Shown here one piece after another: positions 1 through 64,000 of a DNA stretch of 64,000 bases. The stretch spans positions 3,286,001 to 3,350,000 of the forward strand of contig NZ_LT629771.1 of assembly GCF_900105175.1 (NCBI RefSeq), given 5' to 3'. Both the position numbers and the translations under genes were made by a program. Under the pieces are notes generated by a model that ran no database searches, had not been told where the DNA came from, and was given only the letters and a program-made list of their open reading frames with translations. The stretch is from Jiangella sp. DSM 45060. Lineage in GTDB: Bacteria; Actinomycetota; Actinomycetes; Jiangellales; Jiangellaceae. The stretch's first letter is position 1; each line of letters starts with the position of its first letter.

Positions 1-1402
1 CGTTGTCGAAGACGACGAACACCAGCCGGTCCAGGCCGAGCCGGACCGCGGTGTGGATCTCGCTCATCGTCATCGCGAAACCGCCGTCGCCGGCGATGCC
101 CACCACGACCCGGTCCGGGGCGGCGATCTTGGCGCCGATCGCCGTCGGCACCGCGTAGCCCATCGGGCCGGACGTGCTGCCGATGAACGTCTCGGGCGCG
201 GTCCACCGGTAGTAGCGGTTCAGGTAGCCGGCGAACGCCCCGGCGTCGGAGGTGACGATGGCGTCGGCCGGCAGGATCCGCCGCAGCTGCCCGATCGCGA
301 CGGGCAGGTCCGCCTCGCCCTCGGCGTCGTCGGGCACGGCGGTCGAGGCGACGTAGCGCTCGTGCGCCTCCCGGGCCGCGGCCAGGGCGGCCGGCCGCCG
401 TTCGACCGTTCTGTTCTCCAGGAGGTCGGCCAGCCGGCGGACGGTCGCGCCCGCGTCGGCGACGATCGGCACGTCCGGGTTGCGCACGACGCTCATCGAC
501 GCGGCGTCGACGTCGATCTGGATCAGCTTCTGCTCCGGCCCCGGCACGGTGTAGGACATCGACGTGAAGTCGCCGAGCCGGGTGCCGATGGCGAGTACCA
601 CGTCGGCGTCGCGCAGGGGCCGGGCCAGCTCGGCCGACAGCCAGGGCAGGTTGCCGGCGAACTGCGGGTGCGTGTTCGGGAACGCGTCGAACCGCCGCCA
701 CGCGTTGTAGACCGTGGCGCCGAGCCGCTCGGCCAGCCTCACGACGGCCGCGCGGCCGCGCGGACCGGCGAGTCCGCCGGTGCCGACGATCAGCGCGACG
801 CTGCCTGCGCCGGCCAGCAGCGCGACCGCTCGGACGAGGTCCTCCTCGCGGGCGGCCGGTACCGGGACCGCCTGCCGGGCGACGGCGGTGACCTGTGTCG
901 TCGCGTAGCCGACGTCCTCCGGCAGGCTGACCACCACCGGCCCCGGCCGGCCGCTCCTGGCCAGGTAGAACGCGCGCTGGATCTGCTCGGCCGCGCGGTC
1001 GGGCTCGGTGATCTCGATGCCGTCCTTGCCGAGCAGGCGGCCGGCGGCGAGGTGGTCGAGCTCCTGGAAGCTCTCCCGCCCCGCGTCGTCCCGGGACACC
1101 TGGCCGGCCAGCAGCACGAGGGGCGTGGAATCCTGCCGGGCGGCGTGCAACGCGATCGCCGCGTGGGCGAGACCCGGGCCGCGGGTCACCATGAAGACGC
1201 CCGTGCGCCCCGTGGTCCTGGCCCAGGCGTCGGCCATGAAGCCGGCGCCCTCCTCGTGCCGCGTGGGCACGATGCGGACCTCGGGCACGTCGTTGAACGC
1301 GTCGAGGACTGGCAGGTAGCTCTCGCCGGGCACGCCGAAGACATGGGTGACCCCTTCAGCGGCGATCGCGTCGACGATCACCCTTCCCACCGTGGAACTC
1401 AT
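1..1402 (-). CDS. ThDP-dependent enzyme of the acetolactate synthase/benzoylformate decarboxylase family (3' end outside window)
   Basis: This is a large thiamine-diphosphate enzyme, about 467 residues visible and truncated by the window edge. The N-terminal pyrimidine-binding domain has the family Glu (RHE, Glu50), which activates the cofactor. A central Rossmann-like domain follows, and the PP-binding domain begins with GDGG at about residues 438-441; its distal Asn side is just reached (VVFDN at the edge). The ATG at 1402 has GGAAGG 8 bases upstream. It is the last visible gene of a minus-strand run with a hydroxyacid dehydrogenase, an LLM flavin enzyme and a tautomerase-fold protein, so it probably condenses or decarboxylates a 2-oxo acid in that catabolic route. 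True acetolactate synthase (IlvB) is less likely because no small subunit or ilvC is adjacent. The substrate is not readable from sequence. Confidence 0.88.
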   Translation of the reverse strand, partial: MSSTVGRVIVDAIAAEGVTHVFGVPGESYLPVLDAFNDVPEVRIVPTRHEEGAGFMADAWARTTGRTGVFMVTRGPGLAHAAIALHAARQDSTPLVLLAGQVSRDDAGRESFQELDHLAAGRLLGKDGIEITEPDRAAEQIQRAFYLARSGRPGPVVVSLPEDVGYATTQVTAVARQAVPVPAAREEDLVRAVALLAGAGSVALIVGTGGLAGPRGRAAVVRLAERLGATVYNAWRRFDAFPNTHPQFAGNLPWLSAELARPLRDADVVLAIGTRLGDFTSMSYTVPGPEQKLIQIDVDAASMSVVRNPDVPIVADAGATVRRLADLLENRTVERRPAALAAAREAHERYVASTAVPDDAEGEADLPVAIGQLRRILPADAIVTSDAGAFAGYLNRYYRWTAPETFIGSTSGPMGYAVPTAIGAKIAAPDRVVVGIAGDGGFAMTMSEIHTAVRLGLDRLVFVVFDN

Positions 1403-1453
1403 CGCGATGACCTTCCTGGCCGTGTCGGAACGTGCGGGTCGCGGGTCGATCGG

Positions 1454-2440
1454 TCAGTCGATCGGCGCGTACCCCAGATCCAGATCGACGACGTTGAGCA
1501 GCGGCTCTCCTCCGAGAGCTCGCCGGAGGTTGCGGACGAACAGGTCGACCATGGCGTCCTCCCAGCCCACGAAGTCCGAGGACGTGTGCGGCGAGAGGAC
1601 GACACCGGGCGTCTCCCACAGCGCGTGCTCGGGCTCCAGCGGCTCGCGCCACAGCACGTCGAGCCCCGCGCCGCCGAGCCGGCCCGAACCGAGCGCCGCC
1701 ATCAGCGCCGCCTCGTCGACGACGGCTCCCCTGCCGAGGTTGACCAGGTGGGCGCCGTCGGGCAGCGCGGCCAGCTCGGCCGCCCCGATCAGGCCGCGGG
1801 TCTCGCCGGTCAGCGGCGTGGCGATCACGACGTGGTCGGCGAGCGGCAGGACGTCGAGCAGCTGGTCGCTGCCCACGACACGGTCGAATCCGTCGACCCC
1901 GTCGCGAGGCCGCCGGCCCACGCCGATCACCGTCATGCCCAGCGCGCCGGCGCGGCGGGCGAGCTCGCGGTTCACCGGGCCGACGCCGATGGCGACGAGC
2001 GTCGCGCCCGACAGCATCCGGCTCTCCCGCGGCCGCCAGACCTTCGCCGCCTGGTCGGCGATCGTGCCCGGCAGGTCCTTGGCATGAGCGAGCATGAGCA
2101 TGAGCGCGTACTCGGCCATGGCCGGCGCGGTCACGCCGCGGGAGTTCGTGAACGCGATTCCGCGGGCCCGGACCTCGTCCGACAGCGACGCGTCGACGCC
2201 GGACGCCGCCACGTGCACCCACCGCAGCCGCGGCAGCCGGTCGATCGCGTCCGGCACCAGCGTGCTGCGGAAGTTCCAGACGAACGCCGAGTCGACGGCC
2301 GCCGCCTCCTCGCCGATGTCGTCGGCCGTGACGGCGAAGACGAAATCGGCGAGGTCGCCCGCCTTCTTCAGCAGGCTCGGCGGCTCGACACCCGTGGGCC
2401 GAAGCGCCACGAGCACCCGCGGCTTGACCGGTGGAGTCAC
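1454..2440 (-). CDS. D-isomer-specific 2-hydroxyacid dehydrogenase
   Basis: An NAD(P)-dependent enzyme of 328 residues that should interconvert a 2-oxo acid and a D-2-hydroxy acid. The nucleotide-binding glycines are at 152 and 154 (IGVGPVNRE); the third glycine of the classical GxGxxG is replaced by Asn157. The catalytic Arg-Glu-His set is present as Arg237 (LGRG), Glu266 and His285 (SPHTSS). The start is GTG at 2440, one base after the stop of the upstream LLM enzyme, so translation is probably coupled. It sits 51 bases before the ThDP enzyme gene, and the two may act on the same 2-oxo acid. The family is clear; glyoxylate/hydroxypyruvate reductase-like activity is only a guess. Confidence 0.9.
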   Translation of the reverse strand: MTPPVKPRVLVALRPTGVEPPSLLKKAGDLADFVFAVTADDIGEEAAAVDSAFVWNFRSTLVPDAIDRLPRLRWVHVAASGVDASLSDEVRARGIAFTNSRGVTAPAMAEYALMLMLAHAKDLPGTIADQAAKVWRPRESRMLSGATLVAIGVGPVNRELARRAGALGMTVIGVGRRPRDGVDGFDRVVGSDQLLDVLPLADHVVIATPLTGETRGLIGAAELAALPDGAHLVNLGRGAVVDEAALMAALGSGRLGGAGLDVLWREPLEPEHALWETPGVVLSPHTSSDFVGWEDAMVDLFVRNLRRALGGEPLLNVVDLDLGYAPID

Positions 2441-2441
2441 G

Positions 2442-3470
2442 TCACTTCGCCGCGGCCAGCGGAACGACCTCGTGGGCGAACCGGGTCATGTGCTCGAGGC
2501 CGAACTTGGCGTCCACCCAGCCGTGCAGGTAGAAGTCCATGACCAGGTGGTCGGCGCCGGCCCCGATCATCGCGGCGAGCCGATCGGCGGCCGCCTGCGG
2601 CGTGCCGATCATCAGCCGTTCCTCGGGCCGGTTGAGCGTCTGGTCGTCGCGCCGCTCGACCGCTTCTTCCATGGTGATGCCGTTGATGCGGGCGAGCAGC
2701 CGCGGGATCGCCCACTCGTCGATCCATTGCGCGTCCTCGCTGATCATGCCGTAGTTGACGACGGCGAGCTCGAGCGCCTTGGCCCGTCCGTACTCCTCGG
2801 ACAGCCGCTTCAGCGACGGCACGAGGTCGTCGCGGATCTCGTCCACCGTCGGGAAGAGCGGGTAGAACGCCTCCGCGAACTTCGCCGAGCGGTTGAGCGA
2901 CTTCTCGCCGCCGCCGATCCACAGCGGGAACGGCTGCTGCACCGGCTTCGGGTTCAGCTCCAGACCCTGCGAGTCCCAGATGCCGCCGGTCTCCTCGATC
3001 GGCTCGCCGGCCATCAGCTTGGTGATGGTGTCCAGCGCCTCGTCCATGCGACGGCCGCGCTCGGTCTTCTTCACCATGCCGACCTTGAAGTCCTCTTCCC
3101 ACCAGCCGAGGACCGGGACGGCGACGGCACGGCCATTGCTGGCGTTGTCGAGGGAGGCGAAGTACTGGGCCCAGACGAACGGGTGCAGCGCGGGGACGAC
3201 GAACTCGAAGGCGATCTTGATGCGCGACGTCTCGCGGGCGAGGATCGGCATCAGCACCATCGGGTCGAACAGGTAGCGGGTGCCGAAGGCGCCGAAGCTC
3301 TTCGTCTTCGGCATCGTGAAGTGCCAGGGCACGTGGATCGCCTCGTACCCGAGCTCCTCCGCGGCCTTCGCGAACTCGACCATCGAGTCGACGTCCGGCT
3401 CGTTCGCACCCCAGGGGAAGAGGTACACCCGCAGCTTCTTGAGAATTTCCTCGGCAGTCAGGTTCGACAT
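2442..3470 (-). CDS. LLM-class flavin-dependent oxidoreductase (bacterial luciferase-like)
   Basis: A 342-residue TIM-barrel monooxygenase-type protein that would use reduced FMN or F420. Visible family features are the N-terminal strand leading to an AAEELGYEAIHVPWH segment, a central block naming the barrel strands (PMVLMPILARETSRIKI), and LWIGGGEKSLNRSAKFAEAF, typical of the luciferase-like domain where the family ligand loop occurs. The length is normal. It lies 37 bases downstream of the tautomerase-fold gene and one base upstream of the dehydrogenase gene. Whether it uses FMN or F420 cannot be decided here; actinomycetes have both kinds. Confidence 0.88.
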   Translation of the reverse strand: MSNLTAEEILKKLRVYLFPWGANEPDVDSMVEFAKAAEELGYEAIHVPWHFTMPKTKSFGAFGTRYLFDPMVLMPILARETSRIKIAFEFVVPALHPFVWAQYFASLDNASNGRAVAVPVLGWWEEDFKVGMVKKTERGRRMDEALDTITKLMAGEPIEETGGIWDSQGLELNPKPVQQPFPLWIGGGEKSLNRSAKFAEAFYPLFPTVDEIRDDLVPSLKRLSEEYGRAKALELAVVNYGMISEDAQWIDEWAIPRLLARINGITMEEAVERRDDQTLNRPEERLMIGTPQAAADRLAAMIGAGADHLVMDFYLHGWVDAKFGLEHMTRFAHEVVPLAAAK

Positions 3471-3507
3471 GTCATCCTCTCGCGTCGTCCGGGCCTCGCG
3501 CGGACGG

Positions 3508-3708
3508 TCAGTCCTCGTCGGGCAGGTTCAGGTGCTTGTGGAACGTCGTGCCGTGGGTGCCCCACGACTTCGGGCTGTGCTCGACCAGGAGCACCTGGAC
3601 GTTCTCGAGGCGGGCGCCGTTGTTCACCATGACGTCGGTGATGCCCGCGATGATCGCCTCCTTCTGCTCCTGCGTGCGCTTGGCGATGTCCACTCGAACG
3701 AAGGCCAC
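3508..3708 (-). CDS. 4-oxalocrotonate tautomerase-family protein lacking Pro-1
   Basis: A 66-residue protein with the small beta-alpha-beta tautomerase fold (FVRVDIAKRTQEQKEAIIAG, then a VQVLLVEHSPKSWG segment). I chose GTG at 3708 because AGGAG lies about 8 bases upstream and gives the usual family length; an upstream ATG at 3730 (74 aa) or 3807 would add an unrelated leader. With the chosen start the mature N-terminus is Ala, whereas the family's catalytic base is Pro-1. It leads the operon with the LLM enzyme, so it may be an isomerase with another mechanism, or a binding or structural relative. Confidence 0.8.
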   Translation of the reverse strand: MAFVRVDIAKRTQEQKEAIIAGITDVMVNNGARLENVQVLLVEHSPKSWGTHGTTFHKHLNLPDED

Positions 3709-3761
3709 GTCGCTCTCTCCTCGCATGTGTGTCCGCCGGCCGACAACCTCCGGCATGAGTG

Positions 3762-3774
3762 GCATGTTACATGC
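3762..3774. promoter_or_regulatory. Candidate operator upstream of the tautomerase/LLM operon
   Basis: A perfect inverted repeat GCATG-TTA-CATGC lies 54 bases before the GTG at 3708. A related site, GTATG-CTA-CGTGC, occurs at 3854-3866 and matches at 10 of 13 positions. The ATGTTACAT core resembles GntR-type operators in general form; no regulator gene is adjacent, so the cognate protein is unknown. Confidence 0.4.
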
Positions 3775-3808
3775 AATCGACACGTCAGGGAAGAGTGAGG
3801 CGGCCATT

Positions 3809-4337
3809 CTGGGAGCCGCCGGGTCCCGGGAAGCGCCCGCCCGGGCGCCACTCGTATGCTACGTGCCACCCGTGACCCGGACCGAGGAATCGACCTGGTG
3901 AGGAGTGCAGGCGCCGAACGACCTCGTCGAGGAGCTCGCGGAAGCCGGCGCTCCCGGTGGCGGAGACCGTGGACGGACGCCCGGCGCTCAGTACCGGAAG
4001 ACTTCCGGCGGGATGTCCCGCGGCACGGCGCCCCGCAGATGTGGCTCCACGTCACGCGCTCCCCCGAGTCGGCCCCGGGCCGGCTCGTCGATCGGGCGTG
4101 GGTACTGGCGGCAGGTGGGACCAGCCGCGGTCTGCTTGACGCAACTCCCGAGGGAGCCGTCTGAAACCCGGTCTCCGGCTCTTACCTCGCGGCTCGGCCA
4201 GTATCCACGCGGACGGATCGGGCGGACAGGTGTCCTCCGGTCACCAGGAGGACCGGACGGGAGCTCCGGATGTGACAGGGCGCCGTGATCTCGTGCCCGT
4301 TGCCACCGTCACGGGCCGTCAGTAGGCTCGCCGGGGG
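3809..4337. other. Non-coding stretch upstream of the first LAL regulator
   Basis: I recognise no gene in these 530 bases. It holds the second copy of the GCATG-type site (3854-3866), a GC-rich palindrome GCGCCCG-CC-CGGGCGC at 3833-3848, and nested dyads at 4233-4257 next to the LAL regulator. The open frames crossing it have no recognisable domain and look like chance high-GC frames. Confidence 0.6.
4233..4257. promoter_or_regulatory. Nested inverted repeats in the LAL-1 promoter region
   Basis: Two overlapping dyads are visible: GTCCTCC-N8-GGAGGAC (4233-4254) and TCCGGTC-N8-GACCGGA (4236-4257). They lie about 80 bases before the LAL regulator start. The second dyad recurs with identical arms and spacing at 7159-7180. 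This is probably an operator, but hairpin formation in RNA is also possible. Confidence 0.45.
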
Positions 4338-7127
4338 GTGTCTATGGCCAGGAGGGGTCCGGCATTCGAATTGCGCGGCAGGCGCGACGAGTGCGACATC
4401 CTGGCACGGCTGCTGGCCACGGCCCGATCGGGACACAGCGCCGTCCTGGTGCTGCGCGGCGAGGCCGGCATCGGCAAGTCCGCGCTCCTCGACCACCTGG
4501 TTCGGCAGGCCGCCGGTTGCCGCGGCGCGCGGGCCGTGGGCAGCGAGTCGGAGCAGGAGCTCGCCTTCGCCGGGCTGCACCAGCTGTGCCTGCCGTTCCT
4601 CGACCGTCTCGACCGGCTCCCGGCGCCGCAGCGAGACGCTCTGGTCACGGCGTTCGGCCTGCGGGCGGGGCGCCCGCCGGAGCGGTTCCTCGTCGGGCTC
4701 GCGGTGCTCAGCCTGCTGGCCGACGCCGCGGCCGAGCGCCCGCTCGTCTGCGTCGTCGACGACGCGCAGTGGCTCGACCAGGTCTCCCTCCAGGTCCTGG
4801 CGTTCGTCGCGCGCCGGCTGGCCGCCGAAGCGGTCGCGATGGTGTTCGCGACCCGCGACTCCCATGCGCGCCAGGAGCTCGCCGGCCTGCCGGAGCTCAC
4901 CGTCGGCGGCCTCAGCGACATCGACGCCCGCGCGCTGCTGGACTCCGCCGTCCCGGGCGGTCTGGACGAGCGCGTGCGCGACCAGATCGTCGCCGAGAGC
5001 CGCGGCAACCCGCTCGCACTGCTAGAGCTGCCGCGCGGCTCGACGGCGGCCGAGCTGGCCGGCGGGTTCTGGCGTCCGGACGCACGCCCGCTGGCGGGCC
5101 GCATCGAGCACAGCTTCCTCCAGCGGGTCCGGGCGCTGCCGTCGACGACGCAGCGGCTCGTCCTCGTCGCCGCGGCGGAACCCGTCGGCGACGTGTCCCT
5201 GCTGCTGCGCGCGGCCGCATTGCTGGACCTCGGCGCGGACGCGGCCGGCGCCGCCGAGGACGCGGGGCTGATCGAGATCGGCGCGCGGGTTCGCTTCCGG
5301 CATCCGCTGGTCCGTACGGCGGCCTACCGCAGCGCCGACCCCGGCGACCGCCAGGAGGCACACCGAGCCCTGGCCGAGGCGACCGACCCTGACGCGGACC
5401 CCGATCGTCGTGCCTGGCATCGCGCGCAAGCCGCGGCCGGACCCGACGAGACGGTGGCCGAGGAGCTGGAACGCTCCGCCGGCCGCGCACAGAGCCGTGG
5501 CGGGGTCGCGGCCGCCGCGGCGTTCCTCGAACGGGCGACGGAGCTCACCCCGGACCCGCTCCGGCGTGGGCTGCGGGCTATCGCGGCGGCCGAGGCCAAG
5601 CTGCGGGCCGGCGCGCCCGACCGCGCACACGAGCTGCTCTCCACGGCACGGTGGGCTCCCCTCGACGACCTGCACCGCGCCCGGCTGGCCCGGTTGAGCG
5701 CCCAGGTCACGTCCGTCCGGCGACCCAGCAGCGACGCGGTCCCGCAACTCCTCGACGCGGCCCGTCAGCTGGAGCCGTTCGACCGGGCCGCGGCGCGTGA
5801 GACCTATCTCGAAGCCCTCGGCGCCGCGTTCTTCGCGGGACGCCTCGGCCCGGGCCTTCGCGCCGCGGCCGCGGCGGCCAGCGCGGCGCCGCCCGGACCG
5901 CGTCCGCCGCGACCCACCGATCTGCTGCTGGACGGCGTCACCCTGCGGCTCACCGAGGGCTACGCGGCTGGTGTGTCACCGCTCACCAGCGCCCTTCAGG
6001 CGTTCCGCGGCGACGGCGGCGACGTCGACGACGCGGTCATGAGCTGGCTGTGGCTCGCCTGCCCGGTGGCGCCGGAGCCCATTGCCCCCGACCTGTGGGA
6101 CGACGACGTCTGGCACGATCTCGCCGCACGCGCCGTCCAGCTGGCCCGCGCCACCGGAGCCCTCAACGTCCTCCCGGTCGCGCTCAGCTACCGCGCCGCC
6201 GTCCACCTGCATGCCGGAGAGTTCGCCGCGGCGGCGACCCTGATCGACGAATCCGAGACGATCGCCGCCGCGACCGGCAACGCGCCACTGCGCTACGTCC
6301 CGCTCATGCTGGCCGCCTGGCGCGGGAACGAGGCCACGGCGCGGTCCTCGATCGACGCCGCGGTCAGGGAGGCGACGGCCAGGGGCGAGGGACGTGCCCT
6401 CGGTCTCGCCGGTTACGCGAGCGCCGTCCTCGACAACGGACTCGGCCATTACGCCGCCGCGCTCACCGCCGCCCGGACCGCCTGCGAGTACGAGGACCTG
6501 GGGTTCTACGGATGGACACTGGTCGAGCTGGTGGAGGCGGCGGTCCGCAGCGACCGCCACGACGAGGCTCGGGCGGCCCTGGAACAGCTCGACGAGCGCG
6601 CCGGTTCCAGCGGCACCAACTGGGCGCTGGGCGTCCGGGCCCGGTCGAAGGCGCTGCTGAGCGACGGCAAGCGCGCCGAAGACCTCTACCGTGCCGCGAT
6701 CGAGCGGCTCGGCGGCAGCCACGCGACCGTCGAGCGCGCCCGCGCTCACCTCCTGTACGGCGAGTGGCTGCGCCGCGAGAACCGCCGCACGAACGCCCGC
6801 GAGCAGCTGCGCACCGCCCACGACGCCTTCGCCCGCATCGGCGCCGGCGCGTTCGCCGAACGCGCCCGTCGTGAGCTCCACGCCACGGGTGAGACGGTGC
6901 AGCGCCGCTCCACCGGCACGCACCACTCCCTGACCACGCAGGAAGCGCAGATCGCCCGGCTCGCCGGCGACGGGTTGACGAACCCCGAGATCGGCGCGCA
7001 GCTGTTCATCAGCCGCCACACCGTCGAGTGGCATCTGCGCAAGGTGTTCGCCAAGCTCGACATCAGTTCCCGCCGCCAGCTGCGCACCGCGCTGACGACG
7101 ACCGCGCGGGCCGGCGTGCCGGGTTAG
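4338..7127 (+). CDS. LAL-family LuxR transcriptional regulator with N-terminal AAA ATPase domain (paralogue 1)
   Basis: A 929-residue MalT/LAL-type activator. Walker A is at residues 41-48 (GEAGIGKS) and Walker B is in LVCVVDDAQWLD at about 133-145. The middle 500 residues are Ala/Leu-rich helices of TPR-like appearance. The C-terminus (about 862-920) is a LuxR helix-turn-helix containing LTTQEAQIARLAGDGLTNPE and SRHTVEWHLRKVFAKLDI. Such proteins bind ATP and an inducer, then activate a promoter. Start is GTG at 4338, with an in-frame ATG at 4344 as alternative. A second copy of the same design lies at 8088, and the two match closely in domain layout and many blocks, so they are a tandem duplication. 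The likely target is the NmrA-type gene just downstream. Confidence 0.92.
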   Translation: MSMARRGPAFELRGRRDECDILARLLATARSGHSAVLVLRGEAGIGKSALLDHLVRQAAGCRGARAVGSESEQELAFAGLHQLCLPFLDRLDRLPAPQRDALVTAFGLRAGRPPERFLVGLAVLSLLADAAAERPLVCVVDDAQWLDQVSLQVLAFVARRLAAEAVAMVFATRDSHARQELAGLPELTVGGLSDIDARALLDSAVPGGLDERVRDQIVAESRGNPLALLELPRGSTAAELAGGFWRPDARPLAGRIEHSFLQRVRALPSTTQRLVLVAAAEPVGDVSLLLRAAALLDLGADAAGAAEDAGLIEIGARVRFRHPLVRTAAYRSADPGDRQEAHRALAEATDPDADPDRRAWHRAQAAAGPDETVAEELERSAGRAQSRGGVAAAAAFLERATELTPDPLRRGLRAIAAAEAKLRAGAPDRAHELLSTARWAPLDDLHRARLARLSAQVTSVRRPSSDAVPQLLDAARQLEPFDRAAARETYLEALGAAFFAGRLGPGLRAAAAAASAAPPGPRPPRPTDLLLDGVTLRLTEGYAAGVSPLTSALQAFRGDGGDVDDAVMSWLWLACPVAPEPIAPDLWDDDVWHDLAARAVQLARATGALNVLPVALSYRAAVHLHAGEFAAAATLIDESETIAAATGNAPLRYVPLMLAAWRGNEATARSSIDAAVREATARGEGRALGLAGYASAVLDNGLGHYAAALTAARTACEYEDLGFYGWTLVELVEAAVRSDRHDEARAALEQLDERAGSSGTNWALGVRARSKALLSDGKRAEDLYRAAIERLGGSHATVERARAHLLYGEWLRRENRRTNAREQLRTAHDAFARIGAGAFAERARRELHATGETVQRRSTGTHHSLTTQEAQIARLAGDGLTNPEIGAQLFISRHTVEWHLRKVFAKLDISSRRQLRTALTTTARAGVPG

Positions 7128-7155
7128 ACGTCGGCGCTGTCACACTCAGGGCGCG

Positions 7156-7183
7156 CCGTCCGGTCTGAAGAGTGACCGGACGG
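7156..7183. promoter_or_regulatory. Hairpin/dyad between LAL-1 and the NmrA-like pseudogene
   Basis: A perfect 10-bp inverted repeat, CCGTCCGGTC at 7156-7165 and GACCGGACGG at 7174-7183, has an 8-base spacer. It could end the LAL-1 transcript, but no T-run follows. Its inner 22 bases (TCCGGTC-N8-GACCGGA) repeat the site at 4236-4257, which favours a protein-binding role. Confidence 0.45.
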
Positions 7184-7218
7184 GCGAACGGCGCCTCCGG
7201 CTGCACTGGAGGTGCGAG

Positions 7219-7979
7219 ACGAAGATCGTCGTCATCGGTGGCAGCGGGCTGATCGGCTCGACCGTCGTCGCTCGTCTGCGCGAGCACGGGCACGAAGCCG
7301 TTCCCGCCTCGCGGAACACGGGCGTCGACACCCTCACCGGGCAGGGGCTGGCCGACGTGCTGGCCGGCGCGGAGGTGGTGGTCGACGTGTCCAACTCGCC
7401 GTCGTTCGAGGACGAGGCGGTCCTGCGGTTCTTCGAGACGTCGACACGGAACCTGCTCGCCGCCGAGGCCCAGGCGCAGGTGGGACACCACGTCGCGCTG
7501 TCGATCGTCGGCGCCGACGCATTGCCCGACAGCGGCTACCTGCGGGCCAAGGTGGCTCAGGAGTCGCTGATCGAGGCCGGCCCGATCCCGTACTCGATCG
7601 TGCGCTCCACGCAGTTCTTCGAGTTCGTGAAGAGCATCGCCGACGGCGCCACCGCCGGGACCGAGGTGCGGCTGCCGCACGTGCTGTTCCAGCCCGTCGC
7701 CGCGGCCGACGCCGCCGGAGTCGTCGGCCGCACGGCCGTGGGCGACCCCGGAACGGGCGGGTCGAGATCGGCGGGCCGGAGCGGTTCCGGTTCGACGACT
7801 TCGCCCGGGACGGCCTGGCCGCCCGGAACGATCCCCGCACGGTGGTCACCGATCCGCACGCCCGCTACTTCGGCACCGAGCTGGACGAGCGGTCGCTGGT
7901 CCCCGGCGCCGGCGCGGTGCTCGGCGAGACCCGATTCGCCGACTGGGTGAGCTTGACGGCGGCGGCGCCGGCGCGGTGA
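7219..7979 (+). pseudogene. NmrA-like NAD(P)-binding reductase, broken by start-codon loss and a frameshift
   Basis: The reading frame closely matches the intact paralogue at 15064: a Rossmann motif VVIGGSGLIGS, then DVSNSPSFEDE, FFETSTRNLLAAEA and SIVGADALPDSGY. Two lesions separate it from that gene. Where the paralogue starts ATG-AAG, this copy reads ACG-AAG at 7219, although GGAGGTG remains 5 bases upstream. Near 7750, after GRTAVGDP, the frame shifts; the rest (NGRVEIGGPERFRFDDFARD and onward to ADWV) continues one base out of register, as expected from a 1-base deletion. It could yield a short product from GTG 7357, but the fold would be incomplete. A sequencing error could explain one lesion, hardly both. 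Confidence 0.75.
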
Positions 7980-8034
7980 CCCGTCCCGCGGGGTCTTGTC
8001 CGGCGAAACGGCGAGTGCGACTCTGAGGGATCGA

Positions 8035-8065
8035 CTCCGGCCGGGCGCCGCACCCTCCGGCCGGA
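8035..8065. promoter_or_regulatory. Direct repeats in the LAL-2 leader
   Basis: CTCCGGCCGG occurs at 8035-8044 and again at 8055-8064, exactly 20 bases (two helical turns) apart, just before the ribosome-binding site of LAL-2. The second copy sits in the palindrome TCCGGCCGGA. It may be an activator site, but GC-rich chance repeats are common in this genome. Confidence 0.25.
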
Positions 8066-8087
8066 CCCTCGGCCGCAGGAGGACGTC

Positions 8088-10886
8088 GTGGAACCAGGGT
8101 CGCGCCCTCCCCGACGGCTTCGAGGGCGCGACCAGGAGTGCCGGGAACTCCTCGCCCTGATGAATGCGGCCCGTGCGGGCCACAGCGGCGTGCTCATGGT
8201 GCGGGGTGAGGCCGGCATCGGCAAGACCGCCCTGCTCGACTACCTCGTCGACGCGGCGTCGGAGTACCGCGTCCTCCGAGCCGCCGGCGTCGAGTCGGAG
8301 ATCGAGCTCGCGCACGCCGGTCTCCATCAGCTGTGCCGCCCGCTCCTCGACCGGTTCGACGGGCTGGACCGGCTGCCGCCGCCGCAGGCGGAGGCGCTCG
8401 GCACGGCCTTCGGGCTACGGTCCGGCAGGCCGCCGGATCGCTTCCTCATCGGCCTCGCGGTCCTCACCCTGCTCTCGGAGCATGCGGACGACCAGCCCTT
8501 GATCTGCGTCATCGACGACGCGCAGTGGCTGGACCGAGCATCGGCCGAGGTCCTCACGTTCGTCGCCCGCAGGCTGGCCGCGGAGCCGATCGCCATGGTG
8601 TTCGCGGCCCGCACGACGGGTGACGAGCAGGCCTGGGCGGGTCTGCCGCGGCTGACGGTGCACGGACTGCGCAAGCCCGACGCCGCGGCTGTGCTGGAGT
8701 CCGTGGTCACCTCCCCGCTGGACCAGCGCGTGCGCGACCGGATCCTGGCCGAGACGCGCGGCAACCCGCTGGCGCTGCTGGAGCTGCCGCGATGGATGTC
8801 GTCGGCCGAGCTGACGTTCGGCCCGGGACAGCCGGCCGCCGGGACCGTGACCAGCCGCATCGAGGAGGGCTTCCGCCGCCGGCTCGACACCCTGCCGGAC
8901 GACACCCGCACGCTGTTGCTGATCGCGGCGACCGAGCCGCTGGGCGACGTCGGCCTGCTTCGGAGTGCGGCCGAGCGCCTCGGCCTCGGCCTGGACGCCG
9001 CCACCGCGGCCGAGGCGGCCGGACTGATCGACGTCTGGGACACCGTGCGGTTCCGGCATCCACTCGTCCGCTCCGCGGTCTACCGCTCTGCGGCGTCACC
9101 CGAGCGGCGGGCAGCGCATCGCGTGCTCGCCGACGTCACCGATCACGACCGTGACCCGGACCGGCGGGCCTGGCACCGCGCGCACGCCGCCTCCGGCCCG
9201 GACGAGGACGTGGCCGCGGACCTGGAGGCATCCGCCGACCGTGCGCTGGCCCACGGCGGGCTGGCCGCCGGCGCCGCACTCCTCGAACGCGCCGCCAAAC
9301 TCACCCCCGACCAGTCCGCCCGAGCCGAACGCGAACTCAAAGCCGCACAGACCATGCTCCACGCCGGCACCTTCGACGACGCCCTGCGCCTCCTCACGCT
9401 GCTCGACCATCGGCCCCTGACCCAGCTGCAGCGCGCACGCGCCGAAGTACTCCAATCTCACATCGCCTTCGCCTCCAACCGCGGCCACGAAGCCATGGCT
9501 CTGCTCCTGGCCGCCGCCCGCCGACTCGAACCCCTCGACCTCGAACTCGCCCTCGACACCTACGTGACCGCGCTCCAGGCAGCGCTGTTCGCCGGCCGCC
9601 GGGCGGGCGAACCCGAAGCACTCGAGGTCGTCCGCGCCGCCCGCGCCGCACCCGTCCCGCTCCAGCTACGCCGCAGCGACCTGCTCCTGCAGTGCATGGC
9701 GGTGCTCCAGGAGGACGGAATCGCCGCGGCCGCGCCGCTGATGAAGCGGGTGGTCGAGGCGTTCCGCGCCGACGATCTCCCGGTCGAGGACGGACTGCAG
9801 TTCCTCGCGCTCGCCGGTTCGGTCGCGAGTGACCTCTGGGACCTGCCGGGCTGGACGGCACTGACCAGCCGGCAGCTCGAGCTCGCCCGCGAGACCGGTG
9901 CGGTCCATGCGCTCCAGTTCACGCTGAGCAGCGTCATCTACGCGCGCCTGTTCGGCGGTGACCTGGTCTCCGCCACCGCGTTTCTCGACGAGGCCGCCGC
10001 GCTGGCCGAGGTCGCCGGCGCGCCGCCGCATCCATACGGGGCCATCGGCCTGGCCGCTTACCGCGGCGACCGGCAGCGCGCCGAGCCGCTGATCGCGGCA
10101 GCGAAGTCCGACGCCGTCGCCCGCGGCGAAGGGCTCGTCCATTCTCTGGCGTCCTGGGCGAGCGCGGTGATCTGTAACGGCAACGGCGACTACCCGGCCG
10201 CGCTCGCGCACTGCCTGGAGTCCCTCGATGCCGTCGAGGACGACGGGAGCAGGTCGCTGCTCCCCGTCGCGACACAGCCGGGCGGCTGGATGCTGCCCGA
10301 GCTCGTCGAGGCGGCCGTGCGGTGCGACGAGCCTGAGACGGCGGCCGCCGGGGCACGGATGCTGACGGAGGTGGCCGACGCCTGCGGGACCGACTGGGCG
10401 CTGGGCGTGGCGGCCCGGTCTAACGCGCAGCTCCACGGCGGCGGCCAGGCCGACGACCTCTACCACCAGTCCATCGACCGGCTCGGCCGCTCCGGGGCGC
10501 GCGTCGAGCTGGCGCGAGCGCAGCTGCTCTATGGCGAGTGGTTGCGGCGGTCGGGACGCCGCAACGACGCACGGGCATACCTGCGGCCCGCGTACACCTC
10601 CTTGACGGCCATGGGTGTCCAGGCATTCGCCGAACGCGCCCGCCGCGAGCTGGCCGCCACCGGCGAGACGGTGCGCAGGAGCACACCCGACACGCGCCAA
10701 GAGCTCACGACCCAGGAGCTGCACATCGCCCGTCTGGCGGCCGATGGCCGCACCAACCCCGAGATCGGCGCCGCGCTCTACCTCAGCCGCCACACCGTGG
10801 AATGGCATCTGAGGAAGGTGTTCGCGAAGCTGGATCTCACCAGCCGGCGTCAGCTGCGCGATGCCCTGGGCCGGCCGGCGGGCTGA
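8088..10886 (+). CDS. LAL-family LuxR transcriptional regulator with N-terminal AAA ATPase domain (paralogue 2)
   Basis: A 932-residue paralogue of the regulator at 4338 with the same order of parts: Walker A GEAGIGKT near residues 40-47, Walker B LICVIDDAQWLD, a long helical repeat region, and a C-terminal LuxR helix-turn-helix (LTTQELHIARLAADGRTNPE, then SRHTVEWHLRKVFAKLDL). The GTG at 8088 has AGGAGG 6 bases upstream. Its last 50 bases overlap the 3' end of the convergent esterase gene. The recognition helices of both paralogues are almost the same (SRHTVEWHLRK), so they may read the same DNA site while sensing different signals in the divergent middle part. Confidence 0.92.
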   Translation: MEPGSRPPRRLRGRDQECRELLALMNAARAGHSGVLMVRGEAGIGKTALLDYLVDAASEYRVLRAAGVESEIELAHAGLHQLCRPLLDRFDGLDRLPPPQAEALGTAFGLRSGRPPDRFLIGLAVLTLLSEHADDQPLICVIDDAQWLDRASAEVLTFVARRLAAEPIAMVFAARTTGDEQAWAGLPRLTVHGLRKPDAAAVLESVVTSPLDQRVRDRILAETRGNPLALLELPRWMSSAELTFGPGQPAAGTVTSRIEEGFRRRLDTLPDDTRTLLLIAATEPLGDVGLLRSAAERLGLGLDAATAAEAAGLIDVWDTVRFRHPLVRSAVYRSAASPERRAAHRVLADVTDHDRDPDRRAWHRAHAASGPDEDVAADLEASADRALAHGGLAAGAALLERAAKLTPDQSARAERELKAAQTMLHAGTFDDALRLLTLLDHRPLTQLQRARAEVLQSHIAFASNRGHEAMALLLAAARRLEPLDLELALDTYVTALQAALFAGRRAGEPEALEVVRAARAAPVPLQLRRSDLLLQCMAVLQEDGIAAAAPLMKRVVEAFRADDLPVEDGLQFLALAGSVASDLWDLPGWTALTSRQLELARETGAVHALQFTLSSVIYARLFGGDLVSATAFLDEAAALAEVAGAPPHPYGAIGLAAYRGDRQRAEPLIAAAKSDAVARGEGLVHSLASWASAVICNGNGDYPAALAHCLESLDAVEDDGSRSLLPVATQPGGWMLPELVEAAVRCDEPETAAAGARMLTEVADACGTDWALGVAARSNAQLHGGGQADDLYHQSIDRLGRSGARVELARAQLLYGEWLRRSGRRNDARAYLRPAYTSLTAMGVQAFAERARRELAATGETVRRSTPDTRQELTTQELHIARLAADGRTNPEIGAALYLSRHTVEWHLRKVFAKLDLTSRRQLRDALGRPAG

Positions 10887-11829
10887 CCTCGAACGCCTTG
10901 CGGAGCACGTGGACGGCCTGCTCGATCGCGGCGGTCGCGGCGGCGGTCTCGCGAACGGGATTGAGCATCATGAAGTCGTGCAGGATGCCGTTGTAGCGGA
11001 CGGTGGTCGTGCGCACGCCGGCTTCGATCAGTCTGCGCGCGTAGGCCTCCCCCTCGTCACGCAGCACGTCGTTCTCGTCGACGACGACGAACGCCTCGGG
11101 CAGACCGGCGAGCTCGTCCAGACCGGCCCGCAGCGGCGACACCGTGCTCTCGCCGCGCTTGGTCTCGTCCGGCAGGTAGGCGTCCCAGAACCAGGCCATG
11201 CCCTTGGCCGTCAGGAACGGCCCGTCCGCGAACTCACGGTAGGAGTCGGTGTCCTGCCCGGCGTCGGTGACCGGGTAGTACAACGACTGGTGCACGAACG
11301 TCACGTCCGCACGCCGCTTGGCCAGGATCGTCAGCGCGGCGGCCATGTTGCCGCCGACCGAGTCGCCCGCCACGGCGAGCCGGGCCGCGTCCAGACCGTG
11401 CTCGCGCCCGTGCTGGACGATCCACCGGGCCGTCGCGTAGGCCTGCTCGATCGCCACCGGGTAGCGGGCCTCCGGCGAGCGGTCGTATTCGACGAACGCG
11501 ACCGCGGCGTTCACGCCGACGGCCAGCTCACGGACCAGACGATCGTGGGTCCCCGCGTTGCCAAGGACCCAGCCGCCGCCGTGGACGTACAGGATCACCG
11601 GCAGCGGCGCGGAGATCCCCCGGCGCCGCACGATCCGCACCCGCACCTCACCGACCGGTGCGGGCACGGTGATCCAGTGCTCGTCGACGTCCGGCATGGC
11701 GATCGGCGCGGCCTGCAGGTCGTCCAGCACCTTGCGGGCGCCCTCCGGGCCGAGCTCGTACAGGAACGGCGGCATCGACGTCGCCTCCGCGATGGCCTGC
11801 GCCGCCGGCTCCAGGATGTGTGTGCTCAT
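10837..11829 (-). CDS. Alpha/beta hydrolase of the hormone-sensitive-lipase esterase family
   Basis: A 330-residue cytosolic esterase or lipase. The oxyanion-hole motif HGGGW is at 83-87, the nucleophile elbow GDSVGG places Ser157, and the acid and base fit Asp254 (DENDVLRDEGE) and His284 (ILHDFM). There is no signal peptide. ATG at 11829 has GAGGAG upstream. Its 3' end overlaps the convergent LAL-2 gene by 50 bases. The substrate is unknown; the family cleaves short acyl esters. Confidence 0.9.
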   Translation of the reverse strand: MSTHILEPAAQAIAEATSMPPFLYELGPEGARKVLDDLQAAPIAMPDVDEHWITVPAPVGEVRVRIVRRRGISAPLPVILYVHGGGWVLGNAGTHDRLVRELAVGVNAAVAFVEYDRSPEARYPVAIEQAYATARWIVQHGREHGLDAARLAVAGDSVGGNMAAALTILAKRRADVTFVHQSLYYPVTDAGQDTDSYREFADGPFLTAKGMAWFWDAYLPDETKRGESTVSPLRAGLDELAGLPEAFVVVDENDVLRDEGEAYARRLIEAGVRTTTVRYNGILHDFMMLNPVRETAAATAAIEQAVHVLRKAFEVSPPAGPGHRAADAGW

Positions 11830-11879
11830 GATCGGCTCCTCGGCTGTGGGTATCGCCTGACTGGATGGGGTGGACGTGC

Positions 11880-12803
11880 TCAGCGTCCGGCGGTGGCGCG
11901 GGCGGCCTGCTCGATCAGCCTCGTCACCGTGTGGGGCTTCGAGACCAGCACCGCGTGCGATGCGCGGACTTCGACGATCTCCGATCCCGCCCGCTCGGCC
12001 ATGACGCGCTCCACGTCGGTGCCGATGACGCGGTCGTCGGACGGCAGCAGGTACCAGGAGGGAATCGTCTTCCAGGCCGGGTCGTGGGTGGGCTCCTCGA
12101 GCACGCTCGCGTCGAGCGGGCGTTGAGTGACGGCCATGACGTCGGTCACGCGCGTCGGCAGGTCCGCGGCGAAGATCGTGCGGAACCGGTCCACCTTGAT
12201 GTAGGCGTCCGCGCCGGTTCCCCCGCCTGGCAGCGGATAGGGACGAATGTCCAGCGCATCGGGGGTCAGCAGGCTGTCCATCGAGCCCGCGTACGCCTCG
12301 GCCAGCGTCTCTCCCTCATCCGGAGCGAACGCGGCGACGTAGACCAGCGCCTTCACGTTCGGGTTGCCACTGGCGGCGTTGGTGATCACCGCACCTCCGT
12401 AGGAGTGGCCGACCAGCACGATCGGCCCCGAGATGGTGGCGAGCACGCTGCGCAGATAGGCCGCGTCGGAGGCGATGCCCCGCAGCGGGTTGGCCGGCGC
12501 CAGCACGGGGTAGCCGTCATTGCGCAGCTGCCGGATCTCCGCACTCCAGCCGGACGCGTCGGCGAACGCCCCGTGGACGAGGACCACGGTCGGTTTCGGG
12601 CCGGACGGTTTCGGGCCGGACGAGTTCGCCTGGCCCAACGCCATCGAGGTCGTCAGGACGGGTGCGACGAGCGCCGCGGCGCCGACCGTCAGGACGCGCC
12701 GGAGGCGTCCGCCGCCCAGGCGCGCGAACGGCCGTACCCGCGGCGGGATCGACGTGGGGGCCGTGGTGTCGTGTGCCGCTGCCTCGTGGTGGTGTCTGGT
12801 CAC
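11880..12803 (-). CDS. Exported alpha/beta hydrolase
   Basis: A 307-residue hydrolase with an N-terminal export signal: a charged stretch ending RRVL, then a hydrophobic core (about residues 37-57) ending near SMALGQA. A short tandem repeat GPKP-SGPKP follows. The catalytic domain starts VVLVHGAFADASGW; the nucleophile elbow GHSYGG gives Ser134, and the C-terminal His is in ASHAVLVSKP. GTG at 12803 has AAGGAG about 8 bases upstream. It is a secreted relative of the cytosolic hydrolase at 14342, with shared blocks such as QRPL/QRPV and IPSWYLL/IPSWFVF. Confidence 0.88.
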   Translation of the reverse strand: MTRHHHEAAAHDTTAPTSIPPRVRPFARLGGGRLRRVLTVGAAALVAPVLTTSMALGQANSSGPKPSGPKPTVVLVHGAFADASGWSAEIRQLRNDGYPVLAPANPLRGIASDAAYLRSVLATISGPIVLVGHSYGGAVITNAASGNPNVKALVYVAAFAPDEGETLAEAYAGSMDSLLTPDALDIRPYPLPGGGTGADAYIKVDRFRTIFAADLPTRVTDVMAVTQRPLDASVLEEPTHDPAWKTIPSWYLLPSDDRVIGTDVERVMAERAGSEIVEVRASHAVLVSKPHTVTRLIEQAARATAGR

Positions 12804-13017
12804 GGTGGGCTCCTTGTCCGAGGTCTACAGGACATGGACCGGACAGGCCCGCTCGGTTGTGACAGCCCACGTCGCCTCGACCCGCGCACACCCCCGGCCA
12901 CGGACTCGACCACGGACCGGCCACGCACTCTCATCGGCGCGACTTCGCCGCACGGGACGCGAGGGTGATGCCACCGGTACCGCCGGGGCATCGATCCGTC
13001 GAACCGTGGAGGCGGGC

Positions 13018-13650
13018 ATGAACACGGATCTGCTGGACCCACCGCTGGACCAGGCCGCGTCGATCTTCGCCGCCGCCCGGCCCCAGCTCCTGACCATCGC
13101 CAGCCGGATCCTCCAGGACGAGGCCGAGGCCGAGGACGTCGTGCAGGATGCCTGGTTCCGGTGGCTGCGCACCGACAGGTCGGCCGTTCTCGACCCGCGT
13201 GCCTTCCTCGCGACCACGACCGTCCGGCTCGCCCTCAACACGGTCCAGAGCGCCCGCCGCCGGCACGAAGCCCCTGCGACGAGCCGATTCGCCGAACCGG
13301 TCGACAGCGGGCCCGGCCCCGAGGCGCAAGCCGTGCGCCGCGACGCCACCGAGGCGGCGATCACGCTGCTCATGGAGCGGCTCACGCCGGCCGAGCGGGC
13401 CACGTACCTGCTGCGCGAAGGGTTCGGCTACCCGTATCGGCGAATCGCCGAGGTCCTTCGCCTGCAGGTCGCGCACACCCGCCAGCTCGCGCGGCGAGCC
13501 CAGCAACGGCTGACCTCGGACCGCCGTGCGCCGGTGGACGCGGCCGCCCGGCGCCGCCTGCTCGAGGCGTTCCTCGCGGCCGCGCGGACCGGCGACCTCG
13601 CCGACCTGGAGCACCTGCTCGCACGGACGGAGCCGGACCCGTGGAGCTGA
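13018..13650 (+). CDS. ECF RNA polymerase sigma factor
   Basis: A 210-residue sigma factor of the extracytoplasmic-function type. Region 2 runs through SRILQDEAEAEDVVQDAWFR; region 4 holds ERLTPAERATYLLREGFGYPYRRIAEVL with its helix-turn-helix. The tail is short (ARTGDLADLEHLLA), resembling only the first helix of the SnoaL-like domain of SigJ-type factors, so that sensor domain is missing. ATG at 13018 has GGAGG upstream. Its end overlaps the start of the next gene by 10 bases. No anti-sigma factor gene is nearby. Confidence 0.88.
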   Translation: MNTDLLDPPLDQAASIFAAARPQLLTIASRILQDEAEAEDVVQDAWFRWLRTDRSAVLDPRAFLATTTVRLALNTVQSARRRHEAPATSRFAEPVDSGPGPEAQAVRRDATEAAITLLMERLTPAERATYLLREGFGYPYRRIAEVLRLQVAHTRQLARRAQQRLTSDRRAPVDAAARRRLLEAFLAAARTGDLADLEHLLARTEPDPWS

Positions 13651-14309
13651 CCACGACTCAGCGCATCGATGCCCGGTCCACGACGATGCTGGCGAGCGCG
13701 TGGCCGCACCTGAGCGCCATCGCCGAACGCCTCGCCGACGACACCCGCGGCGACAGCGAGCGCATCATCCGCGACGCCTGGCGTTGGGCGAACGCCGAGC
13801 GCTCGACGCCGTCCGGTCTGCTGGAGCGCCTCGCGGCCGCCGGCGACCGGGTCGCCGTCGAGGTCATCGCGACCGCCCGCCGGCCCCCCGAGCACGTGGT
13901 CCCCGCACGCTCCGGCCGTCCGATCGAGCCCGGCACCGGCCCGGGAACCGTGTCTGAGCGAGCGCAGGTCGCAGAACTGATCGTCCTGGTCCTCCGCGCC
14001 CAGCTGTCGCTGGCCGCACGGTTCGCCTTCGTCGCCCGCAAGGCGTTCGCCTGCCCCCCGGGCCGGCTGCGGAGGATCCTGCGCTCCGCTCTCGACGGCC
14101 CCGGTCGCCGAGCGTCGTCGCCCGCCCCCGACGGGCGACGACGGATCCGGCCCGCCGCTCCCCTGGGCGTCACGCGGGCGTTCCGCGCCGCGGCCCACAG
14201 CGCGAACCTCGCCGACATCGAGGATCTCATCGGCGCCGACCTCGTCGACCGCCCCGCTCTGTGGCGCCGTCTGTCACGCCCGGTGTCCGCCGCCCGGTCT
14301 TACCAGTGA
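13641..14309 (+). CDS. Degenerate sigma-factor-like protein coupled to the ECF sigma gene
   Basis: A 222-residue protein starting with GTG at 13641, inside the 3' end of the ECF gene (10-base overlap), so translation is probably coupled. The order of blocks parallels the neighbouring sigma factor: DDTRGDSERIIRDAWRWA resembles a region 2 segment, ARFAFVARKAFACPPGRLRRIL resembles region 4, and it ends AAHSANLADIEDLIGAD like the sigma's ARTGDLADLEHLLA. The promoter-contact residues are mostly altered, so it may not direct transcription itself. It may be a regulator or partner of the first sigma, or a decaying duplicate. Not assigned to a named family. Confidence 0.6.
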   Translation: MELTTTQRIDARSTTMLASAWPHLSAIAERLADDTRGDSERIIRDAWRWANAERSTPSGLLERLAAAGDRVAVEVIATARRPPEHVVPARSGRPIEPGTGPGTVSERAQVAELIVLVLRAQLSLAARFAFVARKAFACPPGRLRRILRSALDGPGRRASSPAPDGRRRIRPAAPLGVTRAFRAAAHSANLADIEDLIGADLVDRPALWRRLSRPVSAARSYQ

Positions 14310-14341
14310 GCCTGTGCGACCACCAAGAGAAGGGAACTCCG

Positions 14342-15067
14342 ATGACCGAGCAGCAGCCCACCGTCGTCCTCGTCCACGGCGCGTTCGCCGAGTCCGCGAG
14401 CTGGTCCGGCGTCGTCGAACGCCTGCAGGAGCGCGGCCTCGGCGTCGTCGCGGCCGCGAACCCGCTGCGCAGCCTGCACGGCGACGCCGCCTACGTCCGC
14501 GACGTGATCGACGGCGTCAACGGCCCGGTGGTGCTCGTCGCCCACTCCTACGGCGGCATGGTGATCACCGAGGCCGCCGCCGGCAACCACGCGGTCATCG
14601 GCCTCGTCTACGTCTGCGCGTTCGCACCCGACCACGGCGAGAACGCCTTCGAGCTGTCCACCAAGTTCCCCGGCAGCACCCTCGGCGAGGCGATCACCGG
14701 CCACCCGGTCTCCACCGGTGGTCACGAACTCAGCATCCGGCCCGACGTCTTCCACCACCAGTTCGCCGCGGACGTCGCACCGGGCCAGGCCGCCGTCATG
14801 GGCGCGACCCAGCGCCCCGTCACCGAGCTCGCGCTCACCACCGGACTGCCCACCGACACGCCGGCCTGGCAGACGATCCCGTCGTGGTTCGTCTTCAGCG
14901 ACCAGGACCTCAACATCCCCGTCGCCCTGCACCGGTTCATGGCCGACCGGGCCGGCGCCAAGACGGTCCGCGAACTGGCCGGCGCGTCCCACGCGCTCAG
15001 CGTCTCCCAGCCCGACGCCGTCACGGCCACGATCCTGGAGGCCGTCGACGCGGTCGCGGCGCCATGA
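14342..15067 (+). CDS. Alpha/beta hydrolase (cytosolic paralogue)
   Basis: A 241-residue hydrolase of the compact EstC/salicylate-esterase-like type. It starts VVLVHGAFAESASW, has nucleophile Ser69 in AHSYGG, and carries the C-terminal His in GASHALSVSQPD. There is no signal peptide. AGAAGGGAA precedes ATG 14342. The stop overlaps the ATG of the NmrA-like reductase (ATGA), so the two are co-translated and may act on one metabolite or signal. It is closely related to the exported hydrolase at 11880. Confidence 0.9.
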   Translation: MTEQQPTVVLVHGAFAESASWSGVVERLQERGLGVVAAANPLRSLHGDAAYVRDVIDGVNGPVVLVAHSYGGMVITEAAAGNHAVIGLVYVCAFAPDHGENAFELSTKFPGSTLGEAITGHPVSTGGHELSIRPDVFHHQFAADVAPGQAAVMGATQRPVTELALTTGLPTDTPAWQTIPSWFVFSDQDLNIPVALHRFMADRAGAKTVRELAGASHALSVSQPDAVTATILEAVDAVAAP

Positions 15068-16044
15068 AGGTCGTGGTGGTCGGTGGCACCGGCCTGATCG
15101 GCTCCGCCGTCGTCCGAGGGCTGCGCCGGCACGGTCACGAGGCCGTGCCGGCATCGCCGACGACCGGGGTCGACACGCTCACCCAGCAGGGCCTGGCCGA
15201 GGCGCTCACCGGCGCCTCGGTCGTGGTCGACGTCTCGGACTCGCCGTCGATCGAGGACGACATCGCCCTGCGCTTCTTCGAGACGTCCACCCGGCACCTG
15301 CTCGCCGCGGAGGCCGGCGCCGGCGTCAGGCACCACGTCACCCTGTCGGTGGTGGGCGCCGACCGGCTGCCCGACCTCGGCTACTTCCGCGCCAAACTGG
15401 TCCAGGAGAACCTCGTCACCAGCTCACCGATCCCGTTCACCCTGGTCCGGGCCACCCAGTTCTACGAGTTCCTCATGCGCATCGCCGACGCCGCCACCGA
15501 CGGCGACGCGGTCCGGCTCGCCCCCGTCCTCGTCCAGCCCATCGCCGCCGCCGACGTCGCCGACGTCCTCGGCCGCGTCGCGGTCGAACCGCCCGCGAAC
15601 GCCGTCGTCGAGATCGCCGGTCCGCAACGCCGCCGGTTCGACGCCCTCGTCTGGGACGAGCTGTCCGCCCGCGACGATCCCCGCACCGTGGTCGCCGACG
15701 AGCGGGCCCGCCACTTCGGCGCCGTCCTGCGCGAGCAGTCCCTCCTCCCCGGTGCCGGGGCGTGGCTCGGGCCCACACGGTTCGCGGACTGGCTCCAGCA
15801 CCGGCGAACCGCGGTTGCGCCGGTGCCGGCGCCCGCGTCGGCCGACACGGCCGGCCTCGCCCGCGAGCTCGCGGCCGAGGTGGCGCTGGGCGAGTCGAGC
15901 CGATTGGAGGACGCGATGCGGGAACCGGTCGCGAACTGGCGGTTCGACCCGGCCGAGGCCCAGTGGTACGAGGCCGTGCTCCACGACCTCCGCGACGCCG
16001 TCGAGCGTGGGCGCGCTCAGCCGGACGCGGCTCCATGGAGCTAG
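15064..16044 (+). CDS. NmrA-like NAD(P)-binding reductase with C-terminal extension
   Basis: A 326-residue atypical short-chain dehydrogenase. GGTGLIG at 7-13 binds NAD(P); FFETSTRHLLAAEA and SVVGADRLPDLGYF follow the NmrA-like pattern, which lacks the usual YxxxK pair and often senses redox state. After about residue 245 the protein continues with an extra 80-residue helical segment (ELAAEVALGESSRLEDAM to RFDPAEAQWYEAVLHDL) absent from the pseudogene copy at 7219. ATG overlaps the hydrolase stop. Its stop codon lies in a CTAG shared with the convergent racemase gene. Confidence 0.88.
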   Translation: MKVVVVGGTGLIGSAVVRGLRRHGHEAVPASPTTGVDTLTQQGLAEALTGASVVVDVSDSPSIEDDIALRFFETSTRHLLAAEAGAGVRHHVTLSVVGADRLPDLGYFRAKLVQENLVTSSPIPFTLVRATQFYEFLMRIADAATDGDAVRLAPVLVQPIAAADVADVLGRVAVEPPANAVVEIAGPQRRRFDALVWDELSARDDPRTVVADERARHFGAVLREQSLLPGAGAWLGPTRFADWLQHRRTAVAPVPAPASADTAGLARELAAEVALGESSRLEDAMREPVANWRFDPAEAQWYEAVLHDLRDAVERGRAQPDAAPWS

Positions 16045-16766
16045 CTACGGGGGTCACCCCGCCAGGTGGGCATGGGTCGCCTGCCGACGGCGACGTCGAA
16101 GGCGGCGTGGGCGAGCAGGCGGGTCGAGTCGAGGGTCGGCAGCGCAGAGCTCGTGTCGTCGATCAGCAGCGGGATCTCGGTGCACACCAGCGCCACCGCG
16201 TCGCAGCCCCGTCGCTTCAGCCCGTCGATGATGTCGACGTATACCTGGCGGGACGCGTCGGTGAAGACTCCCTCGACGAGCTCCCCGAAGATGATGTCGT
16301 TGATCCTCGCGCGTTCGTCGGCGCCGGGCACCATGGAGTCGATGCCGAGCCGTCGCAAGGCGCCGGGATACAGGTCGCTGTCCATGGTGTACCTCGTGCC
16401 GAGGATCCCCACCGTCCGCCGCCCGTCGCGCGCGGCGCGCTCGGCCACGATCTCGGCGATGTGCAGGCCCGGAAGTGCCAGTGGCTCGGGCGCCGCCTCG
16501 AGGGCCAGGTGAGCGGTGTTGTCGGGGCAGACGAAGAAGTCCGCGCCCGCGGCGTGCAGCCGAGCCGCGCTGGTGGCCAGGATCGAGGCGATCGGCGGCA
16601 GGTCGCCGGCGTCCCAGGCCGGCATGCTCTGCCCCATCGCGATGCAGTCGAGGCTGACGTCCGGGTGCAGGTGCGGGCCGAGCCGGCTGAACCCGTCCGC
16701 GCAGAACGTGCGCAGGCACAACGAGGCGCCCTCGACGCTGTGCGCCAGGATTCCGAGATGCTTCAC
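16041..16766 (-). CDS. Aspartate/glutamate racemase family protein
   Basis: A 241-residue cofactor-independent racemase. The two catalytic cysteines are visible: Cys80 in FFVCPDNTAHLA and Cys195 in ALVCTEIPLL, with the family's middle GILGTRYTM block. GTG at 16766 has GGAAGG upstream. It is the last gene of the five-gene operon that starts at 21110, 29 bases after the permease gene, which suggests that the transported compound contains or yields an amino acid whose configuration is changed. Amino-acid specificity is not readable. Confidence 0.88.
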   Translation of the reverse strand: MKHLGILAHSVEGASLCLRTFCADGFSRLGPHLHPDVSLDCIAMGQSMPAWDAGDLPPIASILATSAARLHAAGADFFVCPDNTAHLALEAAPEPLALPGLHIAEIVAERAARDGRRTVGILGTRYTMDSDLYPGALRRLGIDSMVPGADERARINDIIFGELVEGVFTDASRQVYVDIIDGLKRRGCDAVALVCTEIPLLIDDTSSALPTLDSTRLLAHAAFDVAVGRRPMPTWRGDPRS

Positions 16767-16795
16767 GTGACGTCCTTCCGTGTGGGTGTCGCTGC

Positions 16796-17713
16796 CTAGG
16801 TCCGGGTGCGTTCGTCGAAGCCGCGGAGGTAGACCCAGGCCGACGCGATCAGCAACAGGGCCATGCAGACGGCCAGTGCCGACGCCTGCCCGATCGAGCC
16901 CGACTCGAAGGCCAGCGACCGGATGGCCAGCGGCACCGTCACCGCGGACCCACCCGGCCCGCCGCCGGCCGACAACAGATACGGGATGTCGAAGTCGTAG
17001 GCCGTCCAGATCGTGCGGAGCAGCATCGCCACCAGCAGCACGGGCATGATCGACGGCAGCGTCACCGCGCGGAAGGCGGCCCATCGCCCGCCGCCGTCGA
17101 TGGAGACCGCCTCGTACAGCTCGCGCGAGATGGTCTGCAAACGCGCCAGCACGACGATGACGAAGAACGGGGTGTACTTCCACACGTTGACCAGCACGAG
17201 CGTCACCATGATGACGTCCGGATCGCTGAGCCAGCCCAGCGGCGCGTCGATGAGCCCCAGATCCAGCAGGACGTAGTTCGCCAGGCCGGTGACGTCGTTG
17301 AACATGTACCGGAACATCAACGCGACCACGATGGCCGGCACCATGTACGGGAAGAGCACCAGGCCACGAGCCAGGCCCTGTCCGCGCAGCCGTGCGTTGA
17401 GCAGCAGGGCGACCAGCACGCCGAGGCACACCTGCAGGGCCATGTTCGACACGGTCCAGACCACGGTGCGCCCGAACGCCGCCCGCAGGCCGGGATCGGA
17501 GGCGATGGTGACGAAGTTGTCGATCCCGATGAAGGTACGGCGGCCGCTGGCGGCGTCGACGTCGGCGAAGCTGTTGAGCAGCGCCATGGCGAACGGGTAG
17601 ACCACGAAGACCGCGAGCAGCACCGCGGCCGGCGTGGCGAGCAGGAAGGCGAGCTGCCGGTCGCTCACCCCGGACCGGCCGAGCGCCCGCACCCGAGGTG
17701 CGATGACGGCCAT
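16796..17713 (-). CDS. CUT1-type ABC transporter permease (MalF-like)
   Basis: A 305-residue inner-membrane permease with six membrane spans. The cytoplasmic EAA loop reads EAVSIDGGGRWAAFRAVTLP, the contact for the ATPase. The ATG at 17713 overlaps the stop of the upstream permease (TGATG). It forms a heterodimer with the product of 17713-18597 and takes substrate from the lipoprotein of 18597-20063. No ATPase gene is present in the operon; actinomycete CUT1 systems commonly share one encoded elsewhere. Confidence 0.92.
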   Translation of the reverse strand: MAVIAPRVRALGRSGVSDRQLAFLLATPAAVLLAVFVVYPFAMALLNSFADVDAASGRRTFIGIDNFVTIASDPGLRAAFGRTVVWTVSNMALQVCLGVLVALLLNARLRGQGLARGLVLFPYMVPAIVVALMFRYMFNDVTGLANYVLLDLGLIDAPLGWLSDPDVIMVTLVLVNVWKYTPFFVIVVLARLQTISRELYEAVSIDGGGRWAAFRAVTLPSIMPVLLVAMLLRTIWTAYDFDIPYLLSAGGGPGGSAVTVPLAIRSLAFESGSIGQASALAVCMALLLIASAWVYLRGFDERTRT

Positions 17714-18597
17714 CAGCCCTTCACCGCCCCGGCCGCCAGCCCGGACACCAGCCAGCGTTGCGCGATCAGGTACAGCACCACGACCGGCGCCACGATGACC
17801 AGACCCGCCGCCATCAGCAGGCCCGCCGACGTGGTTCCGTAGTGCCCCATGAGCAGGTAGGTCGCCGGGTTGGCCGTCATGTTGGAGGTGCTGGTCATGA
17901 GCGTGGACGCGTAGAGGTACTCGCTCCACGCCGCGGCGAACGTGAAGATGCCCGCCGTGATGACACCCGGGACGGCGATCGGGACCACCACCCGGCGGAA
18001 GGCTCCGAACCGGGTGCAGCCGTCGACCATGGCGGCCTCCTCGAGCTGGACCGCGACCCCTTGGAAGTACGACCGGAGCATCCAGAGCGCGAACGGCAGG
18101 AAGACGGCCGTGTAGAGGGCGGCGAGAGCGATCAGGTTGTCGCCCAGGCCGGCTCCGAAGATCACCTGAGTGACCGGCACGAGGATGAGGATCGGCGGGA
18201 TCAGGTACGCGACGATCGCCATGCGGCCCACCACGCGCAACGGGAGGAAATCGAAGCGGGACAGCGCGTACGCGGCGATGGTCCCCAGGATCACCACCCC
18301 GGCTGTCGCCACCCCCGACACGACCAGGCTGTTCTGCAGGTACTTGCCGAAGCCGTAGGTGCCGAAGAGGCTGGTGAAGTTCTCCAGCGTCAGCGCGTCG
18401 GCGTCGAGTCCCGGTGGGTACTGCTTGTTCGCCGCCTCGGTACGGAACGCGCTGAAGATCATGAACACCAGCGGCAGGTCGGCCACCAGCACCACCACGA
18501 CCAGCATCACGTACTGGCCGGCCCGGAAGAAGTCGGCCGGCTTCCGGGCCGGCGAGGCGCGAGCCACGACCCGCTCCGACGACACGACCGCGGACAT
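17713..18597 (-). CDS. CUT1-type ABC transporter permease (MalG-like)
   Basis: A 294-residue permease with six spans and the EAA loop EEAAMVDGCTRFGAFRRVVVP. The N-terminal 25 residues are cytoplasmic. It begins at ATG 18597 inside the TGATG shared with the binding-protein stop and ends by the same overlap with the second permease. Its closing AAGAVKG matches the usual end of MalG-type proteins. Confidence 0.92.
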   Translation of the reverse strand: MSAVVSSERVVARASPARKPADFFRAGQYVMLVVVVLVADLPLVFMIFSAFRTEAANKQYPPGLDADALTLENFTSLFGTYGFGKYLQNSLVVSGVATAGVVILGTIAAYALSRFDFLPLRVVGRMAIVAYLIPPILILVPVTQVIFGAGLGDNLIALAALYTAVFLPFALWMLRSYFQGVAVQLEEAAMVDGCTRFGAFRRVVVPIAVPGVITAGIFTFAAAWSEYLYASTLMTSTSNMTANPATYLLMGHYGTTSAGLLMAAGLVIVAPVVVLYLIAQRWLVSGLAAGAVKG

Positions 18598-20063
18598 CAC
18601 ACGATCTCCGGTGTCCAGTCGGGGTTCTGCGCCTTCCAGCCGTCGGAGACCGCGCGCATCTCCTCCGCCGCCGTCCGCCACGCCTGCTCGACCGGCTCGC
18701 CGTCGATGAGGATGCTCTGGAACATCACTCCGTCGATCGGCGGCGACTTCCAGATCTCCGCGGCCCACGGGCAGACGTTGGTGAACTTCTCCTCGAAGGA
18801 GCCGTCGTGCACCGCTCCCATGCTCACCGACGACGTCATGGCCGCCGGGACGTGCTCGGCGAAGGTCTCGATCCAGTCGGCGTGCGCGCTCACGTAGGGA
18901 TCGGCCGACGTGGACAGCATGCCGAGCAGCTCCTGCCGCACGCTCTTCATCGGCGGCAGCAGGTGCCCGGGGACGGTCATCGCGAACTCGACGGCATGCT
19001 CGCCGACGGTGAGCTCCTTGAGGAACTCCTTGGCGAGGTCCGGTTCCTCGGTCTCCGCGTAGAGGGCGTACTGCTGGCCGGATCCGAAGTGCAGCCCGCC
19101 GGTCATGAACGGTCCGGCGGGAATGGGGATGACGCCGGACGCGTCGGCGATGTCGGGCGCGCTCTCGTGCAGGTTCACCCCGAGCCGTCCGGGGAACGGC
19201 GCGAACGTCGCCTGTCCCGAGCTGTAGGCGCTGACGATGTCGGCGTACTCGCCGTTGTAGAGCGACTGCGCCGAGAACCGCATCATCGAGACGAACCGCT
19301 CGATGGCCTCCAGGACCTCGGGGCGGTCGAACGTGACGTTCCCGTCCCGGTCGAAATAGTCCCAGCCGGACTGGAAGATGTACGGCGAGAACGAGAACAG
19401 CGGCAGCTGCGGCGTCGGCCCGACGGCCAGCGCGATGCCGAGGTGACCGTCGCCGCCGTGGGTCTCGCGCGCCGCGGCCAGGAAGTCGTCGAACGTCTCC
19501 GGCGCGGCGATGCCGGCGTTCTGCAGGATGTCCTTGCGGTAGTACATGAGGTGCGAGTTGGCCTGCAGCGGGATGGCGTAGTCGGATCCGTCGACCACGA
19601 TGCGCGTCCCCGGCATGAAGTCGTCCGGGCCGATCTCCTCGACCACGTCGTCCAGAACGGCCAGATAGCCGTCCCGCGCCCACGACGCGAACTGGCTCAC
19701 CGGCGGCGAGAAGATGCCGACGTCCACCTTGTTCCTGAACGCCGTGGTGAGGTGCTGCAGCTGGGTGGAGTCGGAGTAGACGGTGACCTCGACGCGAGCC
19801 TCCGGATGCTTCTCCTGGAACGCGGCGATGACCATGTTGTAGAACGCGAGGCTCTTCGGGTCGTTCTCCACCGTGTAGAGCGGGATCACGCCGCCGCCAC
19901 CGGAGTCGCCGTCGCTCTGCTCGATGCCGCCGCAGCCGGCGAGGAGCGCGGTCGTCGAGAGCGCCGCCGCACCGAGGAGGAACTGGCGGCGGCCGAGGTC
20001 GCCGGCTGCCAGCCCCTGCCGCAGTCGGGACAGGCTGGCGAGGTCGTCGTGAACGCGGTTCAT
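18597..20063 (-). CDS. Extracellular solute-binding lipoprotein (CUT1 family, Tat signal)
   Basis: A 488-residue binding protein. Its signal has a twin-arginine (Arg25-Arg26, GRRQFLLGAAA) followed by a lipobox ending at Cys44 (LLAGC), so it is exported folded and lipid-anchored. A Gly/Ser linker follows, then a periplasmic-binding fold (VIPLYTVENDPKSLAFYNMV onward). Family members usually bind oligosaccharides, but the operon's racemase and opine-dehydrogenase-like enzyme suggest a sugar-amino acid conjugate or an amino-acid derivative. The gene follows the dehydrogenase by 15 bases. Confidence 0.9.
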   Translation of the reverse strand: MNRVHDDLASLSRLRQGLAAGDLGRRQFLLGAAALSTTALLAGCGGIEQSDGDSGGGGVIPLYTVENDPKSLAFYNMVIAAFQEKHPEARVEVTVYSDSTQLQHLTTAFRNKVDVGIFSPPVSQFASWARDGYLAVLDDVVEEIGPDDFMPGTRIVVDGSDYAIPLQANSHLMYYRKDILQNAGIAAPETFDDFLAAARETHGGDGHLGIALAVGPTPQLPLFSFSPYIFQSGWDYFDRDGNVTFDRPEVLEAIERFVSMMRFSAQSLYNGEYADIVSAYSSGQATFAPFPGRLGVNLHESAPDIADASGVIPIPAGPFMTGGLHFGSGQQYALYAETEEPDLAKEFLKELTVGEHAVEFAMTVPGHLLPPMKSVRQELLGMLSTSADPYVSAHADWIETFAEHVPAAMTSSVSMGAVHDGSFEEKFTNVCPWAAEIWKSPPIDGVMFQSILIDGEPVEQAWRTAAEEMRAVSDGWKAQNPDWTPEIV

Positions 20064-20078
20064 GTGCTCCTCCAGGGA

Positions 20079-21110
20079 TCAGGCCTCGAGCCAGGAGAGG
20101 AAGGACTCGACGGCGCCGCTCTCGGCGGCCAGCGGACGGCCGATGACCGTCGACGAGAGGGTGACGATCGCCGCGAGATGCTCGTGCGGGGTGCCGAGAC
20201 GACGCGCCAGCGCGAGGTACGCCGCGACGCCGTGCGGGATGTCGTCGGTGAGGTAGCGATGGTCGAGCGTGGGCGGCGCGGGCGTCTGCATGAGCGGCGG
20301 GAACGAGCGGATGCACGCGCCGATGTCGTCGCCGCTCATCCCGGCGTGCCCGTAGTAGCGACGGAGCCAGGTGGTGGTGGTGACCGCGTCTCCCCCGGCG
20401 GCCTGGACCAGGGCGAGCCGTTCCTGGTCGAGCGCGGTGAGGAAGCGGCCGGTCGCGGCCGTGAGCCCGTCCCGGCAGATGGGGAACGGCTCGCCGGCGT
20501 CGATCCGTGCGGCGTTGAGCAGCACGAGGGGCGGATGCGTCACGGTGTTGACGTTCGACAGCGACGTCGTGGCGAGCGTGGCCGGCACCAGCGTCGGCAG
20601 GTACGGCCCGTAGTCGAGCAGGGCCTGGTGGGTCCGCGTGGCGTCGAGGCCGGCGACGGGCATCGACCGCTTGACCGCCACGATCCGTACGTCGTCGACC
20701 CCCGGGCGCCGGGCGAGCACGGGGAAGCCGGGCGCCTCGGCCACGGTGATGTCCGGCCGGCCGGCCCGCTCGAGCGCGGCCGTCGCGCGCAGCACGCCGG
20801 CGAACCCGCCGGGCGCGAGCAGGATCGACCGGATCGACGAGCGGCCCGCCACCTTGGTCACCTCGCCGGGGATGTCCCGGGTGTCGGCGACCACGATCGC
20901 CAGGTCGGCGCCGACCTCGTCCAGCCTGCTGCGGACGACGAGCGACACGCTTGCGGGCACCTCTTCGATCACGGCGGTTCCCGCCCCGGCGACGGCCGCG
21001 GCATCCGGCACGTCCGCCGCGAGGAGCTCGACCTCCTTGCCCGAGCACGCCGCCGCGTAGAGGGCACAGGCCAACGCTGGCAATCCGGATCCGACGACCA
21101 CGACACTCAT
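20079..21110 (-). CDS. Opine/octopine dehydrogenase-family NAD(P) oxidoreductase
   Basis: A 343-residue protein with an N-terminal nucleotide site (VVVVGSGLPALACALYAA) and a helical C-terminal domain with the family's His block (NVNTVTHPPLVLLNAARI), as in octopine and nopaline dehydrogenases, which join or split an amino acid and a keto acid through a secondary amine. GAGGAG precedes ATG 21110. It is the first gene of the operon, so it is likely catabolic here: it would oxidise an imported opine-like compound. The assignment to the family is good; the reaction is inferred from context. Confidence 0.78.
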   Translation of the reverse strand: MSVVVVGSGLPALACALYAAACSGKEVELLAADVPDAAAVAGAGTAVIEEVPASVSLVVRSRLDEVGADLAIVVADTRDIPGEVTKVAGRSSIRSILLAPGGFAGVLRATAALERAGRPDITVAEAPGFPVLARRPGVDDVRIVAVKRSMPVAGLDATRTHQALLDYGPYLPTLVPATLATTSLSNVNTVTHPPLVLLNAARIDAGEPFPICRDGLTAATGRFLTALDQERLALVQAAGGDAVTTTTWLRRYYGHAGMSGDDIGACIRSFPPLMQTPAPPTLDHRYLTDDIPHGVAAYLALARRLGTPHEHLAAIVTLSSTVIGRPLAAESGAVESFLSWLEA

Positions 21111-21173
21111 GCGACTCCTCTGGCGCGACGGGTGGAGGGTCTGCACGCTATGGCTGGCCGCGATCTGATGTCA

Positions 21174-21186
21174 AGAAAATGTTTCT
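21174..21186. promoter_or_regulatory. Candidate GntR operator between the opine operon and its regulator
   Basis: The 129-base divergent promoter region is notably AT-rich for this genome. It holds the inverted repeat AGAAA-ATG-TTTCT, about 54 bases before the GntR start and 64 before the dehydrogenase start, where one bound regulator could control both directions. Confidence 0.4.
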
Positions 21187-21239
21187 CTGAAATTTTACCG
21201 AGATTTGAGTTGAGCGGCAGCGCGTGTATCCTGGTCGCG

Positions 21240-21893
21240 ATGAGCCAGGACCGGAAGAACGAGCGCGCCTATCTGGCGCTGAAGGCCGACATCGTCGAGG
21301 GCCGGCTGCGGCCCGGCCAGCTGATCATCGAGGGTGAGCTGGCCGAACGGTACGCCCTCAGCAAGACGCCGGTCCGGCATGCCCTGAACCGGCTCGAGGT
21401 CGAGGGCATGGTCGAGATCCTCCCCCGGCGCGGGTCCATCGTGCGGTTCTTCAGCGTCCGCGACGTCCAGCACGTCTACCTGCTACGCAGGCTCCTCGAG
21501 CCGGAGGCCGCGGCCCTGGCCGCCAAACGCGCCACCCCGGCAGACGTCGAGCGCCTCGTCGAACTGGAGTCCAAGGCCGAGGCGGCGCGCGCCGACGGCG
21601 ACTTCTCCCCCGGCGCGGCGTTCCACGTGGCCGTCGCCGAGCTCGCCCGCGTTCCCCCGCTGACCGCCATCATCGAGGGCCTGCAGACCAAGGTCCAGTG
21701 GTTCCTGCGCGTGCAGCAGCTCAACGGCGAACCGATCCCGCTCCAGCACCCCCATGGTCCCCTCGTCGACGCCATCGCCGCCGGCGACGCCGACCAGGCG
21801 AGGGCGATCACCGAGTCGGCCCTCACGAGGTCGATCACGGTGATCCTCGAGTCGATGGCCGAGCTGAGCGTGCCGAGCCAGACGCCGCACTAG
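21240..21893 (+). CDS. GntR-family transcriptional regulator, FCD subfamily
   Basis: A 217-residue regulator. The winged helix is at about 8-70 (IVEGRLRPGQLIIEGELAER, then SKTPVRHALNRLEVEG), and the all-helical FCD ligand domain fills the rest (LLRRLLEPEAAALAA, FHVAVAELARVP, HGPLVDAIAAGDADQA). FCD proteins typically repress and are released by organic acids or amino-acid-like effectors. It is transcribed away from the opine-dehydrogenase operon, which is the obvious target. Confidence 0.92.
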   Translation: MSQDRKNERAYLALKADIVEGRLRPGQLIIEGELAERYALSKTPVRHALNRLEVEGMVEILPRRGSIVRFFSVRDVQHVYLLRRLLEPEAAALAAKRATPADVERLVELESKAEAARADGDFSPGAAFHVAVAELARVPPLTAIIEGLQTKVQWFLRVQQLNGEPIPLQHPHGPLVDAIAAGDADQARAITESALTRSITVILESMAELSVPSQTPH

Positions 21894-21901
21894 CGACCTG
21901 A

Positions 21902-21923
21902 CGCGGGTGCGGCTCGACCCGCG
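21902..21923. terminator. Possible terminator between convergent gntR and GH127 genes
   Basis: A 7-bp stem, CGCGGGT with ACCCGCG, encloses an 8-base loop right after the GntR stop. There is no T-run, as is common in high-GC actinomycetes. Confidence 0.4.
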
Positions 21924-22012
21924 CGCAGGACCAGCCGGAGATCCACGTCGACCGCGTACCACACCCGCCGGCCGCCGAGACGATCACACCGACACCCACC
22001 GCGGCGGGCGCC

Positions 22013-23704
22013 TCAGTCGTGCAGGGTGCGCCGCGCGTAGAGCAGGCCCTGGAACCAGGTGCGGACGGTGCGGTCGTGGCGCGACCGGTCCGGTCCGGCC
22101 AGCGGGACCAGTGCGAGATCGGCGGCGAAGCTGTCGTGACCCGATGTCGCCGCGCGCACGCCGCCGGCCTCCTGGACGAGAGCCCGCTGCTCGCGCGGGT
22201 GCACCAGGAACCGGCCGCGCAGGACGTCGTCCGGCGGGTTGTCGGCCGTGCTGGCGGCCAGCAGCAGCGGCCCGCGGAACGCCGCCACCCGCTCGGTGGC
22301 GAGGTCGGGCGCCGGCAGGGTGGTGTTCGCGAACGGCGGCACCATCGGCTGCCCTCCGACGTCGAACCACTCGTGCTGGATCAGCTCCAGGACGACGGTC
22401 GTGCCAGGCGACGGCGCCGGCAGCCGGATCCAGCCGTCCGCGGCGCGCGCCGGCATCGGCACCCCGCCGACCAGCAGCCGCCCCACGCCGGCGGTCGATG
22501 GCACCCGCACGTGCAGCTCGGCGGCGCGGAAGCCCGGTCCGACGGTCAGCTCGACGGTGTCGCCGTACGGGTAGTCGCCGGCCACACTCAGCACCGGGGA
22601 GCCGTCGCCGTCGGTCGCCGTGAGCGCCATCGGCAGGTGCAGGCGGACGGCGTCGGCATCGGCGTCGACGGCGTGGACCACCAGGTGGCGCAGCGCGCGC
22701 AGGCCGTGGAACGTGCAGCACCACCAGGCCTCCGGCGCATAGTCGCTCATCAGCACGCCGTCCTCACCCGAGAGCGTCTCGCAGCCGAAGTGCCCGGACG
22801 CGCGCTGGGTGTGCAGCAGGGCGTTGAAGGCGGCGACGCAGGCCCGGTCGAGGTGCCTGGGGTCGTCCAGGAGTTCGTAGAGGCGCAGGTTGAGCATCAC
22901 CCAGTCGGCGATGCCGCAGCCCTCGGTGTTCGCGTCCCACGGCAGCGTGAGGCTCTCGGTCACCCCGCCGTGCGGCAGCAGATAGCGCCGCGCCACGACG
23001 TCGGCCCGCTCCCGGACGTCGCGCAGCAGGTCGTCCGCACCGGTCTGCCTGGCCACCTCGAGCTGCCCGCGCAGGCCCAGCAGGTAGCCGTGCATGTGCG
23101 CCCTGTCGGCGTCCGCGGGTAGCGCCTCGGCCAGGGTCCGCGCGGCGACGAGCGCCGGCTTGGCGCCGGACGCCTCCGCGTGCAGGGCCAGTGGAAGCAT
23201 CGCCGAGAACGGGTCGAGCCGGAACTTCTGCAGGCCGGCGGCCGCCACCCAGCGCAGCCATTGCGGGACGCGTGCGCCGATCCCCTCGGCGAGCAGGGCC
23301 GTCGCGGCGTCGACGGCGGCGGCGTCGGCAGCCCATCGCCGCGCCGAGAGCAGTCCGGCCAGCAACCGGCCGTGTCCCCACGCGGCGCCCTGGTCGACCT
23401 GCAGCGCCAGCGCGGGCGGCCCGAAGAAGCCGTCGGCCTGCTGCGCGGCCAGCACCTCGCGCAAGATCGTCTCGGCCTTGCCGTCGTCGACCGGGTGCCC
23501 GTCCGCGACGGCCGCGTCGACGGCGTCGAGGTATCGGCCGGACAGGTCACCGCGGTAGTCCTGGAACAGCCGCGGCGAGCCCGGGTCCCAGCACACGTCC
23601 TGGGTCACCAGCTCCACCGAGTACGGCGTCGACGCTGCCAGCTGCGCCGCGGCGGCGCCCAGGTGGGCGCGCAGCGATCCCGCCGAACGAACGTCCAAGG
23701 TCAT
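22013..23704 (-). CDS. GH127-type beta-L-arabinofuranosidase (cysteine glycosidase)
   Basis: A 563-residue cytosolic protein of the GH127 (former DUF1680) group. The unusual zinc/cysteine active site is visible: Glu261 and Cys263 in TEGCGIADW, and the Cys329-Cys330 pair in WWCCTFHG, matching the Glu-x-Cys and Cys-Cys arrangement of HypBA1-type enzymes in which one Cys is the nucleophile. An (alpha/alpha)6 barrel occupies roughly 1-380, followed by beta-rich domains. No signal peptide, so it acts on imported oligosaccharides. ATG 23704 overlaps the upstream permease stop (ATGA). It is the last gene of the operon. Confidence 0.85.
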   Translation of the reverse strand: MTLDVRSAGSLRAHLGAAAAQLAASTPYSVELVTQDVCWDPGSPRLFQDYRGDLSGRYLDAVDAAVADGHPVDDGKAETILREVLAAQQADGFFGPPALALQVDQGAAWGHGRLLAGLLSARRWAADAAAVDAATALLAEGIGARVPQWLRWVAAAGLQKFRLDPFSAMLPLALHAEASGAKPALVAARTLAEALPADADRAHMHGYLLGLRGQLEVARQTGADDLLRDVRERADVVARRYLLPHGGVTESLTLPWDANTEGCGIADWVMLNLRLYELLDDPRHLDRACVAAFNALLHTQRASGHFGCETLSGEDGVLMSDYAPEAWWCCTFHGLRALRHLVVHAVDADADAVRLHLPMALTATDGDGSPVLSVAGDYPYGDTVELTVGPGFRAAELHVRVPSTAGVGRLLVGGVPMPARAADGWIRLPAPSPGTTVVLELIQHEWFDVGGQPMVPPFANTTLPAPDLATERVAAFRGPLLLAASTADNPPDDVLRGRFLVHPREQRALVQEAGGVRAATSGHDSFAADLALVPLAGPDRSRHDRTVRTWFQGLLYARRTLHD

Positions 23705-24474
23705 TTGATCGCTCCTGCCGTGAGTCCGCGTTCGAAGGTGCGTTGCATGAGGGCGTAGAGAAGGACCACCGGCAGCTGGATCAGCACGAGCGCGGCGAAG
23801 ATCTTCGGGACGTCGACGAAGAACTCGAGCTGGAAACTCGCCGGCACGACCGTGACGGTGCGCATCTCCGGCGACACCATGAACATCAGTGCCAGCAGGA
23901 ACTCGTTCCATGAGTTCAGGAAGGTCCAGATCCCGACCATCACGAGCGCGGGCGTGGTCAGCGGCAGGTACACGCGGACGAACGCCTTCCAGGTGCTCGC
24001 GCCGTCCACCACGGCCGCCTCGAGCAGCTCGTCGGGCAGCCCGTCGTAGGTGTTGCGCAGGATGACCAGGGCGAACGGCAGCGCCAGCGCGGCGTACGGC
24101 ACCGACAGGCCCTGGTAGGTGTTCTGCCAGCCCAGCGTGGTCTCGATCTGCGTCAGCGGCACCAGGATCGCCGCCACCGGGATCATCAGCTCGCTGAGCA
24201 CGAGCACGTACAGTGCGTTGCGGCCGGGGAAGCGCAGCTTGCTGAACGCGAACGCCGCGACCGAGCCGAGCACGAGCACCAGCAGCACCGCTCCGGCGGT
24301 GACGACGGCGCTGTTCAGCAGGTACCGGCCCAGGCCCTGCTGCGCCACGACCTCGCCGTAGTTGTCCAGGCCGCCGTCGCGCAGCGACACCGTCACCAGC
24401 CGGGCCAGCGGCAGCATCCACAGCACGGTGACCGCCGCCACCACCGTCAGGCCGAGCCGCCCGCCGCCCCTCAC
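23701..24474 (-). CDS. CUT1-type ABC transporter permease (MalG-like)
   Basis: A 257-residue permease, six spans, with EAA loop EAAVVDGASTWKAFVRVYLP and the usual C-terminal FERGLTAGAIK. The GTG at 24474 lies in a GTGA overlap with the upstream permease stop. It works with the permease of 24471-25370 to import what the secreted glycosidase releases. No ATPase is encoded in this operon. Confidence 0.92.
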   Translation of the reverse strand: MRGGGRLGLTVVAAVTVLWMLPLARLVTVSLRDGGLDNYGEVVAQQGLGRYLLNSAVVTAGAVLLVLVLGSVAAFAFSKLRFPGRNALYVLVLSELMIPVAAILVPLTQIETTLGWQNTYQGLSVPYAALALPFALVILRNTYDGLPDELLEAAVVDGASTWKAFVRVYLPLTTPALVMVGIWTFLNSWNEFLLALMFMVSPEMRTVTVVPASFQLEFFVDVPKIFAALVLIQLPVVLLYALMQRTFERGLTAGAIK

Positions 24475-25370
24475 CGCGATTCCTCCCTCAGGTACCGCCG
24501 CAGCTGCAGCACGGTCATGACGAGCGCGAGCACGAACACCGCGGTGCCCAGTGCGGCCGCCCGCCCGTCCCGCCCGTTCAGCAGCGTCGTGAGCAGCAGG
24601 CTCGTCGGCACCTCGCTGGCGTGGTCCGGCCCGCCGCGCGTCAGGACGTACACCAGGTCGAAGGTCTTCAACGTGCCGATGACGCCGAGGATCAGCAGCG
24701 CGTAGTGGGCCGGGCGCAGCATCGGCGCGACGACGTACCGCAGCGTCTGCCAGCGCGAGGCGCCGTCGAGCGCCGCGGCCTCGAGCACGGAGTCGTCCAG
24801 TCCCGTGATCGCCGCCTGGTAGATCGCCATCGAGAACCCGGTCCACATCCACACGTTGACGGCGGCCACCACGGGGAGCGCGGTGGCCGGGTCGGCCAGC
24901 CAGGGATGTGCCAGCGCGTCCAGCCCGATGGCCCGCAGCGTGGTGTTGACCGATCCGTTGGTGGTCTCCAGCAGGTCGGCGAACAGGTAGCCGATGACCA
25001 CCGGGGTCAGCACGACGGGCAGGAACAGCAGCGTGCGCAGCAGCCCGCGGATCAAGCCGCGGCCACGCAGCGCCACCGCGAGCAGCAGGCCCAGCACCAT
25101 CTGCACGGGCACGGTCAGCACGCCGAAGATCAGCACGTTGCGAAACGCGAGCCGGCTGGCCCGAGTCTCGACGAGCCAGCGGTAGTTGTCCAAGCCCACG
25201 AAGCTGAGCGACGGGTCGAACTCGGTGTTGCCCAGGAAGCTGGTCTGCAGGTTCTTCAGCACCGGCCAGGCGACGAAGGCCAGATAGAGGACCAGGGCGG
25301 GGGCGACGTAGAGCAGTCCGCCGCGCCGCCACCGCGCCCGGTCCGCGCTGCTAGGAGGACTCAGCCGCAT
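24471..25370 (-). CDS. CUT1-type ABC transporter permease (MalF-like)
   Basis: A 299-residue permease with six predicted spans; the EAA loop reads EAAALDGASRWQTLRYVVAP. The ATG at 25370 lies 20 bases inside the 3' end of the binding-protein gene, so the two are coupled. It is followed by the second permease with a 4-base overlap. Confidence 0.92.
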   Translation of the reverse strand: MRLSPPSSADRARWRRGGLLYVAPALVLYLAFVAWPVLKNLQTSFLGNTEFDPSLSFVGLDNYRWLVETRASRLAFRNVLIFGVLTVPVQMVLGLLLAVALRGRGLIRGLLRTLLFLPVVLTPVVIGYLFADLLETTNGSVNTTLRAIGLDALAHPWLADPATALPVVAAVNVWMWTGFSMAIYQAAITGLDDSVLEAAALDGASRWQTLRYVVAPMLRPAHYALLILGVIGTLKTFDLVYVLTRGGPDHASEVPTSLLLTTLLNGRDGRAAALGTAVFVLALVMTVLQLRRYLREESR

Positions 25371-26637
25371 CCTGGACCCGTCCGGCCGCGTCCTCGGGCG
25401 ACGCAGAGTCGGTGGCCACCGCCACCAGCGCCGATCCCAACGCCTCGGCCACCGCCGGCGACGGCACCTGCCGGTAGCCGGCCAGCCGTTCGTCGATCAT
25501 GGTGACGATGGACGCCCGCGGCTGGGTGGCCGGCGCCGGCAGCTCACTCGGCTCGCGCTCCTCCGCGGTGACCGAGAAGTCGAGGAACGTGTCCATGAGG
25601 ATCTGGCTGCCGGCCCCGGTGCTCAGGTACTCGGCCAGCCGATAGGCCGCCGCCTTGTTGTCGCTGTTCTTGTTGACCACGACGATCCCACTGACGTCGC
25701 CGGTGATCGGCGCGCCGTCGTCGCCGAACGGGAACGGGATGGCGTCGATGTCGAACGAGCCGACCCGGTCCAGCGAGTTGGCGTACATGTCCAGGTTCCA
25801 GCTGCCGTTGGCGAAGAACGCCGCCTTGCCCTGGGTGAACAGGTCGTACGCGTCGTTGTAGGTGGCCGCGCCGACGGCACCCTCCTGGAACACTCCGTCG
25901 GCGAACAGCCCACGCCAGGCGTCGAACGCGTCGACCAGACCTGGCGCGGTCCACTCGCCGCTGCCGTCCAGGGCGGCGTAGAGCGCCTCACTGTCGATGT
26001 CGGCCGCCAGCGCGAGGTAGTAGTCGACGACCTGCCAGGGGTCCTTCCCGCCGAGCGCGATCGGCGCGATGCCCCGGCCGGCCAGTTCCGCGCTGGCCGC
26101 CACCAGGTCGTCGTACGTGGCGGGCACCTCGACGCCGGCCTCGGCGAGCAGCGTCTTGTTGACCCACAGGAACCCGGCCACGCCGTAGCCGACCGGCAGT
26201 CCGTACGTCGTCTCGTCGGCCTGGGCGCGCGACAACGCCTCAGGCGCGTACGCGTCGGCCCAGTCGTCGCCGTTCGACGCCGCCGCGTAATCGTCCAGCG
26301 GCTCCATGTACTGGCCGAACTGGGTGAACATGGCACCCGGCGACACCACGAAGACGTCCGGTCCCTCCCCCGCGCGCAGCTGCGTCTGCAGCGACGTCTG
26401 GTAGTCGGCGATGGGCGCCAGCTTGCTGGTCACCTCGACGTCCGGGTTGTCCTCGGCGAACGCGGCGACGACGGCGTCGAACGTCTCCTGCGTCGGCGTC
26501 CAGGACTCGTACCGGACGGTGCCGCTGGCCGGCGCGGTGACCTCGGCGGCAGCGCCTCCCGTCTGGTCGTCGTCACTGCCGCATGCGGCCAGCAGGCCGG
26601 CCGCGGCCAGGGCGGCCGCGATCACTCTGAGTCTCAC
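25351..26637 (-). CDS. Extracellular solute-binding lipoprotein (CUT1 family)
   Basis: A 428-residue sugar-binding lipoprotein. The signal peptide is short and ends in a lipobox at Cys19 (LLAACGS). The mature part shows the binding fold (VRYESWTPTQETFDAVVAAF, then YGLPVGYGVAGFLWVNK and FTQGKAAFFANGSWNLDM). GTG at 26637 has GAGGAG 7 bases upstream. It follows the large secreted glycosidase gene by 26 bases, so it probably captures arabinose-containing oligosaccharides. Confidence 0.92.
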   Translation of the reverse strand: MRLRVIAAALAAAGLLAACGSDDDQTGGAAAEVTAPASGTVRYESWTPTQETFDAVVAAFAEDNPDVEVTSKLAPIADYQTSLQTQLRAGEGPDVFVVSPGAMFTQFGQYMEPLDDYAAASNGDDWADAYAPEALSRAQADETTYGLPVGYGVAGFLWVNKTLLAEAGVEVPATYDDLVAASAELAGRGIAPIALGGKDPWQVVDYYLALAADIDSEALYAALDGSGEWTAPGLVDAFDAWRGLFADGVFQEGAVGAATYNDAYDLFTQGKAAFFANGSWNLDMYANSLDRVGSFDIDAIPFPFGDDGAPITGDVSGIVVVNKNSDNKAAAYRLAEYLSTGAGSQILMDTFLDFSVTAEEREPSELPAPATQPRASIVTMIDERLAGYRQVPSPAVAEALGSALVAVATDSASPEDAAGRVQDAAESS

Positions 26638-26663
26638 GATGGCTCCTCGGGTCTCGCGGTCGG

Positions 26664-29600
26664 TCACGTGTCGTACCCGACCGAGTCCAGGTCGAAGAAG
26701 AGGCGGTACTCGCCGTCGACGTTGACCACGTAGGTCACGTCGACGCGGGTGACGGCGTCGCGGTGCTCCCACGACGAGACGTCGACCGTGGCCGTGTTCC
26801 AGACGTTGGCCTCGTACTCCGACGTCGCCGAGATGCTCTCCTCGCCGCTGTGCAGCGTGATCGTCACCTCGTAGCTGTCCGGCGACAGCGGCCAGGCCCC
26901 ATAGCTGTTCACCTGCGCGTAGAAGGTGGACGCGTGGGACAGGTCCAGCGGCGTGTCCGGCTCGACGGAGATCGTCCGCGGGTCGGCATCGACCATGGGG
27001 CCGCCGTCGAACTCCAGCAGGTGGGTGCCCGCGTAGGGCACGCCGGGCCCGTTGGCCATGCTCGGCACCGCCCTGACGCCGGCCACGCCAGGGCCGCCCG
27101 TCCAGCCCTGCGTGGTGCCGTCGTCGAAGTCGAACAGGAGATTCGCGACGGAGACGGTGACCGTCCGGGTCGAGCTCAGGCCGTCCGGTCCCGTCGCGGT
27201 GAACGCCAGACGTGCGTCGCCGGTGGGTGCGTCCGGGGAGACGTGGACGGTCACCGGCACCGTGACCGAGGCGGGTGCGCCGTCGGCGGGCACCTCGAAC
27301 GCCTGGGGCTCGGCCGTCCAGCCGTCCGGCAGGTCCGCGGTCAGCTCGCCCGCCAGCGGCGCGTCGGCCTGGCCCCACACCGTCACGTCGAACGTGAGCT
27401 CCTCGCCGGACCGGGCCCGGACCGTGCGCGGCTCGGCCAGCGTCTGCAGCCACGGTTGCGGCTCGCCCACCTGCCGGTAGCCGAACGTCACCGGGCCGTA
27501 CGACGTGGCGCCCTCGGCCGCGACCTCGAACTGCCGGCCCGACACGGCGCCGAGCACCGTGATGCCGGGACCGGCCTGCACCGTCCCGCCCGCGTCGTAC
27601 CAGGTGTCGCCGCCGCGGGTCTCGGTGCTGACCACGTCGTAGAGGCCCGGCTGCAGGGTGACCGGTTCGGACAGGGCCGCGGACACGAATCCGTCCCGGT
27701 CGGCGCGGCCGGTCATGTCGACGGCGGCGGACGCGACGACCGCGCCCTCGACGTCCACGATCTTGACCCGGTGCACGTCGGAGTTCCCGTCGGCCTTGAA
27801 CCGGCCCAGGCTGGTGACCTCGACCGGGCGCGGACCGACGGCGATCCTCATGCCGGCCTGCTCGTACGCGTCGGAGCGGGTCGCCGCGTCGCCCGGGTCG
27901 TAGCCCCGCACCGCCGGTTCGGCGCCGCTGGTGTCCGCCGCCGGCGGGAGCTCGCAGGTCAGGCAGCGTGCCCACAGCGGGCCGCGGGTGCCGGCGGGCA
28001 CCTCGGCCTCGACGGCGCCGTCGGGGCCCGCGGTGAGCGTCCGGGGCTGCCCCGGGCCGAGGGCGACCCGGTACTGCGCGCCCGGCTCCTGGTTCAGCCA
28101 GCGCACGGTCAGCGGCGTCGGCAGCGTGCCACGCAGGGAGACCCGGAACGACACCGGGTCGTCGTAGGTCACGGTCAGCGGCACGCCGCGCCAGGTGTAG
28201 TCGACCGCCGACCCGCTCATGGCGTCGGTGACGTAGGGCGCCAGCACCAGCCGGTCGTACTCGGGCTGGAAGCCGTAGCCGTAGTGGTAGAGCCCCCACG
28301 CCGGCATCACCGTCGTCGGGAACCAGACGCCCGACGCCGTCTCGCTCAGCGGCTTGTCGCGGTCCCACGCCGTGGCGCCGTGGAACCCGTCGGCCTGGTA
28401 GCGCAGCAGGAAGCTCGCGACGGCGGTCTGCAGCACCTGCGGGTCGTCCAGCAGCGGCAGCCCGGCGTAGTAGTCGCCGTCCGGCGCCCCGTACCAGCCG
28501 CCGTTCTCGCCGCCCTTGCCGGCGGTGCGCGCCGTCGCGCCCTCGACGTAGAGGTCGCGGACGTTCATCGGGTGCAGGTCGTAGTTGTGGGTGGCGTTCT
28601 GCGCCTCGACCGCCTCGACGATCGCGCGCCGGCGGTCGGTGTCGGCCAGGTCGGTCTTCAGCACCGCGGCGTTGACCGGCAGGTACAGCGCGTCCTGGTT
28701 GCCGGTGCCGTACAGGAACGTCTGGGTGTCGGGCGACCAGAACCCGCCGTCGGCGACGTCGCGGTTGTAGTGCTCCTTGATGGTGGCGGCGAGGTCGGCC
28801 AGCTCGCCGGCTCGTTCCTGGTCGCCGAGCACGTCACGTTCCAGCGCGCTCCACCGGGTGAGCGCGTCGTACAGCAGTGCGGTCGTGTAGCCGTTGAACG
28901 CGCCGGTCGAGCTCTCCCAGTAGTCGTTGTCGTAGTCGGCCTCGCTGAGCTCGGGATTCACGTTGCGGACGAAACGCGTCTCCGGGTCGGTCCAGTTGGC
29001 GATCAGGTGGTCGATGGCCCGGTCGACGCCGTCCCGCATGCCCGCGAGCCACTCGTCGTCGCCGGACAGCTCGTACGCCATGGCGACGCCGAGGGCGAAG
29101 CCGGGCACCTGGTCGCCGTAGTCGTGGCCCCACGTCGAACCGAAGCCCGGATAGCAGCAGATGACCCGGCCCGACGGCTCGATCAGATGGTCGCGGATGT
29201 CCTCGAGGCCGGCCTCGAACGCGGCGATCGCGTTCGGTTCCGGGAACAGCTGTAGCAGCTGGGCGATCCAGTGCATCTCCAGCGGCGGCACCTCGGACTG
29301 CAGCTGCGGCTGCTCCGTCGACGCGCCCTTGTCGGCGTCCTGCATCATCCAGCGCGCGTAGTCGTTGATCGCCGCGCTGAGTGCCTGCTCGTTCACGCCG
29401 CGCAGGTCGCCGAGGTCGTAGAAGTCGTCGACGTCGGCGGCCGCCAGCCGCAGCGTGACCTCGTCGGTCTGCCCGGCCGTGACGGCGACCGGTGCGAACA
29501 CCGGCGTGCCGTTCTTCGTGGTCTGGTAGCCGTACCCGAGCGGGTTCGGGCCGGCGTAGCGCAGCCCGGTGGCCGACGTCAGCACCGCCAGGTTCAGCAC

Positions 29601-30356
29601 CGCGCCGGAGTCCTCCCGCGACCGCCACAGTTCCGTCGCGCGGCCGGAGCCGACGCCGTCGTGGCTGGTGCTGGCGTCGATGCTGAGGGCGACGCCGGTC
29701 GCCGGGTTGAGCAGGTCGTAGCCCACCTGCTCCTTCGACGTGCGGATGTTCGGGTCGACGCGGTCACCGCCGGCCAGCCAGCTCTCCTGGTAGGTGTTCA
29801 CCAGGTCACCGCCCAGCGGGAAGTTGCCGCCGTCGCCGGGCCAGCGCAGGTGCTCGAACGCGTCCTCGGCGAACGTGATGGCCGGGGTCCCCTGCTCGAC
29901 GAGGGACGCGTCGGCGCGGTAGGTGCGGCCCAGCGTGAAGCCGAGCTCGCCGGCGCCGGCCCGGAAGGTCCAGACCTCGTCGGCCGCCGGCGTCGCGAAC
30001 CGGACCTCGACGGTGTCACCGGTCACCTCGACGACGGGGTCGGCGTCGAGGTCGAGCGACGTGACCTCACCGGCAGCGGTCGTGACGGACGAGTACAGGC
30101 CCCCGCCGGCGAGCACCTCGCGCCCGTCGACCTCCAGACTGCGCACCGCCGCGGCGCCGTCGACGTCGAGCTCCGCGCAGTACCGCTCGCCGCACATGGT
30201 CACCGTCCCGGCGGCGTCGTCGGCGGCGACGGACCACCCGGCGGCGCCCGTAGCACCCGCGAGGTCTCCCGGGGCCGCGCCGGCAGGCGGGGCGGCGAAC
30301 GCCGCCGCCAGCAGCAGCGCGGCGATGGTGGAACGACCTGCCTTGCGGAGCGTCAT
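26664..30356 (-). CDS. Large secreted multidomain protein, putative (alpha/alpha)6-barrel glycoside hydrolase
   Basis: A 1230-residue secreted protein. A signal peptide (about 1-28, ending PAGAA) is followed by a beta-rich domain, then a helical-barrel catalytic-looking domain with acidic and aromatic motifs (EMHWIAQLLQLFPEP, STWGHDYGDQVPGF, DNDYWESSTGAFNGY, GENGGWYGAPDGDYYAGLP). A beta-sandwich follows, then a NEW3-like domain at about 970-1073 (ELTFDVTVWGQADAPLAGEL) and a C-terminal jelly-roll-like domain at about 1074-1230 starting FDFDDGTTQGW, which resembles a carbohydrate-binding module. I do not recognise the GH family. ATG 30356 has AGGAGAG upstream. As the first gene of the GH127 operon it probably frees oligosaccharides outside the cell. 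Confidence 0.7.
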   Translation of the reverse strand: MTLRKAGRSTIAALLLAAAFAAPPAGAAPGDLAGATGAAGWSVAADDAAGTVTMCGERYCAELDVDGAAAVRSLEVDGREVLAGGGLYSSVTTAAGEVTSLDLDADPVVEVTGDTVEVRFATPAADEVWTFRAGAGELGFTLGRTYRADASLVEQGTPAITFAEDAFEHLRWPGDGGNFPLGGDLVNTYQESWLAGGDRVDPNIRTSKEQVGYDLLNPATGVALSIDASTSHDGVGSGRATELWRSREDSGAVLNLAVLTSATGLRYAGPNPLGYGYQTTKNGTPVFAPVAVTAGQTDEVTLRLAAADVDDFYDLGDLRGVNEQALSAAINDYARWMMQDADKGASTEQPQLQSEVPPLEMHWIAQLLQLFPEPNAIAAFEAGLEDIRDHLIEPSGRVICCYPGFGSTWGHDYGDQVPGFALGVAMAYELSGDDEWLAGMRDGVDRAIDHLIANWTDPETRFVRNVNPELSEADYDNDYWESSTGAFNGYTTALLYDALTRWSALERDVLGDQERAGELADLAATIKEHYNRDVADGGFWSPDTQTFLYGTGNQDALYLPVNAAVLKTDLADTDRRRAIVEAVEAQNATHNYDLHPMNVRDLYVEGATARTAGKGGENGGWYGAPDGDYYAGLPLLDDPQVLQTAVASFLLRYQADGFHGATAWDRDKPLSETASGVWFPTTVMPAWGLYHYGYGFQPEYDRLVLAPYVTDAMSGSAVDYTWRGVPLTVTYDDPVSFRVSLRGTLPTPLTVRWLNQEPGAQYRVALGPGQPRTLTAGPDGAVEAEVPAGTRGPLWARCLTCELPPAADTSGAEPAVRGYDPGDAATRSDAYEQAGMRIAVGPRPVEVTSLGRFKADGNSDVHRVKIVDVEGAVVASAAVDMTGRADRDGFVSAALSEPVTLQPGLYDVVSTETRGGDTWYDAGGTVQAGPGITVLGAVSGRQFEVAAEGATSYGPVTFGYRQVGEPQPWLQTLAEPRTVRARSGEELTFDVTVWGQADAPLAGELTADLPDGWTAEPQAFEVPADGAPASVTVPVTVHVSPDAPTGDARLAFTATGPDGLSSTRTVTVSVANLLFDFDDGTTQGWTGGPGVAGVRAVPSMANGPGVPYAGTHLLEFDGGPMVDADPRTISVEPDTPLDLSHASTFYAQVNSYGAWPLSPDSYEVTITLHSGEESISATSEYEANVWNTATVDVSSWEHRDAVTRVDVTYVVNVDGEYRLFFDLDSVGYDT

Positions 30357-30388
30357 GGCAACTCTCCTGTCGAAGGTCCAGTGTCGGC

Positions 30389-30449
30389 GAAACGGCGTCG
30401 CAGTGTGATTAAACCGTTTCACATTTCGGCGAAACTAGCGCTCCGTTTC
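30389..30449. promoter_or_regulatory. LacI-type operator cluster upstream of the glycan operon
   Basis: Four GAAAC/GTTTC half-sites alternate in 61 bases: 30389-30393, 30416-30420, 30431-30435 and 30445-30449. The centre AAAC-C-GTTT (30411-30419, within TTAAACCGTTTCA) is symmetric, and the last two half-sites form GAAAC-N9-GTTTC. This pattern fits the LacI-family regulator encoded divergently. Confidence 0.5.
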
Positions 30450-30585
30450 CGGCGCGTCAATACCCGGCGACCGGTGACGGGATCGCCCTGTCGAGCACAT
30501 CCGCAGGTCGTCGGGGTATTCGTCGGATCCGTCGCCATGGCATGCTTGCTCTGCGCCACCGATCGCAGGGAGTTGATCCGGTTCA

Positions 30586-31614
30586 ATGCCAACGCAGAGT
30601 CACGGCCGCCCACCCACCGGGATCCGCGAGGTCGCACAGCTCGCGGGCGTCTCGATCGGGACGGTGTCGAACGTGCTCAACAAGCCCGAGGTGGTCGCCG
30701 AGCGCACGAGGAAGCGGGTGCTCGCCGCCATCGAGCGGCTGAACTTCGTGCCGAACCGAGGCGCCGCCGACCTTCGCTCCGGACGCAGCCGCATGATCGG
30801 CCTCGTCGTCCCCGACATCACGAACCCGTTCTTCGCCGAGGTCGCCCGCGGCGCCGTCGACGCCGCGGGCGAGAGCAACGTCGCCGTGGTGCTGTGCAAC
30901 AGCGACCAGGACCCGGCCAAGGAGGACCGCTACCTCGACGTGCTCGAGGAGCACCGGGTGGCCGGCGTCGTCATCAATCCCGTGGGAGCGATCCCGGCGC
31001 GGCTGGCCGACCTGCGGGACCGCGGCTCCAAGGTCGTCTGCGTGCACCGATCGGTCAAGACCAGCGACTACTGCTCGGTGGCGGTCGACGACGTCCGGGG
31101 CGGCCGGCTCGCCACCGACCATCTGCTCGGACTCGGCGCCCGGACCATCGCCCTGGTGAACGGACCGGTCTCGCTTCGTCCATGCGCCGACCGCCGGCTC
31201 GGCGCCCGGCAGGCGGTCAAGGCGGCCGGGCTGCCGGCCGGTGCGCTGGTCGAGGTGCGGCAGGCGGCCATGACCATCAAGGGCGGCATCGAGGCGGCCG
31301 AGCACCTGCTCGCGGGCTCGCGGCTGCCCGACGCCGTCTTCTGCACCAACGACCTGCTCGCCGTCGGTGTGACCCGGCGCCTGACCCAGGCCGGCCTGGC
31401 GGTGCCGGGCGACGTCGCCATCGCCGGCTACGACGACATCGACCTCGCGGCCGAGGCCACCATCCCGCTGACCTCGGTGGGCCAGCCGAAGTACGGCCTG
31501 GGCCACCGGGCCACCCAGTTGGTGCTCACCGAGATCGCCGAGCCGAGCGGCCACCGGCACGAACGGGTGGCGTTCCACCCGCAACTGGCCGTCCGCGAGT
31601 CCTCGCTGCGCTGA
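30586..31614 (+). CDS. LacI-family transcriptional regulator
   Basis: A 342-residue repressor. The N-terminal helix-turn-helix (REVAQLAGVSIGTVSNVLNK) and hinge helix (RKRVLAAIERLNFVPN) are complete, and the sugar-binding domain begins MIGLVVPDITNPFFAE with later AVFCTNDLLAVGV and DVAIAGYDDIDLA. It is transcribed away from the five-gene glycan operon with 229 bases between them and should repress that operon until an arabinose-type sugar binds. Confidence 0.92.
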   Translation: MPTQSHGRPPTGIREVAQLAGVSIGTVSNVLNKPEVVAERTRKRVLAAIERLNFVPNRGAADLRSGRSRMIGLVVPDITNPFFAEVARGAVDAAGESNVAVVLCNSDQDPAKEDRYLDVLEEHRVAGVVINPVGAIPARLADLRDRGSKVVCVHRSVKTSDYCSVAVDDVRGGRLATDHLLGLGARTIALVNGPVSLRPCADRRLGARQAVKAAGLPAGALVEVRQAAMTIKGGIEAAEHLLAGSRLPDAVFCTNDLLAVGVTRRLTQAGLAVPGDVAIAGYDDIDLAAEATIPLTSVGQPKYGLGHRATQLVLTEIAEPSGHRHERVAFHPQLAVRESSLR

Positions 31615-31688
31615 GTCCAGGGCTCGGCCCTCCGGTCGTCAGGCCGTGCCCTTCGGGTGCCGAGCTCAGCGTGACGCTCGGCCGATGG

Positions 31689-31982
31689 TCAGCCGAGCTT
31701 TCCCAGGATGCCCCTCATCTCGTCGGCGTCGAAAGCGCGAAGGGTCGTCGTCCGGATGTTGCCCTGCGCGGCGATGGCCAGTGCGAAGGCGGTGCCGGAC
31801 TCGTCGTCGGGGAACTCGGCGATCGAGACGATGTCGTACGGGCCCACGGTCCAGTAGACGTCCTTGAGGTTGCCTCCCATGCGCTCGGCCAGGTCACCGG
31901 CGGCCTTGGCTCGGTCGAGCGACTCCTTCGACTGACGCACTCCCTGGTCGGTCCAGTTGATCAAGCTGACGAATGTGGGCAT
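31689..31982 (-). CDS. GYD-domain protein
   Basis: A 97-residue protein matching the small GYD family (MPTFVSLINWTDQGVR; VYWTVGPYDIVSIAEFPDDE, where the GPYD segment corresponds to the family's GxYD). The family is a ferredoxin-like fold with no settled function. It lies alone, convergent with the LacI gene and divergent from the MMPL exporter gene. Confidence 0.85.
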   Translation of the reverse strand: MPTFVSLINWTDQGVRQSKESLDRAKAAGDLAERMGGNLKDVYWTVGPYDIVSIAEFPDDESGTAFALAIAAQGNIRTTTLRAFDADEMRGILGKLG

Positions 31983-32150
31983 CGCAGCTCACCCCCATGT
32001 GGATGGTGCCCTCGTGAGCGTCGTCGTTCCGGGGCACGCGACAACTCTCACGCTACGACGGCGGCCCGGCCTTGGAAACGCCCTGCGCCCGACCTCTTCG
32101 TGCCCGCGGCGGCCGGCGGCCACGTTGACAGTGATCGACACGACACTTAA

Positions 32151-32181
32151 GTTTGCTTTCAAATTTGATTTGAAGACAAAC
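32151..32181. promoter_or_regulatory. 31-base dyad operator in the MMPL promoter
   Basis: An AT-rich dyad lies 35 bases before the exporter start: outer arms GTTTG and CAAAC, inner arms TTCAAA and TTTGAA, with 2-base gaps on each side and a 5-base centre TTTGA. The symmetry is perfect apart from those spacers. A related but weaker dyad lies at 35854-35881 in front of the MarR gene, which makes MarR the likeliest binder. Confidence 0.55.
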
Positions 32182-32215
32182 ACTACCGTCCGACTCGATC
32201 GCGAAAGCAGACCTC

Positions 32216-34342
32216 ATGGCCACGTTGCTCCATCGTCTCGGTCGTTTCAGCCATGCTCGGCGCAGGCTGGTCGCCGCCTTGTGGCTGGCGGTGGCGCTGA
32301 CCATCGGTGCTGCCGCCGCCACGCTGTCCGGACCGACCGTCGACTCGTTCGACCTGCCGGGCACCGAGTCGCAGGAGGCGTTCGACCTCCTCGACGAGCG
32401 CTTTCCGAACGTGCCGATGGACGGCGCCTCCGCGCGCGTCGTCTTCGTCGCCCCGGACGGCGAGACGATCGACGCCGCCGAGGCGGCGATCTCCGGCATC
32501 CTGGCCGACCTCGCCTCCGGCGAGCAGGTGCTGCAGGTCTCGAGCCCGTTCGATTCGGGGATGATCACCGACGACCGCTCCACGGCACTCGCGGAGGTCA
32601 CCTATACCGCGCCCTACCCGGAGTTGACCGACGAGACCACCCGAGCCCTGCAGGACGCGGCCGCGAGCGGTGCGGCAGCCGGGCTGGACGTGGAGCTGGG
32701 CGGCGACGCGCTCGAGCCGGAGCTGGAGGTCGGCGGCGAACTGGTCGGGCTGGCCGTGGCCGCGCTCGTCCTGGTGCTCACGCTCGGTTCCCTGCTCGCC
32801 GCGGGCATGTCGCTGGCCACCGGGATCATCGGCGTGCTCATCGGGATCTCCGGCATCACCGCCTTGACCGGCTTCGTCGATCTCGGCGCCACCACCCCGA
32901 TCCTGGCCCTGATGCTCGGCCTGGCCGTCGGCATCGACTACGCGTTGTTCATCGTCTCCCGCTACCGGCACGAGCTCGCGACCGGCCGGGCACCCGAGGA
33001 AGCGGCCGGCGTCGCCGTCGCGACCGCGGGTTCGGCCGTCGTGTTCGCCGGGCTCACCGTCGTCATCGCCCTGGCCGGGCTGTCCATCGTCGGCATCGGC
33101 CTGGCCACCGAGATGGGACTCGCCGCCGCGGGAACGGTGGTCGTGGCCGTGCTGATCGCGCTGACGCTGCTGCCCGCCCTCATGGGCTTCGCGGGCCGGC
33201 GCGTCCTGCCACGCCGGCTGCGCCACCACCCCGCGAGGGAGGGCGACGACCTCGAGCGGTCCCGGCTGGGCCGGCGATGGGCCGGGCTCGTCACCCGCCG
33301 GCCGCGCGCCGTCCTGGCCGTCGCCGTCGCGGGGCTCGCCGTCCTGGCCAGCCCGGTCGTCGACCTCCGCCTCGGCTTCCCCGACCACGGCACCCATCCC
33401 GAGGAGACGACGCAGCGCCAGGCCTACGACGCCATCGCCGACGGCTTCGGGCCCGGATTCAACGGCCCGCTGATGGTGGTCGTCGACCTCGCCGGGAGTC
33501 CCGATCCCCGGCGAGCGGCCGACGCCGTCGAGCGCGCCCTCTCCGGCACCGAGGGGGTTGCGGCCAGCGCTCCCCCGCAGTTCGACCAGACGGGCGACAC
33601 CGCGATCCTGTCGGTGATCCCCAGCGGCGGACCGGACAGCGCGGAGACCGAACAGCTCGTCCAGACCATCAGGACCGACGTCCGCCCCGTGGCGGAACGG
33701 GAGGGAGCCGGGCTGGCCGTCACCGGCGGCACCGCGGTGCTCATCGACTTCAACGAGAAGATGGGCGACGCGCTGCTGGTCTATCTGCCGGTGGTGATCG
33801 GCCTGTCGTTCCTCCTGCTGATGGGGGTGTTCCGGTCGGTCCTGATCCCACTCAAGGCGACGCTGGGCTTCCTGCTGAGCGTGGGAGCCACGTTCGGCAC
33901 CCTGGTCGCGATCTTCCAGTGGGGCTGGCTCGAACCACTCGGCCTGCAACCGACGGGCGCCGTGGTCAGCACGCTGCCGATCCTGCTCATCGGCATCGTG
34001 TTCGGCCTGGCCATGGATTACGAGGTGTTCCTCGTGACCAGGATGCGCGAGGAGTACCTCCGCGGCCGCCCCGCCACGGACGCCGTCCGTTCCGGCTTCG
34101 CGCACGGGGCTCGGGTCGTCACCGCCGCGGCGATCATCATGATCAGCGTGTTCGGCGGGTTCATCCTCGGCGACTCCAGCGACATCATCCAGATCGGGGT
34201 CGCGCTCGCGACGGCCGTCGCCGTCGACGCGTTCGTCGTCCGCATGACGATCGTGCCCGCCGTCCTCAGCCTGGCCGGTGATCGCGCGTGGTGGCTCCCC
34301 CGCCGGCTCGACCGGCTCATCCCGGGGGCGGTCCGGGGATGA
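32216..34342 (+). CDS. MMPL-family (RND-type) membrane transporter
   Basis: A 708-residue membrane protein of the MMPL type with two repeats, each with a large extracytoplasmic loop after the first span and five further spans (12 in total). Typical blocks are GIDYALFIVSRYRHEL and GLAMDYEVFLVTRMREEY, the conserved Asp-Tyr pairs used in proton coupling. The family exports lipids or drugs. The stop overlaps the ATG of the FAD monooxygenase gene (ATGA), suggesting joint control by the dyad at 32151. Confidence 0.92.
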   Translation: MATLLHRLGRFSHARRRLVAALWLAVALTIGAAAATLSGPTVDSFDLPGTESQEAFDLLDERFPNVPMDGASARVVFVAPDGETIDAAEAAISGILADLASGEQVLQVSSPFDSGMITDDRSTALAEVTYTAPYPELTDETTRALQDAAASGAAAGLDVELGGDALEPELEVGGELVGLAVAALVLVLTLGSLLAAGMSLATGIIGVLIGISGITALTGFVDLGATTPILALMLGLAVGIDYALFIVSRYRHELATGRAPEEAAGVAVATAGSAVVFAGLTVVIALAGLSIVGIGLATEMGLAAAGTVVVAVLIALTLLPALMGFAGRRVLPRRLRHHPAREGDDLERSRLGRRWAGLVTRRPRAVLAVAVAGLAVLASPVVDLRLGFPDHGTHPEETTQRQAYDAIADGFGPGFNGPLMVVVDLAGSPDPRRAADAVERALSGTEGVAASAPPQFDQTGDTAILSVIPSGGPDSAETEQLVQTIRTDVRPVAEREGAGLAVTGGTAVLIDFNEKMGDALLVYLPVVIGLSFLLLMGVFRSVLIPLKATLGFLLSVGATFGTLVAIFQWGWLEPLGLQPTGAVVSTLPILLIGIVFGLAMDYEVFLVTRMREEYLRGRPATDAVRSGFAHGARVVTAAAIIMISVFGGFILGDSSDIIQIGVALATAVAVDAFVVRMTIVPAVLSLAGDRAWWLPRRLDRLIPGAVRG

Positions 34343-35385
34343 CCGAGATCCACATCGTCGGCGGAGGCGTCGCCGGGCTCGCGCTCGCCGGCCTCGTCCC
34401 CCGCGACTACTCCGTCCACCTGTACGACGGCGGCCGCGACGCCCGCACGGTGCCGACGGTCTTCGGGCTGTGGCCGGCGGCGATGCGCGTCCTCGACGAT
34501 CTCGGCCTGACCACCGCCGCCCGTGCCGCCGGGCGTCGCCTCGACGAGGCCCGCTTCCACGACCGTCGCGGACGGGTGCTGGCCAGGTTCGGCGGCCAGG
34601 ACGTCTGGCTGGTCGCCCGCACCGAACTGGTCCGGATGCTCTGGTCGAACCTGCCCGCGAACGTCACCGTGCACCGGCGGATCATCGAGCGGACGGACGA
34701 CCTCGGCGGCGACCTGGTCGTGGGCGCCGACGGCGTGCACAGCGTCGTCCGCGCCTCCCGGTGGCGAGGGGCGGGGCCGCCACGCCGCCTCGGCGCCACC
34801 GCGATCCGTGGTGTGGTCGACGAGCCGATCGCCGGCGACCGTCTGTCGGAGTACTGGGGCGCCGGCACCCTCGTCGGCATGACACCGCATCCGGACGGCG
34901 GCACGAACTGGTTCTGCACCGTGCCACGCGAGCGGTTCTCCGGCCGGGCCGAGGCGCTGACGGCCATCCGGACGCGTCTCGACGGCCATCCGGCACCCGT
35001 GCGCCGGCTGCTCGCCGCCGCCGACCCCGACCGCACCCTCGTCAACGACCTGTGGGCCGCGCGCTGGCCGCGGCGACTGGTGCGAGCTGACGCCGTGCTG
35101 ATCGGCGACGCCGCGCATGCGATGTCACCCAGTCTCGGCCGCGGCGCCGGCGAGTCGCTCATCGACGCGCAGGTCCTCGGCACGGCGCTGCGCACCGCGT
35201 CGCTGGAGGACGCGCTGCGCCGCTACGAGCGCAACCGCCTGCTGCGCTCGCACCTGGTCCGGGTCGCCTCGTCCGTCGTGCTCCAGGTGGCCACGGCCCG
35301 GCGCGAGCGGCTGCGCAACGCCGTCGTCGCGCTGGCCGCGTGGCCGGCCACCGCCCGCGGCGGGATCAGTCGGGCTGCCGGGTGA
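34339..35385 (+). CDS. FAD-dependent monooxygenase (PHBH-type)
   Basis: A 348-residue flavoprotein. The N-terminal FAD site is HIVGGGVAGLALAGLV, the middle DG motif is VVGADGVHSVVRASR, and the C-terminal GD motif is LIGDAAHAMSPSLGRGAGE. It is co-translated with the exporter and could modify or detoxify its substrate. The family also includes antibiotic-inactivating enzymes, but the sequence does not fix the substrate. The 3' end overlaps the convergent MarR gene by 20 bases. Confidence 0.88.
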   Translation: MTEIHIVGGGVAGLALAGLVPRDYSVHLYDGGRDARTVPTVFGLWPAAMRVLDDLGLTTAARAAGRRLDEARFHDRRGRVLARFGGQDVWLVARTELVRMLWSNLPANVTVHRRIIERTDDLGGDLVVGADGVHSVVRASRWRGAGPPRRLGATAIRGVVDEPIAGDRLSEYWGAGTLVGMTPHPDGGTNWFCTVPRERFSGRAEALTAIRTRLDGHPAPVRRLLAAADPDRTLVNDLWAARWPRRLVRADAVLIGDAAHAMSPSLGRGAGESLIDAQVLGTALRTASLEDALRRYERNRLLRSHLVRVASSVVLQVATARRERLRNAVVALAAWPATARGGISRAAG

Positions 35386-35836
35386 GGATCATCGACTCCC
35401 GCTCGTAGGCGAGCAGGGCCCCGATCACCAGCGCCCGCTCGGCCGGCGACATCGGCGCGAAGACGGTGCGCCAGGCGTCCGCTCCGGCCGCCAGCCAGCC
35501 CTCGATCGCGGCCCGGTGAGCGTCGGCGATGGTCACGATCGTCCGCCGCCGGTCGCGTTCGTCGTCGCGGCGTTCGAGGATCCCCTGCCGGCTCAGGTCG
35601 CCGACCATGAGGCTCACCGTCGTCGACGCGATCTGGAGCTGAGCCGCCAGCTCCTTGATGGTGGCCGACTCGTCGTAGAGGAGCAGCGCCAGCAACGACA
35701 GGTGGCGCGGGGTGAGCGCGAAGTCCTGCAGCTGAGGCGGGATCGGCATGCGCTTCGAGCGCGCCATGAGGCGCGGCATCAGCAGGATCATCTCCCGCAC
35801 GCCGTCGTCGACGGTCAGGCCCTCGGTTGACGCCAC
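35366..35836 (-). CDS. MarR-family transcriptional regulator
   Basis: A 156-residue regulator with the winged helix of MarR (TPRHLSLLALLLYDESATIK, ASTTVSLMVGDLSRQG, RRDDERDRRRTIVTI). I prefer GTG 35836, which has GGGAG 6-7 bases upstream; the in-frame ATG at 35860 has no ribosome-binding site and lies inside the likely operator. It probably controls itself, the divergent VOC gene, and the MMPL/monooxygenase pair next door. Confidence 0.85.
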   Translation of the reverse strand: MASTEGLTVDDGVREMILLMPRLMARSKRMPIPPQLQDFALTPRHLSLLALLLYDESATIKELAAQLQIASTTVSLMVGDLSRQGILERRDDERDRRRTIVTIADAHRAAIEGWLAAGADAWRTVFAPMSPAERALVIGALLAYERESMILTRQPD

Positions 35837-35853
35837 TCCATCTCCCGCATTAG

Positions 35854-35881
35854 GTTGCATAACAAATGCTTTGAGAACAAC
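35854..35881. promoter_or_regulatory. Candidate MarR operator between marR and the VOC gene
   Basis: The AT-rich segment has outer arms GTTG and CAAC. Its right half TTTGAGAACAAC resembles TTTGAAGACAAAC of the MMPL dyad, and the reverse complement of the left half (TTTGTTATGCAAC) resembles the other MMPL half (TTTGAAAGCAAAC). Confidence 0.4.
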
Positions 35882-35905
35882 ACCTTCAGTATCCGGGAGA
35901 CCTCG

Positions 35906-36625
35906 ATGACTGTCTACGACCTCGACCACCTCACCCTCGGGGTGCGGCACCTCTACGCGAGCGCCGAACGGCTGCGGCAGGAGACCGGACTGCGCAGTCA
36001 CGAAGGCGGCTGGCTGGACGTCATGCCCACCGCGCACCGGACCATCGCGCTCCCGCAGGGCGCCTACATCAACGTCGAGTCGGTCATCGACCACCACGCC
36101 GACCTGCCGCCGGGCGTCGCAGCGTTCCGCACCTGGTTCGAGGACACCACCCGAGGCGGCGACCACTGGATGACGTGGAACCTGCGCGCACGCACCCGCG
36201 CCGACCTCGAGGACGTGGCTCGGCGCTTCGGCGGCGAGGTGGTGACGGCGCCGGGCGCCCGCCGGCCGGACGGTTCGACCACCACGACGATCATGGCGCC
36301 CGGGAACGCCGCCCTGACCTGGGCTCGCGGCCTGCCGAACTGGTACTTCCACGAGGACCTGACCCAGCACCCCGCGCGGCGCACGCCCATGGATCACGAG
36401 CGTCCGGTCCGGGAGATCGCGTGGCTCGAGCTCGGCGGCGACAGCGCCGAGCTCGAACAGCACATCGGCAGCGAGACCTTCGCCGCCCTGCCCCTGCGTT
36501 TCGTCGACGCGCCCGCGGGCTTGTACGGCGTCGGCCTGACGACGGCTGACGGCGACGAGATCGCCGTACGCGCACCGTCCGGCGCCCCCGGCCTGGCCGA
36601 GCTCGCCGCGCGCACCGCGTCGTAG
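35906..36625 (+). CDS. VOC superfamily (glyoxalase-like) protein
   Basis: A 239-residue protein with a glyoxalase-like domain: VYDLDHLTLGVRHLYASAER at the start, then LRSHEGGWLDVMPTAHRTIALP and a second module with VREIAWLELGG. The His and Glu positions fit a metal-binding VOC fold. ATG 35906 has GGGAG upstream. It is divergent from the MarR gene and shares its operator, so it may serve in detoxification together with the exporter. Substrate unknown. Confidence 0.82.
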   Translation: MTVYDLDHLTLGVRHLYASAERLRQETGLRSHEGGWLDVMPTAHRTIALPQGAYINVESVIDHHADLPPGVAAFRTWFEDTTRGGDHWMTWNLRARTRADLEDVARRFGGEVVTAPGARRPDGSTTTTIMAPGNAALTWARGLPNWYFHEDLTQHPARRTPMDHERPVREIAWLELGGDSAELEQHIGSETFAALPLRFVDAPAGLYGVGLTTADGDEIAVRAPSGAPGLAELAARTAS

Positions 36626-36628
36626 AAC

Positions 36629-37207
36629 GTGCCCGAACTCGTGCTGCGGCCGACCGTACGGCACCGTCCCTGGGTGCTCGCGCCCGTCGTCCTCTTCGCC
36701 GGGCCGTTCGCCGTCGCCGGCGTCCTCGCCGGATGGCCCTTCGGGTTGATCGGCGTGGGCCTCGCCGCCACGGTCGTCGTGCCGGTCGCCGGCGTCCTGC
36801 TGCGCTCACGGATCGTCGTCACGCCGTCGGAGATCATCGTCCGCGGGTTCGTCACGCGCAAGCGCGCCGACCGCGCCCAGGCGGCGTCGATCGTCCGGGC
36901 GATGATCATCGCACCGCGCGGCCCGATCACCGACACGATCTTCGTCCTCGACCGCGACGAGAAGCCGCTGCTGCGCATCTACGGCACCAACTACGCCCGG
37001 GCCGACCTCGACCGGCTGGTCGCGCGCCTCGGGCTGCCGGCCGGGACCGCGGACCGGCCGATCACGGCGGCCCAGCTGGCCGGGCGCTATCCCGGCATCG
37101 TGCCGTGGGCCGAGCAACATCCGTTCAAGCTCGCGTGCGGCGTCACGTTGGTGGTCGTCCCCCTGGTACTCATCGTGGCCTGGATCGTCACGGCGGCGAC
37201 GCTCTAG
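36629..37207 (+). CDS. Small membrane protein with PH-like domain
   Basis: A 192-residue protein starting GTG 36629, 3 bases after the VOC stop. Two N-terminal spans (PWVLAPVVLFAGPFAVAG and GLIGVGLAATVVVPVAGVLL) are followed by a beta-rich cytoplasmic part (RIVVTPSEIIVRGF, then FVLDRDEKPLLRIYG) like bacterial PH-domain proteins, and a C-terminal span. No specific function is known to me. Confidence 0.75.
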   Translation: MPELVLRPTVRHRPWVLAPVVLFAGPFAVAGVLAGWPFGLIGVGLAATVVVPVAGVLLRSRIVVTPSEIIVRGFVTRKRADRAQAASIVRAMIIAPRGPITDTIFVLDRDEKPLLRIYGTNYARADLDRLVARLGLPAGTADRPITAAQLAGRYPGIVPWAEQHPFKLACGVTLVVVPLVLIVAWIVTAATL

Positions 37208-37210
37208 ACG

Positions 37211-37858
37211 TCACGACAGCAGCGCGGCCTCGCGACGGCGCATCCAGTCGGACAACGGTGCGTGGATGGCGCCCGGGGCCTTGGCCGGCGAACCGGCGTC
37301 GAAGGGCGGCTGCGGGTCGTACTCGAGACCGAGCTGGATGGTCTGGGCCATGGCGTCGCCGGCGATCAGGGCGGCGACGGTGAGCGCCATGTCGATGCCC
37401 GCCGACACCCCGGCGGCGGTCACCACGTCGCCGTCGACGACGACCCGCTGCTCGGTCGGCGTGGCGCCGAGCGCGGCGAGCTGGTCGTACGCGACCCAGT
37501 GCGTCGTCGCCGCCCGCCCGGTGAGCACACCGGCGGCGGCGAGCAGGACGGCGCCGGTGCAGACCGAGGTCGTCCACGTCGCCGTCGGGTGCACGGCTCC
37601 GATCCAGTCGATGACGGGATGGCGATCGCGGACCATCCGGCGGGTGATGAGCCCTCCGGGGACGACGATGACGTCGGGCTCGGTGACCTCGTCGAACGCC
37701 GCGGTGGCCTGGAAGGTCAGGGAGCGGTCGTCGCGCACCGGCCCGCGGGCGGCGGCGACGGTGACGATCTCGGTGTGTGGCAGCTCGACGAGCACCTGGT
37801 AGGGGCCGACCGCGTCGAGGGCGGTGAACTGGTCGAACATGGCGATGGCGATCTGCAC
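37211..37858 (-). CDS. DJ-1/PfpI family protein
   Basis: A 215-residue protein of the DJ-1/PfpI fold. The nucleophile Cys100 is in the elbow TTSVCTGAVLLAAAG, and Asp15 (TALDAVGP) stands where the family has its acidic partner. This variant is nearest to isonitrile hydratase-type proteins. GTG 37858 has AGGAG 7 bases upstream. It lies 34 bases after the GlxA-type regulator gene, whose N-terminal half is a paralogue of this protein. Confidence 0.87.
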   Translation of the reverse strand: MQIAIAMFDQFTALDAVGPYQVLVELPHTEIVTVAAARGPVRDDRSLTFQATAAFDEVTEPDVIVVPGGLITRRMVRDRHPVIDWIGAVHPTATWTTSVCTGAVLLAAAGVLTGRAATTHWVAYDQLAALGATPTEQRVVVDGDVVTAAGVSAGIDMALTVAALIAGDAMAQTIQLGLEYDPQPPFDAGSPAKAPGAIHAPLSDWMRRREAALLS

Positions 37859-37892
37859 GGTCTGCTCCTGCTGTCGGGGGGTGCGATGCGAC

Positions 37893-38867
37893 TCAGACGC
37901 CGGCCGGCGCCGGGGCGACGTGCTGGCGGTAGTGGTCCGGAGTCGTGCCGGTGTTCCGGCGGAACGCACGGTGGAACGTCTCGATCGTCCCGAAGCCGCA
38001 GCGGCGGGTGATCTCGGCGAGCGAGATGCCGTCCTGACCCAGGAGCTGCTTGGCGGCCTCGACGCGCAACGCCTCGACGTGGGCCGCCGGGGTCACACCG
38101 GTCTCCTCGCGGAACCTCCGGGCGAAGTGCCGGGGACTCAGGCCGGCTCGTCGTGCGAGCGCGGCGACCGACAGGTCGTCGGCGAGGTGGTCGGCCAGCC
38201 AGTCCTGCACCGCGCGGATCGGCGGGTCGGCGGCGAGAGGCGCACGCAGGTGCGTCGAGAACTGCGCCTGGCCGCCGGGTCGTCTGAGGAACATCACCAT
38301 CCACCGGGCGATCTCCGCCGCCACCTCGTCGCCGAGATCGTCGGACACCAGCGCCAGCGCCAGGTCGAGGCCGGAGGTCACCCCCGCGGACGTCCAGACG
38401 TTCCCGTCGCGGACGAAGATCGGATCGTCGTCGACTCGCAGCGTGGGATAGCGCTGCGCCAACTGAGCCGCCGCCCACCAGTGCGTCGCCACGCGCCGGC
38501 CGTCGAGGACACCCGCGGCGGCCAGGACGAACGCCCCCGTGCAGATCGACGCCACGCGCCGGCACCGTGGTGCGAGCTCCCGGACGATCCGCGCGACCTC
38601 GTCGTCCGGCCCGACGTGACGCGCTCCGAAGCCGCCACCGACCAGCACCGTGTCGACCGCCCGGCCGCACGTGGAGGCGGGCACCGTGTCGAGCGCGACG
38701 ATCCCTGAGTCGCTGCGCACCAGGCCGCCGTCCGGCGACGCCACCACGACGTCGTAACTGCCCGGGCAGAGCCGCTCGGCACCCGCGAACACCTCGGCCG
38801 GCCCGACGACGTCGAGGGGCTGGAAGCGGTCGAAGGCGAGGATCAGAACCCGGCGGCGAGGAGCCAT
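37893..38867 (-). CDS. GlxA-type AraC-family transcriptional regulator
   Basis: A 324-residue regulator made of a DJ-1-like sensor domain (about 1-185, ASICTGAFVLAAAGVLDG with the elbow Cys retained) and a C-terminal AraC DNA-binding domain with two helix-turn-helix units (LSVAALARRAGLSPRHFARR and ISLAEITRRCGFGTIETFHR). ATG 38867 has GAGGAG directly upstream. It is the likely regulator of the downstream DJ-1 gene. Confidence 0.92.
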   Translation of the reverse strand: MAPRRRVLILAFDRFQPLDVVGPAEVFAGAERLCPGSYDVVVASPDGGLVRSDSGIVALDTVPASTCGRAVDTVLVGGGFGARHVGPDDEVARIVRELAPRCRRVASICTGAFVLAAAGVLDGRRVATHWWAAAQLAQRYPTLRVDDDPIFVRDGNVWTSAGVTSGLDLALALVSDDLGDEVAAEIARWMVMFLRRPGGQAQFSTHLRAPLAADPPIRAVQDWLADHLADDLSVAALARRAGLSPRHFARRFREETGVTPAAHVEALRVEAAKQLLGQDGISLAEITRRCGFGTIETFHRAFRRNTGTTPDHYRQHVAPAPAGV

Positions 38868-38932
38868 GCCCTCATCATCGGGTGGCGCCGCCACGTCCGC
38901 AATGACATGCGATTGACGATCACGGCCACACG

Positions 38933-41275
38933 CTACTCGCGGGCCATCATCGCCGTCGCCTCCTTCTCGAGGTCGACGAACGGCTCGCCCGAGACGTCGA
39001 CGATGGCGGCCTTGATGGTGCCGCCGGTGAAGGCGAACGGGCTGGCGCCGGGGTAGTCCTCGGTCACCGGCGAGGCGGGGTCCTGCCCCACGTTGAGGCC
39101 CTCGCCGACCAGCGAGAAGTTGCCCGGCTGCGTGGTGATGGCGCCCTCGCCGACCTTGCGGTCGTCGATGTAGAGACTCAGGGTGCCGGTGGTCGGCATG
39201 CCGTCGCCGTCCTTGACGAAGGCCGCGGACAGCACGACGTCGCCTGTGGGCACCGGCTCGTCGCCGACGACCGTCTGCACCTTGCTGCCGACGAAGTTGT
39301 AGACGTAGTGCAGCCGGCCGTCCTTGACGTAGAGCGCGTGGCCGCCGAACCGGGCGCCGTGCGAGAAGAGCACGCCCTGCGCGTCCGAGGTGTCGATGTG
39401 GGTCTCGACGGCGATGGAGTAGTTGCGGTTGCGGACGTTCACCGCCGCCGACTCCGGCACCTCGGCCGTGCCCGGGTAGTAGACGTACTTGCCGCGCGGC
39501 GGCGCCACCTGGGGCCGGGTCGGGTCGGACAGGATCTCCGCCGCGGTCCCGTCGACCAGCGGCAGGCCGTGGTACATGCCGGCGAGGTGGAACCAGTGGC
39601 CGATCATCTCCTGCAGCTTGACGGGGTGCTCCGCGGCGAGGTCGCGGCTCTCCGTCGGGTCGGCGTCGGTGTGGTAGAGCTCCCAGCGGTCCTGGTCGAA
39701 ATCGCCCCACCCGGCGATCGTCGGGTGGACGGTGACGGCCTTCCAGCCCTTGTGCCACACGGCGCGCGACCCGAGCATCGAGAAGAACGCCGACTCCTTC
39801 GGCGTCGGCACGTCGTCACTCTCGAACGTGGAGCGGAAGCTCACACCCTCGAGGTCGACCTGCGGGTAGCCCTTGACGGTCTCGGGCAGCTCGACGTCCA
39901 GGATGTCGTAGATCGTCGGGACGATGTCGGTGGCGTGCAGGAACTGGTGCCGCAGCTCGCCCTGGGCCGCGATGCCGGCCGGCCACGAGACCAGCAGCGG
40001 GTCGGCCACGCCGCCCTCGAAGTTGTAGCGCTTCCACATCTTGAACGGCGTGTTGAAGGCCCACGCCCAGCCCACCGGGTAGTGGTTGTACGTCGACGGC
40101 GACCCGAGCTCGTCCAGGTAGCGCAGGTTCTCCTCGACGTCGTCGGGGATGTCGTTGAAGAACTTGTTCTCGTTCACCGAGCCGTTCGGCCCGCCCTCGC
40201 CGCTGGCGCCGTTGTCGGAGACGAGCACGACGATGGTGTTGTCGAACTCGCCGGACTCCTCCAGGTGGTCCAGCAGCCGGCCGATCTCGTGGTCGGTGTG
40301 CGACAGGAACCCGGCGTACACCTCGGCCATCCGGGCGAACAGCCGCCGTTCCTCGTCCGACAGCGAGTCCCAGGGCCGGACGACGTCCAGCGGCGGCCAC
40401 GGCTTCCCGTCGGGCGACCGCTCCCCCGCGTACGGGTTCAACGGCGACAGCTCGGCGCCGCCGGGGAAGATGCCCAGCTCCTTCTGGCGGGCGAACACCC
40501 GCTCCCGGTACGCCTCGTAGCCCTCGTCGAACCGGCCGCGGTAGCGCTCGATCCACTCCTTCGGCGCGTGGTGCGGGGCGTGCGTCGCGCCCGGGCAGAA
40601 GTACATGAAGAACGGCTTGTCCGGCGTGATCATCTTCGCGTCGCGGATGAACTCGATCGCCTTGTCCGTCAGGTCGGTCGTCAGGTGGTAGCCGTCTTCG
40701 GGCAGGGCGGGCTGCTCCACCGGGTGGTTGTCGTAGACGAGGTCCGGGTACCACTGGTTGGTCTCGCCGCCGAGGAAGCCGTAGTAGCGCTCGAACCCGC
40801 GCCCGACCGGCCAGTTCCGCTTCGTCGATGCCAGGTTCATCTCGTCCGACGGGCACAGGTGCCACTTGCCGAGCATGTAGGTGTTCCAGCCGCGCTCACC
40901 CAGGACCTCGGCGATCGTCGCGCACTCGAACGGGATGTGCCCGTTGCCGTTCGGGAAGCCGACCGTCGCCTCGGCGATGCACGCCATCCCGTTGGTGGTG
41001 TGATTGCGCCCCGTCAGCAGCGACGACCTGGTCGGCGAGCACAGCGCCGTCGTGTGCCAGTTCGTGTACGTCAGGCCGCGCTCGGCCAGCCGTCTGATGT
41101 TCGGTGTGTCGATCAGCCCGCCCCACGGCTCCATGGCCGAGAACCCGACGTCGTCGAGCACGATGTAGAGGACGTTCGGTGCGCCCGCCGGCGCCACCGG
41201 CTGCAGGTACGGCTCCCAGTCCGGTGTCGAGTCGCGCGCGTCGACGTCGATCGTCCCGTTGAATCTCCGCGTCAT
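38933..41275 (-). CDS. Arylsulfatase (formylglycine-type)
   Basis: A 780-residue sulfatase. Asp41-Asp42 begin the calcium site (YIVLDDVGFS), and Cys79 in CSPTRSSLLTGR is the residue turned into formylglycine; GKWHL and a later VSDNGAS block complete the core. A long C-terminal jelly-roll-like part (after about 610) is usual in large arylsulfatases. No signal peptide is seen, so it may be cytosolic. AAGGAG precedes ATG 41275. No formylglycine-generating enzyme gene is in the window. It is divergent from the secreted sialidase-like gene. Confidence 0.9.
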   Translation of the reverse strand: MTRRFNGTIDVDARDSTPDWEPYLQPVAPAGAPNVLYIVLDDVGFSAMEPWGGLIDTPNIRRLAERGLTYTNWHTTALCSPTRSSLLTGRNHTTNGMACIAEATVGFPNGNGHIPFECATIAEVLGERGWNTYMLGKWHLCPSDEMNLASTKRNWPVGRGFERYYGFLGGETNQWYPDLVYDNHPVEQPALPEDGYHLTTDLTDKAIEFIRDAKMITPDKPFFMYFCPGATHAPHHAPKEWIERYRGRFDEGYEAYRERVFARQKELGIFPGGAELSPLNPYAGERSPDGKPWPPLDVVRPWDSLSDEERRLFARMAEVYAGFLSHTDHEIGRLLDHLEESGEFDNTIVVLVSDNGASGEGGPNGSVNENKFFNDIPDDVEENLRYLDELGSPSTYNHYPVGWAWAFNTPFKMWKRYNFEGGVADPLLVSWPAGIAAQGELRHQFLHATDIVPTIYDILDVELPETVKGYPQVDLEGVSFRSTFESDDVPTPKESAFFSMLGSRAVWHKGWKAVTVHPTIAGWGDFDQDRWELYHTDADPTESRDLAAEHPVKLQEMIGHWFHLAGMYHGLPLVDGTAAEILSDPTRPQVAPPRGKYVYYPGTAEVPESAAVNVRNRNYSIAVETHIDTSDAQGVLFSHGARFGGHALYVKDGRLHYVYNFVGSKVQTVVGDEPVPTGDVVLSAAFVKDGDGMPTTGTLSLYIDDRKVGEGAITTQPGNFSLVGEGLNVGQDPASPVTEDYPGASPFAFTGGTIKAAIVDVSGEPFVDLEKEATAMMARE

Positions 41276-41418
41276 GGCCGGGTCTCCTTCGTCAAGGGCT
41301 CCGGCCTCATCCTCCGGGCGATCGACCGCCCCCAGCCTCACCCGACCCGGGTGACGCCGGGCCGTGCTGACCGAGCCCTTGACAGGCGTTCCGGCGGGCA
41401 CGATCCTGTTCGCACAAT

Positions 41419-41446
41419 TGGAACTCGATGTTCCATCTGCTGGAAC
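41419..41446. promoter_or_regulatory. IclR-like palindrome between sulfatase and sialidase-like genes
   Basis: TGGAAC-TCGAT-GTTCCA (41419-41435) is a perfect inverted repeat, with a third TGGAAC half-site at 41441-41446. The form resembles the IclR consensus (TGGAAAT-type). No IclR gene is in the window. Confidence 0.4.
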
Positions 41447-41504
41447 TCCCCTTCGTGCCGCACGACCGCCAGGACCGTCAGCGATCTTCCGACTAGGAGC
41501 GCAG

Positions 41505-43943
41505 ATGATCAAGAGAGGCCGCCGACCACGCCGCCACCACCTCCTCCCGATGCTCGTGGCGGGCGCCACCGTCGCCGCCGCCCTCGGCGCGGTGACACCC
41601 GCGGGAGCCGAGGACTCCGTCGCCGCAACCGCCGCCGATGACCCCGCCATGCGCGTCGTCGACGCCTGGGACATGACCGGCGAGCACACCTTCCCGGACC
41701 TCGGCGGCGGCGTGCTGCCGGCGTTCCGCCCGGCCCTCACCGAGGCGCCCAACGGCGACCTGCTGGTCGGCTTCAACACCACCACCGATGCCCACCCCGG
41801 CGGCCAGCTCCGGCTGATCCGGTCCACCGACGACGGGCGGACCTGGGGCGCGTCCGAGGTGATCGCCGAGCCGACCATGTTCCCGGGCGGCAGCATCCAC
41901 CTGCAGCGCGGCATGACCACACTGCGCGACGGGACCATCCTGCTGCCGTACAACGACGGCGTGAACCACAAGCCGTACAACGACCGGGAAGCGGCCCTGT
42001 TCGTGGCCAGCTCCACCGACAACGGGCAGACCTGGGCCGGCACCGACGAGCCGGTCGACCTGCCGGTCGAGTTCCGCGAGGCCTGGGGCGGCGGCGGGCG
42101 CATCCTGGAACTCGACGACGGCACCCTGGTGCAGACCATCTGGGGCATCCGGGAGCTGCCGGAGGACTGGGAGACCGACCCGAACCCGTACGAGTCCGGC
42201 GTGCTGCTCTCCTTCGACGGCGGCCGGACCTGGCCGGAGTACCACCGCATCCTGCGGGACGAGCACTCGCCGGCCTACCAGTTCGGCGGCGGCGAGCTGT
42301 TCCCCGGCGGGGCCAACGAGACGACGCTGGAGGTGCTGCCGGACGGCACCATCGTGGCCTTCGTCCGGTTCGACATCAGCGTCGGCGGGACGTCGGGCCA
42401 GTTCTACGTCTCCCGCTCCAGCGACGGCGGCCGGACCTGGAGCACGCCGCTGGCCAGCGGGCTCGGCGGTTCGACCCTGTCCGCCACGATGGCACCCTGC
42501 AGCGACCATCTCGGTGACGGCCGGTCCAAGCTGCTGCTGGGCTACCGCGGCCCGGGCAGCCGCGCGGCCGTGAGCGTGTCCTTCGACGGCGGCAGCTCGT
42601 TCCAGGGCCAGGTCTTCCTCCGTGACCCCCGCAACCAGGCCAGCTTCACCTCGGCCGAGCCCGACTACCACCGCCTCGACGACGGCCGGCTGCTGACCGT
42701 CTTCCAGATCCAGTCCGGCGGCGGGCCGTACCGGCTGGCGGCCAACGTGCTGGAGGACGCGCCGGACGCGGCCGCGTGCCAGGCGCAGGCGGACGCCGCG
42801 GCGGCACGGGCGGCGGCGCAGCCGAGTTTCGTGGTGGAGCGGTCCGACCGCGACGACTGGTTCCTGCCGATGTCGCACGCACGCGTCGGCTACCCGGCCA
42901 CCACCACCGTCGGCACCCTGCTCGCGGCCCAGGCCAACCGGCTGGTCTGCCACCCGGGCGACGCGCTCACGTTGCGGACCCGCGACGGGCAGCCGCTCGA
43001 TCCGGCCGCGACGCTGGCCGAGGCGGGCGTGGTCAACGGCGCCGTCGTGCAGCTGTCCGGCACCTCCAGCTCCAGCGGTCTCTACCGGATCGGCTACACC
43101 GAGCTGGACATCGCACCGGAGGACCGGTCGGTGGCCAACTGGGACCGCGCCTGCGCGCCCGGCCGGATGGCGTTCGACTACCGGCGGCGCAGCCTCGGCC
43201 TCGAGGTCACCCCGCCGGCAGGGCAGGCGGTCAGCGCCGTCGAGCTGACCGACGAGGACACCGCGAGCCGGCTGACCGCCGGCAGCTACCGGGTGCTCAG
43301 CAGCCCCGACAACGAGCACTACACCGAGGTCGAGGGCTGGTCCTTCTCGTCCCGGGTCGAGGGCGGCCGGCTGGTGCACCGGTTCGACGGGTTCGCCGTC
43401 ACCGACCGGTACCTCAAGATCGCTCAGGACCGCGGCGACGGGTCGTTCAGCTTCGTGCTCGGCAACCCGCGGGCCGACATCGGCGTCGAGTTCGCCCCGG
43501 TTCCCTGCACGACGACGGTGACCGGCGAGCACGACGCGGCGCTCACCGCCGGGGCCGGCGTGACCTGCCTCGACCAGGCGAACGTCAGCGGCCCGGTCAC
43601 CGTCGCCGACGGTGGCCAGCTGGTGGTCGACGGGTCGGTGATCGACGGCCCGATCCAGGCGTCCGGTGCGGCCGCGGTGCTGATCTGCGACACCCAGGTG
43701 TCAGGGCCGGTGACCGTCTCCGGCAGCACCGGAGCCACCGTCGTCGGCGATCCGGGCCACGGGTGTGCGGGCAACGAGGTGGACGGCCCGGTCGCGCTGG
43801 ACCAGAACGCCGGGCCGGTCCGCTTCGGCGCCAACACCGTCGACGGGCCGCTGAGCTGCGCCGGCAACCAGGTGCCGCCGGTCGACGGCGGCGCGGCCAA
43901 CGAGGTGGACGGACCGAAGGGCGGTCAGTGCGGCAGCCTCTGA
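41505..43943 (+). CDS. Secreted sialidase-like BNR-repeat protein with C-terminal repeats
   Basis: An 812-residue exported protein: signal peptide of about 35 residues (GATVAAALGAVTPAGA), then a six-bladed-propeller sialidase domain. Asp-box repeats are visible as STDDGRTWG, STDNGQTWA, SFDGGRTWP, SSDGGRTWS and SFDGGSSF, and AFRPAL near the start resembles the FRIP motif. The C-terminal 150 residues carry short repeats of the form VSGPVTV/VDGPVAL, which look like a beta-solenoid cell-surface domain. TAGGAG precedes ATG 41505. An exo-glycosidase is likely; sialic acid as substrate is not certain. Confidence 0.85.
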   Translation: MIKRGRRPRRHHLLPMLVAGATVAAALGAVTPAGAEDSVAATAADDPAMRVVDAWDMTGEHTFPDLGGGVLPAFRPALTEAPNGDLLVGFNTTTDAHPGGQLRLIRSTDDGRTWGASEVIAEPTMFPGGSIHLQRGMTTLRDGTILLPYNDGVNHKPYNDREAALFVASSTDNGQTWAGTDEPVDLPVEFREAWGGGGRILELDDGTLVQTIWGIRELPEDWETDPNPYESGVLLSFDGGRTWPEYHRILRDEHSPAYQFGGGELFPGGANETTLEVLPDGTIVAFVRFDISVGGTSGQFYVSRSSDGGRTWSTPLASGLGGSTLSATMAPCSDHLGDGRSKLLLGYRGPGSRAAVSVSFDGGSSFQGQVFLRDPRNQASFTSAEPDYHRLDDGRLLTVFQIQSGGGPYRLAANVLEDAPDAAACQAQADAAAARAAAQPSFVVERSDRDDWFLPMSHARVGYPATTTVGTLLAAQANRLVCHPGDALTLRTRDGQPLDPAATLAEAGVVNGAVVQLSGTSSSSGLYRIGYTELDIAPEDRSVANWDRACAPGRMAFDYRRRSLGLEVTPPAGQAVSAVELTDEDTASRLTAGSYRVLSSPDNEHYTEVEGWSFSSRVEGGRLVHRFDGFAVTDRYLKIAQDRGDGSFSFVLGNPRADIGVEFAPVPCTTTVTGEHDAALTAGAGVTCLDQANVSGPVTVADGGQLVVDGSVIDGPIQASGAAAVLICDTQVSGPVTVSGSTGATVVGDPGHGCAGNEVDGPVALDQNAGPVRFGANTVDGPLSCAGNQVPPVDGGAANEVDGPKGGQCGSL

Positions 43944-43989
43944 TCGCACGGAGGCGCCCGGTCTGATCTCCCGGCCCGGCTCCAGCCGC

Positions 43990-44024
43990 CGTCCCGCGCC
44001 AGCCGGTAGGTGCGGCGCGGGACG
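43990..44024. terminator. Bidirectional terminator between convergent genes
   Basis: An 11-bp perfect stem, CGTCCCGCGCC with GGCGCGGGACG, encloses a 13-base loop in the 92-base gap between the sialidase-like and binding-protein genes, which converge. No T-run. Confidence 0.6.
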
Positions 44025-44035
44025 ACGGCGTGCGG

Positions 44036-45259
44036 TCACGGCGCCGCGGCCGGCGCGACGTAGCAGGTGCCGTGCTCGCCGGGGAACAGGTCGGGGGCGA
44101 GGCCGATCGCGTAGTCCTTGATCAGCAGGTCGACGTCGAGGTAGCCCTTGGCCCGGCACTCCTGGAAGTGCTCGTCCACCACGGCGAGGAACCGGCCCTC
44201 GGCGATGGGCGCGAAGCTCTGGTAGCGCGAATCGCCGGCGGTGGTGGCGAGGTGTTCGCTCATCGGGGCGTAGTTGATGAAGAAGTCGGCGTCGGCGCCG
44301 GCGCCCAGGGCCGCCTCGTAGTCGTAGAGCTTGCCGTTGGGCTCGGTGTTGTCGTCGCCGAACGGGTTGTCCGCGCCCAGCTGGGCCAGCAGCCGCCCGT
44401 TCAGCGTGTCGACCCCGTGCGCGTAGAAGAAGTCGCCGCAGAACTGCTCGCCGACGCAGACGTAGCCGACCTGACGGCCGGTGGCGGCGCCGGCGCCGGT
44501 GACCCGCTCGACCACCTCGTCGAAGCGGGCACGGATGGCGTCGAACTCGGCGTTGGCCGTCGCCTCGGCGTTGTAGAAGGCGCCGATCATCTTGATCCAC
44601 TCGGCGGAGGCGAGGGCGTGCCGCTCGAGCCGGTTCGAGACGCTGACGCCGGGCAGCCCGGCGGCGCGGGCGTTGGTGATGTCGTCGAAGCCCACCCCGA
44701 AGCCGGACATGAACAGGACGTCGTTCTCCAGGACGAGCAGCGTCTCGCGGTCGAGGTCGGTGTACTCGCCGACCGGGAGCGGGTCGCCGGCCTCCTCGAT
44801 GACGCCCGCGTACCAGGCGTCCTGCTCGCCGTTGCCGAGCAGCTGGCCGCTGAGCCCGGTGACGGACGGGTTCTGGCCGAGGCGGTCGATCATCGCCAGC
44901 GCGTTGAACGACGTGACCGTGGCGCTGTCGACCGGGATCTCGACGAACAGCGCGTCGGCCAGGACGCCCTCGGCCGGCGGTCGCGGCGTCCCGCACTGGT
45001 ACAGGACGTAGCGCAGGTCCTCGTCGCCGGGGTTCTCACCGTCGGCGACGGTGATGACCTTGTAGGAGCCGAAGTACTCGATGTTCCACAGCTCCGACTC
45101 CTCGACGGTGCTCTTGACCGGGAAGTGGTCCTCGCCATCGGCGTGGTCGGTGACGCAGCCGCCGGCGGCGGCCGGCTGGGGGTCGTCGTCCGCGCCGCAG
45201 GCGGCGAGGACGAGCACGGCCGCCAGGGCGGGGACGGTGACGCGGGACGCTCGGTTCAT
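44036..45259 (-). CDS. ABC transporter substrate-binding lipoprotein (iron-siderophore/metal-chelate type)
   Basis: A 407-residue lipoprotein with lipobox LAACG (Cys21) after a short signal. The body resembles the iron-chelate binding family (VLENDVLFMSGFGVGFDDIT, RLERHALASAEWIKMIGAFY), with four or more later cysteines (VCVGEQFCGDFF) that are unusual in that fold. The ATG 45259 overlaps the ATPase stop. It completes a permease-ATPase-binding protein system of the FecCD type. Confidence 0.82.
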   Translation of the reverse strand: MNRASRVTVPALAAVLVLAACGADDDPQPAAAGGCVTDHADGEDHFPVKSTVEESELWNIEYFGSYKVITVADGENPGDEDLRYVLYQCGTPRPPAEGVLADALFVEIPVDSATVTSFNALAMIDRLGQNPSVTGLSGQLLGNGEQDAWYAGVIEEAGDPLPVGEYTDLDRETLLVLENDVLFMSGFGVGFDDITNARAAGLPGVSVSNRLERHALASAEWIKMIGAFYNAEATANAEFDAIRARFDEVVERVTGAGAATGRQVGYVCVGEQFCGDFFYAHGVDTLNGRLLAQLGADNPFGDDNTEPNGKLYDYEAALGAGADADFFINYAPMSEHLATTAGDSRYQSFAPIAEGRFLAVVDEHFQECRAKGYLDVDLLIKDYAIGLAPDLFPGEHGTCYVAPAAAP

Positions 45260-46320
45260 GGTGTGATGCTCCTCGTCTGAGCGAGATCGGTGGGGAGGCC
45301 GGGGGTGGCCGGCGCGAGCTCCGCGAGCCGGCCGTGCAGGGTGGCGAAGCCGGACCCGCTGGTCGTGCCGCCGTCGGCGGTGAGAGTCCAGGTCACCGGT
45401 GGTCCGTCACGGACCTCGAGGCGATGGGCGGCCGACGCGGCGACGGCGACGCCGGCCCGGGCGGCCGCCCGGCGGGCCCAGTGCGCCGCGGTCTCGTCGC
45501 CCCGGACGCTGACGGCCGGGCCGTCCTCGCGCACGTCGGTGACGAAGGTGCCGGCCGCGTGGTCGAACCTGATGCCGTCGCCGGCGTAGGCCGCCGCGAT
45601 GCTGCCGTCGGCGCCGAGGTCCTCCGGCGCGCCCGCCTGGAACCGCCCGCCGGGATGGACCAGCCAGATCTCGTCGGCGGTGCGCAGGGCCAGTTCGAGG
45701 TCGTGCATCGACATCAGCACGGCCAGCCCCGTCTCGGCGGCCAGCCGCCGCAGCAGCGCCATCAGCTCGACCCGGCGGGTGAGGTCCAGGAACGCGGTCG
45801 GCTCGTCCAGCACCAGCACCGACGGCTCCTGCGCCAGCGCGCGGGCGACCATGACCCGTTGCCGCTCGCCGTCGGACAGTTCGTCGAGGTGACGGCCGGC
45901 CAGCTCGGTGGCGCCGGCCGCGTGCAGGGCCCAGTCGACGACGTCGCCGTCGGAACGGTGCAGCGGCCCGAACCAGCCCGTGCGCGGGGTGCGGCCCATG
46001 GACACGAGGTCGCGGGCGGTGAGCAGGCCGACGTCGACGCGGTCGGTCAGGACGACCGCGAGCCGCCGGGCCCGCTCGCGGGCCGTCAGCCGCGACAGCT
46101 CCGCGCCGTCCAGGCGCACGGACCCGCCCAGCGCCGGCTGGCTGCCCACCAGGGTGCGCAGCAGCGTCGACTTCCCGGCGCCGTTCGGCCCGAGCAGGCA
46201 GACCAGCCGGCCGGGCCGCAGCGACGCCGTCACCGACTCGACGACGGCGACGGTCCGGCGGCGCCCGGCCCGGTACCCGGCGGTGAGGCCATCGGCCGCG
46301 AGGACCGCGTCGCCGCTCAT
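45256..46320 (-). CDS. ABC transporter ATPase (FecE/FepC type) with C-terminal extension
   Basis: A 354-residue ATPase. Walker A is GPNGAGKST, the signature is LSDGERQRV, and Walker B is VLVLDEPTAFLD. The ATPase core ends near residue 250; the remaining 100 residues (from about IRFDHAAGTF to the C-terminus) form a separate alpha/beta extension seen in some homologues. The ATG overlaps the permease stop, and its stop overlaps the binding-protein start (both ATGA). Confidence 0.92.
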   Translation of the reverse strand: MSGDAVLAADGLTAGYRAGRRRTVAVVESVTASLRPGRLVCLLGPNGAGKSTLLRTLVGSQPALGGSVRLDGAELSRLTARERARRLAVVLTDRVDVGLLTARDLVSMGRTPRTGWFGPLHRSDGDVVDWALHAAGATELAGRHLDELSDGERQRVMVARALAQEPSVLVLDEPTAFLDLTRRVELMALLRRLAAETGLAVLMSMHDLELALRTADEIWLVHPGGRFQAGAPEDLGADGSIAAAYAGDGIRFDHAAGTFVTDVREDGPAVSVRGDETAAHWARRAAARAGVAVAASAAHRLEVRDGPPVTWTLTADGGTTSGSGFATLHGRLAELAPATPGLPTDLAQTRSITP

Positions 46321-47354
46321 GCCGGCACCTGCGCCGAGTCGCGCCGGCGGCGTAGCAGCACCCACAGCACGACCGGCCCGCCGATGAACGCCGTCACCGA
46401 GTTCAGCGGCAGGGCCGTGCCGGTGAGGCCGTTGCCGCCGGCGACGTACTCGGCGACCAGCACGAGCACGGCTCCGAGCAGCGCCGAGGCCGGCAGCACG
46501 ACCCGGTGGTCTGACGTGCGCAAGAGGCCTCTGACCAGGTGCGGCGCGGCCAGGCCGATGAACCCGATCATCCCGCAGTACGCCGTGGTCACGCCCGCGA
46601 GCACGGCGACAGCGGCCAGCGAGATCCGCTGCACCGCCCGCACCGGGATGCCCATCGTCGCCGCGTACCGCTCCCCCAGGAGCAGGACGTTCAGCGGCCG
46701 GGCCAGCGCCAGTGACACGACCACGGCGACGACGCAGACCGGTGCGAGCACCCGCAGGTCGTCCCACGAGACGTCACGGACGGTGCCGCGGGTGAAGCCG
46801 GCCAGGCTCTGCAGCCGCTCCGGCTCGGTGTAGTAGACGAGCACGTCGACGATCGCGCCGGCCAGGTAGCCGAACATCACGCCGACGATCAGGACGGTGA
46901 CCGGCCCGGCGACGCGCTGCGCGACCGCCAGCGCGAGAACGAGCACCAGCCCGGCCCCGACGATCGCGGCGCCGGTGACCCCGAGCTGGTCGAGCACGCC
47001 GAGCTGGCTCAGCCAGCCGGTCCCGGTGGTCCCCAGGATCACGACCGCGGCGCCGAGCTGGGCGCCGGAGCTGACCCCGAGGACGAACGGGTCGGCCAGC
47101 GGGTTGCGGAACAGCGTCTGCATCTGCGCGCCGCCGACGGCCAGCGCGGCGCCCGCGAGGACGGCGGTGAGCGCCTTCGGCAGCCGCGCGTCGACGATCA
47201 CCGTCTCGTACACGTCGCGGCTCGCCTCACCGCCCAGCAGCACCGAGGCGACCTCGTCAAGCGGGATCCGCACCGACCCCTGGCCCAGGAGCACCAGGAC
47301 GCCGAACACGAGCAGCACGACCAGAGCGGCGAAGACGACGAACCGTTGAGGCAT
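46317..47354 (-). CDS. FecCD-family ABC transporter permease
   Basis: A 345-residue permease of the iron-siderophore/cobalamin type, about ten spans, with the usual blocks ALAVGGAQMQTLFRNPLADP and CGMIGFIGLAAPHLVR. It is the first gene of this ABC operon. ATG 47354. Only one permease is encoded, so it forms a homodimer. The substrate is probably a ferric chelate; cobalamin cannot be excluded. Confidence 0.92.
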   Translation of the reverse strand: MPQRFVVFAALVVLLVFGVLVLLGQGSVRIPLDEVASVLLGGEASRDVYETVIVDARLPKALTAVLAGAALAVGGAQMQTLFRNPLADPFVLGVSSGAQLGAAVVILGTTGTGWLSQLGVLDQLGVTGAAIVGAGLVLVLALAVAQRVAGPVTVLIVGVMFGYLAGAIVDVLVYYTEPERLQSLAGFTRGTVRDVSWDDLRVLAPVCVVAVVVSLALARPLNVLLLGERYAATMGIPVRAVQRISLAAVAVLAGVTTAYCGMIGFIGLAAPHLVRGLLRTSDHRVVLPASALLGAVLVLVAEYVAGGNGLTGTALPLNSVTAFIGGPVVLWVLLRRRRDSAQVPA

Positions 47355-47480
47355 GGAGGGTCCTCTCGCACGTCCTGCGACGACGCGCCCGGAGTCCAGG
47401 GATCGCGCAGGCAGGGAAACCCGGCGGCTCGGCAGCACGCACCGGGACGCCGTCGCGGATCGGCCGCGACGGCGGGACGC

Positions 47481-48023
47481 TCAGTTCGAGAGGACGGGCG
47501 GGCCGCGCCAGGCCGGCCCGGAGCGGGCCAGGATCCACCGGCGTACGGGACGGGGCGCGGCGAACGCGGCGGCGGCCGGCGCGGGCCCGGGCGGCGGGCA
47601 GCAGCGGACCAGCCGCAGCGCCCGGACGACGCCGCAGAGCGAGGCCAGCGACCACACCAGCCGCTCCCCGCAGGCCAGCGCGGCGCCGATGACGACCGTC
47701 GCGACCACATGCGTCAGCACCATCGTGGCGCCCGGTGTGGCGACGGGCGAACCGCCGTGCTCACCCCCGGCGCTCAGCAGATGGAACACCACCTGCGACA
47801 CCCCGGCGACCGCGACGATGCCGGCGAACCCGCGACGCCGGTCCGCCGCCGCGACGCAGATGACCGCGAGCAACCCGGCGCACAGCAACAGACCGGGCGA
47901 CAACGGCGGCCTGCCCCCGGCGGCCACATGCGCGCCCATGGACATGAGCAGGCAGAACACGGCCAGCACAGCACCGCGCACGAGGCGCGGCAGACCACGT
48001 CCAGGGGACGGCACGGGCGACAT
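47481..48023 (-). CDS. Small integral membrane protein linked to the copper operon
   Basis: A 180-residue protein starting ATG 48023, a single base after the CopA stop (TAACATG). About four hydrophobic segments are visible (GAVLAVFCLLMSMGAHVAAG, LLLCAGLLAVICVA, IVAVAGVSQVVFHLL, VLTHVVATVVIGAALACG), with His and Met residues in or near them (MGAH, FHLL, THVV) that could bind copper. I do not recognise the family; its place at the end of the copper operon suggests a role in copper handling. Confidence 0.7.
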   Translation of the reverse strand: MSPVPSPGRGLPRLVRGAVLAVFCLLMSMGAHVAAGGRPPLSPGLLLCAGLLAVICVAAADRRRGFAGIVAVAGVSQVVFHLLSAGGEHGGSPVATPGATMVLTHVVATVVIGAALACGERLVWSLASLCGVVRALRLVRCCPPPGPAPAAAAFAAPRPVRRWILARSGPAWRGPPVLSN

Positions 48024-48024
48024 G

Positions 48025-50280
48025 TTATCCAAGGCGTCGGGCGCGGAACGAGCGCAGCCGCAGGCTGTTGGTGACCACCAGGACCGACGACAGCGACATC
48101 GTGGCGGCCGCGATGAGCGGGTTGAGCAGCCCGGCCGCCGCGACCGGCACGGCGGCCAGGTTGTAGCCGAACGCCCAGACCAGGTTGCCGCGGATGGTGC
48201 CGAGGGTCTTGCGGGACAGCTCGACGGCGTCGACGACGGCGCGCAGGTCGTCGCGGACGACGATGATGCCGGCAGCGCGCATGGCGACGTCGGTGCCGTC
48301 GACCACGGCGATGCCGAGGTCGGCCGCGGCGAGAGCGGCGGCGTCGTTGATGCCGTCGCCGACCATGGCCACCCGGCGGCCCTCGGCCCGCAACCGCTCG
48401 ACGGCGGCGGCCTTCGCGGCCGGCAGGACCTGCGCGCGCACCTCGTCGATGCCCGCCGCGCGGGCGGCGGCCGCGGCGGCCGCGGGACCGTCGCCGGTGA
48501 GCAGGATCGTCCGCAACCCGAGTGAGCGCAGCCGGGCGACGGCGGGCGCGGCGGACGGTTTGACGGTGTCGGAGAGCGCGATGACCGCCTGCGCCGTACC
48601 GCCGGCCGCGACGACCACGGTCGTGTGTCCGGCGGCGCCGCGCCGGTCCAGCTCGGCGCGCAGCGTCGCGGGCACGTCGACGCCGTGGTCGAGCAGCAGC
48701 CCCGGTCCCCCGACCAGGACCTCGCGGCCGCCGGCGACCGCGCGGACGCCCAGCCCAGGCAGGGTGCGGTGCTCGGTGGCCGTCACCCGGGCGGCGCCGG
48801 TCTCGTCGGCGTGCGCGACGACCGCCCGGGCGATCGCGTGCTCGGAGCCGCGTTCGACGGCCGCGGCGAGCGCCAGGACCGCGCCGGCGTCGGCCCCGTC
48901 CCGAGCGACGACGGCGTCGACCCGCATGATCCCGGTGGTGAGGGTGCCGGTCTTGTCGAAGACCACGGTGTCGATGCGGCCGCTCGCCTCGAGCGCGTCG
49001 TGGCCCTTGATGAGGATCCCGAGCTGCGCGCCGCGGCCCACGCCGACCATCAGCGCGGTCGGCGTGGCCAGGCCCAGCGCGCACGGGCAGGCGATGATGA
49101 GCACGGTGATGGCCGTGCCGAAGGCGTCGCGCGGCGCCGCGCCGCCCAGCAGCCAGCCCGCGAGCACCGCCGCCGACAGCGCCATGACCGCCGGCACGAA
49201 CACCGCGACCACCCGGTCGACCAGAGCGTGGATGCGGGCCTTGCGCTGCTGCGCCTCCTCGGCCAGCGCCACCATCTGGGCCAGCTGGGTGTGCGCGCCG
49301 ACCCGCTCGGCCACCACCTCGAGGCGGCCGTCGCTGCTGACCGTCCCGCCGATGACGTCGTCGCCGGGGCGCACCTCGCGCGGCACCGGCTCACCGGTCA
49401 TGGCGCTGACGTCGACGGCGGCGAGCCCGGCGCGGACGCGTCCGTCGGCGGCGATGGTCTCGCCCGGCAGGACGACGAACACCTCGCCCGCGCGCAGTTC
49501 GGCCGGCGCGACGAGGACCTCCCGCCCGTCGCGCAGCACGCGGACGCTCACGGCCGCCAGCCGGTCCAGCGCGTTCAGCACGTCGCCGGCCCGCCGTCGC
49601 GACCGGGTCTCGAAGTAGCGGCCGGCCAGCTGGAACGTGGTCATCGCCGCGGCGACGTCGAGGTAGAGGGAGTCGGCGCCGGCCGGCGTCATGCCGTACC
49701 CCAGCCAGTAGGCCGGCTGGTCCGAGCCGATCGCCAGGGTGACGACCGCCCAGCCGAACGACGCCGTGATGCCGAGTGACACCAGGGTGTCCATGGTGAA
49801 GCTGCGATGCCGCAGGTGCCGCAGCGCCGCCCGGTGGAACGGCGCGGCCGCCCAGAACACGATGGGGACGGCCAGCGCGACGCAGGCCGCCTCCCAGAAC
49901 GGGAAGCGCCACTCCGGCACCAGCGCCAGCACGATGGTGAGGTCGCACAGCGGGATGGTCAGCAGCGCCGCCACGATCAGCCGGCGCCGCAGCGAGGCGA
50001 TGCGGTCGGTGCCGGCGCGGCGGCTCCACTCGTCGTCGCCGCGTTCCCAGGGCGCGGCGTCGTAGCCGGCCGCGCGGACGGCCTCGACCGCCTTCGCGGC
50101 GTCCGCGGCGGGGATCCCGGCCACCACGGCGCGCTCGGTGGCGTAGTTGACGGTCGCGGTGACGCCGTCGAGCGCGTTCAGGGCCCGCTCGACGCGGCGC
50201 GCGCAGGCCGCGCAGGTCATGCCGGCCACCTGCAGCTCGAGCAGCTCGTTGGCGTCCGGGCGGACGGCGGTGCCGGTCAC
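48025..50280 (-). CDS. copA: Copper-translocating P-type ATPase (CopA-like)
   Basis: A 751-residue P1B ATPase. One N-terminal metal-binding domain has GMTCAAC (Cys23, Cys26). The membrane metal site is the CPC motif (Cys398-Pro-Cys400), the phosphorylated Asp is Asp442 in DKTGT, and GDGIND closes the ATP domain. The usual SEHP motif of the nucleotide domain reads SEHA, the His being kept. This design exports Cu(I). GTG 50280 overlaps the CtaG-fusion stop (GTGA). Confidence 0.93.
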   Translation of the reverse strand: MTGTAVRPDANELLELQVAGMTCAACARRVERALNALDGVTATVNYATERAVVAGIPAADAAKAVEAVRAAGYDAAPWERGDDEWSRRAGTDRIASLRRRLIVAALLTIPLCDLTIVLALVPEWRFPFWEAACVALAVPIVFWAAAPFHRAALRHLRHRSFTMDTLVSLGITASFGWAVVTLAIGSDQPAYWLGYGMTPAGADSLYLDVAAAMTTFQLAGRYFETRSRRRAGDVLNALDRLAAVSVRVLRDGREVLVAPAELRAGEVFVVLPGETIAADGRVRAGLAAVDVSAMTGEPVPREVRPGDDVIGGTVSSDGRLEVVAERVGAHTQLAQMVALAEEAQQRKARIHALVDRVVAVFVPAVMALSAAVLAGWLLGGAAPRDAFGTAITVLIIACPCALGLATPTALMVGVGRGAQLGILIKGHDALEASGRIDTVVFDKTGTLTTGIMRVDAVVARDGADAGAVLALAAAVERGSEHAIARAVVAHADETGAARVTATEHRTLPGLGVRAVAGGREVLVGGPGLLLDHGVDVPATLRAELDRRGAAGHTTVVVAAGGTAQAVIALSDTVKPSAAPAVARLRSLGLRTILLTGDGPAAAAAAARAAGIDEVRAQVLPAAKAAAVERLRAEGRRVAMVGDGINDAAALAAADLGIAVVDGTDVAMRAAGIIVVRDDLRAVVDAVELSRKTLGTIRGNLVWAFGYNLAAVPVAAAGLLNPLIAAATMSLSSVLVVTNSLRLRSFRARRLG

Positions 50281-52340
50281 GGGTGCGCCTTCCCGTCGCG
50301 CGCGGCCCGTTCGTCGAGCCGGCGCAACATCTCGTTGTAGGAGTCGAAGTCGTCGTCGAGCCCGCTGTCGAAGTGACGGTCCCGGCGGCGCGCCTCGCGT
50401 TCGTCCGACCGCGCCCACTGCCGGCCCAGCGCCGCCATCACCAGCAGCAGCGGGATCTCCCCACCGGCCCAGGCGATGCCGCCCCCGGCCCGCTGCACGC
50501 CGTCGAGGTCGCCGATCCACGGGAGGTCGAGCAGGCGGTAGTACTCCTCGGCGATGACGGTGTCGCTGGTCATGAGGATGACGCCGAAGAAGGCGTGGAA
50601 CGGCATGGCCGCCAGCACGAAGCCGAGCCGGCCCAGGTGCGGCAGCGGCCGCGGCGGCCGGTCGACGCCGACCACGAGGCTGAAGAACAGATAGCCGACC
50701 ACCACGAAGTGCAGGTTCATCAGCTGATGCGCCCAGTGGAAGCGCATCGCGTCGCCGAACAGCCCGGTCAGGTAGAGGCCGTAGTACGAGCCGATGAAGA
50801 CGACGAAGACCAGCAGCGGGTGGTAGGCGAGGCGCAGCAGCGGCGACCCGAGCGCCGCCGTCAGCCACTCGTGCGGTCCGGCGGCCTCCCGCGGGCCGGC
50901 CGGGCGGGCCGCCCGCAGCAGCAGCGTCAGCACGCCGCCCATCGCCAGCAGCACCGGCGCGAACATGTTCAACGCCATGTGCACGCCCATGTGCACGCTG
51001 AACGACGGGCCGGAGTAGCGGCCCAGCCCGGACGACGTCACCACCACCACGACCAGCCAGCCGGCCGTCCACGCGGCCGTCCGTCCCACCGGCCAGAGGT
51101 CGCCGCGTCTGCGCAGCCGCCGCACCGCCAGCAGGTAGACCAGGACGGCCGCGGCGGCGAGAACGGCGAACAGGACGTTCGGCCGCCAGGCCGTGACCAG
51201 GGCGGCGGCCGACGGCGGCGCGTCGACGTCGAAGCCGAGGAACACCTGCGCGTACGAGGTCGGCACGAAGTACTGCGGCGGCGGGATGCGCGTCATGGCC
51301 ACGCCGGCGCCGAGCCAGCCCGCCACCGCCACCACGGCCGCGGCGAGGCACCCCATCAGGCGGCGTTCGGTCAGCGCGCCGCGCCTCGCCCACCACCAGG
51401 CCGCCGCCAGCGCGACGCCGACGACGACCTCGGCGGCCAGCCGCACGACCGCCAGCCGCCCGGTGCCCGACCCGAGCAGCGGCGAGCCCGCGAGCTTGAA
51501 CCACGTCACGGCCAGTTCCGTGACGAGGACGAGGGGCAGCCCGGCGGCCAGCAGCCGCGCGGTCCGGCGCAGCGTCTCGTGTGCGAGCACCCGGCCCGTC
51601 GCGGCCCGCAGGCCGAGCACGAGCACCGGCCCGAACGTCCCCGCCACCAGCACCACCTGGATCGCCGCGGCGTCCACCCCGACGTCGTGGTCCGGCCCGA
51701 CCAGCACCTGCCCGACCACCACCGGGGCCAGCAGGCCGAGCACGCCGGCGCCGAGCGGCACGAGCAGGCCCTGCCAGCGGCGCGCCAGGAACGCGCCCGC
51801 CGCGACCACCGCCGCGCACAGCGCCGTCAGGATCCATGCCTTGGGCAGGTCGGAGAACGACACCAGATACGGCAGGTGGCCCGGCAGCACCGCGCTGGAC
51901 AGCGGCGCTCCCCCGGCGTCGGCCGCCTCGGCCAGCACGGACACGGCCGCCGCTGACAGCCACACCAGAGCCGCGACCTGCACCGTCGTCAGCGTCAGCC
52001 CGCGCGACAGCCGATCCCGCCCGCCGCCGCGGCGCGGCCGCAGGAACAGCGCCACGACGAGCCCGCCGACGGCGATCAACCCGGCGACGTCGGCCACCAG
52101 GCGCGCCGCCGCGGCCGTGACGGGCACCGCCGTCCCCGGGAAGTCGACGTGGATCGACGCGTAGACCGCCGCGTCCTGCGCCACGGCCGCGGCGATGCCC
52201 GGCCCGCCGGCGACACCGGCGGCGAGGACCGTCACCGCCGCGAGCGGCGCCCGGCGGCGGGACAGCCGCAGCCCGGCGACGTCCGCGGCCGCAGGACCGG
52301 CAGGCGTCTCGGGCCGGTCCTCCAGGTTCAGCTGACGCAC
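50277..52340 (-). CDS. CopD-CtaG fusion: copper-uptake domain joined to cytochrome oxidase assembly domain
   Basis: A 687-residue membrane protein with roughly 14-16 hydrophobic spans. The first half resembles CopD (HLPYLVSFSDLPKAWILTAL; GSPLLGSGTGRLAVVRLAAE), the second half the CtaG/caa3 assembly family (HMGVHMALNMFAPVLLAMGG; HPLLVFVVFIGSYYGLYLTG; HWAHQLMNLHFVVVGYLFF), rich in His and Met able to hold copper. Start is GTG 52340 with in-frame GTG 52349 as alternative. It leads the copper operon, directly after the operator at 52358-52376. Confidence 0.85.
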   Translation of the reverse strand: MRQLNLEDRPETPAGPAAADVAGLRLSRRRAPLAAVTVLAAGVAGGPGIAAAVAQDAAVYASIHVDFPGTAVPVTAAAARLVADVAGLIAVGGLVVALFLRPRRGGGRDRLSRGLTLTTVQVAALVWLSAAAVSVLAEAADAGGAPLSSAVLPGHLPYLVSFSDLPKAWILTALCAAVVAAGAFLARRWQGLLVPLGAGVLGLLAPVVVGQVLVGPDHDVGVDAAAIQVVLVAGTFGPVLVLGLRAATGRVLAHETLRRTARLLAAGLPLVLVTELAVTWFKLAGSPLLGSGTGRLAVVRLAAEVVVGVALAAAWWWARRGALTERRLMGCLAAAVVAVAGWLGAGVAMTRIPPPQYFVPTSYAQVFLGFDVDAPPSAAALVTAWRPNVLFAVLAAAAVLVYLLAVRRLRRRGDLWPVGRTAAWTAGWLVVVVVTSSGLGRYSGPSFSVHMGVHMALNMFAPVLLAMGGVLTLLLRAARPAGPREAAGPHEWLTAALGSPLLRLAYHPLLVFVVFIGSYYGLYLTGLFGDAMRFHWAHQLMNLHFVVVGYLFFSLVVGVDRPPRPLPHLGRLGFVLAAMPFHAFFGVILMTSDTVIAEEYYRLLDLPWIGDLDGVQRAGGGIAWAGGEIPLLLVMAALGRQWARSDEREARRRDRHFDSGLDDDFDSYNEMLRRLDERAARDGKAHP

Positions 52341-52357
52341 CCGCCGCACGCTACCGT

Positions 52358-52376
52358 TCTCTACATGAAATAGAGA
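52358..52376. promoter_or_regulatory. BlaI-type operator in front of the copper operon
   Basis: TCTCTA-N7-TAGAGA is a perfect inverted repeat 9-18 bases before the CopD-CtaG start codons. The same design, TCTCTA-N7-TAGAGT, occurs at 52421-52439 before the BlaI-type gene. Confidence 0.6.
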
Positions 52377-52420
52377 AATCGACGGCCGCTGGGTGCGGCG
52401 ACCCCCTCCTACCCATGGAA

Positions 52421-52439
52421 TCTCTACCAGCAGTAGAGT
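52421..52439. promoter_or_regulatory. BlaI-type operator in front of the repressor gene
   Basis: The core CTCTAC-CAGCA-GTAGAG (52422-52438) is a perfect inverted repeat, ending 8 bases before ATG 52447, so repressor and RNA polymerase would compete directly. No ribosome-binding site is visible between it and the ATG; the mRNA may be leaderless. Confidence 0.6.
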
Positions 52440-52446
52440 GGCCGCC

Positions 52447-52833
52447 ATGGCCGGTCAACGGCGCCGCGCCAGCGGCGAACTCGAGCTCGACGTCCTGCGC
52501 GTGCTCTGGAGCAACGACGTCCCGCTGACCGCCAAGGAGATCCAGGACGTCTTCGCCGAGCCGGTGCCCGCCTACACCACCATCCTCACGACGCTCGAGC
52601 GGCTGCGCGCCAAGGGCGACGTCGTCCGCGCCGGCGAGGGCAGCCGCGGGTTCCGCTTCACCGCGGCCCACTCCGAGTCCGAGCACACCAGCCGCGTCAT
52701 GCTGAGCCAGCTGGCCACCTCCACCGATCGCTCCGCGGCGCTGCTGAAGTTCGCCGGCAACCTCGACGCCCGCGACGTCGACCTGCTCCGCGACGCCCTC
52801 ACGCCGCGCCGCGCGCGGCGGCGTTCGGACTGA
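52447..52833 (+). CDS. BlaI/MecI/CopY-family transcriptional repressor
   Basis: A 128-residue winged-helix repressor (ELELDVLRVLWSNDVPLTAK, then VPAYTTILTTLERLRAKGDV), with a C-terminal dimer part where BlaI-type proteins are cleaved. CopY-type members of this family repress copper genes; the matching dyads before this gene and the copper operon point that way. It is followed by an M56 protease gene after 11 bases, the classical BlaI-BlaR1-like pair. No beta-lactamase gene is seen. Confidence 0.9.
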   Translation: MAGQRRRASGELELDVLRVLWSNDVPLTAKEIQDVFAEPVPAYTTILTTLERLRAKGDVVRAGEGSRGFRFTAAHSESEHTSRVMLSQLATSTDRSAALLKFAGNLDARDVDLLRDALTPRRARRRSD

Positions 52834-52844
52834 GGCCCGATCCG

Positions 52845-53645
52845 GTGTCGATCGTCCTCGCGCTCCTCGGCTACGCGCTGCTCACGGTGCTGGCCGCCCC
52901 GGCCGTCATCCGCGGCCGCTGGTCGATCGGCCATCCGCGCTGCGCGCTGGCCGCCTGGTACACCTTCTTCGGCACCGGGTTGCTGGCCACCGCGGCGAGC
53001 CTGGTCGTCGCGGTCGCGCTCGCGTCGCACCGGCAGGCGACGGACACGCCCTGGTCGGACCCGACCGTGCTCGTCCTCGTCGCGTACCTCGCCCTGGCCG
53101 GCCTCGGCGCGGCCATCGCGCTGGTCGCCGACCGCACCGAGCCGATGCTGCACGACGAGCACGCCACGCAGCACAGCCTCACCGGCCTCGCCCACGCCCT
53201 GACCTACGACGTCGAGCACCGGCGCGGCGTCCAGGTCAGCTACGTGCGCGCGTCGCACGCGTTCGTCTGCGCCGTCCCCGGCCGTCCCGCCCGCGTCCTC
53301 GTCTCGTCCGCCGCCGCCGAGGCGCTCACGCGGGCGGAGCTGCTCTGCGCCGTCGAGCACGAGCTCGCCCACCTGCGCGGGCGGCACGCGACGGTCCTGC
53401 GCCTGGCCAACGTCAACGCCGCCTGCCTCCCGGGGGTGGCCGCCGCCCAGGCGATGCGGCGCTCGACCGCGCTCCTGCTCGAACTGGCCGCCGACGACGC
53501 CGCCGCCCGCGCCCACGGCGTCGTCGCCACGGCCGGCGCCCTGCGGACCATGGCCGGCCGGACCGGCGACGAGTCCATGCGGCTGCGCGCCGAGCGGCTG
53601 CTCAACCGGCCGCCCCGGCCACGGGCCCTGACCGCCATCGCCTAG
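52845..53645 (+). CDS. M56-family membrane metalloprotease (BlaR1-like)
   Basis: A 266-residue membrane protease with about three hydrophobic spans, then the zinc motif in CAVEHELAHLRGRH (HExxH) and a further LELAADDAAARAHG helix. It lacks the extracellular penicillin-binding sensor domain of BlaR1, so it cannot sense beta-lactams by that means. It may cleave the neighbouring BlaI-type repressor on an unknown signal. GTG 52845. Its TAG stop shares a CTAG with the convergent gene. Confidence 0.87.
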   Translation: MSIVLALLGYALLTVLAAPAVIRGRWSIGHPRCALAAWYTFFGTGLLATAASLVVAVALASHRQATDTPWSDPTVLVLVAYLALAGLGAAIALVADRTEPMLHDEHATQHSLTGLAHALTYDVEHRRGVQVSYVRASHAFVCAVPGRPARVLVSSAAAEALTRAELLCAVEHELAHLRGRHATVLRLANVNAACLPGVAAAQAMRRSTALLLELAADDAAARAHGVVATAGALRTMAGRTGDESMRLRAERLLNRPPRPRALTAIA

Positions 53646-54055
53646 GCGGCTCTGGCGCGCAGGCTCCGCGCCAGGGCGGGGATCATCACCGCCGCGGCGA
53701 GGAGGTGCAGCCCGGCGAGGGTGACGGTGGTGGCGGCGTTCGCCCCGAAGAGCAGCGGCGGGACCAGCGAGATCGCCGTCAGCGTCAGGGCCGTCCACAC
53801 GAACCGCTCCGCGGGGCGGGCGCTCCACCGCAGCAGCCCGGCGGCGATGACGATGCCGGCGACGGACAAGACGCCGGTCACCACGGCGAGCCCGGCCAGC
53901 GGGATCGTCTCTCCGCCGGAGACCTCGAAGTCGACGCCGGCGGCCCGGGCCAGCGCACCGGCGAGGGTGGTGGCCGCCACCGCCGCGACCGCGGCGAGCA
54001 GGCCGGTGCCGGCGAGCCCGCGGAACCGGTGCGCGTCGAGGGCCTGGGCGCTCAT
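53642..54055 (-). CDS. Small four-span membrane protein (DUF6069-like)
   Basis: A 137-residue protein with four hydrophobic helices (GLAGTGLLAAVAAVAATTLAG to LAGLHLLAAAVMIPALA) resembling actinobacterial membrane proteins of unknown function. The ATG 54055 overlaps the stop of the ECF sigma gene, so the two are co-translated. Such proteins are often linked with ECF factors but no function is known. Confidence 0.7.
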   Translation of the reverse strand: MSAQALDAHRFRGLAGTGLLAAVAAVAATTLAGALARAAGVDFEVSGGETIPLAGLAVVTGVLSVAGIVIAAGLLRWSARPAERFVWTALTLTAISLVPPLLFGANAATTVTLAGLHLLAAAVMIPALARSLRARAA

Positions 54056-55053
54056 GCCGTCCCTCCGTCCGCGGCCAGCCGCTCCGGCAGCCCGAGCCGC
54101 GGGAACCGGTCGGCGTGGAACGTGACGATCTCGGTGATCGCCCCGCCGGTGACGCGCAGGACGTCGATCGTCAACGGCAGGTACGCGCCCTCGTCCTCGC
54201 TCCACTCGTAGAAGGCGACGGCGGGCTGGCGGTTCACGGCGGTGGGGACGGCGCGCAGGCCCTCCATGCGCTCGAAGCCGTCCTCGACCCAGCTGGTCAC
54301 CACGGCGTCGCGGCCGATGTGCAGGCCCGGCGTGGGCGGCATCGAGCAGCGGACGTCGTCGCGCAGCAGGGCGGCGAGCGCGTCGACGTCCGTGGCGACG
54401 CTGGCGTCGGTGTAGCGGCGCACCAGCTCGCGCGTCGCGGCGTCCTCCTCGTCGCCGGTCCAGTCCTGCCGCTCGGCGGGCAGGTGCTCGCGCATGCCGG
54501 CGCGGGCCCGCTGCAGCGCGCTGTTCACGGAGTTGACGGAGTCGCCGAGCAGCTCCGCGACGTCCTTCGCCGGCCAGCCGAGCACGTCGCGCAGGATCAG
54601 CACGGCGCGTGGGCGCGGCGCGAGATGCTGGACCGCGACCAGGTACGCCAGCTCGATCGTCTCCCGCGCGACGGCGACGGCCTCGGGCTCGTCCGCGTCG
54701 CCCGCGGGCAGCTCGTCGAGCAGCCGGTCCGGGTAGGGCTGCAGCCACAGCACCTCGCCGCCGGTCGCGGGCTCCGGGCGGCGCTTGGCGAGCAGGTCGA
54801 GGCAGGCGTTGGTGGCGATGCGGTACAGCCAGGCCCGCAACGTCGACCGCCCCTCGAACGTCTCGCGCCGCCGCCAGGCCCGGAGGAACGTCTCCTGCAC
54901 GGTGTCCTCGGCGTCCTCGAACGAGCCGAGCATCCGGTAGCAGTGCACGTGCAGCTCCCGCCGGTGCCGCCGCGCCAGCCCCGAGAACGCCGGTTCGTCC
55001 GCCTCGTCCAGGCGCTCGGCGCCCAGTTCCCGCAGCCACGCGTCCGCACTCAT
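54052..55053 (-). CDS. ECF sigma factor with C-terminal SnoaL-like domain
   Basis: A 333-residue sigma factor. Region 2 (HVHCYRMLGSFEDAEDTVQE) and region 4 (PRPRAVLILRDVLGWPAKDV) are complete. The tail (about 195-333, RRYTDASVATDVDALAALLR onward) is a SnoaL/NTF2-like fold that in such sigma factors acts as a built-in regulator instead of an anti-sigma factor. ATG 55053 has GGAAGG upstream. Confidence 0.9.
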   Translation of the reverse strand: MSADAWLRELGAERLDEADEPAFSGLARRHRRELHVHCYRMLGSFEDAEDTVQETFLRAWRRRETFEGRSTLRAWLYRIATNACLDLLAKRRPEPATGGEVLWLQPYPDRLLDELPAGDADEPEAVAVARETIELAYLVAVQHLAPRPRAVLILRDVLGWPAKDVAELLGDSVNSVNSALQRARAGMREHLPAERQDWTGDEEDAATRELVRRYTDASVATDVDALAALLRDDVRCSMPPTPGLHIGRDAVVTSWVEDGFERMEGLRAVPTAVNRQPAVAFYEWSEDEGAYLPLTIDVLRVTGGAITEIVTFHADRFPRLGLPERLAADGGTA

Positions 55054-55126
55054 CGCGTCATCCTTCCGTCACGTCGTATCCCTTCGTACATGTGACGGCG
55101 ACGGGCGCGACAACTCATCACTGGGT

Positions 55127-55741
55127 CTAGTCGGCGTCCTCACCGGCCAGCGGTGCGCCGCGCCGTTCGAGGTCGTCCAGGAGGGCCAGGCCCTTGCGCG
55201 CCCAGTCGATCTCCATCTGGGCCTTCGCCACCTCGCCCTCGAAGGCGAACTTGCGGAACGCGACGATCGCCTCGTGCTCGGCCTCGGGCCGCCGGCTGAG
55301 CCGCTCGCGCAGCAGCGAGACGCGGCGGGCGTCGAGGTCGTCGAGCATGTGCTGCCAGCCCTGCAGCGCCCGCGCGTAGTGGCCGATGTGCTCGTGCAGC
55401 TGGCGCCGCGCGGCGTCGTAGCCGGCCTGCTCGAAATGCGCGGCCTTGAGGCGGTAGGGGTCGCGCTCGGACTGGTACGGGATGAGCTCGCCGGACCACC
55501 GCCGCAGCTCGGCCCGGCCGGCGTCGTTGATCGAGTAGACCCGCTTCTGGGCGCGGTCGCCGCGCGGCACGACGTCGGCGTCGATGAGGCCGTCGCGCTC
55601 CATGCGCCGCAGCTCGGGGTAGATCTGGCTGTGCGGCGCGCTCCACACGTAGGCGATGCTGCCGTCGAAGTACTTGATCAGCTCGTACCCGGTCATGGGC
55701 TGGGCGGTGAGGGTGGCGAGCAGCGCGTGGCGCAGCGACAT
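55127..55741 (-). CDS. PadR-family transcriptional regulator
   Basis: A 204-residue regulator. The winged helix (LRHALLATLTAQPMTGYELI, SHSQIYPELRRMERDGLIDA-like segment, then KRVYSINDAGRAEL) is of PadR form, followed by the longer C-terminal helices of the VanR-AphA-type subgroup. A short dyad CATC-N8-GATG at 55754-55769 just upstream may be its operator. The gene borders the molybdenum hydroxylase operon, whose control it could share. Confidence 0.88.
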   Translation of the reverse strand: MSLRHALLATLTAQPMTGYELIKYFDGSIAYVWSAPHSQIYPELRRMERDGLIDADVVPRGDRAQKRVYSINDAGRAELRRWSGELIPYQSERDPYRLKAAHFEQAGYDAARRQLHEHIGHYARALQGWQHMLDDLDARRVSLLRERLSRRPEAEHEAIVAFRKFAFEGEVAKAQMEIDWARKGLALLDDLERRGAPLAGEDAD

Positions 55742-55753
55742 GGGGTGTCCCTA

Positions 55754-55769
55754 CATCAGCAAACCGATG
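55754..55769. promoter_or_regulatory. Weak dyad upstream of the PadR gene
   Basis: CATC-AGCAAACC-GATG lies 12 bases before the PadR start codon. The arms are only 4 bases, so this is weak evidence for an auto-regulatory site. Confidence 0.25.
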
Positions 55770-55794
55770 AATATCCGCAACAGTACCGAACGAC

Positions 55795-58056
55795 TCATGT
55801 CACCTCACGCAACAGCGCCCGGACCCGGTCGGCGGTGAGCGGCAGCGTGGTCACCCGGGCGCCGGGCACGCCCAGCGCGTCGGCGACGGCGTTCGCCACC
55901 GCGGCCGGCGTCCCGACCATGCCGGACTCCCCCGCGCCCTTGGCGCCCAGCGGGTTGCCCGGCGCGGGGTGCTCGAGGACGATCACCTCGATGTCGGGCA
56001 GCTCACCGGCCGACGGGAGGCGGTAGTCGCCGAGCGTCGTGGCCATCGGCTGGGCCCGCTCGTCGTAGCTGAGCTCCTCCAGCAGCGCCGCGCCGATGCC
56101 CTGGCTCGCCGCGCCCGCCAGCTGGCCGCGGACCAGCGCCGGGTTCACCGCGCGGCCGACGTCGTGGGCGACGACGTGCCGGACGACGCGCACCCGCCCG
56201 GTGTCGCGCTCGACCTCCACCACGCTGAGCGCGGCGCCGAACGAGAACGTCGGGTGCGGCTTGTCGAACCGAGCACGGCCCTCCCCCACGTCCTGCAGCG
56301 GGCACGACACGCCACCGGGACCGTGGGCGCGCCCGTCGCGGAACTCCACGTCGTCCGGCTCAGCCTCCAGCAGCTTCGCGGCCTTGGCGCGCAGGTCGCG
56401 GGCGGCCAGCAGCACCGCGTTGCCGGCCACGGGGGTGGACCGGCTGGCGAACGCCCCGAACCCCATGGGGACGGCGTCGGTGTCATGGTGGTCGACCCGC
56501 AGGCGGTCCATCGGCACGCCGAGCTCGTCGCCCGCGACCTGCGCCAGCACCGTCTCGACGCCCTGCCCCAGCGAGGCGACCCCGACGTGGACGACGAAGC
56601 TCCCGTCCGCGGCCGGGACGATCCGCGCGTCCTCGAACGGGCCCATCGCGCCCACCTCGACGTAAGCGGCGACGCCGACACCGGCGCTGACGCCGTCGCC
56701 GGACCTGGCCGCCGCCTCGCGGCGGAGCTCGTCGTAGCCGGCCCGCGCGAGCAGGGTCTCGAAGGACGAGCGGAAGGCGCCGCTCAGGTAGCTGATCGGC
56801 GGGACCGGCGCCGAGCCGGCGCCGAGCGACCAGGTGAACGGCAGGTCGTCGTCGCGGATGAGGTTGCGCCGGCGCAGCTCGGCCGGGTCGAGTCCCAGCC
56901 GGCCGGCCAGCACGTCCAGCAGCCGCTCGCGGACGAACGCGGCCTCCGTCATGCCCGGCCCGCGGTAGGTGCCGACCGGCGTGCGGTTGGTGAGCACCCC
57001 CGTGGTCTCCAGCTCGAACGCCTCCCACCGGTACGGGCCCGGGAGGTGCAGCGCCGGCAGCAGCTCCGGCAGCGTGCCCTGCGACCTCGCGTACGCGCCC
57101 TGGTCGCACCGGGCGCGGTCGCGGAAGGCGAGCAGCCGGCCGTCGGCCGTCGCGGCGATCTCGAGCTCGTGCTCCTGCTCGCGGGCGTGGTTGGTGGCCA
57201 CGAAGTGCTCGGTGCGGTCCTCGATCCACTTGACCGGACGGCCCAGCCGCAGCGCCAGGAACGCCACGAGATAGTCCTCCGGGTAGGCCTCGCCGCGCAC
57301 GCCGAAGCCGCCGCCGACGTTCACCTCCACGATCCTGATGGCGGCCGGATCCAGCGCCAGCATCTCGGCCAGCGCCGCGCGCACGGCGTGCTTCACCTTC
57401 GCGCCGCCCCAGAGCGTGAGCCGGCCGGTGGCGGGGTCGGCCTCGGCGATGGCGCCGCGCGTCTCCATCGGGACGGCGGTGTGCCGGTGCATCCGCAGCC
57501 GCTCGCGGACGACGACGTCGGCCCGGGCGAACGCCGCGTCGACGTCGCCGTGGCGCAGCGGGTAGCTGCTGACGACGTTGTCGCCGAGCTCGGGGTGGAG
57601 CACCGGCGCACCCGGGTCGGCCGCGGTGGCGAGGTCCGCGACGACGTCGAGCTCGTCGAGGTCGACGTCGACCAGCTCGGCGGCGTCCTCGGCCAGGTAG
57701 GGGTCGGTGGCGACGACGACGGCGATCGGCTCGCCCACGTACCGGACGACGCCCCGGGCCAGCGGCGGCTGGAGGACCCGTCTGGCCCGGGGCGTGTCGG
57801 CGAGCGGCAGCCGGATGGGGATGCGCACGTCGGGGAGGTCGTCGGCGGTGATGACCGCCAGCACGCCGGGCATGGCCGCGGCGTCGGCGGTGTCGATGCC
57901 GGCGATCCGTGCGTGTGCCACCTGGCTGCGCACGATCCTGGCGTGCACCTCGCCGTCACGATGCACGTCGGCGACGTAGCGCGCCGCACCGGTGAGCAGC
58001 GGGAGGTCGGCGAGCCGTTCGACGTCGGCGCCGACGAGTCCGCGGACTCGGGTCAT
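55795..58056 (-). CDS. Molybdenum hydroxylase large subunit (xanthine dehydrogenase/CoxL family)
   Basis: A 753-residue molybdenum-cofactor subunit. Binding blocks include NVGGGFGVRGEAYPEDYL, GTYRGPGMTEAAF, and the catalytic Glu710 in KGAGESGMVGTP. The active loop TYRGPG differs from the AYRCSFR loop of true CO dehydrogenase, so this enzyme hydroxylates an organic substrate, probably an N-heteroaromatic or aldehyde. ATG 58056 overlaps the FAD-subunit stop. Confidence 0.9.
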   Translation of the reverse strand: MTRVRGLVGADVERLADLPLLTGAARYVADVHRDGEVHARIVRSQVAHARIAGIDTADAAAMPGVLAVITADDLPDVRIPIRLPLADTPRARRVLQPPLARGVVRYVGEPIAVVVATDPYLAEDAAELVDVDLDELDVVADLATAADPGAPVLHPELGDNVVSSYPLRHGDVDAAFARADVVVRERLRMHRHTAVPMETRGAIAEADPATGRLTLWGGAKVKHAVRAALAEMLALDPAAIRIVEVNVGGGFGVRGEAYPEDYLVAFLALRLGRPVKWIEDRTEHFVATNHAREQEHELEIAATADGRLLAFRDRARCDQGAYARSQGTLPELLPALHLPGPYRWEAFELETTGVLTNRTPVGTYRGPGMTEAAFVRERLLDVLAGRLGLDPAELRRRNLIRDDDLPFTWSLGAGSAPVPPISYLSGAFRSSFETLLARAGYDELRREAAARSGDGVSAGVGVAAYVEVGAMGPFEDARIVPAADGSFVVHVGVASLGQGVETVLAQVAGDELGVPMDRLRVDHHDTDAVPMGFGAFASRSTPVAGNAVLLAARDLRAKAAKLLEAEPDDVEFRDGRAHGPGGVSCPLQDVGEGRARFDKPHPTFSFGAALSVVEVERDTGRVRVVRHVVAHDVGRAVNPALVRGQLAGAASQGIGAALLEELSYDERAQPMATTLGDYRLPSAGELPDIEVIVLEHPAPGNPLGAKGAGESGMVGTPAAVANAVADALGVPGARVTTLPLTADRVRALLREVT

Positions 58057-58919
58057 GGGTGGTCCTCCCTCAGTCGCCGCAGGGTCCGCCCGACCAGGAC
58101 GGCGACCAGCTCGCGCCGGAACGTCGCGCTCGCGTGCGGGCCGTCGGCGGGGTCGCAGCCCGCGGCCGCCGCACCGGCGGCGGCGTCGATGACCTGCTCG
58201 GTCAGCGCCGAGCCCAGCAGCGCGTCCTCGGCCTCGCTCGCACGCAGCGGGCGTGCTGCGACACAGCCCAGGACGACCCGTGCGTGCCGGACCCGGCCGC
58301 CGTCGTCCAGCGCGACCGCCACGGCGGCGGTGACGAACGCGAAGTCGCCGGCCCGCGGGCTGAACTCGGCGAACGCGGTGCGCAGGCCCGCCGGCGGCGC
58401 CGGGAACCGGCCGTCGACGACGATCTCGGCCGGCTCCAGCACGGTCATGAACGGGCCGGCGAAGAACTCCGCGGCCGGGATGACGCGGTCGCCGCCGCTG
58501 GAGCGCACCGTGAACGACGCGTCCAGGGCGGTGGCGGCCACCGGCAGCTCGGCCGCGGGGTCGGCGTGGGCCAGGCTGCCGCCCAGCGTGCCGCGGATCC
58601 GGATCGGATGGTGCCCGATGAGCCCGGCGGCCTCGCGCAGGACCTGCCACGGACCGGTCAGGACGGCCGAGCGCTCCAGCTCGTGGTGGCGGACCAGCGC
58701 GCCGATGACGAGCCCGGCGCCGTCGGCGCGCATGGTGTCCAGACCGGGCACGCGGCCGATGTCGACCAGGTGAGTCGGCCGGGCGAGGCGGTAGGCGAGC
58801 AGCGGGAGCAGGCTCTGCCCGCCGGCGAGCACCTTGGCGTCCTCGCCGGCGTCGTCCAGCAGCGTCAGCGCGTGCTCGAGCGACTCGGCGCGGGCGTAGG
58901 CGAACGGCGGCGGCTTCAC
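58053..58919 (-). CDS. Molybdenum hydroxylase FAD-binding (medium) subunit
   Basis: A 288-residue flavin subunit with the two FAD motifs AGGQSLLPLL and TLGGSLAHADPAAELP, and a closing CO-dehydrogenase-type C-terminal domain. It passes electrons between the molybdenum and iron-sulfur subunits. GTG 58919 overlaps the small-subunit stop (GTGA). Confidence 0.92.
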   Translation of the reverse strand: MKPPPFAYARAESLEHALTLLDDAGEDAKVLAGGQSLLPLLAYRLARPTHLVDIGRVPGLDTMRADGAGLVIGALVRHHELERSAVLTGPWQVLREAAGLIGHHPIRIRGTLGGSLAHADPAAELPVAATALDASFTVRSSGGDRVIPAAEFFAGPFMTVLEPAEIVVDGRFPAPPAGLRTAFAEFSPRAGDFAFVTAAVAVALDDGGRVRHARVVLGCVAARPLRASEAEDALLGSALTEQVIDAAAGAAAAGCDPADGPHASATFRRELVAVLVGRTLRRLREDHP

Positions 58920-59413
58920 GCCACGTCCCCGGCCAGCTCGCGCTGCGCGGCGAGGACCGCCCGCACGATCGGCCCGCCGCCGGTGCAGCGGCACAGGTTG
59001 GACGTCAGGACCTCACGGATCCGCTCGGGCGACGCCTGCGGCTCCGCGCGCAACAGGCCCAGCGCGAGCATGAGGAAGCCGGGCGTGCAGAACCCGCACT
59101 GCAGGCCGCCGTTCTGGTGGAACGCGCGCTGCAGGGCGTGCAGCTCGGGACCGTCGGCCAGCCCTTCGACGGTCTCGACGCCGGCGCCCTCGGCCTGCAC
59201 GGCCAGCGTCAGGCAGGACCGGACCGGCCGGCCGTCCAGCAGCACCGTGCAGGCGCCGCAGACACCGTGCTCGCAGCCCAGGTGCGTGCCGGTGAGGCCG
59301 TCGTCGCGCAGCGCGTCGGCGAGCGTGCGCCTGGCCGGCACCCGCATGGTCGCCGGCCGGCCGTTGACGACGACGTCGACGGCAGCGGTGTCGTCCTCCC
59401 CGATCCAGGTCAT
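58916..59413 (-). CDS. Molybdenum hydroxylase [2Fe-2S] small subunit
   Basis: A 165-residue subunit with the plant-type [2Fe-2S] cluster (CEHGVCGACTVLLDG plus a later RSC) and the second cluster (CGFCTPG and CRCTG). It is the first gene of the hydroxylase operon, with the dyad at 59430-59447 just upstream of ATG 59413. Confidence 0.93.
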   Translation of the reverse strand: MTWIGEDDTAAVDVVVNGRPATMRVPARRTLADALRDDGLTGTHLGCEHGVCGACTVLLDGRPVRSCLTLAVQAEGAGVETVEGLADGPELHALQRAFHQNGGLQCGFCTPGFLMLALGLLRAEPQASPERIREVLTSNLCRCTGGGPIVRAVLAAQRELAGDVA

Positions 59414-59429
59414 CGCCGCTCCTCTCGAT

Positions 59430-59447
59430 TATGTATCATAATACGTA
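59430..59447. promoter_or_regulatory. Operator copy 1 of the hydroxylase regulon (TACGTAT-N4-ATACATA)
   Basis: On the minus strand this reads TACGTAT-TATG-ATACATA, an almost perfect dyad 16 bases before the small-subunit start. It matches the site at 60514-60531 in both 7-base arms. Confidence 0.65.
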
Positions 59448-59474
59448 TCGTCATAACCAGCCGTCAACGTCCGC

Positions 59475-60461
59475 TCACGCGACCTGGTCGAAGGCCGCGG
59501 CGATCCGCTCGGTGCGCCACCCGGCCCCCAGCGCGAGCGACAGCAGGATCCGTGCCTTGAACGGGTCGAGCGCGCCGGCGGTGAGCAGCCCGCGGGACAG
59601 CAGGTCGCGCTCGGACCCCGGGAACCCGTACGTCGTGCGGAACCCCTCGCCGGCGCCGCAGCGCGAGGCCAGCACCACCGGGATGCGCCGGGCCAGCCGG
59701 GTGACGTCCTCGACCAGCCGGCCGGGCACGTGACCGGCGCCGAACCCGGCCAGGACGACGCCGCCGAACCCCAGGTCGGGCAGTTCCCGCAGGATCCGCC
59801 CGTCGTCGCCGAGCGCGATGGTCACGAGCGCGACCGGCGGCGGCTGGGTGCCCAGCGGCGCACCGATCACCACCCGGGCGGCCGGTCGCAGCGGTATCCG
59901 CACCCGGTCCTCCGCGACCCAGCCGATGGGTCCGGCGCTCGGCGACGCGAACGCCGACGGCCGCGACGTGTGCAGCTTGCGGACGAACCGGGCGGCGTGG
60001 ATCTCGTCGTTCATGGCGACGACGACGCCCAGCCCGCACGCCTCGTCACCGGCCGCCACCCGGACGGCGGCGAGCAGGTTGGCCGGACCGTCCGCGCCGG
60101 GCTGACCGGGGCCGCGCAGGGCGCCGGTGACGACGACCGGCCGGTCGGTGTCGCTGAGCAGGTCGAGCGCGAACGCCGTCTCCTCGATGGTGTCGGTGCC
60201 CTGGGTCACGACGACGCCGTCGCCGCCGGCCGCGACCAGCTCGCGCACCCGGCCGGCGAGCGCGATCAGGTCGGTGAGCCGCAGCTGCGCGCCGGGCAGC
60301 CGCCGGAACTCCTCGGCGCCGATGGTCGCCACCTCGGCCAGTTCCGGCACCCCCGCCACGAGGTCCGCCGCGTCCAGGGCGGGCTCGACGCCGCGCCCGT
60401 CCGTCCTGGTCGTCATCGCGATCGTGCCGCCGAGCGAGAGCACGTGCACCGTCCGAGTCAT
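59475..60461 (-). CDS. L-asparaginase-family amidohydrolase
   Basis: A 328-residue type I/II asparaginase-like enzyme. The catalytic Thr13 is in SLGGTIAM, and the second Thr-Asp pair is Thr89-Asp90 in TQGTDTIEE. No signal peptide is seen (cytosolic). ATG 60461 has GGAGG upstream; an upstream in-frame ATG lacks a good site. Within this cluster it may deamidate a pathway intermediate rather than asparagine itself. Confidence 0.88.
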   Translation of the reverse strand: MTRTVHVLSLGGTIAMTTRTDGRGVEPALDAADLVAGVPELAEVATIGAEEFRRLPGAQLRLTDLIALAGRVRELVAAGGDGVVVTQGTDTIEETAFALDLLSDTDRPVVVTGALRGPGQPGADGPANLLAAVRVAAGDEACGLGVVVAMNDEIHAARFVRKLHTSRPSAFASPSAGPIGWVAEDRVRIPLRPAARVVIGAPLGTQPPPVALVTIALGDDGRILRELPDLGFGGVVLAGFGAGHVPGRLVEDVTRLARRIPVVLASRCGAGEGFRTTYGFPGSERDLLSRGLLTAGALDPFKARILLSLALGAGWRTERIAAAFDQVA

Positions 60462-60513
60462 GCGCCCCTCCTCCACTTCGCCTTGACGATAGGAATCAGC
60501 TGACGTTAGCGTT

Positions 60514-60531
60514 TACGTATCTTAATACATA
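60514..60531. promoter_or_regulatory. Operator copy 2 of the hydroxylase regulon (TACGTAT-N4-ATACATA)
   Basis: TACGTAT-CTTA-ATACATA lies in the 92-base divergent region between the asparaginase-like and MBL-fold genes, 22 bases before the GTG of the latter. Six of seven arm positions are symmetric, and both arms equal those of copy 1. Confidence 0.65.
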
Positions 60532-60553
60532 CTTCCCGAGGAGGGACCGGACC

Positions 60554-61546
60554 GTGGTCTGCTGGCCGTTGCCCGTCATCCACGAGACCAGCGAGCGTCA
60601 GGCGGGCTTCGTCCCGCCGAATCTCAGCCCGCGCGGACTCGAACTGATCCCCCAGGAGCTCGCCGACGGCGTGTACGCGCTCATGGCGAACCGCGTGCCC
60701 AAGGACAACAACGGGCTCGTCGTCGGCCGCGACGCCGCGCTGGTCATCGACGCCGGCATCACCCCCGGTGTCGGCCGCTACCTGCAGGACGTCGTCGCGA
60801 AGCTCACCGACAAGCCGGTCCGGTACCTGGTCAACACCACGTACCACGGCGACCACAGCTTCGGTAACGCGTCCTTCGGCGACGACGTCACGATCGTGTC
60901 GTCGCGGCTGAACAAGGCCGCCATGACCACCATGGGGCTGGAGGAGGAGAAGCAGCTGCGCCTCAGCAGCCTCTACGGCGACCCACACCTCGACGAGGTC
61001 GTGAGCTGGCGCGCACCCGACCTCGTGTTCGACCGGTTCTGCGAGATCGACCTCGGCGGGCGCGTCGTCCACCTGTGGCACTTCGGGCCCGGGAACGGCT
61101 CGGGCGACACCATCGTCCACGTCCCCGACGCCGATGTCGCCTGGGTCGGGAACTTCCTGCGCCACGCCGGCATCCCGCCCATGCTGCTGGCCGGCGACCC
61201 GGTCGGCTACGGGCGGTCCATCCGGTCGCTGAAGGCGACGCTGCGCGCCGACACGCTCGTCCCCGGCCACGGCCCGCTGACCGAGGCCGCCGACGGCATC
61301 AGCTGGCACCTCAGCTACCTGGACCGCCTCGCCACCGAGGTCTCGCGGCGCCACGACGCCGGCGAGACCGTCGACACGATGCTGGCCGAGTACACACTGG
61401 ACGACCCGCTGCAGCTGTCCGAGGTCGTGCCGTCGGCCGGCCCGGAGGAGGCGGACCGCTTCGACGCGCTGGTCCGGTCGAACCACGAGCTCAACGTCCT
61501 GCTGGCGTACCGGTGGCTGACGTCGGCCGCCGCGTGGGCCGCCTGA
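60554..61546 (+). CDS. MBL-fold metallo-hydrolase with altered first zinc ligand
   Basis: A 330-residue metallo-beta-lactamase-fold protein. The zinc motif reads T96-Y-H-G-D-H101 (NTTYHGDHSFGN), where the usual HxHxDH has His first; the other ligands remain: DTIVHVP supplies the bridging Asp and PGHG a His. A C-terminal helical region follows. GTG 60554 has GAGGAGG about 10 bases upstream. It is the first of four visible genes in one direction and probably hydrolyses a pathway intermediate; one zinc site may be weak. Confidence 0.85.
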   Translation: MVCWPLPVIHETSERQAGFVPPNLSPRGLELIPQELADGVYALMANRVPKDNNGLVVGRDAALVIDAGITPGVGRYLQDVVAKLTDKPVRYLVNTTYHGDHSFGNASFGDDVTIVSSRLNKAAMTTMGLEEEKQLRLSSLYGDPHLDEVVSWRAPDLVFDRFCEIDLGGRVVHLWHFGPGNGSGDTIVHVPDADVAWVGNFLRHAGIPPMLLAGDPVGYGRSIRSLKATLRADTLVPGHGPLTEAADGISWHLSYLDRLATEVSRRHDAGETVDTMLAEYTLDDPLQLSEVVPSAGPEEADRFDALVRSNHELNVLLAYRWLTSAAAWAA

Positions 61547-61574
61547 CCGGGCGGCCGGGAACGAAGGAGCGGTC

Positions 61575-62234
61575 ATGGAGATCGAGAACACGTTCACCGT
61601 CCCGGTTCCGGTGGACGAGGCCTGGAGAGTGCTGCTCGACGTGGAGCGGGTGGCGCCGTGCATGCCGGGCGCCACGCTCGACGCGGTCGACGGCGACGAG
61701 TTCTCCGGCCGGGTCAAGGCGAAGGTCGGTCCGGTGAGCCTGTCGTACAAGGGGCGGGCCCGCATCGAGTCCGCCGACGAGGAGTCGCACACCGCCGTCA
61801 TCGCCGCCCGCGGCAAGGACGCGCACGGCAACGGCACGGCCGCCGCGACCGTCACCATGCACCTGACCGACGACGCGGGCGCGGCGCGCGTCGACCTGCT
61901 CACCGAGCTCGACATCACCGGGCGGCCGGCCCAGCTCGGGCGCGGCGTGATGACCGACGTGGCGAACGCCATCATCGGGCAGTTCGCCACGGCCCTGGCG
62001 CGGCAGCTGGCGGCGGCCCCGCCACCGTCCGAGCCGCCCGGCGAACACCCCGGCGGGTGGCAGCCGCCGGGTGAGCCGGCGCCCGCGGGCGCCGCCACCC
62101 GGGCACCCGCCCCGGCACTCGACCCCACCGTCCCCGAGGCCATCGACGTGCTCGGGATCGCCGGCCGCTCGGTGCTGCGCCGTATGGGCGCGGCCCTGGC
62201 CCGTGTCGTGCGCCGGCTGTTCCGGCGCTCCTGA
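61575..62234 (+). CDS. CoxG-like SRPBCC protein
   Basis: A 219-residue protein with a CoxG-type domain (MEIENTFTVPVPVDEAWRVL; ELDITGRPAQLGRGVMTDVA). In CO dehydrogenase clusters CoxG recruits or anchors the enzyme to the membrane. After about residue 140 there is a Pro/Gly/Ala-rich linker and a basic amphipathic tail (RRMGAALARVVRRLFRRS), suited to membrane contact. It lies with the hydroxylase genes but in another operon of the same regulon. Confidence 0.88.
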   Translation: MEIENTFTVPVPVDEAWRVLLDVERVAPCMPGATLDAVDGDEFSGRVKAKVGPVSLSYKGRARIESADEESHTAVIAARGKDAHGNGTAAATVTMHLTDDAGAARVDLLTELDITGRPAQLGRGVMTDVANAIIGQFATALARQLAAAPPPSEPPGEHPGGWQPPGEPAPAGAATRAPAPALDPTVPEAIDVLGIAGRSVLRRMGAALARVVRRLFRRS

Positions 62235-62266
62235 CCCCCCACCCGACGTCCCGTAAGGAGCCCACC

Positions 62267-63361
62267 GTGGCGAGCGGCACCACGATCACCGACGTGACCA
62301 CCACCTTCCTCTCCATCCCGCTGGAGCGGCCGTTGGTCACGGCGGCGTTCCCGATCCCGGCCATCGACACCGCACTCGTGCAGGTGCGCACCGCCGACGG
62401 CCATGAGGGCGTCGCCTGGAGCTTCGCCTTCGGGCGCGGGCGCGTCGCCAGCCTGGTCCGGCTCATCGACGATCTCGGCGAGCTGGCCGTCGGCGCCGAC
62501 GCGGTGGCCACCGAGGCCCTGTGGGCGCGGCTGTCGAAGGCGGTGGAGTTCGCCGGCCGGCGTGGCCTCGCCGCGGCGGCGATCTCCACCATCGACACCG
62601 CCTGCTGGGACATCACCGGCCAGGCCGCGGGCCTCCCCGTACACCGGCTGCTCGGCGGGTTCCGCGACCGGGTCGAGACGTACGCGAGCCAGGGCCTGTG
62701 GCTGGACCGCGGCCGCGACGAGCTCGCCGCCGAGGCGCAGGCTCTGGCCGGTCAGGGCTTCCGGGCGGTCAAGATGCGCGCCGGGCTGCCGGACCCGGCC
62801 GAGGACGTCGCGCGCGTGCGGGCGGTGCGCGAGGCCATCGGGCCCGACGTCGCGCTGATGGTCGACGCCAACCAGGCGTGGGACCTCAAGCAGACCCTCC
62901 GCATGGCCCGCGACCTGGCCGAGTTCGACCTCTTCTGGCTGGAGGAGCCGATGCCGCACGGCCACATCGACGACTACGCGGCCGCGGCGCCGGCCATCGA
63001 GATGCCGCTGTGCACCGGTGAGTCGAACTACTTCGCCGACGAGCTGCTCCTCCTCGCCCGGCGACGAGCGGCGGACTACGTCATGCCCGACCTCATGCGC
63101 ATGGGCGGGGTGACGGAGTGGATGAAGGCGGCCCGGATGTGCGAGGTGTTCGGGCTGCGCGTCACGCCGCACCTGTTCATGGAGCACTCCGCGCACCTGG
63201 CCGGCGCGGCGCCCAACGTGGTGTGGCAGGAGTACCAGCCCTGGTGGCAGCCGATCCTGGAGACGCCCGTGCAGGTGGTCGACGGCTGCATCGCGCTGGG
63301 CGACGAGCCCGGCTTCGGCCTGCGGCTGTCCGCGTCCGCCGTCGCCGAGTACCGGCTCTGA
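62267..63361 (+). CDS. Enolase-superfamily enzyme of the mandelate racemase subgroup
   Basis: A 364-residue racemase or dehydratase. Its catalytic residues follow mandelate racemase with a constant offset of five: Lys169 (VKMR), metal ligands Asp200 (VDANQ), Glu226 (EEP) and Glu252 (GES), and the Asp275-His302 dyad (PDL; TPHLFMEHSAH). The second Lys of the KxK pair is Arg171, as in several sugar-acid dehydratases. It acts by removing a proton next to a carboxylate; the substrate is unknown. GTG 62267 with AAGGAG upstream. Confidence 0.88.
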   Translation: MASGTTITDVTTTFLSIPLERPLVTAAFPIPAIDTALVQVRTADGHEGVAWSFAFGRGRVASLVRLIDDLGELAVGADAVATEALWARLSKAVEFAGRRGLAAAAISTIDTACWDITGQAAGLPVHRLLGGFRDRVETYASQGLWLDRGRDELAAEAQALAGQGFRAVKMRAGLPDPAEDVARVRAVREAIGPDVALMVDANQAWDLKQTLRMARDLAEFDLFWLEEPMPHGHIDDYAAAAPAIEMPLCTGESNYFADELLLLARRRAADYVMPDLMRMGGVTEWMKAARMCEVFGLRVTPHLFMEHSAHLAGAAPNVVWQEYQPWWQPILETPVQVVDGCIALGDEPGFGLRLSASAVAEYRL

Positions 63362-63374
63362 AGGGGACGCGTCC

Positions 63375-64000
63375 GTGCCCACCCTCGACCTGCTGATCTC
63401 CGGCGGCACCGTCGTCACCTCCTCCGGTCGCCGCCGCGCCGACGTCGCCGTCCGCGACGGCCGCGTCGTCGCCGTCGGCCGGCTGGACGCCGACGCCGCG
63501 AGAGTGGTCGACGCCGGCGGCCTGCTCGTGCTGCCCGGCGGCGTCGACAGCCACGTGCACCTCATGGACCCCGGCGACATCGAGCGCGAGGACTTCCCCA
63601 CCGGCACCCGCGCCGCCGCGGCGGCCGGCACCACGACGATCGTCGAGCACTCCCACGGCGCGCCGGTGCGTACCGTGGCCGACCTGGACACCAAGGTCTC
63701 GTACTTGACCGGCCGGTCCAACGTCGACTACGCGCTGGCCGCGCACGCGTGGCCGGGCGCGGCCGGCAGCGTCGCCGGACTGTGGCGGGCCGGTGTCGCC
63801 TTCTTCAAGGTGTTCACCTGCACCACTCACGGCATCCCCGGCCACGGCGCCGCGGCGCTGCGCGGGCACCTGCGCGCGACCGCCGACGCCGGCGCCGTGA
63901 GCCTCGTCCACTGCGAGGACGAGTCGCTCACCGAGGACGCGGAGGCGCTGCTGCGTGCCGACGGGCGCGACGACGGCGGCCTGCTGCCCGAGTGGCGCGA
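63375..64000 (+). CDS. Cyclic amidohydrolase (dihydropyrimidinase/hydantoinase/allantoinase family), cut by window edge
   Basis: The first 208 residues are visible. The metal motif is VDSHVHLMDP (His60, His62), the carbamylated Lys fits Lys145 in FFKVFTC, and a further ligand is the His of LVHCED. The family opens cyclic amide rings such as dihydropyrimidines and hydantoins. GTG 63375, 13 bases after the enolase-superfamily gene. The position after a ring hydroxylase regulon suggests it opens a hydroxylated heterocycle. Confidence 0.87.
   Translation, partial: MPTLDLLISGGTVVTSSGRRRADVAVRDGRVVAVGRLDADAARVVDAGGLLVLPGGVDSHVHLMDPGDIEREDFPTGTRAAAAAGTTTIVEHSHGAPVRTVADLDTKVSYLTGRSNVDYALAAHAWPGAAGSVAGLWRAGVAFFKVFTCTTHGIPGHGAAALRGHLRATADAGAVSLVHCEDESLTEDAEALLRADGRDDGGLLPEWR

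Follow-up and report, generated by a model that had tools for sequence, protein, structure and literature searches.

Two 18-bp dyads as predicted operators of a PadR-family regulator in a molybdenum hydroxylase gene cluster of Jiangella sp. DSM 45060

Introduction

A 64,000-nucleotide stretch of the Jiangella sp. DSM 45060 genome (the window; coordinates below are window positions unless the whole genome is named) carries a cluster of genes read in two directions, in which the same 18-bp dyad lies in front of a hydroxylase operon and again in front of a divergent operon. This arrangement raises the question of whether the two dyads are operators of one regulator and, if so, which regulator it is and how it would affect transcription. 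The genes of the cluster are as follows.

55127..55741, minus strand, PadR-family regulator gene (padR; protein P0001, PF03551), last gene of the hydroxylase operon
55795..58056, minus strand, molybdopterin-binding large subunit of a xanthine-dehydrogenase-type hydroxylase
58053..58919, minus strand, FAD subunit of the hydroxylase
58916..59413, minus strand, [2Fe-2S] small subunit of the hydroxylase
59475..60461, minus strand, asparaginase-like gene, divergent from the MBL gene
60554..61546, plus strand, metallo-beta-lactamase-fold hydrolase (MBL)
61575..62234, plus strand, CoxG-family protein
62267..63361, plus strand, mandelate-racemase-superfamily enolase
63375..64000, plus strand, allantoinase/hydantoinase/dihydropyrimidinase-like amidohydrolase; the gene extends beyond the window to 64721 (window numbering)

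The ATG of the asparaginase-like gene is placed here at 60461, which corrects the initial annotation.

Results

The enzymes of the cluster

Among solved protein chains, the large subunit was nearest to 6-hydroxypseudooxynicotine dehydrogenase and then to CO dehydrogenase and quinoline 2-oxidoreductase, the enolase was nearest to mandelate-racemase-family and talarate/galactarate dehydratase entries, and the amidohydrolase was nearest to L-hydantoinase and allantoinase. None of the NCBIfam matches listed for the cluster enzymes (in the case of the amidohydrolase, the top 25 of 58) lay above its curated cut-off. We infer that the pathway substrate may be a nitrogen heterocycle or a cyclic imide.

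The DNA between the large-subunit stop codon and padR (55742-55798) was almost unchanged in three Jiangella genomes and contains, when read by eye, an open frame of 15 codons that begins with an ATG overlapping the large-subunit stop codon. Both in-frame substitutions in the Jiangella muralis genome (G013) change the amino acid, so that a DNA or RNA element is possible rather than a peptide; the stretch may be, for example, a padR promoter. On its other side, padR is adjoined by a gene (54052-55053) for a sigma-70-family protein that has a SnoaL-like domain at its C-terminus.

Sequence and uniqueness of the dyads

The dyads and the promoters near them were located as listed here.

59430..59447, minus strand, predicted operator 1, TACGTATTATGATACATA, arms TACGTAT and ATACATA with the spacer TATG; 16 nt upstream of the small-subunit ATG
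59438..59467, minus strand, predicted sigma-70-like promoter of the hydroxylase operon, TTGACG-18-TATTAT, from a consensus scan
59442..59459, plus strand, possible weaker second dyad with 3 mismatches, overlapping operator 1 with an offset of 12 bp
60483..60512, plus strand, possible promoter of the MBL operon, TTGACG-18-TAGCGT, read by eye
60514..60531, plus strand, predicted operator 2, TACGTATCTTAATACATA, arms TACGTAT and ATACATA with the spacer CTTA; between the MBL and asparaginase-like genes

Read on the coding strand of the operon downstream of it, each dyad is TACGTAT-N4-ATACATA, and the repeat is imperfect, its arms being TACGTAT and TATGTAT with a single C/T difference. The initial annotation had described the two copies as having identical arms and equal 4-base spacers, which was correct for the arms and for the length of the spacer, but not for the spacer letters (TATG versus CTTA). 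It had also noticed no further copy in the window, and a scan of the full genome (7,485,957 bases) bore this out, the exact pattern being present in two places only, both within the window; the many unrelated genome matches that it had named as counter-evidence did not appear. When up to three mismatches were allowed, five matches were obtained in the window, versus 0.03 expected from dinucleotide shuffles; they fall at three places, two of which overlap.

With the symmetrised pattern TAYGTAT-N4-ATACRTA and up to two mismatches, the whole genome yielded one extra place, TCCGTATCACCATACGGA at 5,746,312. This site (5,746,312-5,746,329) resembles the dyads, is a perfect palindrome apart from its spacer, and is flanked by two divergent genes, one TetR-like and one oxidoreductase-like (names judged from sequence). 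It is probably a TetR operator and looks unrelated to the dyads of the hydroxylase cluster. A TetR operator was considered for the cluster dyads as well and was rejected; the site at 5,746,312, which is the sole weak extra match in the genome and stands beside a TetR-like gene, differs from them in the outer arms.

Position of the dyads relative to predicted promoters

The consensus scan found one promoter in the region, versus a mean of 0.1 in shuffles, and operator 1 overlaps the predicted −10 box of this promoter. The boxes read by eye for the MBL operon were absent from the output of the scan for the region; according to a similar reading by eye, these boxes and their spacing are unchanged in two other Jiangella genomes and in Actinomadura geliboluensis. 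Operator 2 starts one base downstream of the −10 box read in this way. Because the dyads overlap or abut predicted −10 boxes, repression is the likely outcome of protein binding to them.

Conservation in homologous clusters

When the MBL protein was used to scan the genome contig collection, which covers 84,980 species, 40 loci were returned, and the hydroxylase cluster was present at five of them. The J. muralis locus (L029) is the same record as G013, L029 and L025 are one record and were given a single entry, and the five loci together with the window and genome G005 make up seven distinct clusters. The dyad was kept with at most one mismatch in six of these seven. At the 35 MBL-homologue loci without the cluster, a few of which are on short contigs, no match with up to two mismatches was found.

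The arrangement of the dyads varied among the clusters. In A. geliboluensis the MBL-side dyad has one mismatch and the hydroxylase-side dyad has two. In Streptomyces aculeolatus the MBL-side dyad (one mismatch) is accompanied by a second core 12 bp further, and no dyad was detected upstream of the hydroxylase genes. The eight genes of parvosata run in one direction as a single operon headed by a single dyad (one mismatch), and the parvosata PadR, 73% identical, is encoded on the same contig roughly 80-90 kb from the cluster. The cluster of Pseudonocardia acaciae showed no 18-base match within three mismatches; it has a degenerate core, CTAT-N4-ATAG, in the intergenic region between the small-subunit and MBL genes, and its PadR is 68% identical. 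At another locus (L098, genome G663), a 78% identical PadR gene lies beside fragments of large-subunit and amidohydrolase genes on a 16-kb contig where no dyad was found, and this locus would be either a decaying cluster or an assembly fault.

In the three Jiangella genomes, the hydroxylase-side dyad has identical arms at all 14 positions and differs at two of the four spacer bases, and the MBL-side dyad is conserved at 13 of 14 arm and three of four spacer positions; the numbers in this comparison are small, and much of the flanking sequence is conserved too. A shifted match like the weaker dyad was also observed in the two other Jiangella genomes (two and three mismatches), and comparable 12-bp steps recurred both in three clusters (S. 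aculeolatus, P. acaciae and parvosata) and in front of the PadR genes at three loci (L076, L082 and L084). The 12-bp step is partly automatic, because neighbouring dyads share one arm; we take the steps as suggestive of two dimers side by side.

Distribution in the family and class of the host

A PadR protein like P0001 (E up to 1e-30) was encoded in three of 22 genomes of the host's family, with 100, 97 and 92% identity, and the MBL gene (E up to 1e-40) was found in those same three of the 22. All three carry paired dyads about 1.1 kb apart, five of which match the symmetrised pattern exactly and one with a single mismatch. Among 393 sampled genomes of the class, the large subunit (E up to 1e-220, two candidates scored per genome) was found in these three Jiangella genomes only. 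Since PadR, the genes and the dyads are present or absent as one package in the family, their co-occurrence alone cannot single out PadR as the regulator.

Four dyad matches with a single mismatch were detected in three family genomes of one other genus (G018, G019 and G020), one of them in front of a TetR-like ORF. We treat such matches as background, because a backwards control pattern gives them in 6 of the 22 family genomes. The four were rejected as members of the regulon, tblastn with two PadR proteins being negative in the 3-kb loci.

Association of the motif with PadR genes

P0001 matched PF03551 with an E value of 7.7e-17 and 61.5 bits, versus a curated cut-off of 27, and thus has a PadR winged-helix domain. 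Its nearest solved chains were 6lg2 and 5z7b (E about 4e-47), which we take to be VanR of Corynebacterium glutamicum (the entries themselves say PadR family or predicted regulators), and the alignment to solved PadR chains spans residues 1-191.

The promoters of PadR relatives were examined for the core [GC]TAT-N4-ATA[GC]. The searches returned 33 PadR loci with 32 distinct upstream stretches: L077 and L019 have identical upstream stretches and form a single entry, L086 was retained despite one in-frame stop codon, and L096 and L097 were left out of the count as repeats of L069, of L073 and of part of L070. Within 120 bp upstream of the start, the core was present in 15 of the 24 relatives with less than 60% identity, although these 15 are not independent cases, because they belong to about five groups of the tree and one clade of eight supplies seven of them. 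By comparison, 1000 dinucleotide shuffles of the 24 promoters gave a mean of 0.18 and a largest count of 3. The core was absent within 120 bp from the other nine distant promoters, one of which (L082) has it at −201. It was also absent from the own promoters of all eight relatives with more than 60% identity, namely the PadRs of the clusters and of G663, and from the 11 other PadR loci (3.2 kb each) of the host's own genome.

Exact 18-base matches were found upstream of two relatives, L075 and L076, which have 53-54% identity. A scan of 341 genomes of the family to which A. geliboluensis belongs gave four exact matches to the symmetrised pattern; in three cases a PadR gene follows immediately, two of these genes encoding relatives of P0001 and one a distant PadR. 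A backwards control matched in 10 genomes versus 4 for the symmetrised pattern, and it is the location of the sites rather than their number that is informative, because the control matches are in excess. The fourth site (L121/L122, G709) is also exact, falls within a longer palindrome, and precedes a small gene that is followed by an ABC-transporter-ATPase-like gene (name judged from sequence).

The initial annotation had postulated one regulator for both operons, perhaps PadR. A single regulator is well supported by the restriction of the exact dyad to two places and by the retention of a dyad with at most one mismatch in six of seven clusters; a lack of conservation before orthologous clusters, which the annotation had named as a refuting outcome, did not occur. 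For PadR itself, the promoters of its distant relatives provide independent support. No site was found directly upstream of padR in the window; padR is the last gene of an operon that carries the dyad. The computation directly shows the dyads, how unique and how conserved they are, and that the motif is associated with this PadR subfamily, and we conclude that the regulator of both dyads is very probably the PadR protein encoded at 55127-55741.

Alternative explanations

If PadR binds the dyads, it could do so as an activator or as a dual activator and repressor, like the activator AphA of Vibrio cholerae. P0001 does match AphA (E 2.9e-19), whose PDB name is gene activator, but 6lg2 and 5z7b are far closer to P0001 than AphA is, and the dyads are on or just downstream of −10 boxes, where a bound protein would be expected to block polymerase. 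For VanR, a PadR-like repressor, the operator is likewise described as lying downstream of the −10 region (PMC8358305), and we consider activation quite unlikely. A different regulator encoded elsewhere, for example one of the TetR family, might instead bind the dyads, with PadR accompanying the cluster for another reason. Such a scheme would fit the distance of the parvosata PadR from its cluster, the lack of a site directly upstream of the Jiangella padR, the likeness that TetR operators can have to the dyads (as at 5,746,312), and the presence of a TetR-like ORF near the P. acaciae cluster (L032 12415-13038; name judged from sequence). However, PadR relatives outside the cluster have the motif in their own promoters, and no other regulator was common to the flanks of L030-L033 when the filtered ORFs were read by eye; control by another protein thus seems very unlikely.

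It could also be argued that the dyads do not act as operators and are an AT-rich feature of the promoters that arose by chance or was inherited, given that the −10 regions where both are located are rich in A and T anyway, and that much of the flanks is also conserved among the three Jiangella genomes. Yet far fewer matches than one are expected per window by chance, the arms are conserved while spacer bases vary, the dyads are kept in the clusters of several actinobacterial genera, and the motif recurs upstream of distant PadR genes. We regard this explanation as extremely improbable.

Proposed mechanism

Repression by PadR is the reading that we favor. In our judgment it is highly likely that both dyads are operators of the PadR protein, which would repress both units until an inducer releases it and would also control its own synthesis. 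A PadR dimer on operator 1 would cover the −10 region of the hydroxylase operon, in which the small-, FAD- and large-subunit genes and padR are predicted to be co-transcribed. PadR bound at operator 2 would lie over the probable start of the operon that runs from the MBL gene through the CoxG and enolase genes to the amidohydrolase gene, and it may obstruct the promoter of the divergent asparaginase-like gene as well. Without inducer all units would be repressed, and the pathway substrate or an intermediate would release PadR. With padR at the end of an operon that its own product is predicted to repress, the circuit would include autoregulation.

A broader interpretation takes in the enzymes, which comprise the molybdenum hydroxylase and the hydantoinase-like, asparaginase-like, MBL and enolase-superfamily proteins. 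We offer it tentatively, as a possibility that we would sooner doubt than adopt: the cluster might be a sporadic catabolic regulon, not described before, for a nitrogen heterocycle or cyclic imide, in which dimers of this PadR subfamily occupy overlapping dyads at a 12-bp pitch and the inducer is a pathway intermediate.

Discussion

The analysis provides a testable operator code, [GC]TAT-N4-ATA[GC], for one branch of actinobacterial PadR regulators, and a set of eight enzyme or accessory genes that is probably under the control of one PadR protein. The search for the substrate becomes narrower once the genes that are switched as a group are known, and the pair of operator and repressor could serve as a sensor for that substrate. 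Our literature search gave no paper that connects PadR with a molybdenum hydroxylase or hydantoinase operon, and nothing related on PadR in Jiangella. A switch made of PadR and its operator is a known kind of bacterial regulation, of which the Jiangella hydroxylase cluster is, as predicted here, a new example.

VanR of C. glutamicum is described as a PadR-like repressor of vanABK, the genes for vanillate use, with an operator downstream of the −10 region, from which vanillate releases the repressor in vitro (PMC8358305). It resembles the Jiangella protein in its predicted role, since in both cases a PadR-like protein would repress catabolic genes of an actinobacterium; in Jiangella, however, the enzymes and presumably the inducer are different, padR stands last in its operon, and the two divergent operons have one predicted operator each. 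The core of the VanR operator, CTAA-N4-TTAG, has the same 4-base spacer as the Jiangella dyads but differs from their GTAT-N4-ATAC.

The motif ATGT-N8-ACAT, as published for LmrR, LadR and PadR of lactic acid bacteria and Listeria (PMC4517056), comes from the same family and has the same half-site spacing, the Jiangella dyads reading AYGT-N8-ACRT. Each dyad agrees with it exactly in spacing and in seven of eight letters (ATGT..ACGT or ACGT..ACAT), one half being ACGT rather than ATGT or ACAT, and in the L075 promoter of a PadR relative both the ATGT and ACAT halves are exact. The known targets of LmrR, LadR and PadR are efflux pumps or phenolic acid decarboxylase, in contrast to the molybdenum hydroxylase of Jiangella. 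The sites described for cdPadR1 of Clostridioides difficile are inverted repeats in its own promoter (PMC5050560), and the predicted Jiangella system resembles it as a PadR protein with sites of the inverted-repeat kind.
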